Assembly (NCBI RefSeq): GCF_014672835.1 | Contig: NZ_CP060244.1 | Span: 1,095,001 to 1,159,000 of the forward strand | Reading direction: 5' to 3' | From: Entomobacter blattae | GTDB lineage: Bacteria; Pseudomonadota; Alphaproteobacteria; Acetobacterales; Acetobacteraceae | Length of the DNA: 64,000 bases | In this document: positions 1-64,000 of the stretch, in pieces | Numbering within the stretch: position 1 is the first letter of the stretch | Layout: the number at the start of each line of letters is the position of its first letter | Program-made: the position numbers and the translations under genes | The notes under the pieces: model-generated | Told to the model about the DNA's origin: nothing | Seen by the model: only the letters and a program-made list of their open reading frames with translations | Databases searched by the model: none

Positions 1-1
1 G

Positions 2-763
2 CAGGAGTCTGTCGGAAGTAAGCTTTCCACCCTGGCCTCACAGGATAACCTGATGGAAATGCAGCGCTCGCAGGTTTCAGCCCAGCAAAGTGCCAATAGC
101 ACGCGTGATAAATTGCGGAGTATGGAGGCCCAAAAACAGGGATATATCGACTCGTTTCAGGCGGATAACTATAAAATGCTGGCCGAGGCCCAACATCACC
201 TTTATGAGATAAGGGGTAATTTTGAAAAGGCGGATCTGCGTAAGAAACTGGTTTTGATGAAAGCCCCGCAAGATGCCATTGTGCTCACTATTTCAAAATT
301 ATCCCAAGGCTCGGTTATTTCTACGGGCACACCTTTACTGACCTTGGTGCCTGTAGGCAGTGGGCTGGAGGTTCAGGTTCAGGTCAGAAGCCAGGATGCC
401 GGCTTTATTCGCCTTGGCGATAAGGCCCTTATCAAGTTTGCAACCTTCCCCTACACCCAATATGGGGGCGCAGAAGCAACCGTGCGTAACATTAGTGCCG
501 ACTCCTTCTTAACTGCGGGGGAAGAAAAACCAGGGCCCAACGGGATGCCCTCTAGTGGGGGCAGCCCTAGTAATAACCAGCTTCCTTTTTATAGGGTTAC
601 CCTTCATATTGATCACTATAGCCTGCATGGGGTGCCGGAGTTTTTCCATCCCCAGCCTGGTATGCCTGTGACGGCTGATATCAAGGTTGGGAAACGGACG
701 ATTGTCCAATATTTTCTTAACACTGTTGTTCCTGCTGCGACAGAAGGAATGCGAGAGCCCTGA
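2..763 (+). CDS. HlyD-family periplasmic adaptor of a type I secretion system, 3' part
   Basis: The reading frame is open to the left edge of the window, so the start lies outside and only the C-terminal ~254 residues are seen. These show the end of a charged coiled-coil hairpin, then the lipoyl/beta-barrel part (KAPQDAIVLTISKLSQGSVI, then LLTLVPVGSGLEVQVQV) and the closing segment with GMPVTADIKVGKRTIVQYF, the usual C-terminus of membrane-fusion proteins that link an inner-membrane ABC exporter to an outer-membrane channel. A short Gly/Ser/Pro-rich stretch near window residue 180 is atypical. The following genes (Sel1, glycosyltransferases) suggest export of a glycosylated surface protein or polysaccharide; this is inference. 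Bases 549-780 are duplicated at 41207-41439. High confidence in family, substrate unknown. Confidence 0.9.
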   Translation, partial: QESVGSKLSTLASQDNLMEMQRSQVSAQQSANSTRDKLRSMEAQKQGYIDSFQADNYKMLAEAQHHLYEIRGNFEKADLRKKLVLMKAPQDAIVLTISKLSQGSVISTGTPLLTLVPVGSGLEVQVQVRSQDAGFIRLGDKALIKFATFPYTQYGGAEATVRNISADSFLTAGEEKPGPNGMPSSGGSPSNNQLPFYRVTLHIDHYSLHGVPEFFHPQPGMPVTADIKVGKRTIVQYFLNTVVPAATEGMREP

Positions 764-938
764 TCATCGCCTTGCCGATCAATTGCCTTGCAGGAGAGGA
801 AACCTCAAAAGGCAATAAAGGGTTAACTAAAGGAAGGGGAACTATAGTAATATGCAGGTTAGTTATATGCAGGTTCTGGTTTTTAGGTTTTAGCCCCGAG
901 GTTTTTAGGTTCGGGCCATAAAATAGGATAGGAAGAAA

Positions 939-2876
939 ATGGTTGGTGTAATTCGCAATTGGATCGCTTCTGTTTCTGGAACATCAAAACAGTTGGAGCA
1001 TGCCAAAGAGCTTCAAGAAGCTGGCGATTATATCAAGGCGTTTGATTTTTTAAGTAAAGCCGCTCTGGCAGGCGAGGTCGAGGCCAAGTTTTTGGTGGGC
1101 AAGGCCTATATGGAAGGCAAAGGGGTGCCTGCCAGCGTAACAGAAGCCGCCAAATGGCTTCAGCAAGCCGCCATTGAAGGGTGGGCCGAAGCCCAATATA
1201 TGTTGGCTGTGCTGTATTTGCATGGGCTGCCTGAAGAGATTGGCAAGCCGGGCGCTAATGTGGTTTTAAGCCTGGAAGGCGGTGAGGAGCGTAAGAACTT
1301 TAAGCCAGATCTGTACAAGGCTAGAGACTGGGTCAAGTTAGCAGCCGAAGCGGGCCACCCCGATGCGCAATCGCTCTATGGCTATATCCTGGCTTCAGGC
1401 CCGAAAGATATTGTGAATAAGGAAGAGGCCAAGATCTGGTACGAAAAAGCCTTGGCCAGTGAAAGGCCCCAGGCTTATCTGGGCTTAGGTTTGATGACCC
1501 TTCAGGCAGCCCAAACCGATGAAGAGCGTAAAAAGGCTGCAAACTATTTGGAAGAAGCGGCTGCAAAGGGGCTTTCTACCGCGCAATATATGTTAGGCTG
1601 TTTGATAGAGCAGGGGGTCACTGGCCGGCCTGATCTTGAAAAAGTGATGGAATATTTTAAGGCCGCGGCTGAGCAAGGGGTTGGCCCTGCTCAGGCGCGC
1701 TATGGGCTGGCCCTGCTTCAAGGGGTTGGCGTTGAGAAGAATAATCTCCACGGGGAAAGCTGGTTAAGGCGAGCAGCCCTGGGAGGAGATCGGGAGGCCG
1801 CTGCCCTGCTGGGGGATTTATATGTCCAAGGGCTTGAGGGCAAGGATATCAACTATCTGGAAGGGGTGCAGTGGTATATTCGTGCTGCTGAAGCAGGCCA
1901 TGCCAAAGCTTGTATTGCCCTGGCCGGTTTGTTTTTTGAAGGCAAGGGAGTGATCCCCGATAAAAAACAGGCCATTCGGTGGCTAATGCGCGGCCTGGAA
2001 CTGGGTAGTAACGAAGCGGGCAATCTGCTGGTTAAAACCCTTATTGCCAGCGAGGTCGATAAGCGTGAGGCCTCCTCCTTGCGGGAGCAATTCAAGGCAT
2101 CGGCTGAAAAAGATATTCCCTTGGGGCTGTTTAATTATGGGGTCTGCCTCATTCATGGCATTGGGGGGGGCGTAGATATGACAGAAGGGGCACGCTATAT
2201 GAAGGTCGCCGCCCAAAAAGGGATTGTGAACGCCGAGCTGATTTATGGGCGAATGCTCTTGCAGGGAGAAGGGGTTGAGAAAGACCCTACCGAAGCCCGC
2301 AAGCATCTTAAAACGGCAGCTGACGCCGGAATGGGAGAGGCCCAGATGATTTATGCCGCCATGCTGGTGGATGGCAGTGGTGGTGAGAAAGACCATCCAG
2401 CGGCTATGGAATATTATAAAAGGGCTATTGAGCATGGCCAGGTGGGGGCTATGTTCTCGCTTGGGGCGATGTATGGCGGCGGGCATGATGTGCCTGAGGA
2501 TAAGGTGGAAGCCCAGAAATGGTTTACCCACGCTGCTGATGCAGGCTTTCCAGCAGGGGAGCTGATGCTCGGGCGGTATTTGGCTTATGGGTTTGGGGGT
2601 GAGCAAGATTTGCCTCGGGCCAAAAGGCTTTTGGAGTCTGCTTTAAAGAAGGGTCTTCAGCAAGCCCAGGAGGATCTGGACCGCATCCGCCAGACCGAGG
2701 AAAATGCCCTGGCAGAAGGCAAGTCTTTGCCGCAAGGCCCAGTTAAGGTCCCCGTGCCGAATGGGGCGGAGGGCGCGGTTTCAAGTCAGGGTCAGCCCGC
2801 GCAGACCTCATCTTTTTATCGTCCTGTTTATTCTTCTCCCTATCGCGTTGTGCTGACAACAACCCCAACAAAATAA
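939..2876 (+). CDS. Sel1-like repeat (TPR-like) protein, 645 aa
   Basis: Almost the whole protein consists of ~36-residue Sel1-like repeats, recognisable by recurring A..LG..Y..G.GV..D...A..W...AA..G signatures (for example YMEGKGV, LLQGVGV, FFEGKGV, LLQGEGVEKD). Such solenoids act as protein-protein scaffolds, often for envelope or exopolysaccharide machinery. There is no obvious signal peptide or membrane segment. The C-terminal ~50 residues are Pro/Ser/Gln-rich and unstructured. The start ATG has AGGAAG just upstream. It stands 16 bp before the large glycosyltransferase gene and is probably cotranscribed with it. The specific partner cannot be told from sequence. Confidence 0.9.
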   Translation: MVGVIRNWIASVSGTSKQLEHAKELQEAGDYIKAFDFLSKAALAGEVEAKFLVGKAYMEGKGVPASVTEAAKWLQQAAIEGWAEAQYMLAVLYLHGLPEEIGKPGANVVLSLEGGEERKNFKPDLYKARDWVKLAAEAGHPDAQSLYGYILASGPKDIVNKEEAKIWYEKALASERPQAYLGLGLMTLQAAQTDEERKKAANYLEEAAAKGLSTAQYMLGCLIEQGVTGRPDLEKVMEYFKAAAEQGVGPAQARYGLALLQGVGVEKNNLHGESWLRRAALGGDREAAALLGDLYVQGLEGKDINYLEGVQWYIRAAEAGHAKACIALAGLFFEGKGVIPDKKQAIRWLMRGLELGSNEAGNLLVKTLIASEVDKREASSLREQFKASAEKDIPLGLFNYGVCLIHGIGGGVDMTEGARYMKVAAQKGIVNAELIYGRMLLQGEGVEKDPTEARKHLKTAADAGMGEAQMIYAAMLVDGSGGEKDHPAAMEYYKRAIEHGQVGAMFSLGAMYGGGHDVPEDKVEAQKWFTHAADAGFPAGELMLGRYLAYGFGGEQDLPRAKRLLESALKKGLQQAQEDLDRIRQTEENALAEGKSLPQGPVKVPVPNGAEGAVSSQGQPAQTSSFYRPVYSSPYRVVLTTTPTK

Positions 2877-2892
2877 CTGTTGGGGGAATTCT

Positions 2893-5800
2893 ATGGCTCG
2901 ACCTTCTGAAAAGGCCCTGGTTTCTGCTTTTTCTTCTACCCACCGCCAAGAGGAGCTGGTGCGGCGTGAAGTGACGAGTGAAGATCGGGCAACCTGGAAA
3001 AAATGGGCAGAACGAAAGGCCCAGTCTGCTGTGGACAAGGCCATGGCCTTTCAAAAGGCCGCCCGCCCAGATGAAGCTCGGCGATGGTTGGAGCGTGCCT
3101 GGCGCTTAGCGCCTAAGAATACGACGATTATGTTTGCCTTGGCTAATGAGTATATGGGCAGCGGGAGTTACCTTCAGGCGTGGTCGGTGCTCCAGGCGCT
3201 TAACAAGGAGGAGGCCTTTGCCGCCTCTCTTTGTGTTCAGGCTGCCCTTGGCCCCCTTCTTGAGCGTTGGGAAGAGGCGCGAGAGCTTTTACAACAGGCC
3301 TTTTCCTACTATGGGTACGCTCCATTGGGTGTTCCGGTTGCCCAGAAATTGTGCCAGCATTTTTCCCTTAAAGGCTGGTGTGCGGTTGAGCTTACAGAGG
3401 ATGGGGGGGCCAATATACGGTTTGAGGCCTACGCCAAGCCTCTGAGCTTGCTGATAGATGGGCAAGAGATGAAGGTGGCCCAGTGGCGTTCTCCTTTAAA
3501 AATCCCTCAACCCTTGTGGCAGAAGGCCCAGATGGTGGAGCTGTTATGTGCAGGCCAGCCCCTTATGGGGTGCCCCTTGCAGGCTCATAGGCTTAAGGCA
3601 TGTGAAGGGTTTGTTGAGGTGGATGAGGAAGGCACACTTTCAGGCTGGATTGCCAATAGGGCCAACCCCGATTATACGCCAGCCCTTAAGTTTTTTCTGA
3701 TGGAGCCCGAAGGGAAGGGTGCAAAAGGCGCAGGGAAGAAAACCCTGTTGGCGTACACGCCCTCCCTTCAGCAAGAAGTAGACCAGCATGGGTTTCGTCA
3801 ATCGTACCGCTTTCAGGTTAAACGGGAAGACTGGCCGGATGGGCCCCTTGAAGGCGTGCTGCGGATAGAGGCGGAAGGTGGTTATAACCTGGCTGGTTCA
3901 CCTTTGGATATTGGGTTGGAATTCGCAGCCCGGCAAGCATTAAGCCAGTTTTTGGCCACCGGGAAAGCCAGCGCTGCCCTTTTGCAGAAAATGCGCCGGT
4001 TTTTGCCCGTGCCAGTGACTTCTTTACCAGTGGCGTCTTTACCGATTACCTCTTTACCAGTTGCCTCTTTTGCTCCTCGTGAAGGGCGAGAAGCATCACA
4101 GCTCCTTACGGATGGTCTTGCTCCTCTCGAAGAGGCCAGCAGGGATGTGGGAGAAGCCGTCGCTTTGAAGGGAGAAGCACTTGATCTGCAAGGCGCTCCT
4201 CCAACGGCCTTTTTGGTAGGAGAAGAAGTAGAAGAAGACAATGAAGAAAATCGGGAAGAGGAGCCCCAAAAAAGGCGCAAACGCTCCAAAGCACATAATG
4301 CGGCAGCCCTTACCGCTCCCTCTGAGACTCTCCGCCAGTTCTCTTCTCAGTCCCCTTCCCAGTCCTTTTCCCAATCCTCTTTACAGTCCCCCCCCATCCA
4401 GACTATTCCTGAGGCTGCTCCCGAGGCCACTAACGAGCAGAGTGTTTCTGAGACGACTGACGAGGTTGGTGATGAGTCTGGTGACAGGGCTGGCGAGAAG
4501 GTGCGGGGCAGAAGAGGCCAACCCCTCTCCCAAACGCTTTCCGCGCCTTCTGATTTAGTTCCATCTGGTTTCGCTTCTTCCGGTTTCGCTCCTTCTGGGG
4601 CCTCTCAGGCTTTAACGTCCAAGGCTTCGTCTTCTAAGAAGGTCTCATCCTTAGCGCTCACTTCTAATGCTGTAGCCATATCTCACGTGGCAGCCCAGTC
4701 TGATGCCGTAGCTATGCGCACGGAAAGCCCGGCCTCTCCTATGGCAGCCACCCCTACCACTTCTCAAACTGCGGGCTTTGAACCTCTTGCTGTCAAGGTC
4801 AAGGGGATTGTTATTATTGTTCCGGTTTATCGGGGTAGGGCTGAAACGCAAGCCTGTCTGGAAAGTGTTTTTGCAAGCCTTGCGCCTGCGGGGCCAAGGG
4901 GGCGTAAGGTGGTTGTTCAGGTGATTGATGATGCCAGCGACGATGAGGCCTTGCGGGCCCTGTTGGCCAATTATGCCGAACACGGCCATATTGCTCTGCA
5001 CACTCAGCCTGTGAATAGGGGGTTTCCAGCCAGTGTGAATGCTGGCCTTAGGCTTTGGCCGGGCTATGATGCTGTTTTGCTCAATAGTGATACGTTGGTG
5101 AGTGGCCGTTGGCTGGAGGTCTTAGAAAAAGTGGCCTACAGCCATGCAAATACGGGCACGGTTACACCTTTTTCCAACGAGGCAAGCATATTTTCCTACC
5201 CTTCTGTTGAGAAGGAAAACCCCATCCCCGACCTTTCTGCCACAGCCCAGCTGATGGAGGCGGCCTTTTCTGCCAATGGGTTTGCTGCCTGTGATGTTCC
5301 CACGGCAAATGGTTTTTGCATGTATATCCGCCATGATTGCCTTAAGCAAACTGGGCTGCTACGGGAAGATATTTTTGCGCAAGGCTATGGGGAGGAAAAC
5401 GATTTTTGTCTGCGAGCCAGCCAGATGGGTTGGCAGCACAAAGCAGCGCCCGGGGTGTTTGTTGCCCATTGTGGGGGGGTCTCTTTTGGGCAACGGCGTA
5501 TGGATTTAATGCGTCGTAATCTTGAAATTCTTAATCGGCTCCACCCTGGTTATGACCAGATGATTGCCGAGTGGAAAGCTGTTGATCCCTTGCGGCCTTA
5601 TCGTTTTGCCCTGGATTTGTATCGGTGGGAGAAAAGGCGCCATAGCGAGGTTACAGTTCATAAGGAGAAAAAAACCGCCACGGTGGTGATCCTGACCCAT
5701 GATGAAGGGGGCGGGGTAGAACGGGTGGTGAAAGAACGTTGTCGCCGTTTTGCCCAACGTCAGCAACGTGTTGTTTTGCTGCGTCCAACCCTAGAAGGCT

Positions 5801-6834
5801 GTCGTTTGGAGTTGGGGGCTTCGGTTTTTCGGGCTCCTCCCTTAGAAGGATTGTTTCCCAACCTTATTTTTCACCTACCTGATGATTTGTCCTTTATGCA
5901 GGCCCAGCTTCAGGAAGAGCAGGCCAGCCATGCAGAATGGCACCATTTTCTTGGCCATCATCCAGCAATTTATACGTTATTTTCCCATATGGACTTACCT
6001 TATGATGTGCATATGCACGACTATGCCTGGTTTTGCCAGCGCATTACCTTGGTGGGGGTTCATCGGAGTTATTGTTATGAACCCCCAGTAGAAGGATGCG
6101 AGGCCTGTATTGCGCGCCAAGGGAGCTTGTTGGTGGAACCCATCACTGTGCGGGCTATGCTCAGGCGTTCAAAGCACGTGTTGGAGAAGGCGCGCACCGT
6201 CTATGCTCCCTCAGCCGATGTCGCTCGGCGCTTGCAAAACCATTTTCCCTTTTTGGCTCCGCAAGTTGAAGAGCTGGAAGATGATCTGCCCAGCCTTACA
6301 CTGGCGCAATTGGCCTCGCTTGCTGCTCCCTCAGCCCAGTGGCAGAAACACCCCTTTCCCCGTAAGGCTGGCGTGGCCCGGTTTTGTCTGATTGGTGCAT
6401 TGGGGATAGAAAAAGGGTTTGATATTTTGTATGATCTGGCCCGCCATGCCCAGGAAAAACGCTTACCGATTGAGTTTGTTGTGGTGGGTTATACTATTGA
6501 TGATGATTCCTTGCTGGAGACCGGAAAAGTGTTTGTCACCGGCCCTTATCAAGAGGAAGAAGCCATTGGCCTTATTCAAGCCCAGCAGGCCGATTATGCT
6601 TTTTTCCCTGCCATATGGCCAGAAACATGGAGCTTTACCCTGGCTTTGGCCTGGCGAGCCGGTCTAAAAGCCGTATCGTTTAACCTTGGTGCACCGGCAG
6701 AAAGGATTACCCATACCGGGCGAGGCAAGGTTTTGCCCCTTTCGCTAATCGCCTATTCAGCTCAGGCAGGCGATACGGCAGCAGCAACGGTAAAAGCCTT
6801 GGCCGATCACCTTTTAGCCATTGTTGCTGTGTAA
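2893..6834 (+). CDS. Large bifunctional glycosyltransferase (TPR + GT2 + GT-B), 1313 aa
   Basis: N-terminal residues ~35-150 look like TPR helices (RWLERAWRLAPKN, LANEYMGSGSYLQAWSVL). Residues ~375-635 are a low-complexity Ser/Ala/Pro/Glu linker. A GT2 (GT-A fold) domain begins near residue 637 (VIIVPVYRG), with DDASDD and the DXD-like NSDT sugar-nucleotide/metal site. From about residue 929 a second, GT-B-like domain starts (VVILTHDEGGGVERV) and ends with a GT4-type C-terminal half (IGALGIEKGFDIL, PAIWPETWSFTLALAWRAG). The protein probably adds two kinds of sugar to a surface glycan or glycoprotein; donor and acceptor are unknown. It lies between the Sel1 protein and a 360-aa unknown protein. 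Family assignment is confident, specificity is not. Confidence 0.88.
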   Translation: MARPSEKALVSAFSSTHRQEELVRREVTSEDRATWKKWAERKAQSAVDKAMAFQKAARPDEARRWLERAWRLAPKNTTIMFALANEYMGSGSYLQAWSVLQALNKEEAFAASLCVQAALGPLLERWEEARELLQQAFSYYGYAPLGVPVAQKLCQHFSLKGWCAVELTEDGGANIRFEAYAKPLSLLIDGQEMKVAQWRSPLKIPQPLWQKAQMVELLCAGQPLMGCPLQAHRLKACEGFVEVDEEGTLSGWIANRANPDYTPALKFFLMEPEGKGAKGAGKKTLLAYTPSLQQEVDQHGFRQSYRFQVKREDWPDGPLEGVLRIEAEGGYNLAGSPLDIGLEFAARQALSQFLATGKASAALLQKMRRFLPVPVTSLPVASLPITSLPVASFAPREGREASQLLTDGLAPLEEASRDVGEAVALKGEALDLQGAPPTAFLVGEEVEEDNEENREEEPQKRRKRSKAHNAAALTAPSETLRQFSSQSPSQSFSQSSLQSPPIQTIPEAAPEATNEQSVSETTDEVGDESGDRAGEKVRGRRGQPLSQTLSAPSDLVPSGFASSGFAPSGASQALTSKASSSKKVSSLALTSNAVAISHVAAQSDAVAMRTESPASPMAATPTTSQTAGFEPLAVKVKGIVIIVPVYRGRAETQACLESVFASLAPAGPRGRKVVVQVIDDASDDEALRALLANYAEHGHIALHTQPVNRGFPASVNAGLRLWPGYDAVLLNSDTLVSGRWLEVLEKVAYSHANTGTVTPFSNEASIFSYPSVEKENPIPDLSATAQLMEAAFSANGFAACDVPTANGFCMYIRHDCLKQTGLLREDIFAQGYGEENDFCLRASQMGWQHKAAPGVFVAHCGGVSFGQRRMDLMRRNLEILNRLHPGYDQMIAEWKAVDPLRPYRFALDLYRWEKRRHSEVTVHKEKKTATVVILTHDEGGGVERVVKERCRRFAQRQQRVVLLRPTLEGCRLELGASVFRAPPLEGLFPNLIFHLPDDLSFMQAQLQEEQASHAEWHHFLGHHPAIYTLFSHMDLPYDVHMHDYAWFCQRITLVGVHRSYCYEPPVEGCEACIARQGSLLVEPITVRAMLRRSKHVLEKARTVYAPSADVARRLQNHFPFLAPQVEELEDDLPSLTLAQLASLAAPSAQWQKHPFPRKAGVARFCLIGALGIEKGFDILYDLARHAQEKRLPIEFVVVGYTIDDDSLLETGKVFVTGPYQEEEAIGLIQAQQADYAFFPAIWPETWSFTLALAWRAGLKAVSFNLGAPAERITHTGRGKVLPLSLIAYSAQAGDTAAATVKALADHLLAIVAV

Positions 6835-7019
6835 CAATCAAAAAGGCTGGTTTTTATATCACAGGATAGGAAATAATGAACGAACAGCAATGAAAAAATG
6901 ATAGAAACGGAACCTTTGCGCTAAAAAATGATTCAAAATAATATATGAACTATAATCGTTTGAATAAAAATAAAAGTTGAATACCCATACCTTATTGCTG
7001 AAGCAGAGAGATAGATAAT
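6835..7019. promoter_or_regulatory. AT-rich gap upstream of the 360-aa gene; promoter candidate
   Basis: This 185-bp gap is markedly AT-rich compared with both flanking genes. It holds no recognisable gene and probably carries the promoter of the gene starting at 7020. No clear -35/-10 pair could be fixed by eye. Confidence 0.3.
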
Positions 7020-8102
7020 ATGCCCAATACCCCTGATCAGGCTTCGATACAAAAGAGAATTTATGACCTGAAAGTAACAGGCCATCTGATGACACTGGAT
7101 CCTGGTCTGTATTGTATTTTTCACACCAAGAACCAGAAACCCGCTGATGATCATGGTTTTCCTGGTATTCGTATTTCTCTTCCTCCCTTTTTAAAACATA
7201 ACCCCAATGTGCAGATTACGGGTTTTGAAGGGGATGGGTGGATTGGTGCAGAAAAAGGGGCGCTCCTTGTTCAGGTTTCCGGAAAAGAGTCTACTCAGGT
7301 ATTGGTGACGATTTATCAAGACCCATCCTCTGCCCACCCAGTGCCCAGCCTACAGGTGGTCAGGCTGAATGATGCCCCCGATAGTCTTGTGGCCTTCCCT
7401 CCTGTAGCCAGTGAAGCGGCCTATCATGCGCCTGCTGCTGCACCTGTTCCTTCTGAAGCGGCTGAGGCAGCCGTTGGGGCCTCAGCAGTGCAGGCTCCAG
7501 CCCCGAGATTGCGCTTCGACCTCCAAAAAGAAGGGATGAAGGTTGTTGCCCACTTGCAGATGCAAGGCGATGTGGCCCTTCCCGTTGGGGAATGGATGGG
7601 AACCCCTGGCAGTCAGCATTGGATTGAAGGGTTTGGTATTATCCCACCTGCCAGCATTGCCCCAGAGGATATTGAGTACCAGGCCGTGCTGGGCAAGGGG
7701 TGGTATTCTCCCTGGCAGGAAGGGGGAAAATTCTGCGGAAGCCGTGGGATGGCCTTGCCAATCTTGGGTTTGGCTGTCAGGCTTAAAGGTAAGGCTGCCG
7801 AAAAATATATCTGCCGGCTGACCGCAAGCTTTATTGATGGCACTCATTTAGGCCCAGTTACCGATGGTGAGCCCGTAAGTTCTTACACATTGGCCCCGTT
7901 GGAATCCTTCAGGCTGGAGGTTCTTACCCACAAGGAAGCCCAGGATAATCCAGTAGAGCCCGTTATGATGCCACAAGATGTCAATCTTGTTGAAGAGCAG
8001 GCTGAAAAATCGGAGAAAAAAGAGAAGCCTGTGGTTAAGGAAATAAGCTCTGCTGCTTCGTCTTCACGCAAAGCCAAAAAAGGTCAGGTAGTGAGTGAGT
8101 AG
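7020..8102 (+). CDS. Unknown protein of the glycosyltransferase cluster, 360 aa
   Basis: Not recognised. No signal peptide or membrane segment is evident. Two beta-rich parts (residues ~1-125 and ~160-300, the latter with VAHLQMQGDVALPVGEWMG and CRLTASFIDG) are joined by an Ala/Pro/Glu-rich linker (~126-155), and the C-terminus (~315-360) is Lys/Glu/Ser-rich and low-complexity. Position between two glycosyltransferase genes, on the same strand, suggests a role in the same glycan pathway, perhaps carbohydrate binding; this is inference only. Confidence 0.7.
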   Translation: MPNTPDQASIQKRIYDLKVTGHLMTLDPGLYCIFHTKNQKPADDHGFPGIRISLPPFLKHNPNVQITGFEGDGWIGAEKGALLVQVSGKESTQVLVTIYQDPSSAHPVPSLQVVRLNDAPDSLVAFPPVASEAAYHAPAAAPVPSEAAEAAVGASAVQAPAPRLRFDLQKEGMKVVAHLQMQGDVALPVGEWMGTPGSQHWIEGFGIIPPASIAPEDIEYQAVLGKGWYSPWQEGGKFCGSRGMALPILGLAVRLKGKAAEKYICRLTASFIDGTHLGPVTDGEPVSSYTLAPLESFRLEVLTHKEAQDNPVEPVMMPQDVNLVEEQAEKSEKKEKPVVKEISSAASSSRKAKKGQVVSE

Positions 8103-8180
8103 GAAAGGGAATTTCCTTTTCCAAAAAACAAGAACTGTAAAAGCAATTATGAATAGAGACGACAAGAAAGAGAGCAAGCG

Positions 8181-10202
8181 GTGAGGTATTTATTTATTCA
8201 CCAGAATTTCCCGGGGCAGTTTCTGCATATTATACGTCACCTTCTGGCAAAAGGGGATAACGAAATCGTTTTTATTTCCATGCCGAGCAACACGCAAATG
8301 GAGCAGGTAAGGCATGCGGTTTATCGGTTAAACCTTCCCCCTCATAGGCAGGAAACGGTTCATCCCGCTGCCAATGAGTTTGACCTGGCCATGCGGCGGG
8401 CTGAACAAGTTGCCATAACAGCAACCAATATTAAAAATCTGGGCTTTGAGCCAGATATTATTATTGGGCATGAAGGATGGGGCGAGCTGCTGAATATTTC
8501 AGATGTTTTCCCTGGTGTGCCCGTATTGGGATATTTTGAATTTTTCTATCATACAGATCGTAACGATGTGGGGTTTGATCCAGAATTCCCCATGCATAGT
8601 GCCAGCTTTCCCAATGTGCGCTCCAAAAACGGGGTAAACCTTTTAGCCCTGCAAAACCCTGTTTACGGCCAGACCCCTACCCGATTCCAGCTGGAAACCT
8701 ACCCCGAGTGGGCTCGTGATAAAATTACCATTCTTCGTGAAGGGGTGGATTTGGAGCTCTGCTACCCAGACCCAACCGTTAAGAAAAAGGATTTTGTATT
8801 TGAAGGAGAGGTCTTTTCGCCCAACACCAAACTGGTCACCTATGTAAGCCGCAATTTTGAGCCCTATCGGGGATTTAACAAATTTATGCGTGCCCTGCCC
8901 AAAATTTTAGAGGAGCGGGAAGATGTTCAGGTGGTTCTGGTTGGCGGTGATAGTGTGAGCTATGGCTCGCGCTTACCAAACGGCACATGGCGTGAAATGA
9001 TGATGAATGAGGTGGGCAGCAAGCTGGACCTCTCACGGGTGCATTTTTTCAGTAAAGTGCCCTATAGCGAGTTTTGCCGCCTGCTTCAACGTTCCGATGC
9101 CCATGTGTATCTCACCTATCCTTTTGTGGTTTCATGGTCGTTGCGTGAAGCTTTGGCCAGTGGGTGTTCGGTTATTGCGAGTGCAACCGCTCCTGTTGAG
9201 GAGCTTATTACCCATATGGAGAACGGGTATTTGGTTCCTTTTCATGAGCCTGAAAAGATTGCAGAAGGGGTTCTTACTGTTCTGAACGACCAACTCTTAG
9301 CCCATAAGATAAGCAAGAATGCTCGTTCTTATGCAGAAACGCACCTTTCCTTAGCGGATTATCTGCGGAATTACGACACTCTGATCAATCGGGTGATTGA
9401 GGAAGGTAGGGCTGCCCGTGGGTCTCATGAAGAACCAGCTGGGGTTTCTGCTCCCCCTCCCATTCCCGAACCCTCTCCTGTTGAGGCCGTTATGCCGGAG
9501 GGAGCGCAGCCGGTTGCCGAACCACCAGCTTCTGAAACTGCTAAGAAACCTGCTGTGGTGGTGATGTCGGTCTCTTCTAAATCTTCCAAGCCAGCGGCTC
9601 CAGCTCCTCAACCCACAGCTGAATCTTCTCCCACAGCTGAGCTTTCTCCTCCGCCAGAACAGATGGCTTTAAAGGCGTTGGCGCTTAAAAAGCCAGAAGA
9701 AGAAAAATCAGAACTTAAAAAGTCAGAAGACGGGAAAAGAGAAGAGAAACAGGATGTCTCAAAGGAAAAGCCAGCAGTGGGGCCTTTAGTAGGGTCCCCA
9801 GAGAGTTCTTCAGGGAAGTCTTCAGTGGGTTCTTCAGTGAGATCCTCAGGGTCTTCCAAACGAGATTCCCAAGACTCTTCAGCTTCTTTCTCTTCAGACT
9901 CTTCTTCTGCGGATTCTTCCTCGGCAGATCTTCAAGCTATCTCTTCTGAGCCACCCGCTAAGCCTATAGTAAGCTCACCAAAAACGAGTGAACTTTTTGA
10001 GGGTGATGCTGCCTTTTCTTCTACGAGCCCAAAAGATGCCACTCCAAAAGGTGCTAGGTCAGAAGTTACTAGTCCAGAAATTGCCAGCCCAGAAGTTACC
10101 GGTCCAGAAGGGGGTAAAGCTGAAGCCTTCAAACGGTCTGTTAAAATGAGCAAGGCCAAAAAGCCCGTTAAAAAAGGCAATAAGATTGGGGAACAAAGAT
10201 AG
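8181..10202 (+). CDS. GT4-family glycosyltransferase with low-complexity tail, 673 aa
   Basis: A GTG start is used, since the protein begins at once with the GT-B fold (RYLFIHQNFPGQFLHI). Residues 1-~410 are a complete GT4 glycosyltransferase: HEGWGELLNISDVFPGVPVL in the N-domain, REGVDLELCYPD at the domain hinge, then LVTYVSRNFEPYRGF, VVLVGGDSVSYGS and SWSLREALASGCSVIAS, the E-x7-E-like nucleotide-sugar site. Residues ~412-673 are a Ser/Pro/Glu/Lys-rich tail built from short degenerate repeats such as SPEIASPEVTGPE. The core length equals ordinary GT4 enzymes, so the tail is an addition. It is the last gene of the cluster. Probably cytosolic, making a surface glycan. Confidence 0.88.
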   Translation: MRYLFIHQNFPGQFLHIIRHLLAKGDNEIVFISMPSNTQMEQVRHAVYRLNLPPHRQETVHPAANEFDLAMRRAEQVAITATNIKNLGFEPDIIIGHEGWGELLNISDVFPGVPVLGYFEFFYHTDRNDVGFDPEFPMHSASFPNVRSKNGVNLLALQNPVYGQTPTRFQLETYPEWARDKITILREGVDLELCYPDPTVKKKDFVFEGEVFSPNTKLVTYVSRNFEPYRGFNKFMRALPKILEEREDVQVVLVGGDSVSYGSRLPNGTWREMMMNEVGSKLDLSRVHFFSKVPYSEFCRLLQRSDAHVYLTYPFVVSWSLREALASGCSVIASATAPVEELITHMENGYLVPFHEPEKIAEGVLTVLNDQLLAHKISKNARSYAETHLSLADYLRNYDTLINRVIEEGRAARGSHEEPAGVSAPPPIPEPSPVEAVMPEGAQPVAEPPASETAKKPAVVVMSVSSKSSKPAAPAPQPTAESSPTAELSPPPEQMALKALALKKPEEEKSELKKSEDGKREEKQDVSKEKPAVGPLVGSPESSSGKSSVGSSVRSSGSSKRDSQDSSASFSSDSSSADSSSADLQAISSEPPAKPIVSSPKTSELFEGDAAFSSTSPKDATPKGARSEVTSPEIASPEVTGPEGGKAEAFKRSVKMSKAKKPVKKGNKIGEQR

Positions 10203-10304
10203 CATGGCTTTCATCCACCAGCTGGCGGTTATTCCATAGCTTGCCAGTTGGTAGAGCCACAGACAAACTATACACAGGCAAACCATACATAGACAAACGG
10301 CATA

Positions 10305-10412
10305 CAGGCAACCTGATTAACATCATAAAACCTAAATAAAAGCCGACTAATGGTGGACTTCTTCCCTGCCCCTGTTGGCCCCACAATGGCCACGCGTGCA
10401 CCAAGGGGGGCA
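10305..10412 (-). pseudogene. Fragment of an Atm1/MsbA-type ABC exporter ATPase
   Basis: Read on the minus strand this short stretch gives ARVAIVGPTGAGKKSTISRL followed by LFRFYDVN, the Walker A region of an Atm1-type ABC exporter with an extra Lys inside the P-loop (GAGKKST instead of GAGKST). The frame is lost on both sides. It is a non-functional gene scrap. The extra codon argues for decay rather than for part of a live gene. Confidence 0.75.
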
Positions 10413-11141
10413 GGGGGGCACAGAGAAAGCTTATATGCTCTTTAAAAATCATCCTCTCGGGCTGATACCCAAACCAGACTGACTTAAAACGGTATAGGTG
10501 TTGCGTGGGTCTTTCTCACAAAGCTTATGGTTTGTTTGGTTTTTTACGTGTTATAAGTTTTCAGTGGGGTTTACCTGAGCTGAGCGAGTTTTTTAAGCCT
10601 TTGAGGCTTTTGAGGCCTTAAGCCTCAGTGTCTCTTTAAGGTTAAGACCGAGAGAGAGGGAGTGTATTCACGGCTTTCCCTCCCTAGGTGGCGGCCTTAA
10701 AGTGAGCATGGCGTGGAATAGAGTGAATATCAAAGACCGCTCCTAAATTTTAGTAAAACCCATCCCCTTCATTGCTTATTATTGCTTTTCCTTCCTTATT
10801 AGGGATCTGGCTGGGGATCTCCTGACCCAGAATTTGCACTCTTTTTAGGGATTTTTTCACGATTTTTCCTCTTTTAGGTTTTTCTCTTCAGGCTTTCCTC
10901 TTTAGGGGGGGAATAATTTCTAGAGGTTTAAGCCTCTTACTGTAAGAGGAGTGGCCTTATGGTAAGAAATTCGGGTATTTTTTACCTCTCTCATCAAAGC
11001 AAGAGGAGCATTTGATCAGGAGGGGTAAAAACCCAGCCAAACCATATTGCTCTTTTGTATACCTATCTTCCTTCTGTATGCCTGTCTTTTTCATATGAGC
11101 CTTAAAGAAAGCTTCCATTTTTAACCATTTCCATTATTTTG
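10413..11141. other. Gap without recognisable gene
   Basis: About 0.7 kb with no convincing gene in either strand. The DNA contains short T/C-rich, mutually similar words (ttttag, ctttcctc), as in other degenerate gaps of this window. Confidence 0.5.
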
Positions 11142-11211
11142 CCGGGCCGCGCTTGAGTGGCACTGCGATTGAGCCAAAAATCTGAGAAAATCCTTTGGGA
11201 ACTGCCTCTTG
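11142..11211 (+). pseudogene. Partial copy of ettA (70 bp)
   Basis: This stretch matches bases 14372-14442 of the intact ettA gene in this window at about 90 percent, with one deleted base and several substitutions by eye. It starts and stops abruptly inside the source gene (the inter-domain linker up to the second ABC domain). It is a short internal copy, not a remnant of a second full gene. Confidence 0.8.
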
Positions 11212-11237
11212 TAGCGGTGTGTTCATGCTACCAAAAG

Positions 11238-11465
11238 CCTTCGCGCCTTCCCTTCGTGAACGGTAATGGAGGCATCATAAATGGTTTTTAATCCCCCCGG
11301 TGCCGGAATCAATCATGACCCCGGTAGCGCAGCACTCCTCTTCTGTTTGGGACTTCCAACCAGAATCTTCCACGGCTTCTTCTGCAGCGATCCATTTTTT
11401 TCTGGTCTTTAACGGGAATCCATTCAGTTCGTGATGGAACAATAGCCTTCACCACAGCACAAAAT
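11238..11465 (-). pseudogene. Fragment of fabF (3-oxoacyl-ACP synthase II)
   Basis: On the minus strand three frames join to give a FabF-like series: PSRTEWIPVKDQKKMDR, then AAEEAVEDSGWKSQTEEE plus CCATGVMIDSGTGGIK, then KTIYDASITVHEGKARR. This equals the region after the N-terminus of ketosynthase II. One small deletion and one frameshift separate the pieces, so no functional protein can be made. It directly abuts the ettA copy. Confidence 0.8.
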
Positions 11466-11639
11466 ATTATTTCCTCCTTAAGGATTCCTTTCTCCATCCA
11501 TATTTTTAGAACACTCATGCGTAATCTTTATCTTGTCTTCATAACATGATCGTTGTCGTTGCTGTATTGGCCATTGACCGTATTCTTCTTAACCCGCTCA
11601 TGACATGGCCAGCTCTGGTCTTATGACGAGAAGGGCAAA

Positions 11640-11945
11640 CCAAAAACATCACAGGCGGCTATCCAACGACCTGGCTGCTCAATCCACCCAGGCATATGAA
11701 CCCGACCTTGAAGTTTTCGTTGTTCAACCATCGCCTCTAAAGTGATTCGCTCTAGCCCGTCTCCAGCAATCATCACATGCAGGTTAGGGCATAAATACGG
11801 CATGTAAAAGAACATCAAATGCTTTGTTTGTATGGAACCTCCCCAAGGCCAATACAAAAGGAACACCCAAAGGTAAAAAGGGCGGTCTTTCACCATGAGA
11901 AGTAGCCGCATCAACAAAATTGGGTAAGTAAAATTGGATAAGGAA
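11640..11945 (-). pseudogene. Decayed GT4 glycosyltransferase C-domain
   Basis: Minus-strand frames give YLPNFVDAATSHGERPPFLP and VLALGRFHTNK, then after a frameshift LHVMIAGDGLERITLEAMVE and VHMPGWIEQPGRWIAACDVF. These are typical of the nucleotide-sugar domain of GT4 glycosyltransferases. N-domain and C-terminus are missing. Confidence 0.8.
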
Positions 11946-11989
11946 TGCCCATTCTTGCAGGCCAGTTTTAGTGTAGATGCCTTTTTTCT

Positions 11990-12386
11990 ATGCTTGTTTT
12001 TAGGCACTCTGGGGGCACGTTATAGGGATGTCTCTCCCATGATTGCCAGTATCCTCCCAATCCTTTTCTTTATGACCCCGATGATATGGAAACCTGATCT
12101 CATCTATCTTGGGCGACAATATATGCTTCTCAACCCGTTTTTCCCGCTGATAGAAATTATGCGCGCACCTCTTATGGGAGAAATTCCGCGCCTTTCCATT
12201 TGGGTATTTGCTATAGGATATAGCGTAATTATATGGCTGGCAGGTTTCTTTGTATTGACAAAGGTCCGGGCACGACCTGTGAGTTTGCGGGCGGCATTTC
12301 GTATTTCAGAGGAAAGGGGTGCCCTTACCGGGCAGGTTGAACACCCCTTGCAGAGGAACAAGCCTTTCTTGGAGAGCCTTTTATGA
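11990..12386 (+). pseudogene. C-terminal remnant of an ABC-2 polysaccharide export permease (Wzm type)
   Basis: An open frame encodes LGTLGARYRDVSPMIASILP, FFMTPMIWKPDLI and LLNPFFPLIEIMRAPLMGE, characteristic of the last transmembrane helices of ABC-2 permeases that export O-antigen or capsule. The N-terminal half is absent and the tail after the last helix looks unlike the family. Together with the adjacent glycosyltransferase remnant it may mark a lost polysaccharide locus. Confidence 0.75.
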
Positions 12387-12460
12387 GGCTTTTGTAAGCC
12401 TAATATAAAGTCTTAATTAAAGTCTGGGGAGGAGTTTTCCTCGCGCGAATAGGTTTTTTA

Positions 12461-12985
12461 TTATTTGGTAAAGGCTGCAGCAGACTCCATAATAACCTTT
12501 TTGGCGTCATCCAAGGTGCCCCACCCTGTAATTTTTACCCATTTGCCGGGTTCGAGGTCTTTATAGTGGGTGAAAAAATGTTCAATGCTGTTTTTGGTCA
12601 GCTCTGGTAAATCGGCAATGGTTTGAATGGTGGAGAATAAAGAGGTAATTTTGGTGTGGGGGACGCAAATAATTTTTTCATCCTGACCGCCTTCATCTTC
12701 CATTTTCAAGACCCCAATGGGGCGAGCGCGAATGACAGAGCCAGGAAAGACATTATTGGGCACTAACACCAGGGCATCGGCTGGGTCACCATCGGCAGCC
12801 AGGGTTTGGGGAATAAATCCATAAGCCGTAGGGTAAGACATGGGGGTAAACAAGAATCGGTCAACAAAAACGGCACCACTTGCTTTATCCACCTCGTATT
12901 TAACAGAAGACCCCTGGGGAATTTCGATCACCACATTCAAATCATCAGGCAGGTTTTCTCCCGCAGGGATTTTGGAAATATCCAT
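12461..12985 (-). CDS. ppa: Inorganic pyrophosphatase, 174 aa
   Basis: Soluble family I pyrophosphatase that hydrolyses pyrophosphate to phosphate in the cytosol. Length is normal and the metal-binding signature is seen in DGDPADALVLVP, with EIPQGSSVKYEVDK near the N-terminus and FFTHYKDLEPGKWVK near the C-terminus. An AGGAGA ribosome site precedes the ATG. There is no low-complexity insertion, unlike many neighbours. It is a single gene, divergent from the tRNA and ettA to its right. Confidence 0.97.
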   Translation of the reverse strand: MDISKIPAGENLPDDLNVVIEIPQGSSVKYEVDKASGAVFVDRFLFTPMSYPTAYGFIPQTLAADGDPADALVLVPNNVFPGSVIRARPIGVLKMEDEGGQDEKIICVPHTKITSLFSTIQTIADLPELTKNSIEHFFTHYKDLEPGKWVKITGWGTLDDAKKVIMESAAAFTK

Positions 12986-13135
12986 AAAGTTATTCTCCTT
13001 TGAAATTTTTTAATCATATAATGCAAACAGGTGCTTGCCAAGAACGCAAAGAAAAACTAAACATGCACTCAGGCAAAACATATTTGCTTGCATGCCTCAT
13101 TTGCATAAAATGGTAAAGAGCAGAGTTCTTCTTAT

Positions 13136-13209
13136 GCGCCTGTAGCTCAACTGGTTAGAGCGGGCCGCTCATAACGGCTAGGTTGCGGGTTCAAGTCCTG
13201 CCGGGCGCA
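13136..13209 (+). tRNA. tRNA with CAT anticodon (Ile2 or elongator Met)
   Basis: A full cloverleaf can be folded: acceptor GCGCCTG/CGGGCGC, D-arm GCTC...GAGC, anticodon stem GGCCG/CGGCT with loop CTCATAA, and T-arm GCGGG TTCAAGT CCTGC. The anticodon is CAT. The absence of a C1-A72 mismatch and of the three G-C pairs excludes initiator tRNA. Elongator Met and lysidine-modified Ile2 cannot be separated safely by eye. The CCA end is not encoded. Confidence 0.93.
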
Positions 13210-13416
13210 TATCTTACTCTTGAATGCCTAACTTCCATCACAGCCTTGTAACAATGATCTTTTCAGGTGAACAGCCCCGTTTTGGAATATGACCCCCCCC
13301 AATGATAAAACCCTTAGTGTGATAAAACAATGAGTGTGATAAAACCCTCACGATCATAAACCTTCACGCTTATTAAGCCTTACTCTAAAAAAGCCTTTAC
13401 CTTTAGGAGAACCCCT

Positions 13417-15096
13417 ATGGCCAGTTATCAATATGTTTACGTTATGAAAGATCTGACCAAGGCTTATCCTGGCGGGCGTGAGGTTTTTAAGGGTATTACC
13501 CTTTCCTTTATGCCAGGGGCCAAAATTGGGGTTCTGGGGGTGAATGGGGCTGGTAAGTCCACCTTACTGCGGATTATGGCGGGAAAGGAGAAGGAGTATG
13601 GCGGCGAGGCCTGGGCTGCAGAAGGGGTAAGGGTTGGTTATCTGGAGCAGGAACCCCAGCTGGATCCTACAAAAACAGTGGGCGAGAATGTGGCGATGGG
13701 GTTTGGCTCTCTCAAGGCTGCGGTTGATCGGTTTAACGAGATTTCCCTGCAATTTGCCGAGCCAATGGAGGAGGATGAGATGACAGCCCTGCTGGCCGAG
13801 CAGGCTGAGCTGCAAGAGAAAATCGATGCGGGGGATGGCTGGGAGCTTGACCGTAAAATAGAAATTGCCCTCGATGCCCTACGTTGCCCCCCAGCTGATT
13901 CCTCCATTGAGCATCTTTCTGGGGGGGAGAGGCGCCGCGTGGCCCTGTGCCGATTGCTGCTTGAAAAGCCCGATCTGTTATTGCTGGATGAGCCTACCAA
14001 CCATTTGGATGCTGAAAGTGTGGCCTGGCTGGAGCGTACTTTACGGGATTATGAAGGCACCGTGATTGTGATTACCCATGATCGCTACTTCCTTGATAAC
14101 ATTACCAACTGGATTTTGGAGATTGAGCGCGGGCGGGGCTATCCGTTTGAAGGGAATTACTCATCCTGGCTGGTGCAGAAAAGAAAGCGCCTTGCCCAGG
14201 AGGAAAAAGAGGAAAGTGCGCGTCAGCGTGCCCTGGCTGCTGAGCAGGAGTGGATTTCCTCTAGCCCCAAGGCCCGCCAAGCCAAAAGCAAGGCCCGTAT
14301 CACTCGTTATGAAGATTTGCTGGCTCAAAGCCAGGAGCGTGTTTCCGGTGTGGCAGAAATTGTTATCCCCCCCGGGCCGCGCTTGGGTGGCACTGTGATT
14401 GAGGCCAAAAATCTGAGCAAATCCTTTGGCGATCGCCTCTTGATTGATGATCTGAGCTTTAAATTGCCCCCAGGGGGTATTGTGGGGGTTATTGGGCCTA
14501 ACGGGGCGGGGAAATCCACCTTATTTAAGATGATTACCGGAGCACAAAAGCCCGATTCTGGCAGCCTGACCATCGGTGAAACAGTCGCTTTGGGGTATGT
14601 CGATCAATCCCGTGATGATCTGGATGGGAGCAAAACCGTATGGGAAGAAATTTCTGGTGGTACCGATGTGATCTATCAGGGCAAGCGGACCATTCCTTCG
14701 CGGGCCTACGTGGGGGCCTTTAACTTTAAAGGGGCTGACCAACAGAAAAAGGTAGGAATTCTTTCTGGTGGGGAGCGTAACCGTGTGCATCTGGCCAAAA
14801 TGCTTAAAAAGGAAAGTAACGTTATTCTTCTTGATGAGCCAACAAACGATCTGGATGTCGATACCTTGCGCGCCTTGGAAGAAGCCCTCGAGGAATTTGC
14901 CGGTTGTGCTGTGGTGATTACCCATGATCGCTGGTTTTTAGACCGCTTGGCGACCCATATCCTGGCCTTTGAAGGCGATAGCCATGTGGAATGGTTTGAA
15001 GGAAACTTTGCCGACTATGAGGAAGATAAGCGCCGCCGCCTGGGCCCCGATGCCACAGAGCCCAGCCGTATTAAATATCGCCCTCTAGCGCGTTAA
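13417..15096 (+). CDS. ettA: EttA, energy-dependent translational throttle (ABC-F), 559 aa
   Basis: Cytosolic ABC-F ATPase that binds the ribosomal E site and gates early elongation according to energy charge. Two ABC domains in one chain: Walker A GVNGAGKSTLLR and GPNGAGKSTLFK, signatures LSGGERRRVAL and LSGGERNRVHL, Walker B LLLLDEPTNHLD and VILLDEPTNDLD. The charged inter-domain linker and a short arm in domain 1 fit EttA, and length is normal. A clear AGGAG site lies before the ATG. A 70-bp piece of this gene is copied at 11142-11211. Confidence 0.96.
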   Translation: MASYQYVYVMKDLTKAYPGGREVFKGITLSFMPGAKIGVLGVNGAGKSTLLRIMAGKEKEYGGEAWAAEGVRVGYLEQEPQLDPTKTVGENVAMGFGSLKAAVDRFNEISLQFAEPMEEDEMTALLAEQAELQEKIDAGDGWELDRKIEIALDALRCPPADSSIEHLSGGERRRVALCRLLLEKPDLLLLDEPTNHLDAESVAWLERTLRDYEGTVIVITHDRYFLDNITNWILEIERGRGYPFEGNYSSWLVQKRKRLAQEEKEESARQRALAAEQEWISSSPKARQAKSKARITRYEDLLAQSQERVSGVAEIVIPPGPRLGGTVIEAKNLSKSFGDRLLIDDLSFKLPPGGIVGVIGPNGAGKSTLFKMITGAQKPDSGSLTIGETVALGYVDQSRDDLDGSKTVWEEISGGTDVIYQGKRTIPSRAYVGAFNFKGADQQKKVGILSGGERNRVHLAKMLKKESNVILLDEPTNDLDVDTLRALEEALEEFAGCAVVITHDRWFLDRLATHILAFEGDSHVEWFEGNFADYEEDKRRRLGPDATEPSRIKYRPLAR

Positions 15097-15460
15097 GATT
15101 GGCACGTTAAAACTGGAACGTTAGGACTGGTAAGTTAAGAATAGCTCGTTAAAACTGGCCCGTTAAGATGGGCCGGTTGTAAGACGGAATGCTATTTTGG
15201 CCTAGTGGGGACCAAAACTGAGATAGTGAATAATGGCAAAGGCAAAGTTTGAGCAGAAACCCGCACAGTAATATTGGAGCGATTGGTTACGTTGATCACG
15301 TTGGTCACGTTGATCGTGGAAGACCCCCCTCATAGCAGCGATGACAAAAATTTTGGCTGAGGCTGGTGGGGCGTTCTTTACTGCCTATTCCGTTAAGATT
15401 GGTGCGTTAAGAATAGCGTGTTAAAACTGGTACGTTTTAAAACTGGTACGTTAAGATTGG
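15093..15460. repeat. Degenerate short tandem repeats (GTTAAAACTGG-like)
   Basis: Directly after the ettA stop codon a 12-18 bp unit resembling cGTTAAaACTGGcac recurs about seven times (15093-15180) and again, in three or four copies, at 15390-15460. Copies vary in length and sequence. One pair of units (15153-15161 with 15170-15178) forms a GC-rich inverted repeat that could act as a terminator, but without a T-tract. Confidence 0.7.
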
Positions 15461-16178
15461 GTATGTGCAGGCGTGGGTTGGGGGTCTCTTGGGCCTGTTT
15501 TGCTCAAAAAACATCTATCCTAAGGCCTGTTTCTAAGACACGTTAAGGGCCCAAGGCCAGTTAAGGGCTCAAGACAAGCTAAGGGGGCATTTCCTGAAGG
15601 GCTGGCTGTTAAAAGCCAGTACGGGATGGAGGTGAGAGGCATCTTTAGGGAGGTCTATTCCTTTTTCTGCCTTCTTGATGTGCTAGGGTCGTGAGAAAAG
15701 GGAAAAGCCTACAAAGTCTTGCCAAGGATTTTGGGTGCCCAAAAGTTTGGGGGGCTTAGGGTTTCTTGATGTCCAGAGGGCTTTTTGACGCCTATTTTTG
15801 ATGCTCAGGATTTTGGATATTCGGGGTTTTGGGCACAAGGTGAAAGGGTTTTAAAGGATCGCTGCGCCAGTTATGAAGAAGGTCTATCAGGCCTTCACTA
15901 TCAGGACCAGGGAACCAGGCTGGGAGGCTTCGATGGGGGAAGTAAAGATCGGCGGACTTGTTCTTAAAAGGGGTTAAGGAGCATAGTGAGAAGTTTGTTT
16001 CTCTCCGTGGCATTTTCGGTTAGTGATATTCGAAGCTCAAGAATATCCAGACTGCGGGATGTTCAAAGAGAGAAGGGGCTTGCTGTTTTTTTGTAGGGCC
16101 AATTTTTCCTAGATTCGGCCTTATAGGGAGAATTCTGAAAAGAGGCATTCAGGGCTATGGGGTATTTCAGGGCGTGGT
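15461..16178. other. Gap without recognisable gene
   Basis: Short words such as gttaagggcccaagg recur around 15540-15590. A minus-strand frame at about 15790-16010 (SLPAWFPGPDSEGLIDLLHN) looks protein-like and may be another gene scrap, but the source could not be recognised. Confidence 0.4.
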
Positions 16179-16715
16179 ATGGTGGGCTCTTCTTCATTAT
16201 ATTCCATTAAAACGGCAAGGCTTTTGCTTACGCCGGTTAACTGGCAGGATATGGCGCATATTAGCCAGCTCAAGGCTGATGCCGCTTCGTTCGGGCAAAT
16301 GCTTGGAGGGGTTAGAAACCGCCTTGAGGCCGAGCAGGATATGGCAGAGGATATTTCTTTTTGGGCCCAACATAAGGTGGGTATTTTTACCATTTGGCAA
16401 CAAGAGCAGTTTGTGGGCATAACAGGCCTGCACCAACGCCCCGATGGCCGCGGCATAGGCTTGCGTTTTGCCTTATGGGCCTGGGCGCGTGGCAAGGGTT
16501 ATGCGCGAGAGGCGGCTTCGGCTGCCTTATGGTTTGGCCATGGGCAGGGAATAGAGCGCATTGTAGCCGTTGCCCGTAAGGAAAATGTGGCCTCATGCAC
16601 AATTCTGGGCAGCATCGGTATGCAGCTTTGTAACTCTTTTGTAAGGGCTGGCCATATTATGCAAGTTTACGAAAGTGATCGCTCACAGGCAAAGCAAAAA
16701 ATTTTGTACCCCTAA
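16179..16715 (+). CDS. GNAT-family N-acetyltransferase, RimJ/RimL type, 178 aa
   Basis: The protein has the GNAT order: ARLLLTPVNWQDM at the start, GITGLHQRPDGRGIGLRFAL for the central strands, the acetyl-CoA pyrophosphate loop region in ARGKGYAREAASAALWFG, and IERIVAVARKENVAS before the last helix. Such enzymes acetylate ribosomal-protein or other amino groups, or small molecules. Substrate unknown. It stands alone between two degenerate gaps, and the start is the first good ATG of the frame. Confidence 0.8.
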   Translation: MVGSSSLYSIKTARLLLTPVNWQDMAHISQLKADAASFGQMLGGVRNRLEAEQDMAEDISFWAQHKVGIFTIWQQEQFVGITGLHQRPDGRGIGLRFALWAWARGKGYAREAASAALWFGHGQGIERIVAVARKENVASCTILGSIGMQLCNSFVRAGHIMQVYESDRSQAKQKILYP

Positions 16716-17309
16716 AAAGGGATTTATCAAGGGAGATTTACCAAGGGATCTCTCCCTGAGATATGTCCAGAAATAAGCATTGGGTCAGCATAACATCTAC
16801 GGCCTTTGTTACGGGCTTTGGCCTGCTGTTTAGGGTTGGTTGCTCAATAGTTTGTCGATTTGTTCCTTAAGGGAAATTTGTTAGAATAACGCCGCAGCCT
16901 GATCGTTTTTTGGGTTCTGGGAACAACAGCCAAGGTTATGAACATTCCAGATGAACCGTTTTATGGCGGCTATTATGGAGAGATTTGCTGGAATACAGGC
17001 CCCAGCCTGTCCTTTTTCAAGCGATTGGGGAGATAACTCCTCTTATAACACGGTTCGTAGGGAAAGACCTTCTCCAATTCTGTTCCTGTTCTGCCGGTTG
17101 GTATGGCTCGCCTGGTTGAGGTGCGAGGAGGGGTCTTACATCGTATTCGTTTTTCTGGTGAAGGAGTGGGAAACCCGTATCCTATTGGTTGTTGCCTATG
17201 GGGGATTGTGTATGGATGGCCAGACGTTGAATGGTCCAGAATAGGTACAGAGCGGGTACAGAACGGGCAATATAGGCCATGCTGCGGGTATCAAAATAGC
17301 TTTTCCCCC
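16716..17309. other. Gap without recognisable gene
   Basis: About 0.6 kb with no frame that could be matched to a family. It leads into the ferredoxin-NADP reductase fragment and may hold an unrecognised, more decayed part of it. Confidence 0.4.
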
Positions 17310-17590
17310 CAACATACGTTCATACTGGATGGCAATAAAAAACAACTGGCTGCTGATTATCTGTTGGCTTTTGATTTAGGACCTATTGCTAAATGGGGGT
17401 TGGAGTGTACAGCCACTCATATCCCTGTAACCCCAAGCTCGTGTGAAACCACTCACCTGAGTATATACGCCATTGGGGATGTTGCAACCTATCCGAGAAA
17501 AAATAAAGCTGATCTTGCAAGGTTTTGGCGAGGCTGCTATGGCAGCACATACCATTTATCCGCGTGTGTTCCTCAATATGGCCCTAAACT
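17310..17590 (+). pseudogene. C-terminal fragment of ferredoxin/flavodoxin-NADP reductase (TrxR-like FNR)
   Basis: The frame reads DGNKKQLAADYLLAF, then DLGPIAKWGLE, STY-type decay, then TTHLSIYAIGDVATYP, matching the FAD-binding GDxxxYPGK region of TrxR-like ferredoxin-NADP reductases. After a frameshift it continues as QGFGEAAMAAHTIYPRVF and LNMAL. The conserved FFGLSP motif is deleted. The fragment ends where the oppositely oriented tolB fragment begins. Confidence 0.8.
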
Positions 17591-17800
17591 ATCACCAATC
17601 ATATGGGCAATGAGGCGCCAATGAGCCTGGTCAGTAGAAAAAGCTGTACCCTGGAATTTGCTGCCTTGTTAACATATCCCATAACCGAAATTCTATCTTG
17701 GAGCCTCCACCAGTAGCAGAACCGGTCACTAAGGCCATGGCGCCCATTATTTTGTAGGATTCGAAATCTGGAATAGCCCCCACCGGAAATAGGCCATAAG
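17588..17800 (-). pseudogene. Fragment of tolB N-terminal domain
   Basis: Minus strand gives DFESYKIMGAMALVTGSATG plus GGSKIEFRLWDMLTRQQ and, after a one-base shift, QGTAFSTDQAHWRLIAHMIG. This is the N-terminal domain of the Tol-Pal protein TolB (alphaproteobacterial type). Signal peptide and beta-propeller are missing. The junction with the ferredoxin-NADP reductase fragment lies within a few bases of 17590. Confidence 0.8.
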
Positions 17801-18431
17801 GAATGCAGGTATTCTGTTAGTCTCAAGAGAGCTTTTTCTTTCATGATGGGTGCGTTCACGATGGGATCAATGCGAAACCTGCTTCAGACGAGTATTTTCT
17901 ACCAGGGCAAGCCAGTGGGAAAGAGTCAGTGTGGTTGGCTATTTCTGGAAGCGGCGTACTTTCCTCTGGGGGAGAGAAAATCTGCTCAGCAAGGAGGTAT
18001 AGCCTGTAGAATTCCAATTGCAGGCTGTTTTATCGCAGGTTGCTTTACTGGCAAAGATCATGGGAACCGACGTTATAGAAAGAGTGAGTTGCGCGGTGAA
18101 TTATCCAGAAGAGCAGGAGGTAGAGAAGAGTGGTGGCGCGCAATAGGGCCTGTGAGAATAACCTATGAGAATCCTCATTGAATTGGTCGATATTGCCAAA
18201 AATATTGCCCCAAATATTACAGCAGATAGAGCAGAAGCATTGACCTGCAAGCAAAATCACTTACGAAACCATCCAGCATCATCATCCAAGGGGATATTTA
18301 AAAGCAACAGCCCATGACCTTGCCATACTCTATGACCCCAAATAGCTCAACCTTCCTGTAAAATGAGCCCTTGGCCCTCCTCTCTGTTTCTTCTGGATAT
18401 CTTTTTCTCGACAGGGGATTAGAGGCTCTGA
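17801..18431. other. Gap without recognisable gene
   Basis: About 0.6 kb before the CRISPR leader. A plus-strand stretch near 18165-18235 (ILIELVDIAKNIAPNITADR) looks coding but was not recognised. Otherwise nothing is seen. Confidence 0.4.
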
Positions 18432-18502
18432 TAGAGTGTATTTTTATTGGTAGATTCTTTGACAGTAAAATAATGATGCCAAATCAATAACTTACACGAA
18501 GA
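18432..18502 (+). promoter_or_regulatory. Putative CRISPR leader
   Basis: The ~70 bp before the first repeat are AT-rich and contain ATTGGTAGATT, similar to the motif in enterobacterial type I-E leaders. The degenerate terminal repeat is at the other end of the array, which also places the leader and the array promoter here, with transcription to the right. Confidence 0.6.
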
Positions 18503-19812
18503 GTGTTCCCCGCACACGCGGGGATGAACCGAAAATTTATTAGATTTGTATAACAAGGAAGCAGTGTTCCCCGCACACGCGGGGATGAACCGCTTTTGTA
18601 AGCGGCCTAATCCTATCCAAAAGGGTGTTCCCCGCACACGCGGGGATGAACCGGGTGACAAATAAATCCAAAGAGGTCGCCAGATGTGTTCCCCGCACAC
18701 GCGGGGATGAACCGCTGACAGTGGAAGAAGAGTTAACAGGTGCAGGGTGTTCCCCGCACACGCGGGGATGAACCGGGGATACTGTAGACATAAACCCTGA
18801 GCTCAACGTGTTCCCCGCACACGCGGGGATGAACCGGTATCAAAATCTGTTCGGCTAGCCATTACTGCGTGTTCCCCGCACACGCGGGGATGAACCGGGT
18901 TAGCATCACCGCCTCCTCTCACGTATGGCGTGTTCCCCGCACACGCGGGGATGAACCGTTTTTTCTGCCCCTCCGGGATTTCCACCGTGAGTGTTCCCCG
19001 CACACGCGGGGATGAACCGAAGAAATCTTAAGTACAATAGCTATAGCTAAAGTGTTCCCCGCACACGCGGGGATGAACCGGTTTCTGCCTCACGTAACAA
19101 TGCCCTGTCCTGGTGTTCCCCGCACACGCGGGGATGAACCGCTGCGGTAGTAGGTAGGAGCGCCCAAAAATCCGTGTTCCCCGCACACGCGGGGATGAAC
19201 CGTGTCCAGGCGTTGAGCAGGTTGTATAAATCCTGTGTTCCCCGCACACGCGGGGATGAACCGGGTAAAATAGTCAGGGTGACCTATGATGGGGAGTGTT
19301 CCCCGCACACGCGGGGATGAACCGACCTAATCATTATTATCCGTCCTTGCCCCACTGTGTTCCCCGCACACGCGGGGATGAACCGGTTCGCAAGGATGCA
19401 GCCGCTGCGTGGGAGCCGTGTTCCCCGCACACGCGGGGATGAACCGAGGTAATGTTTGATCTGATGCTAGATTGTGGCGTGTTCCCCGCACACGCGGGGA
19501 TGAACCGACGACCCCTGGTGGAGCACACACTACCCGCCGGTGTTCCCCGCACACGCGGGGATGAACCGCAGCTTATCTGGCCCATTATGTTCACTCCCAA
19601 GTGTTCCCCGCACACGCGGGGATGAACCGCCCAAACGGGTGTAAAATCTGCTGTTACAAACGTGTTCCCCGCACACGCGGGGATGAACCGGACGCCGAAG
19701 AACCACCCACCACCAAAACCGTGTGTTCCCCGCACACGCGGGGATGAACCAACGAGACAGTAAATCCACCCGAAATATCGGCCGTGTTCCCCGCACACGC
19801 GGGGATGAATTT
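18503..19812 (+). CRISPR. Type I-E style CRISPR array, 22 repeats, 21 spacers
   Basis: A 29-bp repeat (starts GTGTTCCCCGC, ends GCGGGGATGAACCG, with inner hairpin CCCCGC/GCGGGG) recurs every 61 bp exactly, from 18503 to 19784. All spacers are 32 bp and different. The first 20 repeats are identical by eye, the 21st has one changed last base, and the 22nd (19784) is altered at its 3' end, as expected for the leader-distal terminal repeat. The 3' ATGAACCG would give the 8-nt crRNA handle of Cas6e. No cas genes lie in the window, so the effector must be elsewhere. Apparent proteins in the array (HPRVCGEH-like repeats) are artefacts. Confidence 0.98.
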
Positions 19813-20273
19813 TTTATGCTATTGTTTGGTGAGTTTCAGAGAGGAGAATAAGGGGAAATTTTCTGAGTGGTATAACGCTTCCATCCAACCCTGGGGACGG
19901 ACTCTGGGGAGGCAAAAAAGCACTTCTCTTATTGTTGGGTTGGTATCAGATTCAAAGTTGGGTTGGCTTCTGGTTTAAAAAAGGAGCCAATCGGACAGGT
20001 TGCCCCCTTATAGGAGATGATGCGGGCTATAGAAGAGATATTTTTTATATGAAGTCTATAAAGGGAAGGGCTTTAAGGAAAACAGCACTGGTTTCTTGGG
20101 TTTTGTTAATTGACCGTGTTGTTCATTGAGGAGGTTCTTTAGGGGGTTTATGTCTACAATTTTGGTAGAAGCCAAAGCTTAACACCATGGTGGCCATAGC
20201 GGTATAGAGCACGGCAGGGGCGTAAGCTTAGCCTTCCTCTATGGGGATAGGTGAGTGTTCCGGAAGATCAGCC
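19813..20273. other. Gap without recognisable gene
   Basis: About 460 bp between the array end and the terminator at 20274. Open frames exist but look non-coding and match no family I recognise. Confidence 0.45.
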
Positions 20274-20306
20274 AAAAAAACCACCCTGACTTTGGGGTGG
20301 TTTTTT
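20274..20306 (-). terminator. Bidirectional Rho-independent terminator
   Basis: A perfect stem CCACCC/GGGTGG, extended by A-T pairs (seven A before, six T after), with a short loop. It lies 34 bp beyond the mlaC stop and is the likely end of the mlaA-mlaC transcript. The A/T tracts on both sides would let it work in both directions. Confidence 0.85.
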
Positions 20307-20339
20307 ATGGGTTAGCTCTGTAAGCTTATTGTTGCGAGC

Positions 20340-21038
20340 TTATTGTTCACCCGCTGGGTGGGCATTGCGCTCAATCTGGCGTTGCATGGCCCCGAGTAGG
20401 TTTTCAACATTGTTGCCGTTATGGGCAATATAGGAAGAATAGTCATTACGTTGGGTTAAGCGCAAGCTGGCTCCTTCCCCAATAAGGTCTATAACCTGTG
20501 GGCGACCACTTTCTGAACTAATAATCCAGTGGACACTGGCCTGAGGTTGGCCAGGGCGGATGACAACAGTTTCAACCACAGTATCGCCATCGGCATTGCT
20601 GCTGACCTTACCAATGGTAAAGTTAACCCCTTTAAAATCCCCGATTTTGCCGTTTACAGCATTGAGGAGAACCTGATGGAACAGCTTAAGAAAGCGTGTT
20701 CTTTGCTCAGGGGTGGCAACATTCCAGTAGCGTCCAAGGCAGTACCGTCCAATGGCGTCTACATCGACATTGCTAAAAAGCAAAGGGGCCATGCGGGCCT
20801 GTTTTTGGCTTAAAGGCTCATCACTATTAATAACCGTAAGCAGTTTGTTGCCAAATTCCTGCATAAATTGCGAGGCCTGTTGGGGAGAAATTGCCGCCAG
20901 GGCATGAGAAGTTGGCAATAAAGTGCCAATAGCTGGAGCTGCCCCGGCCAGGAATGTAAAGGCGGCGAGGTTGCACCCGGCAAACCTGGCGGCCTTTTTG
21001 GCATACCCGGCAACAGATAAAAAACGTTTTGTAGACAT
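20340..21038 (-). CDS. mlaC: MlaC/HpnM-family phospholipid-binding protein, 232 aa
   Basis: Periplasmic carrier of the Mla (Ttg2) system, which ferries phospholipids between outer and inner membrane; in hopanoid-making bacteria the family is called HpnM. An N-terminal signal peptide (CNLAAFTFLAGAAPAIGTLL, cut after SHALA) is followed by the family core: DVDAIGRYCLGRYWNVATPE, FLKLFHQVLLNAVNGKIGDF, VETVVIRPGQPQASVHWII and IGEGASLRLTQRNDYSSYI. Length is normal. It is the second gene of an operon with mlaA, 23 bp apart. Confident. Confidence 0.92.
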   Translation of the reverse strand: MSTKRFLSVAGYAKKAARFAGCNLAAFTFLAGAAPAIGTLLPTSHALAAISPQQASQFMQEFGNKLLTVINSDEPLSQKQARMAPLLFSNVDVDAIGRYCLGRYWNVATPEQRTRFLKLFHQVLLNAVNGKIGDFKGVNFTIGKVSSNADGDTVVETVVIRPGQPQASVHWIISSESGRPQVIDLIGEGASLRLTQRNDYSSYIAHNGNNVENLLGAMQRQIERNAHPAGEQ

Positions 21039-21061
21039 ATATACGTTGATCCTAACCTTGT

Positions 21062-21892
21062 TTAGTACCAGTCTGGCGTTGTAGCGCGGTGATCATCCTG
21101 AATTTTTTTAATCAGGGCCTTGCGCTGCTGCATCCAGGCACTTCGTATGGTAGCATAAGGGTCTAGCGCATCTTTTTCAAGTTGGTCAATAGCATCAATG
21201 TAATTGGCCCGGGTATTGATGGCGCCCATAATGTTGTAGGCCCAGTTAAAGGTTAAAAGGCCATAGCCCCGTGGCGCATAGTTAAGGGGCTGCACCCCAA
21301 TCCCCAGCACGTACCCTCCAAGGGTGCGGTAGGTATTTGGCCCCAGGAATGGCACAAACAGATAAGGTCCAGAAGGAACCCCCCACGAGGCCAAAACAAC
21401 GCCTGGATCATCATCATGATGATGGATATCGGCAACATCGCCTGCAACGTCAATAAAACCGGCTAGGCCCACAGTCATGTTAATCACCCAGCGCATAAAG
21501 GTATCGCCTGCTAAGCGCGGCTTGCCGTTGCCTACGTCACTGAAGAAGACGACCGGCTCGTTCCATGTGGTAACCAGGTTGCCTAATGCGTTGCGGATTT
21601 CTTCGGGAATAGCCCATACATAGGCCCGTGCAACAGGGGCAAAGGCATTTTTGTCTACAAAATGGGTAATGTCATAAAGGTCACGGTTTGTCGGCTCATA
21701 CGGATCGTTTGTGGCGTTATATTCTGCCAGGGCTTCTGGGTCTGTCGGTTTGGGGGCTGTACTACAGGCGGAAGTGGCCAGCGTTGCTAAAACAGCAACC
21801 AGGAAGAGCGGTGTTACACTGCGGGATAAGGACAGTTCTGCAAACGGTTTGAAAAAAGATTTAAAATACACTTTTACAGACATTGATAACAT
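21062..21892 (-). CDS. mlaA: MlaA (VacJ) outer-membrane lipoprotein, 276 aa
   Basis: Outer-membrane lipoprotein that removes phospholipids from the outer leaflet and passes them to MlaC. The signal peptide (TPLFLVAVLATLATSAC) ends in a Cys that would be lipidated. Family marks: NDPYEPTNRDLYDITHFVDK, WAIPEEIRNALGNLVTTWNE, DTFMRWVINMTVGLAGFIDV, DPGVVLASWGVPSGPYLFVP and FLGPNTYRTLGGY. Length is typical. First gene of the mlaA-mlaC operon; the Mla ABC transporter genes are not nearby, which is common outside enterobacteria. Confidence 0.94.
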   Translation of the reverse strand: MLSMSVKVYFKSFFKPFAELSLSRSVTPLFLVAVLATLATSACSTAPKPTDPEALAEYNATNDPYEPTNRDLYDITHFVDKNAFAPVARAYVWAIPEEIRNALGNLVTTWNEPVVFFSDVGNGKPRLAGDTFMRWVINMTVGLAGFIDVAGDVADIHHHDDDPGVVLASWGVPSGPYLFVPFLGPNTYRTLGGYVLGIGVQPLNYAPRGYGLLTFNWAYNIMGAINTRANYIDAIDQLEKDALDPYATIRSAWMQQRKALIKKIQDDHRATTPDWY

Positions 21893-22363
21893 TCCACTTG
21901 ATTGTTCTGGTTGGTCCTTACGATCCAGCAGCAGGTTTGCCCCTTCCCTTAACAGCCAGACATAAAAGGGTTTGTCAAGCCTGTGGAGCCTTTATGGCAT
22001 TTTTCAATATGTCAAAAAGATGGTGTTTGCCAAGGGATTCTTAATCGTGCTGGGGAATAAATGTCGGGTGATGGGTCAAATCAGTGAGTACAACTTTGCA
22101 ATAAAATGGCAGTTTTTAAAGGATTTTACGCAATTGGGCTTTAAAAACCTCTGACAAGGTGAGATGACTTTTATAGTGTGTGTGTTGTTATTAACACAGA
22201 CGATAAGAGCTTTCCTCGTTACAGTGCTAAAGGATTATAAGAGACATTCTGCCCGTAGGCCACAGATTGCATGAAACCCGATGGAACCAAATTTGTGGCT
22301 TACCAGATGACACATCTAGATGACACATGAACCCAGATTACATAGGAACAAGGAGATAAGAGC
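21893..22363. promoter_or_regulatory. Divergent promoter region between mlaA and the aldose epimerase gene
   Basis: About 470 bp separating two divergent genes. AT-rich parts (22000-22200) and a GTGTGTGTTGTTATTAACAC stretch near 22176 are seen, but no sure promoter elements and no gene. Confidence 0.4.
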
Positions 22364-23674
22364 ATGAAAAGACATTTACTAAGATATTCACTAAGGCATT
22401 CACTAGGGGGGTGGGCATGGTTGTTGGCGCAACCATCTCGTATGGCAACTTTTAGCCTAGCTGCCGGCTTTTTGGGGCTGGGGCTCGCAGGAAATGCCAG
22501 TGCCCAGAACATAACGGGCCAGGCCAAGGAACAGGGGGAAGCTACTCCAGCTCAAGCCGCTCAAGGTTCCCAGGAGGGAGCGACAGGGGGGCTTTCTGTA
22601 ACGCACAGCTATTATGGGCTGACGTCTAACCGCGAGCGGGTGGAACGATGGGTGCTAACAAACCATAACGGCATGCAGGTCAGCTTTATATCTTACGGGG
22701 GCATTATTACCGAAATCAACGTTGCTGATAAAAATGGCAAACCCGATAATGTTGTTTTAGGCTTTGGTAACCTGGATGGCTACACCAAGGACAGTGCCAA
22801 GGGTGGGTTATATTTTGGTGCCCTGATCGGGCGTTACGCCAACCGTATTGCCAAGGGGACCTTTAGCCTGGATCACCATACCTATCATTTAGCGATTACC
22901 GCTCCGCCCAACAGCATGCATGGCGGCATTCATGGGTTTGATAAACGGGTGTGGCATGTCAAGGCGCTGCCTGTGGCTGAGCATAGTGTGGGCGCTGAGC
23001 TGACAATGGAAAGCCATGATGGAGACCAAGGCTATCCGGGTAATCTCAAGGTGGCCGTAACCTATACGTTGGATGATCAGAACACGCTGAGCCTGCATTA
23101 TAAGGCCACAACCGATAAACCCACCGTGCTGAATCTGACCAACCACAGCTATTTCAACCTTGGGGGGCAGGGTTCTGGCTCCATTGCCGATGAGGTTTTG
23201 CAGATTAATGCCAGCCATTACACCCCAACGGACCAGTACGCCATTCCTACGGGGGAGATTGCTCCCGTGGAAGGCACGGTATTTGATTTCCGTAAGCCTA
23301 TGGTGATTGGAACACATTTGCGTGATGACGTGCCCCAAATTATGTATGCGCGTGGGTACGATCATAACTGGGTGATCGATGGCGAGTATGGCAAGGCCCC
23401 ACGCCTGGCCGCCCGGATTGAAGATCCAAAAACAGGCCGCTTCATGGAGGTGCTGACATCTCAGCCAGGCTTGCAGGTTTATACCTCTAACTCACTGGAT
23501 GGCACCTATGCCGGGGCTGCTCATAAGGCCTTTCGCCAGACAGATGCTGTAGCCTTTGAGGCAGAGCATTTTCCAGATAGCCCAAACCATCCTAAATTTC
23601 CTAGTACGGAATTGCGTCCCGGCCAGGTCTTTGACTATACAACCCAGTATCATTTTGGTGTTAACAAGAACTAG
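22364..23674 (+). CDS. Secreted aldose 1-epimerase (mutarotase), 436 aa
   Basis: GalM-type enzyme that interconverts alpha and beta anomers of aldoses. An N-terminal region with basic residues, a hydrophobic stretch (FSLAAGFLGLGLAGN) and an ASA-Q cut site points to the periplasm, where acetic acid bacteria oxidise sugars. A Gln/Gly/Ala-rich linker follows (residues ~46-75). Catalytic features: ANRIAKGTFSLD, SMHGGIHGFDKRVW, NLTNHSYFNLGG with its His, DHNWVI, and the Glu of VAFEAEHFPDSPNHP. AAGGAGA stands before the ATG. It is a single gene followed by a hairpin. Confidence 0.93.
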   Translation: MKRHLLRYSLRHSLGGWAWLLAQPSRMATFSLAAGFLGLGLAGNASAQNITGQAKEQGEATPAQAAQGSQEGATGGLSVTHSYYGLTSNRERVERWVLTNHNGMQVSFISYGGIITEINVADKNGKPDNVVLGFGNLDGYTKDSAKGGLYFGALIGRYANRIAKGTFSLDHHTYHLAITAPPNSMHGGIHGFDKRVWHVKALPVAEHSVGAELTMESHDGDQGYPGNLKVAVTYTLDDQNTLSLHYKATTDKPTVLNLTNHSYFNLGGQGSGSIADEVLQINASHYTPTDQYAIPTGEIAPVEGTVFDFRKPMVIGTHLRDDVPQIMYARGYDHNWVIDGEYGKAPRLAARIEDPKTGRFMEVLTSQPGLQVYTSNSLDGTYAGAAHKAFRQTDAVAFEAEHFPDSPNHPKFPSTELRPGQVFDYTTQYHFGVNKN

Positions 23675-23703
23675 AAACCCGCCGATCTACCCCGCTCCTA
23701 TCT

Positions 23704-23735
23704 ACCCCGTTAAGAGTTTCTCTTAACGGGGTTTC
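23704..23735 (+). terminator. Hairpin terminator after the aldose epimerase gene
   Basis: A perfect 12-bp stem, ACCCCGTTAAGA with TCTTAACGGGGT, with a five-base loop, followed by TTTCCC. It is 30 bp past the stop codon. The T-tract is short, so termination may be partial. Confidence 0.65.
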
Positions 23736-23854
23736 CCTTAAGAGGTTTCCTCGTCATTGGGCCTTCACACTGGTTCCTTTGGCCCTTATGGGAAATATTG
23801 GATGGGATTTTTAAGAGGGCTCGCCAAGGCCATTCCTGTTTCTCTGGTAAGGTT

Positions 23855-23970
23855 ATTCTAGGAGGTATAAAAACAGGGAGGCATAAAAATCAGGGGTCAT
23901 AAAAACAGAGGATCTAAAATAGGGAGGGCATAAAACAAGCAGCCATAACAAGTGCCCATAACAAGTGCCT
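23855..23970. repeat. Degenerate tandem repeats (ATAAAAACAGGGAGG-like)
   Basis: A 15-18 bp unit of the form GGnnATAAAAACAnGGAGG recurs about five times, followed by two near-perfect 15-bp units (CATAACAAGTGCC). No gene. Confidence 0.65.
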
Positions 23971-24059
23971 ATTTAGGGGGCCAGAAGAAGTGGCTTTTTT
24001 GAAATATTCGTTCATTTCTTCAATGGAACCAGGCATTCTTTTGCTGCTGGGAAGAGATT

Positions 24060-24470
24060 TAGAGTGATGCGGCTGTGCGTGCTGGTGTGGGGAGGAAATG
24101 AGGCCGTGAGCACCCCCAAAAATAAAGAGGTAAAAAAAGCCCCCACGAAAGTCAGACCCATGCGAAAACTAGGCTCAATGGAAAAGCTGACTGCAAGGGT
24201 TTTCAGCACCCAAACCAGGAGGGCAGTCGTAAATAAAAACCCTCCATCCAACCCGATCCGAAGGGCTGCATGCCCCGATGATAATACAGCAGGCGTGAGA
24301 GTGCCCAAACTGCCCACGATTGCCCCCCCAATCATAGGGCGGATAAACCCTGGCACCGGAATCTTCCTAAAAATATTTTTAGAAACCGTAACACTCCACA
24401 TGACCAATATCCCAACCAGGGCAGTCACCAGCCCCAACCCTATCAAAGAGAAATAGGAATAAAGCGGAAA
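24060..24470 (-). pseudogene. Truncated ClC-family chloride channel
   Basis: The minus-strand frame contains YFSLIGLGLVTALVGILVMW, VPGFIRPMIGGAIVGSLG, TPAVLSSGHAALRI and LVWVLKTLAVSFSI, all typical of the C-terminal half of ClC chloride channels. The following GSGFRGGLFFASLFLGA-like motif is degraded to EPSFRMGLTFVGAFFTSLFL, and the frame then leaves the family. The N-terminal half is missing. It is about a third of a normal channel and cannot be functional. Confidence 0.75.
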
Positions 24471-24728
24471 TATCTGGGGTGTCATAACTGGGGTGTCATA
24501 ATAATACGGGGTTAGCCGTATGGTGCAAGGCACTTGTAACCAAAATTGCACAAATAGAAGCTGTACTCTTGAGGAGGCCCCTCCATCAGCAACAACGCTT
24601 TCAAAATAAAAGCTGCAAAATAAAAGCTGCAAAATGAGAAAACTGCGGCAGAGGTAAAAGGATAAGACCATGCACGGGGTGGCCAGATTTGGGCGGCTAA
24701 ATTTTTAGGCGGTTAGATTTTTAGGCGG

Positions 24729-25556
24729 TTAGATTTTTCTATCGCGTTTAATTTGGTCCCAGGCAGCATTAATATCGGCCACTTTTTGGCTGGCCTTGGC
24801 AATGTCTGCCTCACTGGCCCCTTTGGCAGAAAGCCTGTCTGGGTGGTATTCCATCAACAGGGCCTTCCACTTCATGCGGATTTCTTCATCAGTCGCTGAA
24901 ACGCTTAACCCTAAAACCTGATAAGCCTTATGGGGGTTAGCGCTCGGGCGGGCAGACCCCTCGCGGATTCGGTCCCATGCGCCATCTGAAAGGCCAAAAA
25001 TACCATGAAGCCGCTGTAAAAAACGGAGCTCACTGGAGTGCAGGGCCTTGGTGGGCCCTGCGTCAGAAAGGGCAAGCCGGTAGAGGATTCTCAGCAAGTC
25101 TTCCAGGGGTAAGGGGTCGTTGGCATAGCTTTGGGCGAGAAGGGTAGCATAGTTTTCGTAATCATCTGTGCGCTGGCGGGCGGCATCAAAAAGCTGGCCC
25201 ACGGGCTTGGTTTGGGCTGTAGGAATATTTAGCAACTGTTTAAAGCTATTAATTTCGGTGCGGTTTACGGGGGCATCTATTTTGGCCAGCTTGGCTGAGA
25301 GAATAATGAGGCATAAGGAATAAAGCTGCTCTCGTTGACCAAAAGTGGCAGCCATTTTAGCAGCAATAAAGGCCGATGCCCCGGCAGGGTCTGGGGCGAG
25401 GCGGTTTTTCCACCCTTCTGACCAGCCTCCAGGGGGCGTATTGAACAGTGAGCCCTTATCGGCTGCATGGCCCAGCATGGTGCCCACAATTCCCCCCACG
25501 GGCCCCCCGACTGCAAAGCCTGCTACGCCCCCAAACAGTTTACCCCAAATGCTCAT
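24729..25556 (-). CDS. djlA: DjlA-like co-chaperone (TerB + J domain), 275 aa
   Basis: Membrane-linked DnaJ-type co-chaperone that stimulates the DnaK ATPase. The N-terminus has a Gly-zipper hydrophobic segment (FGGVAGFAVGGPVGGIVGTM), a TerB-like helical domain spans residues ~55-195, and a C-terminal J domain (~205-275) carries AYQVLGLSVSATDEEIRMKW and the essential HPD in YHPDRLSAKG. Order and length match DjlA. It is downstream of the queuosine genes and the RHH gene, with a 169-bp gap from the latter. Confidence 0.88.
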   Translation of the reverse strand: MSIWGKLFGGVAGFAVGGPVGGIVGTMLGHAADKGSLFNTPPGGWSEGWKNRLAPDPAGASAFIAAKMAATFGQREQLYSLCLIILSAKLAKIDAPVNRTEINSFKQLLNIPTAQTKPVGQLFDAARQRTDDYENYATLLAQSYANDPLPLEDLLRILYRLALSDAGPTKALHSSELRFLQRLHGIFGLSDGAWDRIREGSARPSANPHKAYQVLGLSVSATDEEIRMKWKALLMEYHPDRLSAKGASEADIAKASQKVADINAAWDQIKRDRKI

Positions 25557-25725
25557 AATGTCCTGATCCGTGATTTCTAAAAATGCTGCCTAATGGGTGA
25601 TTGCCCTTCTTTATAGGTATCGCACAGTATGATGTGTGGTTTCCTTGCCTGGTTGTGCCTGAAGTGGATGGCCTGAAGTGAGTGGGTAGAGAATACTGTA
25701 AAATCCTGAAAATTTGAAAGGAAAT

Positions 25726-25986
25726 TCAAACTTTGCTTTTTCTTTTTCCATGTAAGGCATAGCGAAGGGCCAGAATGCGTAAGGTTGAAGCCAAAGGATG
25801 GTCGGCATGGCGGCTTTTGTCAATCTGGTTAATCATTGTGGCCAGTTTAAGGTCTTGTATGGTGGCCATTTCCTGCAAGACCTCCCAAAATTCGGCTTCA
25901 AGGGCAATGCTGGTGCGGTGGCCGGAAAGGCTTAAGCTGCGTTTAATCAGGTGGGAATCAGAGCGTAAAGATTTGGTATTACTCAT
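25726..25986 (-). CDS. Ribbon-helix-helix domain protein, 86 aa
   Basis: Small protein of the RHH_4 type, common in alphaproteobacteria: [20 protein letters not shown] is the beta-strand and first helix, and [19 protein letters not shown] continues the fold, ending in [14 protein letters not shown]. Probably a DNA-binding dimer, targets unknown. Its start overlaps the stop of queG by four bases (ATGA type), so it is translationally coupled. No toxin partner is seen next to it. Confidence 0.85.
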
Positions 25987-28055
25987 TGGGTATCATTCTG
26001 CTGGCTATGGAAGGGAAGATGTTCAAGTTGAAAGACAGACCATTGCGCCATCTCGGCAAGGATGGGATCTGGATGGTGGGTAAATTTTCGGGCTTTTTCA
26101 AGCAGATGGGGCTGGCCAGAATTGCCAATACCCAGCAGCACGTTGCGTAAAAAGCGTTTGTGACCAATGCGCTTAATGGGGTTGCCTGAGAAAAAGCGCC
26201 GAAAGGTTTCTTCATCAAAAGCGATGAGGAAGCCCAAATCAGGGGCTAAAAGCTCTGGCCTACCCTGGAGCTTGGCATGCTGGGTGGCTTGTGCAAAGCG
26301 GTTCCAGGGGCAAACGGCTAGGCAGTCGTCACAGCCATAGATCCGGTTGCCAATGGCAGGGCGTAAATGGTGGGGAATAAGCCCTGCAAACTCAATGGTC
26401 AGATAGGAAATACAAAGCCGAGCATCGAGCTGGTAGGGCGCAGTAATGGCTTGTGTCGGGCAGATATCCATACAGCTCTGGCAGCTGCCGCAATGGTTGG
26501 AATGGGGTTGGTCTGGAGGTAAGGGCAAGGTGGTATAGATTTCGCCCAGAAAAAGCCAACTACCAAACTGGCGGGAAACCAAGTTGGTGTGTTTGCCTTG
26601 CCAACCCAAGCCGGCTTGCTGGGCCAGGGGTTTTTCCATCACCGGTGCCGTATCAACAAACACCTTTAAACGGGGGTTTTGTAAGTGTGGATCGTGAGGA
26701 GAGGATGGTTCAAAGGAGGACCCAGAGAATGACTCAGAGAATGGTCCAGAGGATTGCTTAGAAGATAGCCCAGAGAATAGCTCAGAGGATTGTTCAGGGC
26801 CATAAGAAGGGCGGGATGGTGGGGCCAAATGTTCAGTATTTTGTGGGGGGTCTTCCCACAAGAGTTTCGGGAGCCCTCCCTGAGGGGCCTCTTTTTGGGC
26901 TTCTCTTTTCTGGGTTTCTCCTTGGGATCTTTTCCGAGGGGTTTCCTGAAGGCTTTTTAGGGGGCTTTCTTGGTGTTTTTGGGGAGGGATTTTTGAGGAG
27001 TTGTTGGGGGAGTTTTTCTGGGCACTATTTTTTTTCTGGGCACCATTTTGGATACTGCTTTGGATACCGCTTTGGGCACTCCTTTGGACGTTGCCTTGGG
27101 TATGGCTCTGGGTATTACTCTGGGCACTGCTCTGGGCATTGCTTTGGGGGCTGTTTGGAGTGCTGTTTAAGGCACTCGCCTGGGGTAATTCCTGGAGCAC
27201 TCTTTGGGGCACTACTCCCTGGAGCACTCCCTGGGGCGTTCCCTGGGGGGGCTCATGGGATGCTCCTTGGGGGGTGGGTGGAAGAAAAAGGGGAGAGGCT
27301 TTGAATTCAGGGCTGCTTCGGGAGAGAAGAGGTTGGGAGGGTTTCCCCGAAGTTTTCCTCGAAGCTTTTCCAGAAGCTTTCTCTGAGGGTTTTTTCATGG
27401 GAGGTAGAGTCGTGCGGGGCTGAGCGAGCGCTTGGGGGGAGAGGGGTGCGCTGTCAGCAGGGGGGCGTGGCCCCATGGGAAGGGGTGAATAATCAAGAAG
27501 GGAGGGTTTTTGGGGGTTTGCCGGGGTGAGACCTGGGGTAAGATGATGATGGTTAGGGAGGATAGGGTGGTGATGTTGGCGGGCCATTTTAAGAATGAAC
27601 TGCCCCAATTCTTTAAGCCTGCCCTTGACCACATCGTGATAATCACGGTTTTGGGCATAGGCTGAGATGAGTCCTTTCTCCTTATATTGAAGGAACTCCA
27701 GCGGATTGTAAGGGGGGCCATAATTGGTGCCCAGAGAGATAATGCTTATAGCTTCCGGCCACAGGCCTTGAGGGGCGCTGCGTTGCTCCACCCGATTGGC
27801 CAGCCAGTCCATGGTGCCATAACGTCCCTCTCTGATAAAGCAGCGCAGATGTTGCTGGCAGGAAAGGTCGAGCATGGCCTGGGTAAACCCTATGGTATCA
27901 AACCCCAAGGCATGGGCTTTACTGGTAATACGGGTTTTCAGGGTCGCGAAAAGCAGGGACAATAGGGTTAACCTTTTGAGCGAAAACAGATTGGGTAAAA
28001 ACAGATTGAGCGTAAACAGATCATGAAAAAAAAAGGCAAGGAGCAGAAAAACCAA
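25983..28055 (-). CDS. queG: Epoxyqueuosine reductase QueG with a ~300-residue insertion, 690 aa
   Basis: Cobalamin and Fe-S enzyme that reduces epoxyqueuosine to queuosine in tRNA. The N-terminal catalytic half (residues ~40-160; [39 protein letters not shown]) and the C-terminal half (from ~460; [20 protein letters not shown], the 4Fe-4S ligands [12 protein letters not shown] and CDDCLAVCP) are intact. Between them residues ~160-460 are a low-complexity Gln/Ser/Pro/Asn tract with DNA-level repeats ([16 protein letters not shown]-like), absent from normal QueG of ~350-390 aa. The hydrophobic first ~40 residues may not be translated; the true start is uncertain. Third of queA-tgt-queG. Confidence 0.9.
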
Positions 28056-28101
28056 TGAGGTGCCTGCCTGGCGGAAAGGAATGCCCTTCTGTCAGGCGGG
28101 C

Positions 28102-30171
28102 TTAAAGGGGTTCGTCGGTACTATCATGGTCAAGCGGTCTCCACAGGTTATCCCCCCTGCTATGGGGAGGAGCTGCTGAGGGTGTCTCTGTGGTGTGGGG
28201 TAAAGATGTTTGCGAAAACTCTGATGTTTGTGAAAACTCGTTTGGCGAAACTTTTAGAGAGGGGCCACCAGGGGTTTTCTGCTGGGATTGAGCATGAGGG
28301 GCATGAATTTGGAGGTCTGGTGCTAGCGGGTGACTTGGGTTTTGGGCCGGCTTTTTGTGAAAGGCTTCTTGATGGACTGCTCCAGGTGAGGTTGCCTCAA
28401 GATAGGCTGTCCCAAGATAGGTTGTTTCGGGGAGGGGCTGTGATGTTTCTGGCAAGTGCTGCGCACGATGTTCCCCTAAGGCACGCTCTGAAGAGGAGAG
28501 CGAAACCCCATGAGAAGAGGCAGGCGTAGACGTGCCAGAGAACGTATGAGAGAACGTATGAGAGAGCGTGCCAGAGAGTGTATGAGAGAGTGTATGAGAG
28601 AGTGTATGAGAGAGTGTATGAGAGAGTGTATGAGAGAGTGTATGAGAGAGTGTATGAGAGAGTGTATGAGAGAGTGTATGAGAGAGTGTATGAGAGAGTG
28701 TATGAGAGAGTGTATCAGACACGAGGGGAGAAGAGTACACAGAAGATGAGCCCAAAACCGTTTCTGATCCTGATTCTACATTGGGATTGGGTTTTACATG
28801 GGGTCCTACAGGAGGGGCTTCAAGAGTGTTTCCCACAACGTTAGAAGAGGTGCTGGCAGGCGTTTGGGCTACAGGGGTGGAGTCTGGTTGGGGAAAAGAA
28901 CTGTCAGAAGTTTGTGGGAAACTAGAGGCTTGTGGGAAACCAGAAGTTTGGGTGGAATTAGAAGTTTGTGGAGAATCAGAAGCCTGCGGAGAAAAAGGGG
29001 CAGAAAAGGGTTTTGAGAAGGGTTGGGGGAATGTTTTGGGCCAGTCCTCTTCTGTCCAGTCTCCCTTTTGCCAGTTATCGCGTAAGTTGGTCGCATGGTT
29101 TTTAAGGTTTTGCACCATAATCGCCTGGCGAATGGATTGCACCAGAGATTGATAATAAGTCAGGTTATGCCAGGTTAAAAGCATGGGGCCCAGGATTTCG
29201 CCGCTTCTAAAGAGGTGGTGAAGATAAGCACGGCTAAATTTTGTACAGGCGGGGCATGTACAGTCTGGGGCAATGGGGCGTGGGTCATCCTTATGGATGG
29301 CATTGCGCATGTTCAGCTTGCCACGTGTTGTATAGGCTCGCCCCGTGCGCCCGGCACGCGTTGGCATGACACAGTCAAACATATCGATACCACGCTCTAT
29401 GGCCCCCAAAATATCCTCTGGCGTGCCGACCCCCATTAAGTAGCGGGCTGACCCTTCAGGAATTAGCGGGACGGTAAAATCAAGCGTGCTAAACATCAGC
29501 GCCTGGCCTTCACCAACGGCCAGCCCCCCGATGGCATACCCCTCGAAACCAATATGGATGAGGCTTTTGGTGCTTTCCTCCCGTAATAGGCGCTCAGTTC
29601 CTCCTTGAATAATACCAAACTGGCCATAGCCTGCACGTGGCACAAACTGTTCACGGCAACGGGCAGCCCATGCCATGGAAAGTCGCATGGAAGCTGCTAA
29701 GGCTTCAGGGGGCGCCGGCAGGGCAGGGCATTCATCAAAACACATGGTAATGGTGGCATCCAGAGCGTTTTGAATATCGGTAGAACGCTCTGGAGTCAGG
29801 CGATGCTCAGAGCCATCAATATGCGAGCGGAACGTCACCCCATCTTGGTCCAGCTTGCGCAAGGGGCCAAGCGACATAACCTGAAACCCACCAGAATCGG
29901 TAAGAATGGGGCCGGGCCAGTCCATAAAATGGTGCAGGCCCCCAAGCCTTTTGACCCGCTCTGCCCCAGGGCGCAGCATGAGGTGGTAGGTATTGCCCAG
30001 CACAATTTGGGCTCCCGTTGCTCGTACGCTCTCCATCGTCATGGCTTTAACCGTGCCTACTGTTCCCACTGGCATAAAGGTTGGGGTTTGCACAACGCCA
30101 TGCGCTGTATGGAGGCTCCCCGCTCTGGCAAGATGGTCTTGGGCATTTTTTTGCCAGTAAAGGGGGGTCAT
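28102..30171 (-). CDS. tgt: Queuine tRNA-guanine transglycosylase with long repeat tail, 689 aa
   Basis: Exchanges guanine 34 for preQ1 in tRNAs with GUN anticodons. Residues 1-~370 form the whole enzyme: [11 protein letters not shown], the catalytic [18 protein letters not shown], the second nucleophile region [17 protein letters not shown], and the zinc site [18 protein letters not shown]. Residues ~371-689 are an added Ser/Thr/Pro tail that holds tandem SHTL tetrapeptides encoded by 12-bp repeats. Normal Tgt ends where the tail begins. Its ATG overlaps the stop of queA by four bases, so the two are coupled. Confidence 0.94.
28579..28710 (-). repeat. 12-bp tandem repeat inside tgt, 11 perfect copies
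   Basis: On the plus strand the unit is TGTATGAGAGAG, perfect in 11 consecutive copies, with more degenerate units on both sides (28540-28578 and after 28711). On the coding strand it gives SHTL. The unit is a multiple of three, so changes in copy number keep the frame. Confidence 0.95.
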
Positions 30172-31550
30172 GGCGTATCCTTCTTAGGGGTGCGGTAAAG
30201 CAGGCAGGCATCCCCATAGGAGTAAAAACGAAACCCCTGCTCTATGGCATAGGCATAGGCCTGCTGCATGGTTTGTACCCCAGAAAAGGCACAGACCAGC
30301 ATAAAAAGTGTGGAGCGGGGAAGGTGAAAGTTGGTGAGAAGAATATCAACCACACGAAACTGATAACCAGGTTTAATAAAAATACGAGTATCTGCAGCAA
30401 AGGGCTGGAGCTGGCCTTGCTCATCTACCGCACTTTCCAATAGGCGTAAGGTTGTGGTGCCTACCGCAACAATTCGACGGCCTTCATTGCGCGCAGCATT
30501 AAGATAGGCGGCTGTTTCGCTATCAAGCATGCCATTTTCGGCATGCATGATATGGTGGGTCAAGTCATCTCCGCGGATCGGCAAAAAGGTACCAGGGCCT
30601 ACATGGAGTGTTACGGCTTTGCAGATAATGCCTTTCTGCTCCAGCTTGTTCATTAATTCTGGGGTAAAATGAAGCCCAGCTGTGGGGGCGGCAATGGCGC
30701 CCTTATAGCGAGAGAACATGGTGTGATATTGGGCGTTGTCCTGCTCGGTGGGGCCGTTGGGGCGGGTAATATAAGGGGGCAGGGCCAGTTGGCCTACCGT
30801 GTTCAGGAAATCATCGAAACTGTCCCCTTTGGTGTCAAAATGGACAATTCCTGCCCCTCCTTGCTCAAGGTGGAGGATATGAACCGTGCCGGGATGGCCT
30901 GAAAAATGCAGGATATCGCCTACTTTTAGGCGCTTGGCTTTACGAAACAGCACATGCCAGCATTCTTCTGGCCATCCTTCCCCATTGGGGTGGGAGAGGA
31001 TTGGGCGCTCCTTGATGTTCTGTGCTGTGGGGTTTTCCTTATCTTGTGGGCTTTCTTTATCCTGAGGGATCAAGGGGGCACTCGCGGCCTTTGGGTTTTG
31101 GGTCTTGGTGCCGGAGGCTGAAGCAAAGGGTTCGGCGAGCTTTTGCCCTCCATGAGTTTGCCCATAAGTCTGCCCATAAGGCCGTTCGGGCAAGGGAGGC
31201 TGCCCCAAGGGAGACTGGCCAGAAGCATGATGGGAGGGGGGTTCTGGCTCGGGGGGGTAAAGGGGATGGGGAGGATCTGTCAGGCCTGCTGGTAAGGGTC
31301 GGTCAAGGGTAATACCAATGCGTGTGGTGTTTTTAAGGGCTTCCAGCTGGGCAGGGATAACCTTTGTGTTGTTGACCACCAGCACATCCCCCGCTTGGAG
31401 CTCTTCGGCCAGGGCGTTCATATGGGTTTGCCTGAAAGGGACATGGGGTTGGACACAGAGCAAGCGGGCACTATCACGCGGTGTGGCCGGATGCTGGGCT
31501 ACACAGCTTGCAGGAAGAGGAAAATCAAAATCAGAAATGGATAAAGGCAT
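30168..31550 (-). CDS. queA: S-adenosylmethionine:tRNA ribosyltransferase-isomerase with internal insertion, 460 aa
   Basis: Adds the epoxycyclopentane ring to 7-aminomethyl-7-deazaguanine in tRNA. It starts like the family ([34 protein letters not shown]) and ends with [30 protein letters not shown] and [16 protein letters not shown]. About 100 residues (~82-178; [16 protein letters not shown] and onward, Pro/Gln/Gly-rich) are inserted after the first beta segment and before the conserved [16 protein letters not shown]. coli QueA has 356 aa. First gene of queA-tgt-queG. Confidence 0.94.
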
Positions 31551-32294
31551 AGAGAAAAAAGAAAATAAAAGCCTGGCAAAAGAAATAACAAATTATAAGA
31601 GAGACCCCTACTGATAAACTAAAGGGACCAAAAATGAAAATTATTTTAATAAAAAAAGGGCTTACTCGCGGGTTCTCGACACTATTAAACATTTTTGTGT
31701 CAATGACTAATCGTTTGTGTCAGTAAGATTTAAAAGAAATTCTTTATAAGGTGGTTTTATAGATAAAACGCTAAATTCCAGGCGGCAAGCTTTTTTTGGA
31801 AGAACAATCCTTAAAAATAGAAAGATAGCTTTTAGAAATTATTCACAGAGCGAAAGGGATCTGGAACGTTCGCAGTGGCTGAGAATCGGGGCTTACACTC
31901 GAAGAATGCGGTAATAGCGTGTTAATGGTGTAAGGGCCCCTAAAGGGTAATGTGGAGGGGTAGGCGCTCCAAAAAGGGGTCTTTACAAGGGACGCCAAAA
32001 GGGATGCCAAGGGAGAGGGGCAGGTTTTTATGAGATTAACATACCTTGGATTATCTTTGGATTATCCTTAGAAGAAGGCACCTTGATAGATGGCCCTTTT
32101 CAGGCTTTTTTTGCTCTTGGCTCAATGCGGTCCCGGTTCCTGAGTGAGGCATTTTGTGAGGATTTTGGCCCCTTATATTCTCTGTAATTTGTATTTTCCA
32201 TAAAATGGGTCTCTTTTATATCATGCCTATTCCCTTCAGTGGGTAAAACTAGCGGCCAGAACCTTTCGGTCAATGAGTAGCCAAATAGCCGAAC
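31551..32294. other. Gap without recognisable gene
   Basis: About 0.75 kb upstream of queA. It is AT-rich next to queA (31560-31840), where the operon promoter should lie, with a repeated TTTGTGTCA word near 31695 and 31714. No gene is seen. Confidence 0.45.
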
Positions 32295-32405
32295 TCATAA
32301 AGAGATCTCTTCAATAATCTCTCGCGTCTCTCTGACATGATGATCGATAAACATCTCGATGCCATGGTTCTTAAGGTGAGAGATCAGGTCACGGATTTCC
32401 CCTAG
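32295..32405 (-). pseudogene. Fragment of lptB (LPS export ATPase)
   Basis: Minus strand reads GEIRDLISHLKNHGIEMFID, continuing HHVRETREIIEEI and a stop. This is the D-loop/H-loop end of LptB (normally ITDHNVRETL; here one residue is missing). Walker motifs are absent. A scrap of an essential gene whose intact copy must be elsewhere. Confidence 0.82.
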
Positions 32406-32563
32406 AGCGAGAGTCTCTTGGCAAGAGAGGATTGATTTTTTTTAGGGGTGTTATCAGGCAGAAGGGGATGGGATGGTTTTTTGGTTTTTTCTCAAGGTGC
32501 AAATGGCCGATCATCAAGGATATTGGTGACCGCGAAAGGGTGGGTCATATAGGGGTTGCCCTT

Positions 32564-32770
32564 GTGTTCCCCGCACACGCGGGGATGAACCGTGGAAATT
32601 ACATCGTTTTTTACGTTATTAGAGGTGTTCCCCGCACACGCGGGGATGAACCGCCCTGCATCGCCCACCCCCATATTCTCCTGTAGTGTTCCTCGCACAC
32701 GCGGGGATGAACCGACCGTGACGGTAAGGTATTCCTGCGCCGGAACGTGTTCCCCGCACACGCGGGGAAA
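32564..32770 (+). CRISPR. Second small CRISPR array, 4 repeats, 3 spacers
   Basis: The same 29-bp repeat as the main array occurs at 32564, 32625, 32686 (one base changed, CCTCGC) and 32747 (3' end lost after GCGGGG), period 61, with 32-bp spacers. The upstream DNA does not resemble the leader of the first array, so it probably gains no new spacers. No cas genes are adjacent. Confidence 0.95.
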
Positions 32771-32867
32771 CTCATTGAGGTGATTGGTATATTTCTGCTG
32801 GGGGTATATTCTTTTAGAGAGGGTATGAGTAGCCGGGTTGAAAATTTATTGTTCTATCGGTAAGATA

Positions 32868-32956
32868 AGAGCCCCTGCTCACGCGGGGATGAACCTGAAT
32901 GGTGTATAGCAAGGTATATGACCAAAGGCTTTCCCCGCCTACGCGGGGATAAATGG
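32868..32956 (+). repeat. Two vestigial CRISPR repeats
   Basis: Sequences at 32868-32896 (3' half identical to the repeat, ACGCGGGGATGAACC) and 32928-32956 (CCCCGC and ACGCGGGGAT kept) match 21 and 22 of 29 positions. They are 60 bp apart and lie 121 bp (two periods) beyond the last repeat of the second array. A third candidate at 33050 is in phase too (17 of 29). This is a former longer array in decay. Confidence 0.75.
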
Positions 32957-33268
32957 CTTGGAATATAGCCAAGCAAAAAGGTATAGTTTGGTATTCTTCA
33001 CCCTTGGAGGATTACAGCCTCTGGTAAAGTGGGTATACCGGCCGTGAAAGCATCCCCCATAGGAGGGGGGATGAGCTAGGCTTCAGCCGTTTCTTACACC
33101 CTTTGTCCATGGATTTCCCGCTTTGTATTGTTGGTTTTTGCAGGGGGGAGGGAGTAAGAGTTCCTCTTTGTTGGGGGTCTCTCGTGAGAAGGGGGTATGG
33201 GGTGGGCTGTTCTGAGATGGTGGAGCAAGAGCAAGAGAAAGCCAGCCCAACATTCTTGATTCTTGGGG

Positions 33269-34468
33269 TTATTTTTCTTCTAAAGGGGTAGGGTGCTCTG
33301 CAAGGGTGGTTGAAGCTTGTTGGGGAGGCAGGGGGTGAAGGTGATGAAGTGGAATTTCAGGGGGAATAAGGTAAGGGGCGTAACCTCGATGGCCAAAGTT
33401 GGTAATACGGGCTTCGCGAATTTTCAGAATACCAAAAGAGCTTGCTTTAAGCAGTAACGGTACCAGGGCTGCCCCAATGAAAGGGCCAATGACATAAATC
33501 CAGAACTGATACCATTGGGCAGAAGCCAAGGCTGGGCCAAAGCTGCGGGCAAGGTTGGTGCTATCGCCAGAGAACCAGGCTTCAAAAGGGTTGATCATGA
33601 AATACAGTGGTCCTACCAACCATGGGGTAAGCTTTTGGTAAAAGCTATTGGTTCGCGAGCCAAAGTAAAAGATCATGATGATCAAGCATGCCGTAGCGCA
33701 GATTTCTCCCAAAAGGGGAATGCCAATAGGAAAATGAGGGTTAGGAATGGTAGCACTATAATGCAGAGAGGAAGCCCACAACCCCCATAAGGGCCATAAC
33801 ATCCCTAGGAAAACAACCAGGAAGGTGGCAAACGTGGCCCCCGTGATCTGGGCGGCCATATACCCCAGCATGTCGCGCCAGACCAATTTACTGGAGATCA
33901 TAAAGGCCAGGCTGACAGAGGGGTTAAGGTGTCCACCACTGACCCGGCCAAAAGGGGAAATTGCTCCCAAGGTACCCCCAAAACCAAACAGCAACCCCTC
34001 AAGGGCCACTTGAAGGGTGGGTGTTTGTGAGAGAAAATGGCTGATGGGGCTATAAGGGGAGCCAATAATCACGTTGCTGCAAATGCCAAAAAGCATAAGA
34101 ATGGTTGTCGCAGCAAACTCGCAGGCATAAAGGCGGGGGTGATAGGGGCGGTCTGATCTGGGCTCGCCTGCCAGGGGGCGGTCGTTAATATAAGGGTATA
34201 AAAAGCGATCGGCCCAGCGATAGCGAGAATGAGAACCCTTTTTAAGGCTTGCAGATGGTGGGTTTTCGGGGAGGCCTGACGAGGGCTCGCTTTTGGCAGG
34301 GGTCTTGAAAGGGGCCTTGGGAGGGGTTGTGGAGGAAGGGACTGAAAAAGGGTCTGGGTTGTTTTTTGAGGGTGTCATCATATGCGGATATGGAAAATGC
34401 GGGTATGGAAAAGAGATGAGTAAGAAATGTAAAAGGTTGAAATAACCCTCTCGCGTAGGATGATGCAA
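33269..34468 (-). CDS. MIP-family channel (aquaporin/glycerol-facilitator-like), 399 aa
   Basis: Inner-membrane channel with six helices between residues ~105 and 345. The two pore half-helices carry altered NPA boxes: GGHLNPSVSLAF (NPS, near residue 180) and GDSTNLARSFGPAL (NLA, near 306), the latter with the conserved Arg of the selectivity filter (NLAR). Changes in NPA suggest unusual selectivity. The N-terminal ~80 residues are Pro/Ser/Lys-rich (TTPPKAPFKTPAKSEPSSGL), longer than in relatives, and the C-terminal ~50 are His/Pro-rich. Single gene. Confidence 0.85.
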   Translation of the reverse strand: MHHPTREGYFNLLHFLLISFPYPHFPYPHMMTPSKNNPDPFSVPSSTTPPKAPFKTPAKSEPSSGLPENPPSASLKKGSHSRYRWADRFLYPYINDRPLAGEPRSDRPYHPRLYACEFAATTILMLFGICSNVIIGSPYSPISHFLSQTPTLQVALEGLLFGFGGTLGAISPFGRVSGGHLNPSVSLAFMISSKLVWRDMLGYMAAQITGATFATFLVVFLGMLWPLWGLWASSLHYSATIPNPHFPIGIPLLGEICATACLIIMIFYFGSRTNSFYQKLTPWLVGPLYFMINPFEAWFSGDSTNLARSFGPALASAQWYQFWIYVIGPFIGAALVPLLLKASSFGILKIREARITNFGHRGYAPYLIPPEIPLHHLHPLPPQQASTTLAEHPTPLEEK

Positions 34469-34613
34469 GCCGCGTGATGATACAAAGTTTCGTCAGCAGG
34501 GTAGAGAGGGAAGGGTCGTTGGCCCAGGTTTATGGCCCGGGCTTTTTTTTAAGAGCTCCTTTGATAAGCCCTGGTTCTGGGCTTTGTGAGGGGAATCTTT
34601 AAAAAAGGGAAAT

Positions 34614-35030
34614 CTAGTTTTGGTAAGTGGCAATTTCAATAAGGTTGCCATCGGGGTCGTGGCAGTAAAGCGAGGTGATAGGCCCAAGAGCCCCTATACG
34701 GGCTACGGGCCCTTCAACAAGGCTCACCCCACATTTTTGCAGATGTTGGGCTGTAAATTCTGCCTTTACGGCTGTAACAAAGCTGAGATCCTGAGTGCCG
34801 GGTAGGGCATCTTCAGCGCTTTTCCATTCATTATTGCCATAAGCGCGCAGGTTAATTTTTTGGCCACCAAATAAAAGGGCTGTCCTGTTATGGCGGCCAT
34901 ATTCTATCCGCTCCATGCCTAGTACTCTTTGATACCATGACGCTGAGATTTCAATATCCCGAACAGTGATGACGATATGGTCCAGTCTGTCAACAGTAAA
35001 GCGCATAATGGGTATAAACCTGTCACTCAT
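34614..35030 (-). CDS. VOC-family (glyoxalase-like) protein, 138 aa
   Basis: A single vicinal-oxygen-chelate module pair: RLDHIVITVRDIEISASWYQ, RVLGMERIEYG and the C-terminal SLYCHDPDGNLIEIATY, where His and Glu are metal ligands. It resembles fosfomycin-resistance/glyoxalase-like proteins, but the substrate cannot be named. The start could also be the internal ATG at 35006, eight codons later, which sits immediately before the VOC fold. Not coupled to neighbours. Confidence 0.88.
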   Translation of the reverse strand: MSDRFIPIMRFTVDRLDHIVITVRDIEISASWYQRVLGMERIEYGRHNRTALLFGGQKINLRAYGNNEWKSAEDALPGTQDLSFVTAVKAEFTAQHLQKCGVSLVEGPVARIGALGPITSLYCHDPDGNLIEIATYQN

Positions 35031-35110
35031 GAATAGGGTTGGCGGTCATGGCGATTCTGCCTTGGGTACAAGGCCCGAAAATAAGACAGAAACCAAAGAA
35101 TAAGTAAAGA

Positions 35111-39078
<3,968 letters not shown>

Positions 39079-39774
39079 CTATTCTGAGGGGTCCTGGGGC
39101 TCAGTTGGCACGGGTTTGGGCGTGTTATCCTTTTTTCGGAAAGCGCTCAGGCTGATAATTTCTGCCTCCTTCTGGGGGAGGGGATCCTCCTGGGGGGTGG
39201 CATTATAAGGTTCATGAAAATGGGATTGGGAGGTTTCTCCCATATCGGCAATATTTTCCACTTTCATGACCTGCCTTGGGTTGGCCTTTGTGGGGTGTAA
39301 AGGGTGAGGGCCTTCCAGGGTATCGCCACTTTCAGGGTCGTTTTCGCCAGCATTTTCTGGATCCAGGTCTTCAAGGTCAGAAGGGTGGGTAAAGCGCATG
39401 GCCAATTCTGCATGGGGGTCAGAAAAACCAACCAGGGCATTAAAGGGAATCATTAACGTGCTGCCAACGCCGCCAAATGAAAGCCCTACCGAAAAGAGCT
39501 GGGCTTTACGATCTACCTTCAAGTCCCAGAATTGATGCTGAAGCACAATGGTCATTTCCTGGGGATATTGGCTTTTAAGCCGCTGGGGAATTTTAACACC
39601 GGGCATATCAGTACGAAAGCTGATGAAAAAATGATGCCGACCCGGCAGCCCATACTGGGCGACATATTCTAGCGTTTGGATAACCAGATAACGATGGGCG
39701 TTTTCAATCCATATTTCGTAAGGCAGATGGGAGAATGGGGGGATGGTTGGATCGTTGCCGTTATCATCTGTCAT
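39079..39774 (-). CDS. sspB: SspB-type ClpXP adaptor, 231 aa
   Basis: Adaptor that hands ssrA-tagged proteins from stalled ribosomes to ClpXP. The conserved substrate-binding domain is residues ~15-140: LPYEIWIENAHRYLVIQTLE, HHFFISFRTDMPGVKIPQRL, EMTIVLQHQFWDLKV, FSVGLSFGGVGSTLMIPFNA. A Glu/Asp/Pro-rich linker follows, ending in a short tail (SLSAFRKKDNTPKPVP) in the position of the ClpX-binding peptide. The alphaproteobacterial form is slightly longer than that of E. coli. The tmRNA gene that encodes its tag lies 2.2 kb away. Confidence 0.93.
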   Translation of the reverse strand: MTDDNGNDPTIPPFSHLPYEIWIENAHRYLVIQTLEYVAQYGLPGRHHFFISFRTDMPGVKIPQRLKSQYPQEMTIVLQHQFWDLKVDRKAQLFSVGLSFGGVGSTLMIPFNALVGFSDPHAELAMRFTHPSDLEDLDPENAGENDPESGDTLEGPHPLHPTKANPRQVMKVENIADMGETSQSHFHEPYNATPQEDPLPQKEAEIISLSAFRKKDNTPKPVPTEPQDPSE

Positions 39775-41142
39775 CGGGTATTCCTACACGTTGTCGTCGG
39801 GGCTTGCTCTTGCTATGGCCTCTTGGTGGCCTAAAGACAAGGCCCATTACCAGCTAGCTCTCAGCAAGATGGTTAAAGTTCAGCAAGGTGGTTCAAAGTA
39901 TAGAGACAAAATTAGCATCTAAAAAAAAATTAACAATCAGAAAAGAAAGCGCGCCCCACTCACAAGAGTTTAGTCTTAAAGGGATGTTGCATGAAAGACA
40001 TGATCAATCGAGAATTATCCACCCCTTATAAGCGGTGCATGATAAAAAACACAAGGGCTGCTTCTGCCTTTCAAAGGGGCTTTTTTACATTGTTTGGGGC
40101 TTTCCCCATCCAGCTGGCAGCGCTTCTGCGTAAAAGCTCGTATGTTAAAAGAGGTAGGGGAAAGGAAAGGCTTTCTTTAAAATTCTCCCAGGTACAAAAT
40201 TCTCCAGGTTTAAAATTTTTCCGGATTCAAAAATTTTCCGGGCTCAAAGCTTTTCTAGGCTCAAATTTTTCTGAGTTCAAAACGCTCTTCAAGGGAGGAA
40301 TTCTTTTGAGAAGCATCTCTCGTTCTTTATTTTCCTTACACAAGGTTTTTCTTACACAAGACAATTTCTCCCTCCAAACATCGCTTTCTCCAAACACTGC
40401 TTTCTGGCCAGAAGTGCTGCTCTTGAAAGATCGTCCCTGTCCTTAAGGTTGCTCTTAAGAAGGTCAGACAAGCCCCGTTTCCTTCCAAGTGGTGCTGATA
40501 AAACCTCACAGGAATCGCCAAAATAAAAATTATCTCAATTCCAACGCTAGAATTTGAGGAGGCGGCACTTCCTTCTATTGTTCACGAAATTGTAGCCCCC
40601 GAACAGCAACCCGCTGGTTTGCATAATAAAATGAAGGAATAGACTCCTTATGCACGACTACAGCGGAGAGCACCTCGGCAAAAAGAAAGGCCTCATCAAC
40701 TGCCAAAAAAATTATTTCGATAAAAATCGCTTTGGTAAAAATTACCCTCTCTCAATAAAAATGATCCTGTCTAAAACTGTGCTGGCTAAAATAGCCCCAG
40801 GCTCGGCTCTGAAGAAAGAGAGCCCCCAAAAATTCCCCAGAGAAAAGCCACAAGAAAAGCCTTAAGGAAATCTCCAAGGAAAACAATAGGAAAAACAACA
40901 AGGAAAATACCAAGGCCTCTCCCCAGGGAAATTAATAAGGAAAATGATGATGGAAATTATGAGAGAAATCACGAGGAAAAAGAAAGGCTCTTTGCCAAAA
41001 TTGCCCAGCGCTTATTTAATAATGGGTTTTGAAGAAGCACTCTGACCCTATAATTTTTCGCATGAGGTTATGGCTGCCCTTCCTATTCTTGTAAAGCCGA
41101 GCGTGCTAAAAGAAAAAGAGGAAACATGCTGGGAAGCAGCCT
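39775..41142. other. 1.4-kb gap with degenerate repeats and unidentified scraps
   Basis: At 40180-40300 a ~22-bp unit (AAAATTTTTCCGGnnTCA) recurs about five times, and at 40850-40990 AAGGAAA words recur. A frame at about 40522-40645 (IISIPTLEFEEAALPSIVHE, VAPEQQPAG) looks like a gene scrap of unknown source. The open frame 39991-40446 is built on the repeats and is not considered a gene. Confidence 0.5.
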
Positions 41143-41770
41143 ATGATCAGCCCTGAGTGTTTGGCCTGTAAGGCATGTGCAAGCCAATGCTCGGTTAAAC
41201 GGCTGTCCTCTAGCGGGGGCAGCCCTAGTAATAACCAGCTTCCCTTTTATAGGGTTACCCTTCATATTGATCACTATAGCCTGCATGGGGTGCCGGAGTT
41301 TTTCCATCCCCAGCCTGGTATGCCTGTAACAGCTGATATCAAGGTTGGGAAACGGACGATTGTTCAATACTTCCTTAACACTGTTGTTCCTGCTGCGACA
41401 GTAAGGAATGTGGGAACCCTGATCATCGCCTTGCCGATCTGCCGTGCGAGAATAGATGCGCTAGCCTTGGCCTGCTTAATGGAAAGCTGGTATTCCTCGT
41501 GAGAAATACGCTAAAGCCCATTTCTCGGGGCTCTATTATACACGATACGTAAGGCCATTAAGGGATTATTTGGTGGCAGGGGTAGAGTATTATGCCCCTC
41601 TTATGGCCCCCCCGGTATGGAAAAATATTTCATTGGGTCAGGCACCAAAAGCGCAGGAGCGGACGCATAGAAAAATATTTTCGTATGGCGGATCTACCAA
41701 GCCTTTCTCAGCCCACCTTAGCAAAAAATTGATAGAAGACCTGCCTCAAGATTATAAAACAGAGCTATAA
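41143..41770 (+). pseudogene. Remnant of an Fe-S/FAD oxidoreductase (YdiJ type) interrupted by an hlyD fragment
   Basis: The left part reads SPECLACKACASQCSVK, a 4Fe-4S ligand motif of D-lactate-dehydrogenase/YdiJ-like oxidoreductases. The right part, from about 41490, reads KYAKAHFSGLYYTRYVRPLR and DYLVAGVEYYAPLMAPPVW, which in that family follows within a few residues of the cysteine motif. About 290 bp, including a copy of the hlyD 3' end, separate the halves. The upstream part of the gene is missing. Confidence 0.65.
41207..41439 (+). pseudogene. Copy of the 3' end of the hlyD-type gene
   Basis: Matches bases 549-780 of this window with about ten substitutions and one extra base. It includes the stop-codon region and ~20 bp downstream of the source gene. 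The copy lies inside the oxidoreductase remnant. Confidence 0.95.
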
Positions 41771-41885
41771 ACAGAGCTATAAACAGAGCTATAAACAGGG
41801 CTATAAAACCAAGGGTTATAGACCTCATGATGTAAAACCAAAGCTATAAAACCAAGGTATAAAACTGGGGCTATAAGCAGAGAGA
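41755..41885. repeat. Degenerate 15-bp tandem repeats
   Basis: The unit AACAGAGCTATAA appears about four times nearly perfectly, then as degenerate ACCAAGGTATAAAA versions, to about 41885. Confidence 0.8.
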
Positions 41886-41984
41886 GCATAATTTGGCTCT
41901 CACTCTGTGGGGGAAGGCAAAGGCTTTCCCAATCAGATTTTTTGGTCAAGTTTTTTGGTCAGATTTTTTTTGGGAATTTTTCAG

Positions 41985-42300
41985 TAGGGGGCTTCTGTTG
42001 CCCGGTGCCCCCCAAACCGCGCTTATTGCTTATGCAGCAACAGCGAGTGCCTCTGAATTATCGTTGGCATCTGTAAAAATAGCCCGATGACGGTGGTACA
42101 ATACCGAGCGAAAAGTAAATCTTTACTACGCGTGTCGAGCCTGTTTCGCCCCCAAAGACCTGCTCTTTAACGAGATGAATCTTTACCGTGAAGAGCAAGA
42201 GTAACACAATGGTGGAGGCGCCGGGCACTGCCCCCGGGTCCACTACGCTTATTCCAAATACCGTTTATCGCCATAGCGGAATCACCCGCAGGTTTATATG
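41985..42300 (-). ncRNA. ssrA: Permuted two-piece tmRNA
   Basis: On the minus strand the acceptor piece comes first (about 42300-42210), with T-arm CCGGG GGCAGTG CCCGG and end CGCCTCCACCA. After a ~55-nt intervening segment follows the coding piece (from 42153), beginning GGGGGCGAAACAGGCTCGAC. GGGGGCG pairs with CGCCTCC to form the acceptor stem. The tag frame at 42068-42030 encodes ANDNSEALAVAA and a stop. This order is the alphaproteobacterial permuted form. The product rescues stalled ribosomes; SspB is encoded nearby. Outer ends are approximate. Confidence 0.92.
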
Positions 42301-42559
42301 TAGTCTTTTTCCTGGTATAGGAAAAGGGGGAAGGCGAAAAAATTGCATGGAAAAGGGCTTTTCCTTTATGCTGACTCATTGATGCTGGTGGTATCCCTCT
42401 TTGGAAATTCCTTTTTTGAGGGAACAGGTTTGTTGTTTAAGGGCTACTTCTGTTAGAGAGGCAGGAGAATTCTCAGTATTGATTTTATCTGGAAGGATTG
42501 TCATCCAGATTGGTGATAAGGAAGCTGATGATCAGCAAAGATTTTAAAAAAAGGCCATC

Positions 42560-42628
42560 ATGATTAGCCGTCATTATTATACGCGCTTTACCGCAGAACA
42601 GCGGGCAGAAGCGTGCACTTTGTCTTAG
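42560..42628 (+). pseudogene. Partial copy of the thyX 5' end
   Basis: A 22-codon frame (RFTAEQRAEACTLS then stop) lies just before thyX. Its CGCGCTTTACCGCAGAACA closely matches TGCGCTTTACCTCAGAACA at the true thyX start (42648). It seems to be a local duplication of the first ~30 bp. It might also act as a short upstream reading frame. Confidence 0.5.
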
Positions 42629-42646
42629 AGAATAGTGGGAAGAAAT

Positions 42647-43567
42647 ATGCGCTTTACCTCAGAACAACAAGAAGAAATCCAACAGCAAGGGCAAGCCACT
42701 GCCCAAACCCGGCGAAGCACCGTGCCCGCCCTCGAGGAGATACTCTACCACCCCTATCCTGTGCTGGATCATGGGTTTATCCGGGTGGTGGATTATATGG
42801 GTGGCGATGATGCCGTTGTACAGGCTGCGCGTGTTTCCTATGGCAAGGGCACACGCAAGATCTCGGAAGATACTGGCCTGATCCGCTATTTAATGCGCCA
42901 CTGGCACACTACTCCCTTCGAGATGTGCGAAATTAAGATGCATATCAAACTGCCTATTTTTATTGCTCGGCAGTGGATCCGCCATCGGACCGCCAATGTT
43001 AACGAATATTCTGGCCGTTATTCCATTATGGATAAAGAGTTTTATATTCCCCAGCCCGAGCACCTGGCGGCACAAAGCCACCAGAATCGTCAGGGCCGGG
43101 GCGCAGTGCTGGATGAGTCGGCTGCAGCAGAGGTGCTGGCCTTGTTAAAAGATGATGCTGCTCGCTGCCATCACCATTATGAGCTGATGCTGCAGGATGA
43201 AGAGAACGGCCATGGTTATGGGCTTGCGCGTGAGCTGGCCCGCATGAACCTTACTCTCAACACCTATACTCAATGGTATTGGAAGACGGACTTGCACAAT
43301 TTTCTGCATTTTCTGCATTTGCGGATGGATAGCCATGCCCAGTTTGAAATTCAGGCTTATGCCCAGGTCATGTTTGATATTCTGGAAAAATGGGTGCCCG
43401 TTACTGCAATGGCCTTTAAGGATTACCGACTAGGGGCCTATACGTTCTCCGCAGGTATGCTCAAGGTGCTCAAAGCCATGCTGGCAGGGCAGAAAATTGA
43501 GCAGGAAAGCTCAAACCTTAGCAAGCGCGAGTGGCGTGAATTAATGGATGTGCTTGAAGCCAATTAA
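42647..43567 (+). CDS. thyX: Flavin-dependent thymidylate synthase ThyX, 306 aa
   Basis: Makes dTMP from dUMP with FAD and methylene-tetrahydrofolate. The signature [14 protein letters not shown] is complete, preceded by [12 protein letters not shown], with [16 protein letters not shown] and the [14 protein letters not shown] end. The ATG at 42647 is preferred over the GTG at 42635 because GGGAAGAA lies just before it and the homologous N-terminus ([10 protein letters not shown]) begins there. The protein has no low-complexity insertion. Confidence 0.96.
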
Positions 43568-43987
43568 GAGAAGCCAACTAAGAGGAGATTTTTCCGTTAA
43601 GGAAAGATCAGAAAAGGAAATATTAAGAAAAGATAAGAAAAGATAAGAATAGGATTTTATAGGCTTTTGCAGCACAGCCTACCCAGGGCTGTTCTCGTAA
43701 GGGCTCTCTTTATGGCTTGGTCTATCTTATAGATCTTGTGCCCTATTGATGGCCAAAAGGCGGTTTTCTCCAGCGTTTCATTTTCCATGCGTTTAAGGGG
43801 TATGTTGGCCTGAATAATCGCTCTTGCAGCCCAGGAGCGCATGGCCCAGGAGCGTATGGCCTTGGGGAGTCCCCGCCAGGCTTACAATAGGGTGGGGTCG
43901 ATAGGTGGGATGGTCAATAGGCGGGGTACAGAAATGAAATCAAAAAGCGTGGTCTAAAAAAAGAATATCATCTTGAAACCCGAGACG
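43568..43987. other. Gap without recognisable gene
   Basis: About 420 bp, with AGAAAAGATAAGA repeats at 43615-43650. No gene recognised. Confidence 0.4.
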
Positions 43988-44110
43988 ATGTTCTTCTTTG
44001 CAATTACGGCAGCTAAAGGAGAGCCGGTGGAGGCCATAGAATACGCTTTGCTTTTAACGCTGCTTTCCCTGTTTCTGGGATCGGTGCTGATCTGGTCTAT
44101 GCCCCAATAG
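43988..44110 (+). CDS. Possible small membrane peptide, 40 aa
   Basis: A short frame reads MFFFAITAAKGEPVEAIEYA followed by LLLTLLSLFLGSVLIW. A single membrane helix preceded by an EY pair recalls Flp-type pilins (G....EY cleavage region), but the leader is short and no tad genes are near. No clear ribosome site. It may equally be a scrap or chance frame. Confidence 0.25.
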   Translation: MFFFAITAAKGEPVEAIEYALLLTLLSLFLGSVLIWSMPQ

Positions 44111-44284
44111 CGGTGGGGATAGGCCATTTGAGGTTTGCTCTTTACGGGTTGGTTTGTGGTCGGTTGGGTGTTCGCTCCTCAGTGGGGTCCTAGAGTCTAA
44201 AGGCCTAAGGGGGCAGCGGTCCCGCGCAGCCTGCCTTTTGGCCCTTTTTTAGAGTCTGTAGGCCTTGGGGTGTAGCCCATCAAT

Positions 44285-44395
44285 AGCCCGTAGCCTTAGG
44301 TGCCCGGCCTTAGATGTTACCTTAGGTGCCAGCCTTAGCGCCCAACTTTAGGTGCCCGGCTTTAGGTGCCCGGCTTTAGGTGTTAGGGCTGTGCT
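44285..44395. repeat. Degenerate tandem repeats (TTTAGGTGCCCGGC)
   Basis: A 14-17 bp unit CTTTAGGTGCCCGG recurs six to seven times; the last three are nearly identical. It lies in the 5' gap of the 446-aa gene. Confidence 0.8.
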
Positions 44396-44526
44396 TCATG
44401 GGGCATCTTCGGTCTTAGGCTTATTGGCAACCGCCTGATGAAAACGCTATGGTGGAATTCCCTTTTGGGTTCTTTTTCAGCCGATCTTTTGGCAGGTTTA
44501 GACACTCGACAGATTAAGGAGGAACT

Positions 44527-45867
44527 ATGGGGGCAGGGTACATGGGGGTAGGGCATAGGGGCAAACCCGCAGGGCAAGCGGGAAAAGACGAGGGAAAGAC
44601 AGTTTCCTCTTCTGAGGGAGGGATATTCCCAGATCATTCACCACAGGTTTTCTCGCAAGAGGGTCCAAATGAGAATCCAGAAAAGGGCCCAGAAAAGAGT
44701 TCAGAAAAGGGCTCTGCTGAGTCTCCTCTTTTTCCTAAGCCCGAAGCAATCCAACAGGGGCCAGAACAGGGGCCAGAACAGGGGTCAGAAGAGGCGCCAG
44801 CACAGGGGCTAGAACAGGTAACAGAACGGGGTCTAGAACAGGCGCCAGCACGCATTTCGAGCTCTTCACCAGAGCACGCTGCGTTGTTGCCTCTAGGGAG
44901 CTCAGATGCACCATTGGAGGCGGATTCTTCCCCGGTCTTACCCGCAGGGGGCTTGCCCGCGGGCCAGAGTGTCGTTCCAGATTTGAGAGCTTCTTCATCA
45001 GGGAAAGTTGCATTCCCCTTGGAGGAGGCAGGTTCTCATCCTTCAGCACAGGGGGGTGATGTATTCTCCGAGAAAGATGTCTCCTCCGAGAAAGCGGAAG
45101 ATGCTTTTGGGGCTGGTGTTTCCCAAGGGGAGGGGCCTGAGCTGGGGGCTTCGCAGGGTGAAGGTTCATCCCAAAGGTTGGATGAGGTTTTGGGGGTGAC
45201 AGTTTCTCAGAATTCCAAGGTTTTCCCAGCTTCTCCTGTTTCTTTGGCCTCAGAGGGGGGGCAGGGGGGTGGTCGGCCACGCTTTGGTGGCGGCGCTGCA
45301 CAAGGAGGGAACCCTTCAGAAGAAGCAGGATCCGTTCGGCAGGGACAAGAGAGTATGAGCCATGATAGTGTGAATCATGACAGTGTGAGCCACGCGTTAA
45401 TATTTTCCCATTCGGGTTCTGGTACAGTATCAGGTTCTGGCGTAGCATCAGGGTTTTACGCAGCAGAAGAGGCGGGTGAAAATGAGGCTTATGCGGGGCT
45501 TACCCCCCCGCCCGATATTTTTGCGGCCACGATTCAGGCCCAGGAGAATAAAGCTGAGGATAAAGCCAAGGAAGAAAGGCTGAAGAAACTGCAAACCTTA
45601 TCATTAGAAGAGGAGGAGGCTTTTGTTTCTGACGAGCCGGGCCCAGTTAAGCCTACCGTCCAGCCAGCATCGCCTCCTCTTGTGGCAGATCCTTATCACG
45701 ACCCTTATTATACGCCGCTCTCCCTTAAGATATTATATGGTTTGGCCGTGGTGATGGTGATAGGGTGTATTGCCCTTGGTGTGGCGCTGTCGGGGAGAAA
45801 AAGCCAAACCCTGCATGAGTGGTTTTGTCCACCGACTGAGGCCCCGGCCGGGTTGTGCCGGAAATAG
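44527..45867 (+). CDS. Unknown C-terminally membrane-anchored protein, 446 aa
   Basis: Not recognised. Residues 1-~330 are low-complexity (Glu/Gln/Gly/Pro/Ser, for example QGPEQGPEQGSEEAPAQG, from 12- to 15-bp DNA repeats). A conserved-looking end follows: AYAGLTPPPDIFAATIQAQE, a charged helix (KAEDKAKEERLKKLQTLSLE), then one membrane helix (LKILYGLAVVMVIGCIALGV) and a short tail with two Cys. The ribosome site AAGGAGG directly precedes the ATG, supporting translation of the whole frame. Function unknown. Confidence 0.75.
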   Translation: MGAGYMGVGHRGKPAGQAGKDEGKTVSSSEGGIFPDHSPQVFSQEGPNENPEKGPEKSSEKGSAESPLFPKPEAIQQGPEQGPEQGSEEAPAQGLEQVTERGLEQAPARISSSSPEHAALLPLGSSDAPLEADSSPVLPAGGLPAGQSVVPDLRASSSGKVAFPLEEAGSHPSAQGGDVFSEKDVSSEKAEDAFGAGVSQGEGPELGASQGEGSSQRLDEVLGVTVSQNSKVFPASPVSLASEGGQGGGRPRFGGGAAQGGNPSEEAGSVRQGQESMSHDSVNHDSVSHALIFSHSGSGTVSGSGVASGFYAAEEAGENEAYAGLTPPPDIFAATIQAQENKAEDKAKEERLKKLQTLSLEEEEAFVSDEPGPVKPTVQPASPPLVADPYHDPYYTPLSLKILYGLAVVMVIGCIALGVALSGRKSQTLHEWFCPPTEAPAGLCRK

Positions 45868-46559
45868 GGGTAACCCCAAACAGAAATCTTGTTGCTTCTC
45901 TTGTTTGTGCCCAATTTGTGTCCAAGAGGGTTAAACGAGATGTTAAAGGAGAGTGTTAAATATTGTTACCAAGGGTGTTAAACAGGGATGTTAAAAAAGG
46001 GTATTCACAAGGGTATTTAATAAGGGCGTTAAAAACGTTTCTTGTCCTCTTTGTCCTGACCTGGGCTGTCAGTTCTTGACGGTCCACTTCCCCCGGATCT
46101 TTTGCGCCCCCAATCGCGAGGAGTGGGCGCTTGACTCTGATATGTTTCTCCCCCCCCCTGCCTGCCGGATGTAATACGACCACTAGCTGTGTGCAAAATG
46201 GCATTGGCACCCAATAAACAAAACGGAGACAGTTTGTTATTCGGAGCAATGGGTCCAAAGCTTGCAAAATGTCTTTGAAGGTTTTTTGTTTTTCCACCTG
46301 TTCGATTATAGTCTGTTCGGTCATAAGGAAAGTTTTTCTTTGTCCGATTCAAAGGCTTTTACGTGCCTTCGGAGAGTATCTGTTTTCTCCTGAAGAGGCT
46401 TGGCTGTCGAAATAGCTATACTCTGAAAAATGAGGCTGTGAAAACTTAGGAGAGAGAATCTGTGTAAGCCGGGTAAGATTGTGCTTTCATGGGGGTTTTT
46501 ATCTCTTCTTCATATTAGAACAACAATTTCCTATCGCTCAGATTTTAATAGGTGATCTA
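45868..46559. other. Gap with GTTAAA-type repeats
   Basis: Behind the 446-aa gene, GTTAAA-containing 12-18 bp units recur at 45928-46035. Minus-strand frames at 46029-46352 look biased but match nothing I recognise. Confidence 0.45.
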
Positions 46560-46695
46560 TTGCGTTCAGAGAGAAAGCAGGGAACCGAAATTGGCAAACA
46601 AGCTAAGATAATTGCCAATTGAAGATGTTTTCTTAATCTCTGGTATAGATGATGGGGACTTGGTTCCCGATGAAGTGATCATCAAGATGCTTTCA
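46560..46695 (+). pseudogene. Fragment of adk (adenylate kinase)
   Basis: Frames read LRSERKQGTEIGKQAKII and, after a shift and a stop, DDGDLVPDEVIIKML. This matches the GTEIGxxAK...GDLVPDEVVI region of adenylate kinase between the P-loop and the AMP-binding helix. P-loop and lid are missing. Not functional. Confidence 0.72.
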
Positions 46696-47617
46696 AACGT
46701 TTAGGAGGTAAAAACCAGAAAAAATTCTTTAGGCACAACCAGAAATTCGAAAATTGTGGGGTTCCCGTTCGCGAAGAGGCCTGTGCCATAACTCCCCCAA
46801 TTCAACTTCTCCAGCTCAATCTCCCATGTCCAAATCGTGGAGGTTTTGCCCAAGTCATGGAGTTTCAAGGATATGGGGGGTTATTAAGGATCGTTTTAAG
46901 ACGTACTCCCTTTTAAGACGTCATTCCCTTTAAGACATAGGTAGATCACCACGTTGATAGGTCGGGTGTGAAAACGCAGTAATGTGTGAAGCTAACCGGC
47001 TCCAAGTAAAAATGTCAAGCAGCCTTTGGATGAGGGCAGCTTTATTATTCCCCTCCATGTAATAACCTCCATGCAAGAACAAGCCTTACGGTGTTATGCC
47101 GGTAGCCGATATGTCATGTCCTCTGATACGCCGAGAAATAGAATACGCTGAGAAATGGCGGAATCAGATCCCTTGATGATGCTCTTCAGTATGTACCTAC
47201 TCAGCGTAAAGATATTTTAGACACCTCCTCCCCCTTTAAGAGGCACAGGCCCACTTTAGGGAAGATTTTGCGGGCTTTGTAAGAGGGAAAGCTTATGGGA
47301 AAAGACCAAAGCTCCCTTTACACGCTGTAAGGAGAGATGCACAATTCTTTGATGAGATGAAAGGCAAAACCAGGGTATATTTGAGAAAGAACCTTAATCG
47401 TTGGTTGCAATAATTCCGTTAAAGCGACAGCGCTTTCAAGCTCATACCAGGCATTTTTACGCACGCAATTTGCGAGTCTGGTATGAATGGAAAATTTAAG
47501 AAAACTTTCAAGCTCGGGGTGGTATAAAGTTCGTACAGATGAGGTTGGATATAAACGCCCCCCCTTAAACCCAACAGGTTGAATAATCCCATGATGAGAT
47601 GGGGGTGAGGAATACTC
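46696..47617. other. Gap without recognisable gene
   Basis: About 0.9 kb. Several frames are interrupted at short intervals. A scrap reading LDDALQYVPTQRKDI near 47175 could be another gene fragment, source unknown. Confidence 0.4.
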
Positions 47618-49165
47618 CTAACGAGAGGGTCTTACGGTTTGCGTAAGGCTTGCGGCCAGCTGGCGGGCTATGCGGCGATAAGCCTGGCCGGCTGGGGAAT
47701 CCGGGGCCTTGGCAACAAGGGGGGTGCCGGCATCGGCATGGCTGCGGATCTCAACCACCAGGGGGATTTCTCCCAAAAAGGGAACATCCTGTTTTTCGGC
47801 CTCCTGGCGCGCACCGCCATGGCCAAAGAGCTCGCTATTTTCTCCACAATGTGGGCAAGTAAAATAGGCCATATTTTCTATAACCCCTAGAATGGGCACA
47901 TTGGTTTTCTCAAACATACGAATGGCCCGTCGGGCATCAATAAGGGCGATATCTTGCGGGGTGGAAACGATAACGGCTCCCCCCAGCTGAATTTTCTGGG
48001 CCAGGGTGAGCTGGGCATCGCCTGTGCCGGGGGGCATATCGATGACCAGCACATCCAGCGCGCCCCAATTGACATCGCCTAAAAATTGGGTAATAGCCCC
48101 CATCACCATAGGCCCCCGCCAGACCAGGGCTTCATCGGGGTTAACCAGCAGCCCGATCGACATAGCCTTAACCCCCCATGCTTCTATGGGTTGAAGAATG
48201 CCTGCTTTAGCTTCGGGTTTGGTATGAAGCCCTAGCATATGGGCTACCGAAGGGCCGTAAACATCGGCATCCATAAGCCCTGTCTTCAGCCCTTCCATGC
48301 CTAAAGCTACGGCCAGATTAACCGCGGTAGACGATTTGCCAACTCCACCTTTGCCAGAGGCTACCGCAATAACCGTTTTAACATGGGGCAGGAGCGGGCC
48401 TTGAGGTTTGGTGGGGCGGGGGCCATTAAGCCGCATGGGCCTGTGTTCAGCATGGGGCGAAATATGCCGGCTGACAAGCTGGGGCGGAGGGGCAGAAGAG
48501 ATCCCCTGATTTTGGTCCCCTTGATGTTGGGTTTGCGGATTTTGGGGCCCCAAGTTTTGAGTCTCCAGATTTTGAGCTTCCATGTTTTGAACCCCCAGTT
48601 TTTTGGTTCCCATATTTTGGGCTCCTATGTTTTGGCCTTCCTGGCTTTGGACGTTTGGGGGCTGAGCTGAAGGGGCTTGATGGTGAGCAGGCTGTTGGGT
48701 TGGCGTGGCGGGAAAGCCCCCGCCCTGCGGAGGGGTTTGCGGCATATGGCCCCCCAGGCTATGGCTATGACCCTGTATATGACTCTGTGTATGACTCTGG
48801 GGGTTTCCCTTGGGGGCCGTAATGTTTTGAGGGGGCGGGGCTTGGCTTGGTGCAGGGGGAGAGAGGGGGTCTTGGGAGGCGGTGCTGCCTGAGCGGCTTG
48901 CGGTCAGAATCACCTGAACCCGTTCAAGCTCTAGAACCGATTGCATAATATGCTCAATACTGGGAATAAGCCCTTCCAGCATCGGGCCTTGGCGCGCTGT
49001 GCAGCGAAGGACGATGACAGCCTTTTTCCCCTCTATCTTCAGGCTTTCAAAAAGTGGGCTTTGGGGGAGGGACTTCTTGCTGAACGGGTCTATAAACCCT
49101 TGCAGAAGGGTGAGGCCAGTGGCGTGAAGAGGGTTGGGTGCGGTGGGGTCAGGCATATCGGGCAT
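47618..49165 (-). CDS. mrp: Mrp/ApbC-family Fe-S cluster carrier ATPase with low-complexity linker, 515 aa
   Basis: P-loop NTPase that carries and transfers 4Fe-4S clusters in the cytosol. Residues 1-~85 are the MIP18/DUF59-type domain, and residues ~262-515 the ATPase: VASGKGGVGKSSTAVNLAVA (deviant Walker A), DADVYGPSVAHMLG, DMPPGTGDAQLTL, and the cluster-binding CPHC in NMAYFTCPHCGENSELFG. Between them ~165 residues are Gln/Pro/Asn-rich and repetitive (NMEAQNLETQNLGPQN), far longer than usual linkers; normal Mrp has ~350-380 aa. Single gene. Confidence 0.92.
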   Translation of the reverse strand: MPDMPDPTAPNPLHATGLTLLQGFIDPFSKKSLPQSPLFESLKIEGKKAVIVLRCTARQGPMLEGLIPSIEHIMQSVLELERVQVILTASRSGSTASQDPLSPPAPSQAPPPQNITAPKGNPQSHTQSHIQGHSHSLGGHMPQTPPQGGGFPATPTQQPAHHQAPSAQPPNVQSQEGQNIGAQNMGTKKLGVQNMEAQNLETQNLGPQNPQTQHQGDQNQGISSAPPPQLVSRHISPHAEHRPMRLNGPRPTKPQGPLLPHVKTVIAVASGKGGVGKSSTAVNLAVALGMEGLKTGLMDADVYGPSVAHMLGLHTKPEAKAGILQPIEAWGVKAMSIGLLVNPDEALVWRGPMVMGAITQFLGDVNWGALDVLVIDMPPGTGDAQLTLAQKIQLGGAVIVSTPQDIALIDARRAIRMFEKTNVPILGVIENMAYFTCPHCGENSELFGHGGARQEAEKQDVPFLGEIPLVVEIRSHADAGTPLVAKAPDSPAGQAYRRIARQLAASLTQTVRPSR

Positions 49166-49780
49166 GAGGGGAAGGGTTCACTTTATTCTGGTTGTTCTCG
49201 CGTATCAAAAATCTGTTCTCTTAGAAAATCTGTCTCTCAGAAAACTCGTATTCAGACTGTACCATAAACCAGACTGTACCATAAAAGGGGGAATATACGA
49301 AAGCAAAAGAGGGGAATATACGAAAGCTGAATATGGATTACAGTTTAGCGATTACGGTTTAGTGTTTTGTTTTTGATAAGGGAAGGTAAGAAGGGGCAGG
49401 GATGCCACAAAGCCTTTCCAAAGGGGTTTTTCTGGTGCCACAGCTATTTTTCGTGAAGGGTGCGTATCCATAGCGCCTGTTCAGGATGTCGGTAGTAAGG
49501 ATATCGACAGCAAGGATGTCGGTAGACATGGTGTTGGTAGAATGGATCGAATGGGATTGAAGAGATCTGGGGGAAAGGAGCACCGCCAAAACCGTACAGC
49601 CCAAAGCCATACTCCCAAAGATAGGGCCCAAAAACAGGAACAGAGACACAATGCCTCTAAGAGGTCATGCCTAAAGAAACAATGCCGCGAAATAACGCTC
49701 TGAGGAATAGAGACCAGAGACAAAGGTGCAGAGACAAAGGCCCCGAGCAAAATATTGGTAGAAGGTTTGTGGTGCGGGGT
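49166..49780. other. Gap with short repeats
   Basis: Contains duplicated ACTGTACCATAAA words (49257-49282), GGGGAATATACGAAAG (49289-49328) and GGATGTCGGTAG units (49486-49532). No gene. Confidence 0.5.
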
Positions 49781-50382
49781 ACTCATTTACCCGCCAGCAC
49801 TTCTTCCAAAATTACCCTTATCCTTGATGCAGGGATTGCCTTTGGCTCTGGTGAGCACGGCTCCACCCGCGGTTGCCTTCGTGCATTAGAAAGTATAGCC
49901 TGGCGCAAACCTCAACGGATTATTTTGCAAAGAGCAAGGTTGAACCAAAGTCTAGACTTACAGAATTTCGTATTTCTAAAGATGCTGTTATTTCCGTGGG
50001 AGAAACCCTGACCGCTGCATATTTTGTTATTGGTCAGCGAGTTGATGTAACGGGAACAAGTGAGGGAAAAGGCTTTGCTGGAGCGGTAAAAAGATGGAAC
50101 TTTAGGGGGTTGGAAGCGACTCATAGTGTTTCCATAGATATGGGGTGTGGTTCTGTCATATTGGCAATGGTTGTCAGCGCACTTTTAAAAAAGCCTGTTA
50201 TTGGGGTAGATATTGAGCCGTGGTCTGTGCGTGTTGCCAATACCAATGCCCAAATGAACCATCTAGGCCAACAAGTTAAGTTCTTTTTTGCAATGGGTGG
50301 AATACCCCCAGCTGACCTCCTATAAACCTTTTGATCTCGTTTTCGCCAACATCCTGGCCCGCCCCTGAAGAGGCCAGAGAAG
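49781..50382 (+). pseudogene. prmA (ribosomal protein L11 methyltransferase) remnant split by an rplC fragment
   Basis: Before the insert the frame reads [20 protein letters not shown] plus [13 protein letters not shown], the PrmA segment before the SAM site. After it comes [40 protein letters not shown], and, in another frame, FDLVFANILARP, all PrmA in the right order. In real PrmA, ILDMG follows directly on RRI. The N-terminal domain is missing, so this is non-functional. Confidence 0.85.
49921..50136 (+). pseudogene. Internal fragment of rplC (ribosomal protein L3) inside the prmA remnant
   Basis: One open frame reads [60 protein letters not shown] and ATHSVS, an uninterrupted middle part of L3. 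It joins the second prmA part in frame (VSI followed by DMGCG) but the first part out of frame. No internal stop, so the copy may be young. Confidence 0.88.
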
Positions 50383-50611
50383 AAGGGGTTCGAGAAGAAG
50401 AGGCCAATAATAAATGGGATGAAGCGTTGACAATTCTGGCTGGCATACAGGGGTTGAGGGGGAGAGGGATGATATTATATGGGTTTATAACCGCGTTTGG
50501 GGTCTGTATGGGGCTGTTCGGAGGTGGTTTTCAGGCTTGCTCTGGGGGGAATGGTCGTGTATTTCCGTTATGAATTGAGTATTCTATGGCCAATTACGGA
50601 AGGGTTATGCT
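50383..50611. other. Short gap before the OpgC gene
   Basis: Continuation of the prmA remnant, too decayed to read. The opgC promoter would lie here or upstream. Confidence 0.35.
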
Positions 50612-52798
50612 GTGCCTGCTCCTAATGGAAACACCCCAGAAAACAAGCTGGGCAGCCAGAGCGCTACTCCAGAGTCAGCCCCTAAACCAATGGGGGGGCC
50701 AATAGAGGGGAGCGTGCCCTTTTCAGAATTACCTCCCCCATCAGATCCTTCCTCAGACCCCTCCTCATTCCCCTCTTCTTCTACGAGTTTTGCTAACGCC
50801 ACGGTTTCTTCTCATGAAGGGCGTGTCTCCATAATGTTGCCGCCCGGGGTGGCGGCAGAAGCGGAATCTTCGAAAGAAGAAGGCACCGCTAAAATTGTAC
50901 ACCCTAACGCCTTCCCTCCAAAAACAGAGCTCCAAGAGACAACAACGCAAGGAATGGGATCACAAGAAACAGGGTCACAAGAAATCGGGACACAAGGAAT
51001 TGGGTTACGAGGAATGGGATCACAAGGAATAGAGGCAGCAGAGATAACGACGCGAGAACCAGGGGTGCAGGAAACGCCCGCTCAGGAAACCTTATCCCCA
51101 AAAACAGCCTCTCAAGAATCCTCCCATCAAGAAACGTTCTCCCAGGAAAGAGAACCTCAGGGAATAGGCGTTCCGCAAACAGAAGCCCAAAAAGCGGGAG
51201 CCCCACAAATAGGAATTCAACAAACTGGCATTCAACAAACAGCAGCCCAAGGAATGGGAGGTCAGGAAACAGTAGCCCATGAAATAACGACTCAGAAAAT
51301 AACAACCCGTGAAATAACAACTCAGGAAACAGAAGGCCAGGAAAAGGGGTTTTCGGCATTATCAGAACCTCCAGGGCTCGTTCACTCTTCTGTACAAGGG
51401 ACTTCTCCCTTGTCCCAAGGCATCACCCAGAACCCTACTCAAGGATCCTCCAAAAGTGAGGCTTCAAAGGCAGACCAGGGGGCAAATTCCAGTGTTCCTC
51501 AAGGATCGGCGCAGGAAACACCTCACAGCCAGAAAACATCCCAGAGCCAGGAAATACCCCATAGCTCTGCCCAAACGGGTTTTTCTTCTGCTCTTCCATC
51601 AGGGCGGGAGCCTGCCTCTCCAGGGGGGGGCACACCCCCTCAAGCGGGCTCAGCCCCTCAAAAAGAGCGCTCACCTCGTGATCATAGGGTGGATGCCCTG
51701 AGAGGGGTGGCCCTAACCATGATGTTTGTTGACCATATTCCCCAAAATCTGTTGAGCAAATTTACCATGCGCAATGTGGGGTTTGCAGATGCGGCAGAAA
51801 TTTTTGTGATTCTGGCGGGCTTTGCCTCATGGTTGGCTTATGGGCGGGGTATTATCAGGCAAGGGTGGCCTCAGATATTGCTGCGCTTGTTGCGCCGCTG
51901 TGTGACCCTTTATATTTATCAGCTCTGTATGGCTGTTGGCAGTATTGTGATTATTTTGCTCTGGCGGCGTTTTACACCCGTGCCGGTGGATTTTCTTGAG
52001 CCGGAGCTTGCCTATAATTTTTGGTCGTGGTGGCGGCTGGTGTTGTTGGAGGCCTTGCCAAGTAACTTGAATATTTTGCCGCTCTATATTGTGCTATTGG
52101 CTCTTTTCCCCCTTATTTTTCTGGGGATTCAATGGAATGTTGGCGCCACTTTGGCCATTAGTGGAGCTATTTGGCTTTATGCCAACATTAACCCTGCTTT
52201 TAATTTTACAAACTGGCTCGACCCCGATGGCTGGTATTTTGACCCCGTAGCCTGGCAGTTCCTATTTGTGCTGGGGGTGGTTTCAGCCTGGTATACCACC
52301 CCTCGTGGGGGGAGCTTTCCACGGCGGCATTGGCTGGTGGTGCTGTGCTGGGGGTATCTGGTTTTCTCGCTCTTGCAGGTTTTCCCCTGGCAAAATTGGG
52401 GCTTGGGCGATATGCGGCTTCTCACCGACTTGGCTTCTCCTTCTAAAACTGTGCTGGCGCCTTTTAGGCTTTTGGACGTGTTAGCCATTTTTTATTTGGT
52501 GCAGAGCTCGCAATGGGCCAGTAGACTTTCTGAAAGTCGGGCTGGGCAAATTCTAGCCTTGTATGGCCGTCATTCGCTTGAGGTATTCTCAGCTGGTACT
52601 ATTCTTGATCTGCTGGGCCGGCTGTTGTTTGTCACCTTCGATGATGGCTGGGTCCTTCAGATTGGGGTTAACGTGGTTGGTTTGGGGCTTTTATATGGCC
52701 TGGCCAAGATATTGGATGGCTACCGTAAAAAACAAAAAGAACAGCTTAAGGCTAAAACGGCAGAAAGGGCAGCCTCAAAGGCAGCCTCTTCTTCCTAG
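50612..52798 (+). CDS. opgC: OpgC-family membrane protein with ~350-residue low-complexity N-terminus, 728 aa
   Basis: Residues ~355-710 form the OpgC domain, an inner-membrane acyltransferase-like protein of about ten helices that succinylates periplasmic glucans or related polymers: HRVDALRGVALTMMFVDHIP, GFADAAEIFVILAGFASWLA, NILPLYIVLLALFPLIFLGI, and GRHSLEVFSAGTILDLLGRL. The first ~350 residues are Gln/Glu/Thr/Ser-rich, made of 9-12-residue degenerate repeats (for example TGSQEIGTQGIGLRGMGSQG), and would lie on the cytosolic side. The GTG start is uncertain; a start close to residue 350 is possible but no strong site is seen. Confidence 0.85.
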   Translation: MPAPNGNTPENKLGSQSATPESAPKPMGGPIEGSVPFSELPPPSDPSSDPSSFPSSSTSFANATVSSHEGRVSIMLPPGVAAEAESSKEEGTAKIVHPNAFPPKTELQETTTQGMGSQETGSQEIGTQGIGLRGMGSQGIEAAEITTREPGVQETPAQETLSPKTASQESSHQETFSQEREPQGIGVPQTEAQKAGAPQIGIQQTGIQQTAAQGMGGQETVAHEITTQKITTREITTQETEGQEKGFSALSEPPGLVHSSVQGTSPLSQGITQNPTQGSSKSEASKADQGANSSVPQGSAQETPHSQKTSQSQEIPHSSAQTGFSSALPSGREPASPGGGTPPQAGSAPQKERSPRDHRVDALRGVALTMMFVDHIPQNLLSKFTMRNVGFADAAEIFVILAGFASWLAYGRGIIRQGWPQILLRLLRRCVTLYIYQLCMAVGSIVIILLWRRFTPVPVDFLEPELAYNFWSWWRLVLLEALPSNLNILPLYIVLLALFPLIFLGIQWNVGATLAISGAIWLYANINPAFNFTNWLDPDGWYFDPVAWQFLFVLGVVSAWYTTPRGGSFPRRHWLVVLCWGYLVFSLLQVFPWQNWGLGDMRLLTDLASPSKTVLAPFRLLDVLAIFYLVQSSQWASRLSESRAGQILALYGRHSLEVFSAGTILDLLGRLLFVTFDDGWVLQIGVNVVGLGLLYGLAKILDGYRKKQKEQLKAKTAERAASKAASSS

Positions 52799-52999
52799 AA
52801 GTTCTTCTTAGAGGTTCTTTCTGGCCGTTCTTCCTGGCAGGCTTTTTTATCCCTCTTTCACGGTTTTTTATCTTTCGTCTGCTGTTCTTTTGCTGGTGAT
52901 GTTCTTCTCCTGTTATGGACAAGCATTTGTTATGGGCAAGCATTTCGTAGGGGGTTTCTCCTTCGTGGGGGGAGAGTTTTTGGCTTTAATTGCCCATCC
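52799..52999. other. Short gap after opgC
   Basis: T/C-rich with repeated TTCTT words. No gene and no clear hairpin terminator. Confidence 0.4.
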
Positions 53000-53192
53000 T
53001 TATACTGGAATAAGACCAATAGGAGCATCCTCGGGCCTGCAACAGCTGGCATAGAGCGCTTACCTATGTTCACCGTCAATTCCATACCCAAGGTTGCGCC
53101 TTTATCCAAGGTGCAAATAACCAAATCTGGGTTCATAACTTCGATATCATGACCTGCCTGGATCTGAGAGGCCTTAACTTCCCCCGGGCCTA
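53000..53192 (-). pseudogene. Fragment of rpoA (RNA polymerase alpha subunit)
   Basis: Minus strand gives [40 protein letters not shown] and NIGK, then after degradation and a shift [11 protein letters not shown] and a stop. This is the N-terminal domain of RpoA. An essential gene, so the intact copy must be elsewhere. Confidence 0.88.
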
Positions 53193-53269
53193 CTGCTGTT
53201 TCTGGTTTGTCCCTACAATTTTGGCTTTTTCTCCTACGGGCCCCCATTGTGGTGGCGGGCCCAGAGTTT

Positions 53270-53372
53270 GGGAGAAGTTTGTTTGGGAGAAGCCTGTTTG
53301 GGATAGGAGCGAAGTTTTAATGGGAGGCAGGTTTTATAGGAGCCCGTTTTGGACAGGAGCGAAGTTTTAATG
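53270..53372. repeat. Imperfect direct repeats
   Basis: GTTTGGGAGAAG occurs in adjacent copies, and a ~47-bp unit containing AGGAGCGAAGTTTTAATG is duplicated (53305 and 53352). Confidence 0.7.
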
Positions 53373-53445
53373 AGAATCAGGTTTTTATAGAAAAAAGTCC
53401 CAGGAGGGGAGAAATGCCAGATCAGAAAAGCCAAGAGAACGTTTC

Positions 53446-53535
53446 AAAACCAATTTCTTCTATAGAGTCAATCGTTGCTCCCAGAACCATGATTTCGGCG
53501 ATCGCCGGAGTAGCAGCCTTGAATTTATGAGGACG
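53446..53535 (-). pseudogene. Fragment of sufS-type cysteine desulfurase
   Basis: Minus strand reads PHKFKAATPAIAEIMVLGAT plus IDSIEEIGFE, which fits the P.RFEAGTPAIAEAIGLGAA region of SufS. Only about 30 codons remain. Confidence 0.65.
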
Positions 53536-54031
53536 ATCTGCCCAAGAGGACTATTTGCCCAAGTCATGTATTCAAAACTCACAGAAAAAATTATGTCCTC
53601 TTCCCCCATAAAAGTGGGAAGCTTTTAGAATGATCAGGCTCATGAAACGAGCAGGAGAAGACAAACCAACAGAGCCTCTTAAATAGCACGGCTCACCAAA
53701 GCCCCTCAAGAGGAGGAATGGTTCAAGAGGGGGGAGAATAAGGTTGGTAGAGTGAAAAAAGCACATCATAGCTTGAATGGCTCGAGAGAGAGGAGAATAA
53801 GGGTACAACGCGTCCGCTCAACTAAGAGCCTAGTTAAGAGCCCAGTTAAGAGTTCAGTGAAGAGCTATAGCGAAAGGGGCCTTTCGGTTTCTGCGGGTTT
53901 GAGGGAGTGTGTCTTTTAAGCATTGGGTGTGATAAAAATATTTATTTCATTCTAGAAGCTTTTGATCTGTGGTAGGATAAAACCTATTTTCTCCAGAGCC
54001 GTTACGGTTTTTAATTCTATAAAGGGTTGGC
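53536..54031. other. Gap upstream of the HtrA gene
   Basis: Contains AAGAGCCTAGTTAAGAGCCC repeats (53822-53865) and a more AT-rich part at 53930-54000 that may hold the htrA promoter. No gene recognised. Confidence 0.45.
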
Positions 54032-55897
54032 ATGCGTTACTCACGTTCCACTTTACTGCTGTCTTGTAGTGTTATAGCCCTTTTGGGGGGTGGGGTTTTA
54101 GGGTGGAATCTGGGTAGAACCCTACCCACTGCCTTACCGACTGTCTTATCCACGACTTCGCTCACGACCTCGCCGATCGCCCAAGAGGTAAGGCAAGGGG
54201 CAGAGCAAGAGGCAAAAACAGATTTGACCTCAAGGGAACGCCTCTCTGTAAAGGCTTCTGCGTTGGCAAGTATGGCGGTGGGCCCTTTGCCTAAAAGCCA
54301 GGGTGAACAAAGGGCTGAAGATAAGCCCGTGATGTTGGCCAAAGCCGCAGGGCCTGGGATTATTCCTGCGGAGGCTGGGGGTGATTCCCCACAGGTTTCC
54401 TTGGCTGCCTCCAATGCCCTCAAACCTACAGAACCCCCACAGCCTGCTTCTTCTGCTTATATGCCCCGTAGCTTTGCCGATATAGCCGATAAGCTCTTGC
54501 CGGCCGTTGTGAATATTTCCACAACAGAAACAGTTCAGCCTGGCAGTAATTCCGATGAAGATGACGGCAATGGGGAGGGGGGTGATGAGGGCGATCCGAA
54601 CAACACCATGCCAGAAATGCCCAAGTTTCCACCAGGTTCTCCCTTTGAAAAATTTTTTCATGATTTTATGAACCGCCAGCGCAATGGTGGAGGGGCACCA
54701 GCGCCTAGGCGTATGCAAGCCTTGGGGTCTGGCTTTATTATAGATCCCTCAGGTATTGTGGTGACCAACAATCATGTTGTCCGTCATGCGGATCAGATTA
54801 CCGTAACCTTGCAAGATAATACCGCCCTGACCGCCAAGTTGATTGGCCATGATGACCGCACAGACCTGGCCATTTTGAAAATAGAGCCCAAAACCAAGCT
54901 GGCAGCCGTGGCGTTTGGCAATAGCGATACAGCCAGGATTGGCGATTGGGTGGTTGCCATTGGCAACCCCTTTGGGCTGGCAGGCTCTGTCACGGCTGGT
55001 ATTGTCTCTTCTCGGGGGCGCAATATCGAGCAAGGCCCTTATGATGACTTTATTCAAACCGATGCGCCTATTAACAAGGGCAATTCGGGTGGGCCGCTCT
55101 TTAACCTGAAAGGAGAGGTGATTGGGATTAATACGGCCATTTTCTCTCCGTCAGGGGGGTCTATCGGGATTGGGTTTGCCATTCCTTCAAACGAGGCCCG
55201 TGCCATTGTGGAACAGTTGCGTAAAAACGGTAAGGTTTTGCGTGGCTGGATTGGGGTGAGGATTCAGCCCGTTAACCAAGATATAGCCGATAGTCTTGGC
55301 CTGCCATCTGCCCAAGGGGCTTTAGTTGCCGGGGTTGAACCTAAGGGGCCGGCTGAAAAGGCCCACCTTCAGAGTGGTGATGTGCTGCTCACCCTGGATG
55401 GAAAGCCCATTGAAGCCCGTTTTCTGCCCCGTATGGTGGCCGATGTTCCTGTAGGGCGTGTCATTAAGCTTGGGGTATGGCGCCAAGGTAAGAAGCTGAC
55501 CTTACCCTTGACCATTGCCGCCCTGCCGGAGGAGCCCGCTCAGGCGTCTTCTGCCCAACAGCCTAAAAAGGAAAAGGGCCATAAGCCAAATAGCACCAAT
55601 ATCGGAGCTCTGGGCTTTTTTGTCAGCGAGATAACTCCTCCTCTTCGGCAAAAATTCAGCCTGCCTGACTCTGCTAAAGGGGTCGTTGTAACCCAGATAG
55701 GCGAAAACAGCCCCGTAGCCGATCGGGACTTGCGTGTGGGAGATGTTATCTTGCAGGTTCAGCAAGATAAGGTGACCACCGTTACTGAGTTGAGTCACGC
55801 TATTGAGCAGGCTAAAAAGCAGAATCGGAAATTTGTTCTGCTCTTGGTGCAAAGTGGTGACAGTACCCATTGGGTTCCCGTGCCCTTGGGCAAGTAA
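54032..55897 (+). CDS. Periplasmic serine protease Do/HtrA (DegP/DegQ type), 621 aa
   Basis: Quality-control protease and chaperone of the periplasm. Signal peptide at residues 1-~30 (LLSCSVIALLGGGVLGW). A low-complexity region with Thr/Ser/Ala/Glu repeats covers ~30-145 (PTALPTVLSTTSLTTSPI). The trypsin-like domain has its triad in VVTNNHVVRHA (His ~246), DRTDLAILKI (Asp ~276) and NKGNSGGPLF (Ser ~351). Two PDZ domains follow (~375-480 with GWIGVRIQPV; ~515-621 with LGFFVSEITPPLRQKFSL). The N-terminal extension makes it ~100 residues longer than most. Single gene. Confidence 0.95.
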   Translation: MRYSRSTLLLSCSVIALLGGGVLGWNLGRTLPTALPTVLSTTSLTTSPIAQEVRQGAEQEAKTDLTSRERLSVKASALASMAVGPLPKSQGEQRAEDKPVMLAKAAGPGIIPAEAGGDSPQVSLAASNALKPTEPPQPASSAYMPRSFADIADKLLPAVVNISTTETVQPGSNSDEDDGNGEGGDEGDPNNTMPEMPKFPPGSPFEKFFHDFMNRQRNGGGAPAPRRMQALGSGFIIDPSGIVVTNNHVVRHADQITVTLQDNTALTAKLIGHDDRTDLAILKIEPKTKLAAVAFGNSDTARIGDWVVAIGNPFGLAGSVTAGIVSSRGRNIEQGPYDDFIQTDAPINKGNSGGPLFNLKGEVIGINTAIFSPSGGSIGIGFAIPSNEARAIVEQLRKNGKVLRGWIGVRIQPVNQDIADSLGLPSAQGALVAGVEPKGPAEKAHLQSGDVLLTLDGKPIEARFLPRMVADVPVGRVIKLGVWRQGKKLTLPLTIAALPEEPAQASSAQQPKKEKGHKPNSTNIGALGFFVSEITPPLRQKFSLPDSAKGVVVTQIGENSPVADRDLRVGDVILQVQQDKVTTVTELSHAIEQAKKQNRKFVLLLVQSGDSTHWVPVPLGK

Positions 55898-55959
55898 TCG
55901 AGTGATACCACATAGTACAAGTGACACCATATTATAGTATGCACCATATATACTGATTT

Positions 55960-56100
55960 GGGCTTTCTCGAAGACAGGAGATTCTTTCATGGTGAGACGC
56001 AGGTAAAGTGTAATAACCAAGATAAGCAAGCTTCCTACAAAAGGGATACGCCAATAACCACCAGAAACCACAACTTCAACAGTCTTAAGGACTACAACAT
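55960..56100 (-). pseudogene. Fragment of an MFS transporter
   Basis: Minus strand gives GGYWRIPFVGSLLILVITLY followed by LRLTMKESPVFEKAQ. WRIPF...LY.R....ESP.FEK is the end of helix 6 of metabolite:H+ symporters. The rest is lost. Confidence 0.7.
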
Positions 56101-56673
56101 GAAGGACAGTGCGGGATGAAGGCGAGCCTGATATACGGGAATTTTCAAAACGTTCGTTCCGCCAGAACCCCTACAATGGTTCCATTAAGGACGAACAAAT
56201 TGTAGATCTTCGCCAATGTGCCGCTCAATTGTGCGGCTGGCGTGCTGAGCACCCCAATTTTTTACAATATCCCTCACAAAAAAGAAGGGGTTTCTTCTAT
56301 ATGTTGTCATGGTAGCCCTTTTCAGCCATAACGAGGAGCAGGGGGCCTGAGCAGCAGCCTTTCTAAGAGGGGGGCTAATAGGATGAAAGAGGAGCCCCAG
56401 GGAGCATAAGAGAGCAAAAGAGGGCAAAACCAGGCGTAATTGAGACGGATCGCCCTGGTAGGGTAGAAGAGCATCCGCGGAAAATATCTTCGGAAATATG
56501 TTCAGAGTATCTGAGGCTTGGGGAATGGGCTCGTAAAAAGAGCTGTTGGAGCGGGTTTAGGGCTTGGCCTTATGTGATTAGACCTTATGTTATGAGAAGA
56601 GAGGCCTTAATGTGAGAATGGGGCCAGTATTAAGGCCTACTTAATTAAGGCATACTTGTTTTTTTGAGGTCAA
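56101..56673. other. Gap without recognisable gene
   Basis: A minus-strand stretch at 56220-56330 (NPFFFVRDIVKNWGAQHASR) looks like a scrap, not identified. Repeated AAGAG/AGGGG words at 56390-56420. The promoter of the FUSC gene probably lies in the AT-rich end (56580-56670). Confidence 0.4.
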
Positions 56674-57876
56674 GTGAAGGTAAGTTTAGTAAAATTCTCC
56701 GGGGGGTTTGGCAAGGCGTGGGAGAGTTTTCGCCTCCAGTGGCACCAGGGTGTTCGCATTGTATTTTCAGTGCTGATGTCTCAGGTGATTGCTCGCTCTA
56801 TTGGCCTGCATGAACCTTACTGGGCCCTTATGACTGCCATTGTGGTAACCCAGATTAGGATTTCCCAAACATTTTCTACGGCATTAGACCAGTTGGTGGG
56901 CACAGCCATTGGTGCCATGGCGGGGATTTTGGCCACAACCCTGACCCTTTACGGGATGCTTGGTAAATGGGAGGCCTTCTGGCTGCTTTTAGTGCCGCTG
57001 GCTGGGCTTTCGGCCATCAAGCCAAGTATGCGTCTGGCTGGGGTAACCTTGGCTGTGGTTTTTTTGTTTCCCTCTGTGGGCTCTCCCTTTTCTCGGCCGA
57101 TGGATAGGGTGATGGCCATTCTTGTGGGGGTTATGTCCTCCATGGTGGTGTCCTATTTTGTCTTACCGAGCAATGCCCGTAAGGATGCCCTGCTGGCCGG
57201 GGATGAAATGCTGGATAATCTGGGCATTTTATTTGCGGCCATTATGGAGCGGCGCATGTGGTGGAGCGATGTGGAAGCTTTAAATGATGCCTGCACCCTT
57301 TCCCTACAGAAGGTGACAGAAGCCATAAAGGAGCTGCGTCAGGGCCACCCCATTGCCAAGCTGGAGCTTTATGACCCGTTTCTTGTTAAATTGCCGCGTA
57401 TTCTGCGCCGCTTACAAAGTGATACTATTTTTATTGCCCGGGCGCTGACCAATATTTCTACCGAAGAGTTTGAAGTGTTGTGTAAGCCTCTTTCTGAGCC
57501 AACGGTGGCGATGCTAAATCGCATGCGGCAGCTTTGCCAGGTCGAAGCGGCCAATAAGGTGCATAATCTGAGGAAAATTATGCTGCCCAACCAAAAAGGC
57601 TGGCGCGTGCGGATAGAAAGGTTCTTCTTGTTTTTTACTGAACGAGGGAAAAATGTGTTCAGGCCTGTTCTTCCCCTGTTGAGCTTTTCTTCGCAGCCGA
57701 AAAGGCTCAAGGTCGATAACACCGCCCTGATTGCCACCCTGCAAGCCGCTTATGATCCTGTAAGGGACAAACAGGAAAGCCCCCTTCATTTTACCCTGAT
57801 GATTTTTGAGCACGACTTGCTATGGTTGGAGCGGGTGTTACGCACCAGTATAAATAGGGAGGAAATGATTGGTTAG
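56674..57876 (+). CDS. FUSC-family inner-membrane protein (aromatic acid exporter-like), 400 aa
   Basis: The first ~170 residues hold about six membrane helices of the FUSC/ArAE type (RIVFSVLMSQVIARSIGLHE, PYWALMTAIVVTQIRISQTF, TALDQLVGTAIGAMAGILAT, FLFPSVGSPFSRPMDRVMAI). The remainder is a cytosolic helical domain. Related proteins (AaeB, YccS) export aromatic acids or similar toxic metabolites. The GTG start is taken because it is the first start in the frame and the helix order is complete. The stop overlaps by four bases with the stop of the convergent DUF475 gene. Confidence 0.88.
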   Translation: MKVSLVKFSGGFGKAWESFRLQWHQGVRIVFSVLMSQVIARSIGLHEPYWALMTAIVVTQIRISQTFSTALDQLVGTAIGAMAGILATTLTLYGMLGKWEAFWLLLVPLAGLSAIKPSMRLAGVTLAVVFLFPSVGSPFSRPMDRVMAILVGVMSSMVVSYFVLPSNARKDALLAGDEMLDNLGILFAAIMERRMWWSDVEALNDACTLSLQKVTEAIKELRQGHPIAKLELYDPFLVKLPRILRRLQSDTIFIARALTNISTEEFEVLCKPLSEPTVAMLNRMRQLCQVEAANKVHNLRKIMLPNQKGWRVRIERFFLFFTERGKNVFRPVLPLLSFSSQPKRLKVDNTALIATLQAAYDPVRDKQESPLHFTLMIFEHDLLWLERVLRTSINREEMIG

Positions 57877-59375
57877 TGGGGGGCTGGTGAGGGGCTTGGT
57901 GTTTTGGCCGCCCTTATGGAAGAGAGCAGCGATAGCCCAATGAGGCAGACCCCAATAAGGCCTGTTAGGGCTTCTGGAATAGGGAGGAGTGTGCCCAGTA
58001 ACATCAGGCACGCCAAGGCAAAAATGGCCCAAAAGGCTCCGTTTTCCAGGTAGCGATAAGTTTGCAGGGTGTTTTTTTCAACCAACATAACGGTAAGGGA
58101 ACGTACAAAGAAGGCGCCAATTCCTAAGCCAATGGCAATAATAAAAAGGTTACTGCTAATGGCAAAGGCACTGACGACTCCATCAAATGAAAAGGAGGAA
58201 TCCAGAATTTCCAGATAGAGAAAGCCATACAAGCCTGAGCGCATGGCTTTTTGGGTACTGGCTGTCGAGGCTGTGGGGGTGCTGGGGTGAGAGTTTGTTT
58301 GGGCGTTTGTCGAAGAGTTTGCTGGAGAATTTTCTGCAGAATCTTCCGGAGAATTTACCTGAGTGTTGAGTGGAGAGTTTGGTGGAGTATTGGCCTGAAA
58401 GAGGGGTGGGGAAGTGATCTGGGCTTCTGGCGGAGTATGGATTTGAGCGGCTCGTTGAGGGTCTCTCTGGGAGTTTTTGGAATTTCCTCTAGGGCCATTC
58501 TCCGGTGCATTCTCCAAGGAGTTCTCTAAAGTGTTCTTTTGGGTATTCTTCTGGGGGCTTTCCTGGAGAGCTGAAGGGGACAAGGTGGAGGCCGCTAGGC
58601 TTTGGGAAAAGGAGCCTTCATGGGGGAAGAGGGGCCTTTCTGCGGGTAGGGAAACGGAAGGGGCCAAACCCTCTACCAAATTCTCTGGTGATGTTACTGG
58701 TGACGTTATTGGTGGGGTTACCAGTGCGGTAAGAGAGTGGATGAAAATAAAAACAATCAGTCCCAATATTCCTGCTTCCAGAAAATTCAGTGCATGTTCT
58801 CCCAGAAAAAAGCTTAAAATTAAGAGGCAACCCATTGCAAACATTTCTTCTATGGCTTCAAGGGCTGAAAGGCGGGCTAGGGGTTTTTCAATAAAGGGGA
58901 TCCAATGCACGGTTTTATGGCCGTTGCAAAAAAACTTTAAGGCCACCATCAGCAGAAACACGCCCCCAAAGGCGGCAATGCTATAATGGGCTTCCTCCAG
59001 CGTATGGGCATAAAGCTGAGGAGAATAAACGGCCATAGAAAGGGCCTTTATAGGGTTAATATGGGCAGCAATGGCCACAATAATCAAGGGAAAGAGCAAC
59101 CGCATGCCAAAGACAGCCAGTGGCATTCCCCATAGCAAAAAGCGCCGACACCAGAGAGGGTCCATGGTTTTAAGGATATTGGCATTCACAATAGCGTTAT
59201 CAAATGAAAGGGAAATTTCCATAATGGCCAAAATGGCTACATAAAAGCTTGCGGTGAGGGCCGCTGTGAGCGTAGGAGAAAAACCATAACCAATCGCAGC
59301 CCCTGCCATAAGGCCAAGAACGCTGAAAATAAGAGGGGTTATAAAATAGCGAAGGGAATGCATGAGGTCTTTCAC
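57873..59375 (-). CDS. DUF475 (TerC-like) integral membrane protein with low-complexity loop, 500 aa
   Basis: Two membrane halves of the DUF475/TerC type carry the paired acidic motifs EISLSFDNAIVNANIL (first half) and LEILDSSFSFDGVVSAFAIS (second half). The family has been linked to metal efflux and tellurite resistance. The extra loop at residues ~222-376 is Asn/Ser/Pro/Thr-rich with short repeats (NTPPNSPLNTQVNSPEDS) and not found in typical ~350-aa members. Part of the second motif and of this loop is copied at 60661-61140. It is convergent with the FUSC gene. Confidence 0.88.
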   Translation of the reverse strand: MKDLMHSLRYFITPLIFSVLGLMAGAAIGYGFSPTLTAALTASFYVAILAIMEISLSFDNAIVNANILKTMDPLWCRRFLLWGMPLAVFGMRLLFPLIIVAIAAHINPIKALSMAVYSPQLYAHTLEEAHYSIAAFGGVFLLMVALKFFCNGHKTVHWIPFIEKPLARLSALEAIEEMFAMGCLLILSFFLGEHALNFLEAGILGLIVFIFIHSLTALVTPPITSPVTSPENLVEGLAPSVSLPAERPLFPHEGSFSQSLAASTLSPSALQESPQKNTQKNTLENSLENAPENGPRGNSKNSQRDPQRAAQIHTPPEAQITSPPLFQANTPPNSPLNTQVNSPEDSAENSPANSSTNAQTNSHPSTPTASTASTQKAMRSGLYGFLYLEILDSSFSFDGVVSAFAISSNLFIIAIGLGIGAFFVRSLTVMLVEKNTLQTYRYLENGAFWAIFALACLMLLGTLLPIPEALTGLIGVCLIGLSLLSSIRAAKTPSPSPAPH

Positions 59376-60150
59376 TTTGAAATAGGGCAGGGCTTGCCTT
59401 GGAATAGGATAGGGTTTGACCAGGGTCTTTCATAAGAACGATTTACTTGGTCTTGAAGCTTTCCTGTTTCCTGAAGCTTTCTTTGTTTATAGGCTATAAT
59501 TCTTACCGAAAAAAGAACCAGGCAGATAAATGGAAAAATATAAAAAAGCTCTAGAAACAACATGTTATCAGTTTCTGTGGATAACTTTTGTAGAAAAAAC
59601 AGAGAACTATTTTATTTATGGGGATATTTTTTGTCCGTAAAAATGGCGTGGGAGATAAATTTTAAAAAATCTTTATAAAACAATAGTTTAATTAAAAATC
59701 TTTCCCCTGTTTTTTCTCTGTGGCGTCTGGAATCCTTGAGGGAAAAGAAAGAAGAGCATTCCAGAGCTGTGGATAACCCTGGAGATAGTCTTAAAATCAG
59801 GTCATGTTTCTTGGAGGTGTTCCCGCTTGCTCTCCTGCCTGAAAGGGGGCTCCTGACAAGGGGGTCGTACAAGGGGCTGTTGGAAAACCCTTTACAGAAT
59901 AATTTTAGCGTGGCCCTCCTTTTTGTTCTCCTAACCTTCTACATGGTTATGGGTTCACATTCTTAAGTCTTTCATTCCAAAAATGTTTCTGTTTCATCTC
60001 TTCTTTACTCTACTTTGTTTTACTGTCGAAGAGGCACTCCCGCTTCCACCAAATTCATACTGGCCTATATAACCCAAAACCACAAAAATGCCCATGTCAA
60101 CTCACATTGTGGAAGGGGTAGAGCGTCTGATTATGGAACATGAAGGGGCT
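59376..60150. other. AT-rich gap with two perfect DnaA boxes
   Basis: Two TGTGGATAA (reverse TTATCCACA) sites at 59576-59584 and 59768-59776 flank ~190 bp that are strikingly AT-rich (59590-59700). No gene recognised. This could be a DnaA-binding locus or part of an origin, but two boxes are few for an oriC and gene orientation does not flip here. Confidence 0.35.
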
Positions 60151-60216
60151 CGGTGGAGGCATACCATTGGGTTCTCGGTTAATGGTCATAACGTTATATT
60201 CTGATTTTAAAAAGGT
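60150..60216 (-). pseudogene. Partial copy of the porin gene
   Basis: Bases 60150-60216 match 61587-61655 inside the porin gene (shared ACCATTGGGTTCTCGGTTAA and TATATTCTGATTTTAAAA) with a few changes. A ~65-bp internal scrap. Confidence 0.85.
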
Positions 60217-60660
60217 ATCCCTCTCTTCTGCTCAAGTTTGCCCAAGTTTGCCCAAGTGGGCAATATCCCTGACGAACCCTTTGGGAATGACGCGAGTGCT
60301 CCCAAAGAGGTTTCATATAGGCAGGTTAGGAGTGGAAGAAATAAAGAAGGCGTGTTCAAGACAGCCTTGATGGAATGATTGGCACAATGGAGAGAGGGGT
60401 AACGGAGGGCCCATAGGGAGGGTATTTTGGGCGTGGGTATTCTGTGCTGTTAAGGGGTGTAGCCCATCTTTGATTGAAGTCTGGGAAGGCTTGTGTGGAT
60501 GAATATAGGCAGGAGGGTGTATCAGAAAGAATAAACCTGTTTTGTTCCATGCAATCTTGGTGGCATGTTGGGAAGTGATGGAGGGAGATGGAACGGAAGT
60601 GAATAAAGGGAGGATGTTGGGAGGGGGAGTAAACCCGGGGTAGGGGAGATGGGGTGTTCA
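60217..60660. other. Gap without recognisable gene
   Basis: Contains a doubled GTTTGCCCAA (60236-60255). No gene recognised. Confidence 0.4.
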
Positions 60661-61140
60661 ATCGACTTCCTCAAATGAAAAGGAGGAATCCAGAATTTCC
60701 AGATAGAGAAAGCCATACAAGCCTGAGCGCATGGCTTTTTGGGCACGATCTGCCGAGGCTGTGGGGGTGCTGGGGTGAGAGTTTGTTTGGGCGTTTGTCG
60801 AAGAGTTTGCTGGAGAATTTTCTGCAGAATCTTCCGGAGAATTTACCTGAGTGTTGAGTGGAGAGTTTGGTGGAGTATTGGCCTGAAAGAGGGGAGAGGA
60901 AGTGATCTGGGCTGTATGGATTTGAACGGCTCGTTGAGGGTCTCTCTGGGAGTTTTTGGAATTTCCTCTAGGGCATTCTCCGGGGCATTCTCCAAGGAGT
61001 TCTCTAAAGTGTTCTTTAGGGCGTTCTCTTGGGTATTTTCCAGAGAATGTCCCCGGGAGTTTTCCAGTGTGTTTTTCAGGGCGTTTTTTGGAGCACTTCC
61101 CAAAGTATTTTCCAGAGAATGTTCTTGAGAGTTTTTTGGA
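60661..61140 (-). pseudogene. Partial copy of the DUF475 gene with an expanded repeat tract
   Basis: Bases 60672-61000 match 58182-58520 (GFLYLEILDSSFSF, then the Asn/Ser/Pro-rich loop) with deletions and substitutions. Beyond 61000 the low-complexity tract diverges into more copies of TTTTCCAGAGAATGT-like units than in the parent. No membrane domain remains apart from the SSFSF motif. Confidence 0.88.
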
Positions 61141-61224
61141 CGTTAATGGGGAAAGGAGAAGGAACGAGGGAAAGAGAAGGAGCGTGCAGTAAGGAGTCTT
61201 CAAGTAGGCTAGAAATTCATTCGA

Positions 61225-62682
61225 CTAGAAATTCATTTGCAGTCTTGCGGCAATAAAATCAGCATGTCGGCCGTAGCGGCTTGCTGTCTGGGTGAGCGAT
61301 GAGGCAGAAAGAATATGGTTATATTGTAAGGAAACGCGGGTAAAGGGGGTGGGGTACCAGTTGAGGCCAGTAACCCAGGCCGTTTGGCGCCCCCCTTGGA
61401 TACCACCGGTATTATAGTCTATCACGCTCCATCGGCCCACCCATTCTAGAGCCCCCCAGTTATAGCTTTCAGGGTGAAAGGAAGCCTTGGGCGGTGAAAA
61501 ATTGCCAAGGCGGTTGTTATAATAGCGGGGGTTACCCAGCAAGGTGTAGCTGCCCACAATATACCATCCCTGAACATGGAGGGGAGCGGTAGAGGCAGTA
61601 CCATTGGGTTCTCGGTTAATGGTAATAACGCTATATTCTGATTTTAAAAGCAAGTTGTCATAGCGAAACCCAAGCTCTGGGTTAATTCCCCAAATGTTGG
61701 TGGCATTATTCAGCCGCCCTGTTCCGACCAGCCTGGTGCTGTTAATGGTTAGTTCAGGGATAGAAGAAAGGGCATAGTTTTCTCCCTCGCCATGTAAGGC
61801 AAAGGTCGCATCCATTCCCAGATGGAGATCAAGCGTTTTGGTGCTCACAGGGTGGAGGGTAAAGCGGGCAGCTCCCCCAAATTGGCTGCGGGTAAAGTCT
61901 GAGGTATGGCGTCCCGTGGTTGGCCCACTCAGATAAGCACTCAGGGACCAGAGATCATGCCAGTTTTCACCACCTACGGCAAGGCGGCCATTGGCTGCGG
62001 CAATGGAGCGAAAGGCATCGACAATGGCCGGGCGTTCTATAGCATCAAATACCGTATAGCTGTTGGAATCTTCAAGGGTAAAAACCGGCTTATAAATGCC
62101 AATAACCAGATGGGTGTTTTTAAAACCTGTATAGTTGAAATTGGCTTCGTAAATATGGTTGAGGTTGGCAGCGTAGGGGCTAAAATCTGGCGTGAAAACA
62201 CCATAATAGTCCTTCTGCCAGGAGAGCACAATTGGAAAGCGCAAATAGCGCAAATGGTTGGCAAAGTCTGGAAAAATCCCTCGGTTTTGCCCCTGCGGGG
62301 CTGATGTGTGTAGATTGCCAATAAAATCGTAATCCAAATACATTCCTACAGCAAGTGTGAGGTCTGTTGCCTTAAAAGAGATCTGGGGACGGTAGTGAAA
62401 AAGGGCAATTTTGGTCTCATCATCGTCGTAAAATACGGTATTTTGTACGTCTTCCTTGGTGGGGCTGGTTACGGTTTGAATGTGCAAAGGGGTATAATGA
62501 TGAGTATGGGAAAGATGGTTAATATCGGTGGCCGGCTGTTGCTGGGCATCAGCAGGATGGGTATAGGCCAGAAGAATAGGAAATAGCATGAAGAGGCCAA
62601 TCCCATAACGCGTGGGTCTAAAACGGCTTTTCAGGTGGCGTGGGCTGTGGGCTCTCCAGGTAACCATAAGGGGTAGATCCAT
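61225..62682 (-). CDS. OprO/OprP-type outer-membrane porin, 485 aa
   Basis: A beta-barrel channel with a signal peptide (GLFMLFPILLAYTHPADA, cut before QQQP), alternating aromatic beta-strands and a C-terminal Phe (LQMNF). Family-like pieces: LRFPIVLSWQKDYYGVFTPD, IYEANFNYTGFKNTHLVIGI, QGWYIVGSYTLLGNPRYYN and EWVGRWSVIDY. Members take up phosphate or polyphosphate; here substrate is not assured. A second ATG five codons downstream is an alternative start. A 16-bp tandem duplication covers the stop codon region. Confidence 0.85.
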   Translation of the reverse strand: MDLPLMVTWRAHSPRHLKSRFRPTRYGIGLFMLFPILLAYTHPADAQQQPATDINHLSHTHHYTPLHIQTVTSPTKEDVQNTVFYDDDETKIALFHYRPQISFKATDLTLAVGMYLDYDFIGNLHTSAPQGQNRGIFPDFANHLRYLRFPIVLSWQKDYYGVFTPDFSPYAANLNHIYEANFNYTGFKNTHLVIGIYKPVFTLEDSNSYTVFDAIERPAIVDAFRSIAAANGRLAVGGENWHDLWSLSAYLSGPTTGRHTSDFTRSQFGGAARFTLHPVSTKTLDLHLGMDATFALHGEGENYALSSIPELTINSTRLVGTGRLNNATNIWGINPELGFRYDNLLLKSEYSVITINREPNGTASTAPLHVQGWYIVGSYTLLGNPRYYNNRLGNFSPPKASFHPESYNWGALEWVGRWSVIDYNTGGIQGGRQTAWVTGLNWYPTPFTRVSLQYNHILSASSLTQTASRYGRHADFIAARLQMNF

Positions 62683-62685
62683 TTA

Positions 62686-62703
62686 ATATTACGTTTGTAA
62701 TAT
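62686..62703. promoter_or_regulatory. Perfect palindrome just upstream of the porin start
   Basis: ATATTAC-gttt-GTAATAT, a perfect 7-bp inverted repeat three bases before the porin ATG. It could bind a dimeric regulator or fold in the mRNA leader. Function is inferred only. Confidence 0.4.
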
Positions 62704-63395
62704 GTATAATCACAAAATAACTATAAAAAAAAGTATAATTTGTTTTTTTACGATAAATTTAATTGGTCACCTTATCTTTTTCCCATAAAAACTTTTATGG
62801 CTTCTGCCCTTTGGAACCTTCTTTTCTGGAGGACATAGAGCCCCGCAGGGTCTACTCGGTTAAAAGCACTTCTGACATGACCCGTAAGGACAAGACGTTT
62901 CAGAAACCCATGAGGAGAATGACCGGTAATAGGGGCTGGTGCTTCAGGGCTCATAACACCAGAGTTTTTTGGTCAATCTTTTGAATGGCCAGTAAAGGAA
63001 TGACCAGTAAAGGAATGGCTAGTAAAGGGTTGGGATCGTTTTATGATTTTACCCGTAAACGGAAAAGAGGGCAGGAGGAGAGGTTTTGTTGCGCTGGGAA
63101 GGTCAGTGGGATGCCAGCTATTAGTAAAATGGTTGCTCCAAATACTTCCGTATCAGAATGTTTCAAAGCATGATCTACAAAGTCTATGGCCACACGAAAA
63201 CGTTCATTATAGCGGGGATACGAGCTGTAAATGAACAAAGGCAGGTTGTTACAGATATTTTATGAGTGATCAGCCCTCATTTATAAGCTCCCGACTAAGG
63301 ATGGTGGGCCTTTCTATCTGCCGTGCCCCAGGGCGCTGTGCCCAGAGTGCTGTGCCTAGACCGCTGTGCCCAGACCGCTGTGCCCAGACCGCCGT
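62704..63395. other. Gap with short tandem repeats and possible scraps
   Basis: AT-rich at 62704-62765 (porin promoter likely). At 62983-63030 AATGGCCAGTAAAGG recurs three to four times; at 63335-63395 CTGTGCCCAGACCG recurs four times. A minus-strand frame at 63170-63238 (SYPRYNERFRVAIDFVDHAL) recalls the C-terminus of LysR-type regulators but is too short to be sure. Confidence 0.5.
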
Positions 63396-63560
63396 ATCCA
63401 GAGCGTAAAAGCTGAACTGATCCGTAATAATGTTCCTGCTTCTGCTATCGATATCCATGGTTATGGTGAATCTCATCCTCTGGTTCCAACAGGTCCGAAT
63501 ACCCGTGAACCTCAGAACCGTTGCGTAGAAATTATCCTTAATGGCCTTTATCGTTCCCTA
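63396..63560 (+). pseudogene. Fragment of an OmpA-family C-terminal domain
   Basis: The frame reads VKAELIRNNVPASAIDIHGY, GESHPLVPTGPNTREPQNRC and VEIIL, the peptidoglycan-binding OmpA domain end (normally NRRVEI, here an Arg has become Cys). It is preceded by tandem repeats instead of the rest of the gene. Confidence 0.85.
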
Positions 63561-64000
63561 GGAGTTTCTAACTCTAGGGGTCTCTAAGCCCTATGGAATA
63601 GCCTCATGACAAGCTCGAAAAGTAACTCAGCAAACGTCTTTGAGAGGGCCTATTTTTTGAAAAAAGATATTTTTTAGAAAAAATCTGGGGAAAGAAAGGC
63701 TATTACGGGTATTGCCCCCCTGCCTGTCTTATAAAAAGCGGCTTACCAGAAGGTGGCATGGCTAAGCTGTTTCTTGGTGATAAAAGGCGTGGGAATCGCA
63801 CCTTCTGCGGTGGTGGGGGTTGAGTTTTTGCTGATGCTGGCGTGCTACAAAGTTGTTCAGAGAAGTTGCTACCAACGGTTAGTATGATCCCTCATGAAAA
63901 CTAGACATTTCAAGAAGAGAGAGGGGATTAGGCTGGGGGGTCAGTGTTGTTTTTTGGGAAGAAAGGGAGGGGTAAAAAAATTATGGCTTGGCGGGATATT
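63561..64000. other. Right-end gap without recognisable gene
   Basis: About 440 bp to the window edge. Minus-strand frames show GAIPTPFITKKQLSHATFW near 63760, possibly a scrap or the end of a gene, not identified. Confidence 0.35.

What the first reader, a model, noticed from the sequence alone, without database searches (positions are those of the whole stretch)
49781..50382. rplC fragment inserted precisely into prmA
A 216-bp internal, still open piece of ribosomal protein L3 sits between the two halves of the PrmA SAM-binding region, with only a few codons of prmA lost. Left junction is out of frame, right junction in frame. No transposase or target duplication is visible.
Basis: partly seen in the sequence, partly recalled or inferred. 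Interest (0 to 1): 0.66.

Follow-up and report, generated by a model that had tools for sequence, protein, structure and literature searches.

The report
Gene scraps pasted between bacterial genes
The odd piece of a ribosomal-protein gene inside a piece of another gene is one of what look like several hundred short gene scraps that this bacterium has copied into the spaces between its genes, probably while mending broken DNA.

Summary
The rplC piece inside prmA sequence is real, but it does not interrupt the cell's prmA: intact prmA and rplC lie elsewhere on the same 2.70-Mb chromosome. The window holds a 415-bp internal scrap of prmA with a ~210-bp scrap of rplC inside it; no prmA base is missing and ATT/ATA flanks the insert. 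The prmA arms are ~99% identical to prmA, the insert 91% to rplC and with some older bases, so the insert is old and the arms were probably gene-converted later. The chimera is one of many: in 46% of the genome 117 short copies of parts of 94 genes lie in predicted spacers, with sharp edges. Some are flanked by 10-21-bp direct repeats, above shuffled controls. Equal 400-kb samples gave 12 here, 1 in G063, and in G024 no short pair at 80% identity or more. Best reading: scraps of the cell's own DNA are captured at staggered double-strand breaks. Ku was not detected; the joining pathway and the source of the scraps (DNA or RNA) are open.

The parts
49742..49924 (+). left piece of a truncated prmA copy (L11 methyltransferase)
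   Evidence: 182/183 identical to intact prmA at G000:C1:1650335-1650517
49922..50135 (+). inserted internal piece of rplC (ribosomal protein L3), codons 68-139
   Evidence: 194/214 identical to G000:C1:61221-61434
50134..50366 (+). right piece of the truncated prmA copy; 6 of its 7 mismatches lie in the first 42 bp beside the insert; two 1-bp gaps lie further right
   Evidence: 226/235 identical to G000:C1:1650103-1650337
49922..49924 (+). left copy of the 3-bp repeat, ATT (right copy ATA at 50134-50136)
   Evidence: junction alignment
46052..46211 (+). copied scrap of an N-formylglutamate amidohydrolase gene
   Evidence: 91% to G000:C1:1262153-1262311; donor ORF, Pfam
46516..46700 (+). copied scrap of the adenylate kinase gene (74% identity, old)
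   Evidence: G000:C1:50798-50952
46700..46766 (-). scrap of the end of a lactonase-family gene and the bases after it, abutting the adk scrap
   Evidence: 94% to G000:C1:2195354-2195420
46811..47043 (+). scrap of the 3' end and downstream of an iron-containing alcohol dehydrogenase gene, interrupted by a 91-bp insert
   Evidence: pieces 46811-46909 and 47001-47043 match G000:C1:2126090-2125948 with a 3-bp overlap
46940..46999 (+). 60-bp scrap of the 3' region of 23S rRNA inside the dehydrogenase scrap
   Evidence: 95% to four rRNA loci; LSU rRNA assigned by Rfam on donor locus L139
47078..47217 (+). scrap of a TonB-dependent receptor gene
   Evidence: 77% to G000:C1:2296294-2296412
47360..47592 (-). 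scrap of an IucA/IucC-family gene flanked by the direct repeat TGATGAGATG
   Evidence: 96% to G000:C1:2290174-2290406; repeat; Pfam
53003..53200 (-). scrap of rpoA (RNA polymerase alpha)
   Evidence: 93% to G000:C1:48652-48853
53438..53618 (-). scrap of a class-V aminotransferase gene
   Evidence: 76% to G000:C1:1868251-1868414
55951..56077 (-). scrap of an MFS transporter gene
   Evidence: 96% to G000:C1:2421488-2421614
56159..56282 (-). scrap of a DUF445 gene
   Evidence: 84% to G000:C1:1862946-1863068
60027..60144 (-). scrap of an HTH_25 gene
   Evidence: 82% to G000:C1:2182002-2182126
63123..63206 (-). scrap of a phosphoenolpyruvate carboxylase-like gene
   Evidence: 95% to G000:C1:1859348-1859431
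63389..63539 (+). scrap of an OmpA-family gene
   Evidence: 95% to G000:C1:2628228-2628378
11077..12274 (.). abutting mosaic: one 593-bp scrap (donor 2005568-2006160) interrupted by scraps from 1109372, 405820 and 1826496
   Evidence: six pieces; neighbours abut, overlap by 3 bp or lie 22 bp apart

Best explanation
The locus is a nested pair of dead gene scraps. SHOWN: a copy of a 415-bp internal piece of prmA lies in the spacer between an Mrp-family ATPase gene and an opgC-like gene; a ~210-bp piece of rplC sits inside it with no loss of prmA sequence; both donors are intact; 117 short copies of parts of 94 other predicted genes lie in spacers in the 46% of the genome sampled (extrapolated from the evenly spaced part, about 455 genome-wide); edges are sharp; a minority are flanked by direct repeats of about 10-21 bp, others by 0-3 bp or with losses. 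INFERRED: double-strand breaks with variable overhangs are closed by capturing a stray fragment of the cell's own nucleic acid; fill-in of the overhangs makes the direct repeats, blunt or trimmed ends make the rest. INFERRED for this locus: the rplC capture is old, and later recombination with intact prmA refreshed the two prmA arms but not the insert and the 42 bp to its right.
For: Intact donors. 117 gene-to-spacer copies, 94 donor genes, median 161 bp and 88% identity in 1.25 Mb; 36 in the 760 kb of evenly spaced stretches. Equal 400-kb samples: own 12, G063 1, G024 four short pairs, all 66-70%. Identity 6-25 bp outside the edges is 0.253 for 46 copies. Flanking repeats: 8 of 111 at score >=7 vs 0.70% in shuffles; 6 of 23 among copies >=95% identical vs 1 of 23 at their donor edges; nested insertions 4 of 21 at score >=10 vs 0.3%, visible. 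Direct and inverted placement 81 and 80 for pairs more than 20 kb apart. Outer arms 2 changes in 369 sites as tested (374 by recount) vs 20/214 in the insert (P 1e-7) and 6/42 beside it (P 2e-5); at 7 of 20 insert sites, strongly at three, more relatives share the insert's base than that of the cell's rplC.
Against: This event has only a 3-bp repeat, no better than chance. In the nested set 16 of 21 events score below 7. Over all copies the recipient edges (8 of 109) exceed the donor edges (3 of 109) only slightly, and copies at 90-95% identity show none of 23. Right edges are slightly T-rich and G-poor, which I did not explain. Ku is not found above cutoff, so the joining enzyme is unknown. 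The gene-conversion step rests on uneven divergence, with tract limits set by eye. The gene caller is crude (65% coding, 57% with an earlier setting) and may call some real genes spacers. About 39% of the sample (window, L206, L207 and the third batch) was placed with the finding or known donors in mind.
Confidence: 0.66

Rival explanations
1. Replication template switching: a nascent strand leaves its template, copies 40-400 bp elsewhere and returns slightly upstream (making the repeat) or downstream (making a loss).
For: Donors are retained; return positions vary from -18 to +65 bp; at the prmA/rplC junctions 3 and 2 bases are shared; mosaics abut directly.
Against: Junctions without shared bases or with unmatched bases occur (rec 1018884: 5 bp unmatched; rec 1082115: none shared on the left); repeats of 10-21 bp need a long backward jump each time.
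Confidence: 0.22
2. RNA-derived capture: fragments are reverse-transcribed from abundant RNAs by a resident reverse transcriptase and then integrated, as in processed pseudogenes.
For: The stretch holding the ribosomal operon gives 13 of 117 donors from 1.8% of predicted coding bases (P 3e-7; 6 of 46 at >=90% identity, P 2e-4); 23S rRNA scraps occur; two reverse transcriptases are encoded.
Against: That stretch was fetched because it held known donors, and conserved genes stay recognisable longer. By my own rough estimate rRNA is far less enriched than its share of cellular RNA. Gene-spacer and spacer-spacer pairs (117 and 48) are close to the 65:35 coding split, though spacer-spacer pairs include copies of copies and missed genes. 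The reverse transcriptases match defence types (retron I-C-like, split; Drt2), not mobile elements.
Confidence: 0.1
3. Uptake of short environmental DNA with double illegitimate recombination (recalled for Acinetobacter baylyi).
For: Short fragments, random orientation, no homology beyond the edges.
Against: Insertion with target duplication, or without loss, rather than replacement of a target segment; scraps match this genome's own genes; competence genes were not tested.
Confidence: 0.08
4. Ordinary decay of full-length duplicated or foreign genes, leaving fragments.
For: Many scraps are old (pairs down to about 65-75% identity).
Against: Scraps >=90% identical end abruptly (1 of 92 flanks at 60% identity or more) and nest in each other, some with direct repeats.
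Confidence: 0.03
5. Assembly or sequencing artefact.
For: Some copies are 99-100% identical.
Against: Most pairs are 79-94% identical (20th to 80th percentile); one 2.70-Mb contig, 99.98% complete.
Confidence: 0.02

Closest known systems
Intron gain at staggered double-strand breaks in Daphnia (passages of review PMC3443670)
   Same: Short insert of other DNA at a staggered break, flanked by short direct repeats (43% of gained introns in that review)
   Different: Eukaryote with NHEJ; here a bacterium with no detected Ku, inserts are pieces of the cell's own genes in spacers, and fewer show repeats. The review also notes that in Drosophila such repeats were no more frequent than background
Insertions captured at double-strand breaks in yeast, Dna2-deficient or stationary cells (passages of preprint PMC10802722)
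   Same: Fragments of the cell's own genome, including rDNA and R-loop-prone regions, joined into breaks; one insertion can hold several donors
   Different: Attributed there to NHEJ (very rare in pol4 mutants); short experiments, not a genome-wide fossil record
Genome instability of Portiera whitefly symbionts (passages of PMC7821994)
   Same: Expanded spacers, coding density 60-70%, and repeats in a bacterium
   Different: Linked there to dnaQ loss; here dnaQ is present above cutoff; the passages I saw do not describe gene scraps with target repeats
Small variable segments in bacterial species (passages of PMC2884548)
   Same: Short segments ascribed to illegitimate recombination, some 10% flanked by direct repeats
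   Different: Seen between strains, over 80% of loci neither insertion nor deletion; not copies of the cell's own genes accumulated in spacers

Membership tests
Insertions captured at staggered double-strand breaks | Direct repeats of variable length flank inserts more often than chance | tested here: met
   8/111 vs 0.70% null; 6/23 of the youngest vs 1/23 donor edges, but 8/109 vs 3/109 over all; 4/21 nested at score >=10 vs 0.3%
Insertions captured at staggered double-strand breaks | This particular prmA/rplC insertion carries such a repeat | tested here: inconclusive
   only 3 bp, ATT/ATA
Insertions captured at staggered double-strand breaks | An end-joining machinery joins the fragment | tested here: inconclusive
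   Ku below cutoff, E 0.29; other joining proteins not tested
Transposon or IS element | Common end sequence and fixed-length target duplication | tested here: not met
   no common end sequence in 46 copies, only a weak T-rich/G-poor bias at the right edge; repeats vary from none to about 21 bp
Processed pseudogene (RNA-templated copy) | Reverse transcriptase able to make cDNA of cellular RNA | tested here: inconclusive
   two defence-type reverse transcriptases; activity unknown
dnaQ-loss genome instability (Portiera type) | dnaQ absent or broken | tested here: not met
   TIGR01406 match of 254 bits, over cutoff, no stops inside
dnaQ-loss genome instability (Portiera type) | Expanded spacers, low coding density | tested here: met
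   65% coding vs 90% (G024) and 85% (G063) by the same crude caller
Short-patch double illegitimate recombination (SPDIR) | Short segment replaces target bases at microhomologies | tested here: not met
   insertion without loss at this locus and target duplication at others; the definition is recalled: one search lists papers that mention SPDIR, and in the one I looked into no passage came up

The most novel reading that the evidence does not exclude
A bacterium has a lasting, Ku-independent habit of capturing short copies of its own abundant transcripts or transcribed DNA at chromosome breaks, so that its spacers have become a fossil bed of hundreds of gene scraps: a bacterial counterpart of processed pseudogenes and break-filling inserts, possibly fed by a defence-type reverse transcriptase.
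Probability: 0.12. Interest if true: 0.9.

Novelty: new variant of a known kind. Interest (0 to 1): 0.62.

Why it matters
Bacterial spacers are usually small and kept clean. This chromosome seems to record a long series of fragment captures, with donors, targets and empty sites readable inside one genome because scraps nest in one another. That makes a question that is hard to study in bacteria, how breaks are patched without Ku, directly testable, and it shows a steady source of raw sequence and chimeric open frames next to genes.

Tried and rejected
Older, deeply diverged prmA sequence beyond the two arms: my eye suggested a C-terminal match, but alignment against shuffles gave nothing (89 and 44 of 300 shuffles as good on the right, 289 and 299 of 300 on the left), so the copy ends sharply. 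A 41-bp rplC-like hit at 1218697 was not pursued. Two further partial rplC matches at 1076835 and 427115 were not analysed beyond their hits. Loss of proofreading (dnaQ) as the cause: the gene is present. Ku-type end joining: not found. Mobile reverse transcriptase: the two found match retron I-C-like and Drt2 models. An end motif: none beyond a weak right-edge bias. A 16S motif search for rRNA scraps: no hit in the held stretches. Rfam on window 45900-47700 gave no match, presumably because the 60-bp piece is too short. OpgC as query in named genomes found no relative; rplC places the organism among Acetobacteraceae. I suspected Entomobacter blattae and looked for it in the library, but nothing I saw identifies the genome.

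Literature: eight topical searches and one by organism name. Their listings, some cut to the best 8-20 titles, showed no paper on dispersed gene scraps with target repeats in a bacterium. Most subscription journals are not held, so absence from print is not shown. Papers were seen as passages only.

Sampling and dropped rows: of 60 stretches of this genome, 38 are evenly spaced (apart from the neighbourhood of the window); 2 of the second batch and the 20 of the third were placed partly with known donors in mind, and the window itself holds 20 of the 117 copies. The unbiased counts are those. CRISPR-like repeats were removed from this genome's counts, not from the controls. Pairs over 600 bp (15) were set aside and so are absent. 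Copies with more than three partners (6) were left out. G024's four pairs were not classed by gene context. For one search, three relatives' loci and 11 shorter ones were left out; the 95 used may include the same genome twice. The 21 nested events are a hand-picked set from the rows: rows in the paralogous repeats at 355 kb and 1387 kb, two long element-like pairs (345437, 1631613), a local repeat at 137539 and overlapping duplicate rows were dropped; 415642 appears only, and the 17-bp gap at 1091339 may be a tandem duplication.

None of these moved my odds.

Full report
The observation. Window 49742-50366 reads prmA, rplC, prmA. Compared with the cell's own genome (G000, one contig of 2,701,842 bases, 99.98% complete; the window is C1:1095001-1159000), the left prmA piece is 182/183 and the right one 226/235 identical to an intact prmA at C1:1649924-1650817, and the middle is 194/214 identical to rplC at C1:61221-61434. 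Both parent genes are intact (298 aa and 227 aa) and Pfam confirms them. In the donor the two prmA pieces overlap by three bases, so nothing was lost, and ATT/ATA stands at the two ends of the insert. The homology stops abruptly at both outer ends of the prmA copy; alignment beyond them is no better than shuffles.

Age. The outer prmA stretches differ from intact prmA at 2 of 369 sites as tested (374 by recount; two 1-bp gaps not counted), the insert differs from rplC at 20 of 214 (P 1e-7), and the 42 bp of prmA to its right at 6 of 42 (P 2e-5) (tract limits set by eye). A younger insert should not be more diverged than its older target unless the target was refreshed, or unless the insert came from an already decayed copy. 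Of the 20 insert differences, at 13 more relatives share the base of the cell's rplC and at 7 more share the insert's base; at three of these (sites 15, 93, 95) 87, 95 and 65 of 95 relatives do. So the insert left rplC before the cell's rplC took its present form, and the arms were most likely converted by intact prmA. Eighteen of 20 changes are transitions, and codon positions 1, 2 and 3 carry 7, 3 and 10: little constraint. Expression was not tested.

Not a lineage feature. Of 39 relatives searched with rplC, 35 have one match and 4 none; only this genome has extra partial matches. In 59 relatives none of the matches listed for the 1-kb query crosses a junction. By rplC the organism belongs with the Acetobacteraceae (best named matches Acetobacter and Komagataeibacter, 77-81%); none of the sampled relatives shares its genus. 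I could not name it.

It is one of many. A 20-kb query around the finding matched 27 other places in the genome, 66-99% identical and mostly 60-250 bp long (only 40 of 72 candidates were scored); a second 20-kb query gave fewer, besides CRISPR-like repeats. Many spacer matches are pieces of ordinary genes: adenylate kinase, N-formylglutamate amidohydrolase, a TonB receptor, an IucA/IucC protein, rpoA, a class-V aminotransferase, an MFS transporter, DUF445, OmpA, PEP carboxylase. Two matches at 54.9-55.2 kb are gene-to-gene matches among protease genes and not scraps. I then fetched 60 stretches; with the window they make 1,251,500 bases, 46.3%. In these, 201 short pairs (<=600 bp, E <=1e-8, CRISPR-like repeats removed) were found: 117 gene-to-spacer, 48 spacer-to-spacer, 19 gene-to-gene and 17 on gene edges. 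The 117 come from 94 genes, median 161 bp and 88% identity. The 38 evenly spaced stretches alone (760 kb) hold 36, which extrapolates to about 455 if pairs scale with the square of the fraction sampled. Equal 400-kb samples: 12 here; 1, below 80% identity, in G063, the relative with the most similar rplC (83%), where 42 of 50 short pairs are spacer-to-spacer and look like repeat families; and in G024 four short pairs, all at 66-70% and not classed further. Predicted coding density is 65% here, 85% in G063 and 90% in G024; the caller is crude.

Anatomy of the copies. Copies >=90% identical end sharply: identity 6-25 bp outside is 0.253, the random level. Edges show no common end sequence; the right edge is somewhat T-rich and G-poor (n 46, not tested). 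For pairs more than 20 kb apart, direct and inverted placements number 81 and 80. Direct repeats at recipient edges reach score 7 in 8 of 111 copies against 0.70% in shuffles. By identity class: 6 of 23 copies at >=95% against 1 of 23 at donor edges, 0 of 23 at 90-95%, 2 of 35 at 85-90%, 0 of 28 below; over all, 8 of 109 against 3 of 109 at donor edges. In the window, the IucA/IucC scrap at 47360-47592 is flanked by TGATGAGATG.

Nested events give empty sites. In 21 hand-picked cases one scrap is interrupted by other sequence. Repeats reach score 10 in 4 of 21 (null 0.3%), score 7 in 5 (2.8%) and score 5 in 11 (16%). Examples: a 174-bp insert, 97% identical to 66468-66644, flanked by TTGCTGTAGG; a 77-bp insert containing 71 bp from 1019944-1020014, flanked by a 13-bp repeat; a 47-bp insert with a 16-bp overlap. 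Others overlap by 0-3 bp or lose up to 65 bp; the finding itself belongs to this group. Window 11077-12274 is an abutting mosaic: one 593-bp scrap broken by scraps from three other places.

How it most likely works. Variable repeats, random orientation, no common end sequence, retained donors and abutting mosaics fit capture of loose fragments at double-strand breaks with variable overhangs; fill-in gives the repeat. Shown: the structure. Inferred: breaks, fill-in and joining. Template switching is the main rival, since it also retains donors and can produce repeats. Ku was not found (best E 0.29, below cutoff), so the joiner is unknown. dnaQ, whose loss accompanies the swollen spacers of Portiera (PMC7821994, passages), is present.

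Source of the fragments. The stretch with the ribosomal operon supplies 13 of 117 donors from 1.8% of predicted coding bases (P 3e-7), and 6 of 46 at >=90% identity (P 2e-4). That stretch was fetched because it held known donors, and conserved genes stay recognisable longer, so this is a lead only. 23S rRNA pieces occur: 60 bp in the window at 46940-46999, one at about 2007297-2007753, and weaker ones at 1290197 and 1017335. The two reverse transcriptases match a split retron I-C-like protein and Drt2, both defence types. An RNA route cannot be excluded.

Known relatives. The closest parallels seen are eukaryotic: introns gained at staggered breaks in Daphnia, 43% with direct repeats, though the same review reports no excess over background in Drosophila (PMC3443670, passages), and captured fragments at breaks in yeast (PMC10802722, passages). 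In bacteria, short variable segments, some 10% flanked by direct repeats, have been described between strains (PMC2884548, passages). It works like break capture; membership is met for the repeats as a population, open for the joining enzyme, and inconclusive for this single event.

Verdict. The chimera alone is a modest curiosity; the genome-wide bed of gene scraps is unusual for a bacterium and well supported, with a plausible but unproven mechanism.

Noticed in passing
window 18503-19819 and 32564-32768; G000:C1:1075096-1076521: CRISPR-like arrays with a ~61-bp period; the stretch just before the second array (32392-32563) has a 99% copy at 1074323-1074495, near the third array.
   Followed up: no
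window 47618-49165 (minus) and 50612-52798 (plus): The Mrp-type ATPase and OpgC-like proteins carry long Gln/Gly-rich degenerate repeat tracts in their N-terminal parts.
   Followed up: no
L317 (G000:C1:919411-923052): Retron I-C-like RT-Toprim protein split into two reading frames, apparently broken; a Drt2-type reverse transcriptase lies at about C1:1324245-1325867.
   Followed up: partly
G000:C1:2639313-2639928: Exact tandem repeats of 60-bp period inside a predicted gene.
   Followed up: no
G063 stretches L342, L346, L352, L357: The relative with the most similar rplC has dispersed spacer repeats (about 45-890 bp, 75-99% identical), unlike the gene scraps here.
   Followed up: no
L005 (G000:C1:1217197-1220237), 1366-1765: Short tandem repeat read as GLGAWGL-type units on one strand and SPKPQAP-type units on the other.
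   Followed up: no
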